From contig JAEORI010000189.1 in assembly GCA_016840965.1 (NCBI GenBank), positions 1-8,243 on the forward strand: DNA of 8,243 nucleotides. Direction: 5' to 3'. Positions 1 through 8,243 of this stretch are shown piece by piece; within the stretch, counting starts at the first letter, position 1, and every line of letters starts with the position of its first letter. A model generated the notes under the pieces. That model made no database searches, was not told where the DNA came from, and saw only the letters and a list, made by a program, of their open reading frames with translations. Origin of the DNA: Candidatus Thorarchaeota archaeon. Lineage in GTDB: Archaea > Asgardarchaeota > Thorarchaeia > Thorarchaeales > Thorarchaeaceae. The translations under genes were made by a program, and so were the position numbers.

Positions 1-39
1 CGGATGGAAATATCCCTCAAGATTTAATCTCTGTAATTT

Positions 40-127
40 GCGGAGGTTGCCAAGCCAGGTCAAAGGCGCCAGGTTGAGGGCCTGGTTCAGTAGTGATTCG
101 CGAGTTCAAATCTCGCCCTCCGCACCA
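40..127 (+). tRNA. tRNA-Leu (anticodon GAG)
   Basis: A complete class II tRNA can be folded. The acceptor stem pairs GCGGAGG (40-46) with CCTCCGC (117-123), followed by discriminator A124 and an encoded CCA (125-127). The D stem pairs GCC (49-51) with GGC (65-67), with the GG pair at 58-59. The anticodon stem is CCAGG (69-73) with CCTGG (81-85). The loop TTGAGGG gives anticodon GAG (76-78), so it reads CUC and CUU leucine codons. The long variable arm (86-99) forms a short TCA/TGA stem, as expected of tRNA-Leu. The T stem is GCGAG/CTCGC (100-104/112-116) with loop TTCAAAT. No intron is seen. A weak A/T-rich box (aaatat, 8-13) lies roughly where an archaeal TATA element would be. The gene's 3' 22 bp is repeated twice downstream, which marks it as a likely insertion target. 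Confidence 0.96.
106..127 (+). repeat. Direct repeat copy 1: 3' end of tRNA-Leu
   Basis: This is the functional copy of a 22 bp direct repeat. It starts inside the T-loop (second T) and ends exactly at the last A of CCA. Copies 2 and 3 lie at 819-840 and 1452-1473. The identity stops at both edges: the base before is T105 here but A818 and G1451 in the others, and the base after is C128 here but T in both others. A repeat confined to the T-arm/acceptor half of a tRNA gene is the usual attachment-site footprint of tRNA-targeting tyrosine recombinases, though no recombinase is seen in this window. Confidence 0.85.
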
Positions 128-789
128 CTTTTACACTTTGGATCCAAAAAACTTGGAGTTAGAAAAAGCAGACCAAGAAAACCAGATGATATGATTACCA
201 AGGTTGTCCACCTTATAAAGCTCCAAGTGTATAATCGAAGGATAAGGACAATTGAAAGGAGTATCCCAAGTTCAACAGCTAGTAGTATTGCAGAATTTCT
301 TGAGAGTTTAAACGAGTCTATTCTACTAATCGATTTCCGAAGATCAAAAGATAGAAGTTGAACTATGCTTGTGATTACAATTGCCCCCATTATTATCGCA
401 GCAACCCAATCAATCTCAACAATACTTTGTGATATTCCGAGAAAACCGATGAAGCTCACGATGGCTGTAACAAGCAGACTGATTTCTCCTATGTAGAACA
501 AATTCAACTGGTGATAGCCCACCTCAGGTTCAATCTCATTAGCCTGTTCAGATGCGGTCTGAGCTGAAAGAATGATTCCAACGAAAACTAGAATTAGTCC
601 TGGAACTGCAGCAATTACTGTGAAGAGAGGGTCAAGAGACCATATCGCTTCTCCCGGATCACCGTGATAGACATTAGTAATGAGATAGTCAAACCTAAGC
701 CCAGTTAAGACTAACCAGAAAAAGCCCCCACCAAAAATGCCGAGAGAAACCAATGCTGGTCCCAAAGGGATTCTTCTCAATTCTAACAT
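106..789 (-). CDS. Hypothetical polytopic membrane protein (unit 1)
   Basis: No family is recognised. From the ATG at 789 the product is 227 residues, almost wholly hydrophobic, with about six membrane segments (roughly residues 8-30, 54-75, 98-119, 127-147, 167-186 and 192-213). It would be a plasma-membrane protein with short loops; the longest polar loops are near 31-53, 76-97 and 148-166. GTG at 792 and TTG at 822 are alternative starts; the TTG lies partly inside repeat copy 2, so ATG or GTG is preferred. No Shine-Dalgarno is evident. A TATA-like tract (tataatata) sits only about 8-16 bp upstream of the ATG, so a leaderless start at a downstream TTG (780 or 765) is possible. The gene's stop (TGA, 108-106) and last seven codons (SGAEGEI) are the antisense of the tRNA-Leu 3' end, so it runs head-on into the tRNA gene. 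Long open frame and clear membrane pattern support it being real; expression is unproven. Confidence 0.65.
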   Translation of the reverse strand: MLELRRIPLGPALVSLGIFGGGFFWLVLTGLRFDYLITNVYHGDPGEAIWSLDPLFTVIAAVPGLILVFVGIILSAQTASEQANEIEPEVGYHQLNLFYIGEISLLVTAIVSFIGFLGISQSIVEIDWVAAIIMGAIVITSIVQLLSFDLRKSISRIDSFKLSRNSAILLAVELGILLSIVLILRLYTWSFIRWTTLVIISSGFLGLLFLTPSFLDPKCKSGAEGEI

Positions 790-818
790 CACGCATATAT
801 TATACACCTTGTGCTTAA

Positions 819-840
819 TCAAATCTCGCCCTCCGCACCA
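819..840 (+). repeat. Direct repeat copy 2: detached tRNA-Leu 3' end
   Basis: All 22 bases match tRNA positions 106-127, including the CCA. No 5' tRNA half precedes it: the bases upstream (gtgcttaa) belong to the start region of the minus-strand membrane gene. It is followed by tcctttact, a pyrimidine-rich run resembling the T-rich tract after a tRNA gene, and shares TC immediately after CCA with copy 3. It cannot form a tRNA by itself and is read as a displaced attachment-site half. Confidence 0.85.
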
Positions 841-905
841 TCCTTTACTCGTAAGACAATCCTCAAATCTATTTGTTAACTTGTTCTTAGTAGGGAAATT
901 AATTC

Positions 906-1439
906 TTGCAAGAATCTCCTATTTCTGATTCCTATGATAAACAAAGGCTCATTAGAATAATCATCCCAGTCCTTTTACTAGGTTTTGTTGCATTTGCCTC
1001 ACCAATTGCTGTCCTCATAACCACTGAAGAACCACCTCCTTTTCCACTCCCAGGTTGGGAGTCAAGTGTCACGATTTATCTTTGGGCTGCAAGATTTACT
1101 TCCGCATTCATACAAACAGAGTATGGTTTTGAAGGAGGGGTCACAAACCTTCATACAATCCCATTTATCATCATGACAGTGCTGTATTTCATAATCCATA
1201 TTGCTGTAGGCCTGAGAAGAATCCCAGCTAGATACGGTGCAGGAATTGATGTCATGGTCCTCATAGCTTGGGTAACCATCTGTCATTTGATCTATGGCAC
1301 TCTGCAAGAGTGGTCGCTAATCCAAATGCCAATAATACCAATTGTAGGAGTTGCTATTCTGTTAGTTGTATATGGTAGTCAAGTGTTTCAGCTCTCACCT
1401 ACCACACCAGCCTCTTCCTTCTATCTATCAGCATCATAG
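906..1439 (+). CDS. Hypothetical membrane protein (unit 2)
   Basis: No family is recognised. The frame starts with TTG at 906 and gives 177 residues. An AGGG at 892-895, ten bases upstream, could be the ribosome-binding site; there is no in-frame ATG until well inside the protein, so TTG is the most reasonable start. The N-terminus is short and charged, followed by a membrane segment or uncleaved signal (about 16-40), an outside-type loop rich in Pro and aromatic residues (EEPPPFPLPGW), then segments near 82-103, 110-133 and 141-161. The C-terminus is a short Ser/Pro/Thr tail. It lies alone between repeat copies 2 and 3, and its stop TAG is 12 bp before copy 3. It shows no obvious similarity to the unit 1 protein beyond being membrane-embedded. 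Confidence 0.65.
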   Translation: MQESPISDSYDKQRLIRIIIPVLLLGFVAFASPIAVLITTEEPPPFPLPGWESSVTIYLWAARFTSAFIQTEYGFEGGVTNLHTIPFIIMTVLYFIIHIAVGLRRIPARYGAGIDVMVLIAWVTICHLIYGTLQEWSLIQMPIIPIVGVAILLVVYGSQVFQLSPTTPASSFYLSAS

Positions 1440-1451
1440 TAGCTGCATCTG

Positions 1452-1473
1452 TCAAATCTCGCCTTCCGCACCA
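1452..1473 (+). repeat. Direct repeat copy 3: detached tRNA-Leu 3' end, one change
   Basis: It matches tRNA positions 106-127 at 21 of 22 bases. The single change is C118 to T1464, which in the tRNA would turn a G-C acceptor pair into G-U. CCA is followed by tcttttta, the most terminator-like T tract of the three copies, so this may be the original end of the tRNA transcription unit, displaced by later insertions. No 5' tRNA half is present. After it, a non-coding stretch of about 140 bp runs to the next gene's start at 1613. Confidence 0.83.
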
Positions 1474-1582
1474 TCTTTTTATGCAACCTGTAATTGTAGC
1501 GTCGGATTGTGTCTTCATCACTCGCGTAGCAAACAGCAAAACTGTCCCCACGCAGATAACATGCTTAGTATCTATATCATGG

Positions 1583-1612
1583 TTTAAATATTGTATACAA
1601 ATCGTATACAAA
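1583..1612 (+). promoter_or_regulatory. TATA box plus paired GTATAC operator-like element
   Basis: The TATA-like tttaaata at 1583-1590 is centred about 26 bp before ATG 1613, the spacing expected for a leaderless archaeal transcript. Between it and the ATG are two GTATAC palindromes (1593-1598 and 1604-1609) whose centres are exactly 11 bp apart, about one helical turn. The first extends to the perfect 10 bp palindrome ttgtatacaa, and both are followed by AAA. A site lying between TATA box and start would suit a dimeric repressor blocking initiation. The promoter is fairly well supported; the operator is inferred. Confidence 0.6.
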
Positions 1613-2521
1613 ATGTTGATGAATATGAGCGCGATTAATGATTTTAAATCGGGCTTATCTATGGCAAAGGGCAAGTTATTGACTTTCTTTCTTGCCATCA
1701 TAGGCATTTTTGTTGTTCTGGGATTAGTTCTTGCAGTGGTAGTTCTACCAATTGGCTTGGTTGCTTGGATGATGAATCCATCTGCTGATTTCATCACCCG
1801 GTGGACTGAAACTTTGACTGCATGGACGCTTCCATTGACATATGGTAGTGCAGAGGTGATTCTCTCCATTTCATTCTTGACGGTTATCCTACCAATCACT
1901 GCCATAGGCATCTGGGTGTTAGGTGCATTGTTTGGTATTGCAAAGGAACAGATTGATACAAACGATACTCGCGTGGAACATGCTTTCTCTTGGCTCAAGA
2001 AAAGATTTGCACCTCTGATTGGAGGCGGAATTCTTCTCTCGATAATCATTATTCTTCCCGCGTTAATTGTTGGATACATCATAAGCTGGGCATATGGATT
2101 TCAGCCAGTTCCCTATCCTATCAATTGGATTGAGGGATTCATTGGATTTGTCTACTTCTTTATCATGTTGAGCTTCTTCTCTCTCTTATGCCCCGCAATC
2201 GTTGATGGAATGAGTGCACTTGACGCCATGAGGATGTCTGTTAAGACTGTAAGAGCAAATCTGGGCAGGGTCTTTGGATTTCTACTAATATTTGTCATCA
2301 TTACCCTCATTCTCTTTGGACCTATAGCCATCTACTCTATGTATTTGGTTTCACTGGGTCTTACGCCTGACCCTTTGACAGATGTTGTCTTTGCAGCACT
2401 CACCGCATGGAGTGCCATTGGTGCGTTTATTCTTCTGATCTTTGTACTACCTGCATTAGTCTTTGGTCTCACTCTGATCTATAACTCTTTGAAGACTCAG
2501 ACTCCTGTTCAAATGAGCTAA
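1613..2521 (+). CDS. Polytopic membrane protein, DUF4013-like or similar archaeal family
   Basis: From ATG 1613 the product is 302 residues. Two further in-frame ATGs (1619, 1625) follow at once; the TATA box position favours 1613 or 1619. The frame stays open upstream to 1481, but that part covers the promoter and repeat flank and is not thought to be translated. About six or seven membrane segments are visible (near 22-53, 82-108, 135-160, 172-195, 218-246 and 258-291). Segments 2 and 3 are separated by a polar loop (110-133, with EHAFSWLKKRF). A conserved-looking stretch CPAIVDGMSALDAMRMS (193-209) before a helix resembles the pattern of archaeal DUF4013 and related GlpQ-membrane-type proteins. 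The specific function is unknown. It ends in TAA and is followed by a hairpin terminator, so it is probably monocistronic. It may be a third cargo gene of the tRNA locus, but no fourth repeat bounds it on the right. Confidence 0.8.
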   Translation: MLMNMSAINDFKSGLSMAKGKLLTFFLAIIGIFVVLGLVLAVVVLPIGLVAWMMNPSADFITRWTETLTAWTLPLTYGSAEVILSISFLTVILPITAIGIWVLGALFGIAKEQIDTNDTRVEHAFSWLKKRFAPLIGGGILLSIIIILPALIVGYIISWAYGFQPVPYPINWIEGFIGFVYFFIMLSFFSLLCPAIVDGMSALDAMRMSVKTVRANLGRVFGFLLIFVIITLILFGPIAIYSMYLVSLGLTPDPLTDVVFAALTAWSAIGAFILLIFVLPALVFGLTLIYNSLKTQTPVQMS

Positions 2522-2538
2522 TAGTGTTTACAAGACAT

Positions 2539-2577
2539 GAGCGTCGTTCCTATACGGCGCTCTTTTCTTCTTTTTTC
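2539..2577 (+). terminator. Hairpin plus T-tract terminator
   Basis: GAGCGTCG (2539-2546) pairs with CGGCGCTC (2555-2562) over eight base pairs, one of them T-G, with an 8-base loop, followed by a T-rich run (2563-2577). It begins 17 bp after the membrane gene's stop and insulates it from the predicted RNA gene downstream. Confidence 0.75.
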
Positions 2578-2610
2578 CTAGACTTCATCTAAATGGGATT
2601 TTACCGATAC

Positions 2611-2620
2611 AAAATAAAAT
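2611..2620 (+). promoter_or_regulatory. Predicted TATA box of the non-coding RNA
   Basis: The A/T-rich run aaaataaaat lies 26 bp (centre to start) upstream of G2641, where the first long hairpin begins. This is the expected archaeal TATA-to-start distance, and the preceding bases give no protein gene it could serve instead. Confidence 0.5.
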
Positions 2621-2640
2621 TCCAAAACAAGATTGTAAAA

Positions 2641-2802
2641 GGACCCACCCCAGATGCGGCGAGGCAAAATCGCATCCTTGATACAGGTGGGTCCGAGGGA
2701 GGGAGTTGTCTTCTGAAGTATAATGGGACTCGGCAAAGCATTGTGATCCAAGACGTGCATTGTATTGCGAGTCCCTGGTGGAAGGCTTGAATCTTGGATT
2801 CA
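2641..2802 (+). ncRNA. Candidate structured non-coding RNA with two hairpins and a pseudoknot
   Basis: No known RNA family is recognised. Hairpin 1: GGACCCACC (2641-2649) pairs perfectly with GGTGGGTCC (2686-2694), and inside it GATGCG (2653-2658) pairs with CGCATC (2671-2676) around a 12-base loop, leaving an asymmetric internal loop (3 and 9 bases). Hairpin 2: GGGACTCG (2725-2732) pairs with CGAGTCCC (2768-2775), extended inward by CAAaGCA (2734-2740) with TGCaTTG (2756-2762). The loop of hairpin 2 contains atccaaga (2746-2753), perfectly complementary to tcttggat (2792-2799), which would make a pseudoknot; alternatively the tail forms its own hairpin TGAATC/GATTCA (2788-2793/2797-2802). 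A G-rich linker (gagggaggga) joins the hairpins. The 3' end is uncertain and could extend to the T6 run at 2854-2859. Short open frames cross the region on both strands, but none looks like a protein. Confidence 0.55.
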
Positions 2803-2810
2803 TTCATTAA

Positions 2811-2983
2811 TACAAAGAAGTCAATATAAAATCGTCAAGAGAGCATTTGTCACTTTTTTGACCAGCACTTGCAAAATTTCTGCACATTTAATAGTGTCTT
2901 GGAACTACGGCAATGTATAAAGGCTAAGATAGCAGGGAGCAGTTTAGACGCCTTGGGAGTGGTTAAGAACGTCATCTCGAAGG
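2811..2983. other. Intergenic stretch between the RNA candidate and the oxidoreductase
   Basis: No gene is seen here. It holds an A/T-rich run (aatataaa, 2823-2830), a short gtca/tgac inverted repeat around a T6 run (2849-2862) that could end the upstream RNA, and the TATA box of the next gene at 2915-2920. The final part (from 2948) is open in the oxidoreductase frame but contains no ordinary start codon. Confidence 0.5.
2915..2920 (+). promoter_or_regulatory. TATA box of the oxidoreductase gene
   Basis: tgtataaagg contains a good archaeal TATA box. It predicts transcription starting near 2942-2945, about 40 bp before the first codon that encodes the Rossmann fold, so the message would have a short leader. 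Confidence 0.55.
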
Positions 2984-3970
2984 ATTGCAATAGTTGGAAC
3001 GGGCAACATGGGTCGAATACATGCACGTATTCTTAGTGACTTAGGAGCTTTAGTGGGCGTAGCTGATACTGATGTTGCAACTGCAGAGCAGGTAGCAAAG
3101 GAGCATAACACGATTCCGTTCAATGATTTTGAATCAATGATTGACGAAGCAAAACCAGATGGTGTTGTAATTGCTACACCAACATCAACTCATGCAAGTA
3201 TAGCCCGAACCATAGCCACAAAATATGAGGGTATCAAGGGAATCCTAATCGAAAAACCTCTAGCTAGCACGCTAAAAGATGGGAAAAAGGTTGCAGAGAT
3301 AGTAAAGAAACGAAAAATTGTAACCTTAGTTTCTCATTCGGAGATTTACAATCCAATTGTAGGGAGAGCCTTATCCCTTATTAAAACTGATGCGATCGGA
3401 AATCCTCAGACCATCATCTATGATAGACGAGGTTTTGTACAACCAGAGAGAATCCCATCGCTTGGTGATGTCTTTGAAGACCTAGGCGTGCATGACTTTG
3501 ACATTATGGCGAGAATTAGTAACGGACCTGCAAAGCTATTTGCCCAAAGTAACACCGTTGGCGGAATTCATAATAGTGGCGAGATCATGGTCAAGTTTGA
3601 TTCCGGAACTCAGCACTTTTTCCACCTCTCTAGACAGTATGCTGGACGTCGACGCTACATGGACGTTTCAGGGTCAAAGGGGACTCTTGTTCTTGACTTG
3701 TTTGGACAGATAATCAAAGTGCAGCATTTAGACCAAGCACCTGTAGCCAAGGGTGATACAATACAGCTTCCTGAGAGAGGAGCGACGATTAAGGTCTATG
3801 GTGAACCAGTACGAGAAGTGCTCAATGACTTTCTGCGATGTATCAAGACAGGTGAAACTCCAAGAGTGAGCATAGATGATGCTCTATGTGCCCTAGAGAT
3901 TGTTGAGGCTTCAAGACAGAGTGCGGAGTCAGGAGAAGTTGTGGATATCGAGATAAAGGCTAGGAGATAA
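2984..3970 (+). CDS. Gfo/Idh/MocA-family NAD(P)-dependent oxidoreductase
   Basis: This is a sugar-type dehydrogenase of the cytosol. The N-terminal Rossmann fold opens with RIAIVGTGNMGRIHA, encoded from 2981; the glycine loop GTGNMG binds NAD(P). Counting from ATG 3008, EKPLA (82-86) is the family's conserved lysine motif, and EDLGVHDFDI (157-166) carries the catalytic His162 and Asp. The C-terminal alpha/beta substrate domain ends near residue 320, a normal length. The DLGVHDFDI signature recalls archaeal UDP-GlcNAc 3-dehydrogenases, so a nucleotide-sugar substrate is plausible but unproven. The start is a problem: the first in-frame ATG (3008) falls inside the glycine loop and would delete the nucleotide-binding strand, while upstream of it the frame (open to 2948) has no ATG, GTG or TTG. 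The coordinate given uses ATT 2984 as a provisional start. It overlaps the e-MtaB gene tail-to-tail by 11 bp. Confidence 0.88.
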   Translation: MAIVGTGNMGRIHARILSDLGALVGVADTDVATAEQVAKEHNTIPFNDFESMIDEAKPDGVVIATPTSTHASIARTIATKYEGIKGILIEKPLASTLKDGKKVAEIVKKRKIVTLVSHSEIYNPIVGRALSLIKTDAIGNPQTIIYDRRGFVQPERIPSLGDVFEDLGVHDFDIMARISNGPAKLFAQSNTVGGIHNSGEIMVKFDSGTQHFFHLSRQYAGRRRYMDVSGSKGTLVLDLFGQIIKVQHLDQAPVAKGDTIQLPERGATIKVYGEPVREVLNDFLRCIKTGETPRVSIDDALCALEIVEASRQSAESGEVVDIEIKARR

Positions 3971-5249
3971 CCTTCCCATTCAGACGAGTTCGTTCTGATG
4001 ATGTAATCTCAACATCAACGATTGTTCCTGGTTTCAAATCCTTGTGAACAACAACTATCTTGTAGGATTCATTCCTTCCGAGCATGCCTCCTTTAGAACC
4101 CTTTTCGGTGATCATGATTGGACCAGACCATCCAACCCATGCTTCATTGGATTCTATAGTAATCTCATTTGCAACCTTTGTCAGAGTCCTGCTGCGGTTC
4201 TTCTTCACTGTAGTATCTACTTTTTCATTTGATTGTGAGGCAAGAGTATTAGGCCTGTCGCCGTACTTTGAGATATTGAGAACAGATGGTCTTACACTTT
4301 GAATTAATTCAATGGTTTCTTTGAAATCGGTTTCATTTTCACCCGGAAATCCAACTATGATGTCAGTAGCAATTGTTGGGTTCTTGAAACGTTTCCTGAC
4401 CCTCTCAACGATGTTCACCCAGTCACTAGCAATATACCTACGTTTCATTGTTTTCAGAATCTTATCGCTGCCAGACTGAAGGGGTATGTGAAAGAACTTG
4501 AAGAAATGGTCATCTTTCATTGACTCTAGAAGGTCATTGATTGAGCTCATCACTATATTTGGATTGAACATACCGAGGCGAAACTTGTGATTCCCTTCAA
4601 TGGTAGCTATTGACTGCAGAAGCCCAGTAAGGGTTTCACCAGTGTCACTTCCAAACACTGCAGCATCTTGAGATGTTAATCTAATCTCGCGATATCCAAG
4701 ATGCACACATCGCTCGATTATTCGATGGATGCCTGAAATGGAATAGCTTCGTACCTTTCCGCGGGCGAATTTCACAGCACAGTATGCACAACTTCCAAGG
4801 CAACCTTCACAGATAGGAATAGTACAAATTACACTATCTGGTGGTCCTGCTAACCACTTCAGTTTGTAAGCATTATCAGATTCTATTTGTCGAATTCCTC
4901 TCGCGCCATGGAGAATACGCGGAACAATCGATGCCAGTGTATCAATTGACTGAGGACCAAGCAATGCAGCATATTCTGGAATTGCTTGCTCAATCCGATT
5001 GGGGGAGATTTTTGGTAGACATCCGGTAACAATGATTGGAATATTATTCTGTCCCAATTCTTCAAGTCTATGAATGATTTTGTCCTCTGTTGGCTCCTTA
5101 ACACCACATGTATTCAATAGGATCAGCTGGGCTTCACGAATGTCATTCACCCGCTGCCCTTCAATAGCTTCAAGACGTCCTACTATGATGTCAGAGTCTG
5201 CTGTGTTTAGCGAGCACCCATACGTTTCAAGATAGTACTTGAGGACCAT
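3960..5249 (-). CDS. tRNA N6-threonylcarbamoyladenosine methylthiotransferase (e-MtaB/CDKAL1 type)
   Basis: This radical SAM enzyme converts t6A37 to ms2t6A in ANN-decoding tRNAs, using two [4Fe-4S] clusters. The 429 residues match the archaeal/eukaryotic e-MtaB length. The N-terminal methylthiotransferase domain has its three cluster cysteines at C12 (ETYGC), C48 (NTCGV) and C77 (VTGCLPK). The radical SAM motif CxxxCxxC is C150, C154 and C157, followed by the typical FARGKVRSY. The RNA-binding TRAM domain fills the last 60 or so residues. An extra cysteine, C147, sits just before the radical SAM motif. The ATG at 5249 is preceded by AGGTG (5262-5258) at 8 bp, overlapping the stop of the upstream MoaD-like gene. 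It is the last gene of the minus-strand cluster and ends in TAG. The family assignment is firm; specificity for t6A over i6A rests on the CDKAL1-like sequence. Confidence 0.93.
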   Translation of the reverse strand: MVLKYYLETYGCSLNTADSDIIVGRLEAIEGQRVNDIREAQLILLNTCGVKEPTEDKIIHRLEELGQNNIPIIVTGCLPKISPNRIEQAIPEYAALLGPQSIDTLASIVPRILHGARGIRQIESDNAYKLKWLAGPPDSVICTIPICEGCLGSCAYCAVKFARGKVRSYSISGIHRIIERCVHLGYREIRLTSQDAAVFGSDTGETLTGLLQSIATIEGNHKFRLGMFNPNIVMSSINDLLESMKDDHFFKFFHIPLQSGSDKILKTMKRRYIASDWVNIVERVRKRFKNPTIATDIIVGFPGENETDFKETIELIQSVRPSVLNISKYGDRPNTLASQSNEKVDTTVKKNRSRTLTKVANEITIESNEAWVGWSGPIMITEKGSKGGMLGRNESYKIVVVHKDLKPGTIVDVEITSSERTRLNGKVIS

Positions 5250-5257
5250 ACTCTCAA

Positions 5258-5262
5258 CACCT
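5258..5262 (-). promoter_or_regulatory. Ribosome-binding site of the methylthiotransferase gene
   Basis: AGGTG, 8 bp before ATG 5249, overlaps the TAG stop (5263-5261) of the MoaD-like gene. This supports the chosen start and suggests coupled translation of the two. Confidence 0.5.
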
Positions 5263-5554
5263 AACCGCCTTGGACATGGGGAAGAATGGCAACTTCATCT
5301 CCATCTTGAATAACTGTATCAATTCCTCCTAAGGTTTCAACATCCTTCTTGTTAAGCATCACAATCAGATTTCCACTGATAGTATCATTGTGCAATATAA
5401 GTTTCCTGAGTTCTTCGCCTCCAATCTCAACGACCCTATTGACAACTTGCCGGACTGTTGAATTGTCAGGAACCTCGATGTCTATGATTTTTTCTCTCAG
5501 AAGCCTTCGCACTGGCCCGAATGATTTGAACTTGACTTTCAAATGGTTAACCAT
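5261..5554 (-). CDS. MoaD/ThiS/SAMP-like ubiquitin-fold protein
   Basis: A small beta-grasp protein of 97 residues from ATG 5554; a TTG at 5569 would add five residues. The motif order is typical of the family: N-terminal strand KVKFKSFGPVRRLL, then TVRQVVNRVVEIGG, strand GNLIVMLNKKDVETLGG, then the closing DGDEVAILPHVQGG with a terminal Gly-Gly. In MoaD, ThiS and archaeal SAMPs that diglycine is adenylated by an E1-like enzyme and becomes a thiocarboxylate (sulfur donor) or an isopeptide (protein modifier). No E1 or molybdopterin gene is in the window, so the target is open. It lies 20 bp after the LpdD-like gene and 11 bp before the methylthiotransferase gene, a sulfur-inserting enzyme, which may be a functional link. 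No clear ribosome-binding site precedes it, consistent with translation by coupling. Confidence 0.9.
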   Translation of the reverse strand: MVNHLKVKFKSFGPVRRLLREKIIDIEVPDNSTVRQVVNRVVEIGGEELRKLILHNDTISGNLIVMLNKKDVETLGGIDTVIQDGDEVAILPHVQGG

Positions 5555-5574
5555 TGTAGTTGAAAGCAAGAGGA

Positions 5575-5946
5575 CTATTCAGCCTTTTGATAATACGAAA
5601 TGACCTCTTCCACAAGAGCATCAACGACAACGATGATCTCCTCAATCTCTTTTCGGCTGGCATTATCATAATGAATACCAACAGTGACAACAGTGGGAAT
5701 TTCTAGAGCCTTACAGATTTTTTCTGCAGATGTGTTGGCTACAACATAGTCCTTGTGTCCTGGTAGGGTGAGAGTGCTCACGCTTATGGTTGTAGCATCT
5801 CGGTAGTGGCTCTTTGTCGGATATGCTGCGGCAACACCACCAACATGGTGTTCATCACCACCATATATAGCGATTAGAAGGTCTCTACCAATCTCTTTTA
5901 CTTCAAGACTGATATTGTGCCGACCAGCCTTTCTTTCAAATATCAT
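5575..5946 (-). CDS. LpdD-like (prenylated-flavin chaperone/PAC-like) small protein
   Basis: The product is 123 residues from ATG 5946. Recognisable family motifs are GGDEHHVGGV (29-38), LPGHKD (61-66) with the following A-rich helix, and VGIHYDNAS (89-97) before a C-terminal helix. This pattern matches small proteins related to LpdD, the third gene of gallate/protocatechuate decarboxylase operons, whose fold resembles proteasome-assembly chaperones. Archaeal stand-alone members have no settled function that I know of, and no UbiD-type decarboxylase or flavin prenyltransferase lies nearby, so a role in flavin handling is not claimed. It sits 51 bp after gcvPB and 20 bp before the MoaD-like gene in one direction. 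The ATG has no clear ribosome-binding site. The frame is continuous with that of gcvPB apart from the latter's TAG. Confidence 0.75.
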   Translation of the reverse strand: MIFERKAGRHNISLEVKEIGRDLLIAIYGGDEHHVGGVAAAYPTKSHYRDATTISVSTLTLPGHKDYVVANTSAEKICKALEIPTVVTVGIHYDNASRKEIEEIIVVVDALVEEVISYYQKAE

Positions 5947-5997
5947 CGCCGTTCTGTTAGCTGAACTTGCCTCTAATATTTTTGGTGCACCACTTGC

Positions 5998-7566
5998 CTA
6001 TTCTTTGCTCTCCTCTTTCTGATGCTGCTGGAACATTCTAAATGAGAGTGTCATGGTTTTCGGATGTGCAGATCTATATTCATCCAAAAGCCCAACAGAT
6101 GTGGTATATGGTGCATTCTTCACTTTTTCAGGGTCTTCGTGAGCTTCTTTCGAGATCGTTTCAAGTGTGGAGATGAAGAAATCAAGCTCTTGGCGAGACT
6201 CTGTTTCCGTAGGTTCAATCATCAGAGCCTCAGGAACTATTAGAGGGAAATATACAGTGGGAGCGTGTACGCCAAAGTCAAGCAAACGCTTAGCCACATT
6301 CATAGCAGTGACCTCAGTCTTTTTCTTCAGCTCTTCAGCTGAGATGACGCATTCATGCATCCTAGGGGCATCTTGGGAATATGGTAGAGTGAATCCTGGT
6401 ATATTACGCACGTGATGAGCAACATAATTAGCGTTGAGCACTGCTACCTCAGACGCTCGTTCAAGACCTTCAGCACCCAAGGCATAGATATACGCATAAG
6501 CACGAATTAACACGCCAAAGTTACCATAGAAGCTTTTGACCTTCCCAATTGATCGTGGATAGTCATAGTCCAAGTTAAAAGTGCCATTTTCCTTCTTCAC
6601 AACACGTGGGATTGGGAGAAAATCAATCAACTTCTTAGTGACACCAACCGGACCAGCTCCTGGTCCTCCTCCACCATGTGGTGTTGAGAATGATTTGTGA
6701 AGGTTCAAGTGAACGACATCAAAGCCCATATCACCTGGTCTAACCTTGCCCATTATCGCATTGAAGTTAGCACCATCATAATATACCAGTCCACCAGCAT
6801 CATGCACAATATCTGTGATCTCTTCGATGTCTTTCTCAAAGACACCTATTGTGTTAGGGTTGGTGAGCATAAGACCAGCAGTCTTTGAACCAACAACCTC
6901 CTTCAAAGCGTCTAAATCTACTAGCCCTTCCTTACTTGAGGGGATTACAACTACTTTGTATCCAGCCATTGCGGCTGACGCAGGATTTGTGCCATGCGCA
7001 GCATCTGGAATGAGCATCTCAGTTCGCTGTTCACAGTTTTCTGTGAAACAACGATGAAACTCACGTATCATCATGACACCAGTCCATTCACCCTGAGCTC
7101 CTGCAGCAGGCTGAAGGGTGACAGCATCCATTCCAGTTATCTCACCAAGCCATCTCTCCAACTCCCACATCATCTCAAGAGCACCTTGAGCCATAGAGGT
7201 GTCTTGAAGCGGATGCAACCAGGCAAAACCAGCTGTACTGGCAGCCCAATTGTTTTCAGCGGGATTATATTTCATTGTACAGCTACCTAATGGATAGGTG
7301 CCAAGGTTCACTGCAAAATTCATCTGGGAGAGCCGAGTATAATGACGAGCAATCCCAGGTTCTGAAACCTCTGGTATTCTTGGTGGTTCCTTTCGGACCA
7401 TCTTATTTGGGATAACATCTTTAATGCTGCCAACGACTTTTCTTACGTCAGGCTCGGGGGTTGGGAAAACATGTCCCACGATTCCAGGCATGGATCTTTC
7501 AAAAATTAGTGGTTCAATCCATTTTGCTTGGCGTACTTTGGTATCATCAAGTCTGTGAAACTTCAT
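5998..7566 (-). CDS. gcvPB: Glycine dehydrogenase (decarboxylating) subunit 2
   Basis: This PLP-binding subunit of the P-protein decarboxylates glycine and transfers the aminomethyl group to lipoyl-GcvH in the glycine cleavage system. From ATG 7566 there are 522 residues, usual for the two-subunit form. Landmarks are NLGTYPLGSCTMKYNP (87-102), QPAAGAQGEW (152-161), HGTNPASA (191-198), the cofactor region DGANFNA (264-270), and HLNLHKSFSTPHGGGGPG (286-303) with PLP-lysine K291. The frame is open 29 codons further upstream, but ATG 7566 is favoured: it overlaps the gcvPA stop as ATGA and has a strong ribosome-binding site. It forms a heterotetramer with GcvPA. No gcvH or gcvT is in the window. 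It ends in TAG. Confidence 0.97.
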   Translation of the reverse strand: MKFHRLDDTKVRQAKWIEPLIFERSMPGIVGHVFPTPEPDVRKVVGSIKDVIPNKMVRKEPPRIPEVSEPGIARHYTRLSQMNFAVNLGTYPLGSCTMKYNPAENNWAASTAGFAWLHPLQDTSMAQGALEMMWELERWLGEITGMDAVTLQPAAGAQGEWTGVMMIREFHRCFTENCEQRTEMLIPDAAHGTNPASAAMAGYKVVVIPSSKEGLVDLDALKEVVGSKTAGLMLTNPNTIGVFEKDIEEITDIVHDAGGLVYYDGANFNAIMGKVRPGDMGFDVVHLNLHKSFSTPHGGGGPGAGPVGVTKKLIDFLPIPRVVKKENGTFNLDYDYPRSIGKVKSFYGNFGVLIRAYAYIYALGAEGLERASEVAVLNANYVAHHVRNIPGFTLPYSQDAPRMHECVISAEELKKKTEVTAMNVAKRLLDFGVHAPTVYFPLIVPEALMIEPTETESRQELDFFISTLETISKEAHEDPEKVKNAPYTTSVGLLDEYRSAHPKTMTLSFRMFQQHQKEESKE

Positions 7567-8243
7567 TGTGCACCACCTCCATCTGACACAATATGTTCCA
7601 CAGCTTGTATCAATTCGTCGATGTTTTCTTTGCTGTGTATCTCTGTCACGCAAAATAACATTGATTCTCCTAGTGCGGGGAACTCTTCAGTGAGAATTCT
7701 TCCGCCATGGATACCTCTCTCAAGAAGACCTTCATGTACATCTTTGGCTGTGACTCCGTTTTCAAATCGGACTACAAACTCTTTCCAGATTGATTCTCCA
7801 ATGGCAGGTGCTTTTACCCTTGGAATTTTGTTAAGCATCCTAGCAGTATAATTAGCGTTATAGGTAATGGTTTCTCCCACTTGTTTCAAACCAGTTGGAC
7901 CAAGAAGTGACATGTAGATTGTCGCAGTTACAGCAGCAAGCGCTTGGTTGGAACAGATGTTGCTCGTAGCTTTTTCTCGACGGATGTGTTGCTCTCTGGG
8001 ACTTAATGTCAATACGAATCCATCTTCATAGGGCTCTTTTTCTGTTCTTGTCATTCCGACTAATCTGCCAGGCATCTGGTAGATGAGTTTACGATCACTT
8101 GTACAACCAAAAATACCAAGCAGAGGACCTCCAAATGTCATAGGAGACCCTAGGTGTTGACCTTCTGCGACAACGATGTCTGCGCCGTAGTTTCCGGGAG
8201 GTCGTATGAGTCCTAAAGACAAGACATCGACTCCAGCCACCAG
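7563..8243 (-). CDS. gcvPA: Glycine dehydrogenase (decarboxylating) subunit 1, C-terminal half
   Basis: The partner subunit of the P-protein heterotetramer, in the same PLP fold but without the cofactor lysine. The gene runs off the right edge of the window; the visible 226 residues are roughly the C-terminal half of a protein normally near 450. Characteristic segments are GADIVVAEGQHLG, then the FGGPLLGIFG stretch, MPGRLVGMT, SPREQHIRREKATSNICSNQ and LGPTGLKQVGE. All these are standard for GcvPA, and no residue breaks are seen. Its TGA stop (7565-7563) overlaps the gcvPB ATG (7566-7564) as ATGA. A GTG at 8240 is an internal valine, not a start. The promoter of the cluster must lie outside the window or further upstream. 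Confidence 0.96.
   Translation of the reverse strand: MVAGVDVLSLGLIRPPGNYGADIVVAEGQHLGSPMTFGGPLLGIFGCTSDRKLIYQMPGRLVGMTRTEKEPYEDGFVLTLSPREQHIRREKATSNICSNQALAAVTATIYMSLLGPTGLKQVGETITYNANYTARMLNKIPRVKAPAIGESIWKEFVVRFENGVTAKDVHEGLLERGIHGGRILTEEFPALGESMLFCVTEIHSKENIDELIQAVEHIVSDGGGAQ
7573..7580 (-). promoter_or_regulatory. Shine-Dalgarno sequence of gcvPB
   Basis: GGAGGTGG (read on the minus strand) lies 6 bp before ATG 7566 and matches the archaeal anti-SD well. It lies within the last codons of gcvPA and encodes part of its Gly-Gly-Gly tail. It decides the gcvPB start and indicates translational coupling of the two subunits. Confidence 0.8.

What the first reader, a model, noticed from the sequence alone, without database searches (positions are those of the whole stretch)
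106..1473. tRNA-Leu 3' end present three times, bracketing two single-gene units
The 22 bp from T-loop to CCA of tRNA-Leu(GAG) recurs exactly at 819-840 and with one change at 1452-1473, always in the same orientation and with sharp edges. Each interval (713 and 633 bp) holds one membrane-protein gene and nothing else. Known tRNA-targeted integrative elements carry an integrase and are usually many kilobases. These units look more like gene cassettes, each with a tRNA-derived attachment half. If moved by an integrase in trans, this would be a compact archaeal cassette system; if not, it is a decayed serial insertion. Repeats are seen; the mechanism is inference.
Basis: partly seen in the sequence, partly recalled or inferred. 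Interest (0 to 1): 0.72.

Follow-up and report, generated by a model that had tools for sequence, protein, structure and literature searches.

The report
tRNA-anchored single-gene cassettes in Thorarchaeota
Copies of the tail of a tRNA gene mark off small, mostly one-gene DNA units stacked behind tRNA genes in a group of Asgard archaea; related genomes carry different units at the same place, so this looks like a miniature gene-collecting system whose enzyme has not been found.

Summary
In detail: the last 22 nt (T55-A76) of tRNA-Leu(GAG) recur at 819-840 (exact) and 1452-1473 (one change); shuffles give none. The window is Thorarchaeota DNA. Relatives have the locus empty or with other units in other orders. 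A close relative (L001) has an extra 241-bp unit exactly between the two window units. A homologue of unit 1 sits at tRNA-Leu(TAG) in another genome. The pattern is general: one search lists 89 units (one false) bounded by 3' ends of Leu and many other tRNAs; median about 700 bp, 66 with exactly one ORF of at least 90 aa, either orientation. In four genomes 20 of 106 tRNA genes tested have a same-strand downstream copy of their own 3' end; a control genome has 0 of 52. The shared block stops at A76 and starts at or before T55; no inverted terminal repeats. That fits site-specific integration with a unit-borne tRNA end better than a fixed target duplication. No recombinase was recognised among the cargo scanned; nine genomes with units, one a single 3.16-Mb contig, lack detectable tyrosine, serine and Cas1-type recombinases. 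Best reading: integrase-less tRNA-targeted cassettes moved in trans by an unidentified enzyme.

The parts
40..127 (+). tRNA-Leu(GAG), intact, with encoded CCA; the anchor of the array
   Evidence: ARAGORN; Rfam RF00005 40-124, 50.7 bits
106..127 (+). T55-A76 of the tRNA: the attachment-half sequence within the functional gene
128..818 (.). unit 1 (cassette 1), from the base after CCA to the base before the next T55
   Evidence: edges; homologous unit at another tRNA-Leu (L231)
106..822 (-). main ORF of unit 1, 238 aa, predicted membrane protein, no Pfam family above cut-off; C-terminal GAEGEI-stop encoded by the antisense of 106-127
819..840 (+). first detached tRNA 3' end, exact
841..1451 (.). 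unit 2 (cassette 2)
   Evidence: edges; homologues at tRNA-Leu(GAG) and tRNA-Leu(CAG)
906..1439 (+). main ORF of unit 2, 177 aa, predicted membrane protein, no Pfam family
1452..1473 (+). second detached tRNA 3' end, one change
1474..2613 (.). possible older third unit holding a DUF7847 gene (ORF 1481-2521 +); absent from L001; no distal repeat is recognisable in the window
   Evidence: no L001 match between window 1487 and 2613; best match near 2500-2660 only 10 of 22
2614..8243 (.). conserved chromosomal flank (GFO/IDH/MocA oxidoreductase by Pfam; methylthiotransferase and glycine cleavage names are my reading of the sequence), syntenic in close relatives

Best explanation
Each unit is a minimal, integrase-less integrative element (a gene cassette) that targets a tRNA gene. 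Its attachment site is a copy of the tRNA's 3' part, through A76 and at least from T55. Inferred mechanism: an unidentified recombinase acting in trans exchanges strands at or just 5' of the T-loop. The tRNA takes the unit's 3' end and becomes whole again; the old 3' end is pushed downstream as the detached copy. Repeated events at the same tRNA give a stack with younger units nearer the tRNA. Recombination between two copies removes a unit precisely. Shown: detached ends, unit boundaries, presence/absence and alternative orders, homologous units at different tRNA-Leu isoacceptors, no recombinase recognised in the cargo scanned, excess of decay with distance. Inferred: strand-exchange chemistry, a free (circular) form, the trans-acting enzyme.
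For: Precise gain/loss between the window and L001. One ~510-bp CxxCxxCC-gene unit in five genomes, homologous from CCA to the next 22-mer with mostly unrelated flanks. Window unit 1 homologue at Leu(GAG) in L006/L017 and at Leu(TAG) in L231. 89 listed units at many tRNA types, each bounded by copies of the local tRNA end. 20 of 106 vs 0 of 52 control tRNAs, Fisher p = 2.2e-4; opposite strand 0 in the four genomes. Left edge variable: 24 of 89 extend at least 4 nt beyond T55 into the tRNA arm (own tRNA; one consensus arm for Leu), against about 0.4 expected. Right edge: no identity beyond A76 above shuffled partners (4.23 vs 4.13 matches in 10; 85 of 300 shuffles reach it). Distal copies more diverged: 33 concordant, 13 discordant pairs, permutation p = 0.0086 over 21 arrays. 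No terminal inverted repeats. [quoted passage not shown]
Against: No enzyme identified. PF00589 is found in only 18 of 47 genomes, and 0 of 33 such loci hold a match to my tRNA 3'-end libraries. One two-gene unit occurs at tRNA-Tyr in G003 and at a probable tRNA-Ser in G016 with locally matching repeats, which a fixed isotype-specific attachment site does not predict. One unit (L002 6538-7051) keeps 17 nt of identity beyond A76. No circular form has been seen. The L001/window difference is internal to the array, not next to the tRNA. 13 discordant pairs run against the age order.
Confidence: 0.68

Rival explanations
1. Duplicative insertion: an integrase or transposase (Cas1/casposase-like or unknown) makes a staggered cut at T54/T55 and after A76 of any tRNA and inserts linear DNA, duplicating about 22 bp of target, as in CRISPR spacer capture.
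For: Each detached copy resembles its own tRNA, across many tRNA types. A variant (CTCTGC) seen in the tRNA of L046 is shared by its detached copies. The same two-gene unit occurs at Tyr and a probable Ser with local repeats. The right edge is sharp at A76. A casposase is reported to recognise TCAAATC, the T-loop motif (PMC6614799, passages).
Against: The left edge of the block is not fixed: it reaches into T-stem, V-arm or anticodon arm in 24 of 89 units. Cas1 is not found in any of the 19 genomes with tRNA-Leu arrays. The reported casposase duplication is 14-15 bp and starts 8 bp downstream of TCAAATC, so it does not match T55-A76. No terminal inverted repeats. In some arrays the detached copy keeps an allele seen in relatives' intact tRNAs while the present tRNA differs (Asp, Gly), though later tRNA change would give the same picture.
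Confidence: 0.17
2. Relics only: ordinary integrase-bearing elements inserted serially into tRNA genes long ago and lost everything but one gene each; nothing moves now.
For: Some arrays have decayed repeats and merged intervals (L006, L017). Several array genomes lack any detectable recombinase of four families.
Against: Clean single-gene units of similar size recur with intact ORFs and edges in several genomes. No integrase was recognised in 42 cargo proteins scanned, and none of 33 integrase loci shows a tRNA 3' end of my libraries. Independent decay to one gene with both edges kept is unlikely to repeat so often.
Confidence: 0.1
3. The repeats are functional RNA parts (split-tRNA or alternative 3' exons, or tRNA-end processing signals of transcripts), not attachment sites.
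For: tRNA-Leu introns in some of these genomes lie, by eye, at the same breakpoints (53/54 and the V-arm), and one detached copy is preceded by the 3' half of such an intron (L036 and L106).
Against: An intact tRNA gene heads many arrays (28 of 62 Leu units start directly at a tRNA whose 5' part is in view). Detached ends decay with distance. Presence and cargo vary between relatives at one locus. No Rfam family reaches its cut-off at the detached copies of the window.
Confidence: 0.04

Closest known systems
tRNA-targeted integrative elements with tyrosine integrases (SSV-, pNOB8-, pT26-2-type; thaumarchaeal cryptic integrated elements)
   Same: Insertion at a tRNA 3' end, tRNA restored, displaced 3' end as direct repeat, variable 5' limit of the site (PMC8371274 passages).
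   Different: Those carry an integrase: even the smallest thaumarchaeal cryptic element, 2.6 kb, encodes one (PMC6563490 passages). Units here are about 0.7 kb at the median, usually one gene; none of 42 cargo proteins scanned is a recognised integrase.
Integrons and CALINs, including those of archaea
   Same: Arrays of mostly single-gene cassettes separated by short recombination sites; cassettes of CALINs can be excised or captured by exogenous integrases (PMC9668308 passages).
   Different: Site is a tRNA 3' end, not an attC; no GTTRRRY core in 89 right ends; ORF orientation is 40 against 37; anchor is a tRNA, not attI/intI.
Casposons
   Same: Some target tRNA 3' ends; the A. boonei casposase recognises TCAAATC (PMC6614799 passages).
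   Different: No Cas1 found in array genomes, no terminal inverted repeats, block does not fit the 14-15 bp duplication.
tRNA-Thr disruption element of Caldiarchaeum
   Same: Mobile DNA at an archaeal tRNA gene linked to tRNA fragments and introns (PMC3293823, abstract, introduction and first results).
   Different: There a 1.8-kb element predicted to encode a recombinase and a 5' tRNA fragment; here many cargo units and 3' fragments.
Tycheposons (recalled; only a search listing seen)
   Same: tRNA-anchored islands of cargo (recalled).
   Different: Recalled as larger and carrying tyrosine recombinases; not compared here.

Membership tests
tRNA-targeted integrative element | Direct repeat of the tRNA 3' end flanking the insert, tRNA left intact | tested here: met
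tRNA-targeted integrative element | Integrase gene in the element | tested here: not met
   42 cargo proteins scanned with Pfam, the two of the window included (not all cargo ORFs), 10 with PADLOC, 10 with PHROGs: no integrase or recombinase family; the nearest are a Cas12f1-like TNB match (L023) and an HNH-endonuclease PHROG match over HTH repeats (L041). 0 of 33 PF00589 loci hold a library tRNA 3' end
tRNA-targeted integrative element | Precise empty and filled sites in relatives | tested here: met
tRNA-targeted integrative element | Excised circular form | not testable with these tools
   no reads available
Integron / CALIN | attC sites (GTTRRRY core, palindromic; core recalled) | tested here: not met
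   0 of 89 right ends hold GTTRRRY within 30 nt plus the 22-mer; full attC model not run
Integron / CALIN | intI integrase | tested here: inconclusive
   No PF00589 match in 8 array genomes and G016, but matches in 11 other array genomes; intI-specific model not run; MAGs may be incomplete
Casposon | Cas1 integrase | tested here: not met
   0 of 19 genomes with tRNA-Leu arrays have PF01867
Casposon | Terminal inverted repeats | tested here: not met
   mean longest inverted match 4.67 vs 4.71 in shuffled pairs
Split tRNA | No intact gene; halves with complementary leaders | tested here: not met
   intact tRNA precedes the window array and many others; leader complementarity not tested

The most novel reading that the evidence does not exclude
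Thorarchaeia run a genome-wide gene-capture system in which any tRNA gene can serve as the entry platform and its 3' end (T55-A76) as the universal recombination site, driven in trans by a recombinase of an undescribed family. It would be an integron-like system of an Asgard lineage that uses neither intI nor attC, and possibly a source of its tRNA introns.
Probability: 0.33. Interest if true: 0.92.

Novelty: new variant of a known kind. Interest (0 to 1): 0.77.

Why it matters
Asgard archaea are the closest known prokaryotic relatives of eukaryotes, and how they gain genes is an open question. A chromosome-wide set of small tRNA-bounded cassettes gives a readable record of recent gene gain in them, points to an unidentified recombinase, and offers a direct test of the old idea that archaeal tRNA introns and breakpoints are tied to mobile-element integration.

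Tried and rejected
Own genome: none held for the window. Viral contigs: no exact 22-mer. PF16795 archaeal integrase: 0 of 47. Tyrosine recombinases near arrays: the 33 loci above PF00589's cut-off were fetched; none holds a match to 37 and then 36 tRNA 3' 22-mers at up to 3 mismatches; the one ARAGORN tRNA call among them (L091) lacks the usual tRNA 3' end and looks false. Casposase model: rejected on duplication length, Cas1 absence and lack of inverted repeats. Integron model: rejected on the attC core. Fixed 22-bp target duplication: disfavoured by the variable left edge, not excluded. The A/G57 switch between tRNA and detached copy was considered as proof of unit-borne ends and dropped: tRNA drift or gene conversion gives the same picture. 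The pyrimidine-rich start of units (79% in the first 12 nt) is most simply a tRNA trailer, so it was not used as an end motif. My own tRNA finder missed many genes, so its per-genome tallies were not used. Unit 1 in phages and unit 2 in plasmids: no match. A shared origin of the 241-bp unit of L001 and the extra stretch of L017 was tested and not supported.

Rows dropped and limits of the counts. tRNA genes tested of Rfam tRNA matches listed: G010 25 of 30, G003 29 of 31, G033 19 of 21, G016 33 of 34, G025 52 of 59. Left out: seven tRNA-Leu genes already fetched (three in G010, two in G003, two in G033), and otherwise weak or uncovered matches. The tool scored only 150 first-look candidates in G010, G033, G003 and G025, so its tRNA lists may be short. 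Downstream sequence was up to 6 kb, less at contig ends. Four raw hits that are neighbouring complete tRNA genes were removed (two in G003, one in G016, one in G025). Two of the four G016 hits and one G003 hit have 3 mismatches. One opposite-strand hit (2 mismatches) occurred in the control G025, none in the four test genomes. One of the 89 units (L108, 152 bp) is really a neighbouring tRNA-Val gene, leaving 88. tRNA types other than those named by ARAGORN were read by me from the anticodon. The 19 array genomes were chosen by me, are not an independent phylogenetic sample, and G020 (L023) was left out as ambiguous.
Full report
OBSERVATION. The window holds one tRNA, tRNA-Leu(GAG), at 40-127 on the + strand. 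Its last 22 bases, T55 to A76, recur exactly at 819-840 and with one change at 1452-1473, same strand. None of 200 dinucleotide-preserving shuffles gave a match at up to 3 mismatches. Each interval holds one main ORF of a predicted membrane protein: 106-822 on the - strand and 906-1439 on the + strand. Neither reaches a Pfam cut-off. The ORF of unit 1 ends inside the tRNA: its tail GAEGEI-stop is the antisense of the 22-mer. Two homologues have a like tail, L231 (GAEGEI) and L233 (GGKGEI). In L232 and L230, beside decayed 22-mers, the tail runs on. L234 differs.

ORIGIN. A conserved neighbour (ORF 3960-5249) recovered 17 loci, mostly labelled Candidatus Thorarchaeota, the best at 93% protein identity. 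No genome is held for the window itself.

THE SAME LOCUS IN RELATIVES. In six genomes the tRNA lies 155 to 478 bp upstream of the oxidoreductase gene with no detached 22-mer at up to 3 mismatches between (L012, L051, L011, L015, L013, L053); in two more the gap is 998 and 1664 bp, also without one (L008, L009). In the window the distance is 2881 bp, and in L002, L003, L005, L006 and L017 it is 2487, 1609, 3305, 6815 and 5070 bp, filled by different units and different numbers of detached 22-mers. L001, 89.6% identical over the 5.6-kb flank, has an extra 241-bp unit whose two bounding 22-mers correspond to the single 22-mer at window 819: a clean filled/empty pair. At the same junction L017 has an unrelated stretch of about 0.57 kb, which by eye reads as a decayed acetyltransferase gene (sequence; no family search run on it). 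A unit of about 510 bp with a CxxCxxCC-domain gene (PF03692) occurs in five genomes at different positions of the stack; the sequences align from CCA to the next 22-mer and the flanks are mostly unrelated. L001 lacks window 1487-2613, so the DUF7847 gene may be an older third unit.

MOVEMENT BETWEEN tRNA GENES. Homologues of window unit 1 lie at the tRNA-Leu(GAG) locus in L017 and L006 and directly behind tRNA-Leu(TAG) (anticodon read by eye) in L231 of genome G033, with a decayed 3' end 730 bp on; a sixth homologue, L234 in G018, has no 22-mer nearby. Window unit 2 has a 46% homologue behind tRNA-Leu(CAG) in L024. Of 35 homologous unit pairs (E up to 1e-4), 31 share the same tRNA type. Four do not: one strong case (a B12-binding/octopine-dehydrogenase-type gene pair at tRNA-Tyr in G003 and at a probable tRNA-Ser in G016, 69% identity for the first gene, each with locally matching repeats), and three weak pairs within one repetitive family (25-38% identity). 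Distant relatives of the CxxCxxCC protein occur without nearby 22-mers in most other genomes whose loci I checked, so the protein family itself is not confined to cassettes.

GENERALITY. The 22-mer search covered 47 genomes of the class and 227 of the phylum (exact form in 44 of 47 class genomes and 0 of the other 180, where I did not examine tRNA-Leu itself). Fetched regions show detached ends behind tRNA-Leu GAG, TAG and CAG genes. Testing other tRNA genes by their own last 22 bases (up to 3 mismatches, up to 6 kb downstream) gave, after removing neighbouring complete tRNA genes, 6 of 25 in G010, 6 of 29 in G003, 4 of 19 in G033 and 4 of 33 in G016: 20 of 106, all same-strand and downstream, none on the opposite strand. 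A control genome of the same class, G025, gave 0 of 52 (one neighbour removed, one opposite-strand hit). Fisher p = 2.2e-4. What was left out is told under Tried and rejected. One search lists 89 units, one of them (L108) a neighbouring tRNA-Val gene. Median length is about 700 bp, longest 4516; 66 have exactly one ORF of at least 90 aa and 12 have none; the largest ORF runs with the tRNA in 40 and against it in 37. 62 of the 89 are at tRNA-Leu-type ends, a share inflated by my search; 28 of these 62 start directly at a tRNA whose 5' part is in view, the rest at a detached copy or on contigs that stop short.

CARGO. Pfam and PADLOC name acetyltransferase, thioesterase, SSB-like OB, hydrolase, cupin, DUF2284, TFIIB, methyltransferase, Imm5-like, Cas12f1-like TNB, Mrr, JAB and GajA/OLD-like proteins; many are unassigned. 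One protein behind a tRNA-Thr (L041) matches HNH-endonuclease PHROGs over HTH repeats. No integrase or recombinase was recognised in the 42 cargo proteins scanned. The unit-1 and unit-2 families were found at 45-98% and 49-88% identity, and the listed names that give an organism say Thorarchaeota.

EDGES. To the right of A76 the two ends of a unit are no more alike than shuffled partners (4.23 against 4.13 matches in ten; 85 of 300 shuffles reach it), with one exception of 17 nt in L002. The left edge is T55 at the least, but in 24 of 89 cases identity with the tRNA arm (own tRNA, a consensus arm for Leu) runs 4 or more further bases into T-stem, V-arm or anticodon arm, against about 0.4 expected from interior positions. 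The tRNA-Leu introns of some of these genomes lie, by eye, at similar breakpoints, and one detached copy (L036) is preceded by the 3' half of a T-arm intron seen in L106. Within 21 stacks, distal copies are more diverged (33 concordant, 13 discordant pairs; permutation p = 0.0086; weak hits up to 6 mismatches included). Unit ends show no inverted repeats and no attC core. Units begin pyrimidine-rich (79% over 12 nt), as a tRNA trailer would.

MECHANISM. A site that includes the tRNA 3' end and varies at its 5' limit is what the review of archaeal tyrosine recombinases describes for archaeal integrases (PMC8371274, passages). I therefore favour conservative site-specific integration with a unit-borne 3' end over a fixed-length target duplication. 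The duplication model explains the locally matching repeats across tRNA types and the sharp right edge with fewer assumptions and is kept as a rival. The enzyme is unknown: PF00589 was found in 18 of 47 genomes, PF00239 in 14, PF01867 in 11, PF16795 in none. Eight genomes with tRNA-Leu arrays (G001, G002, G003, G004, G006, G010, G032, G035), and G016, a single 3.16-Mb contig with detached ends at other tRNAs, have none of the four. PF00589 is somewhat commoner in genomes with tRNA-Leu arrays (11 of 19 vs 7 of 28, p = 0.034), which does not exclude a tyrosine recombinase helper; yet 0 of 33 fetched PF00589 loci hold a tRNA 3' end of my libraries (many are short contigs). The profiles may miss divergent members and most genomes may be incomplete.

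COMPARISON AND NOVELTY. Thaumarchaeal cryptic integrated elements go down to 2.6 kb and that one has an integrase (PMC6563490, passages). Archaeal integrons use attC and are reported as enriched in Asgard archaea, mostly as CALINs (PMC9668308, passages); the present sites lack the attC core. Partial tRNA genes as integration scars are known (PMC9897764, passages), and Asgard elements at tRNA genes are known in Heimdallarchaea (PMC8813620, passages). My ten paper searches listed no title or abstract on such cassettes in Thorarchaeota; the library lacks most subscription journals and holds no separate bioRxiv set. I rate it a new variant of a known kind: tRNA-targeted integration is known, but an integrase-free, mostly one-gene, genome-wide cassette form has no match among what I read.

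Noticed in passing
47 class genomes: Cas1 is not found in any of the 19 genomes in which I saw tRNA-Leu arrays and is found in 11 of the 28 others (Fisher p = 0.0014, not corrected for shared ancestry).
   Followed up: partly
L036 6613-7558 and L106 near 9105; L008, L009: tRNA-Leu introns in the T-arm (53/54) and V-arm coincide by eye with breakpoints of detached copies; a detached copy in L036 keeps the 3' half of a T-arm intron that L106 has inside its tRNA.
   Followed up: partly
L195 (G033) and L132 (G003), tRNA-Thr(GGT) (anticodon read by eye): Two adjacent units encode paralogues (50% identical) of the single unit behind tRNA-Thr(GGT) in G003: a unit apparently duplicated within its stack.
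   Followed up: no
L130 and L137 (G003): A TFIIB-family gene is carried as a unit behind two tRNA-Tyr genes of one genome, 90% identical.
   Followed up: no
L034 (G033, contig C124): A 9-kb stack of six tRNA-Leu-type 3' ends with a GajA/OLD-like ATPase among its units, possibly a defence cargo.
   Followed up: partly
L170 (G025, contig C26): 19 Rfam tRNA matches on one 26-kb contig with atypical 3' ends; perhaps a viral or misbinned contig.
   Followed up: no
L001 and L006 (both in G001): One metagenome-assembled genome holds two versions of this locus (93% and 78% identity to the ORF at window 3960-5249), so it is probably a mixture of two organisms.
   Followed up: no
L041 10400-10510 (G031): A tRNA-Leu gene there appears to have an interrupted T-arm followed by ATAAATCTCGCC; possibly a T-arm intron or a broken gene.
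   Followed up: no
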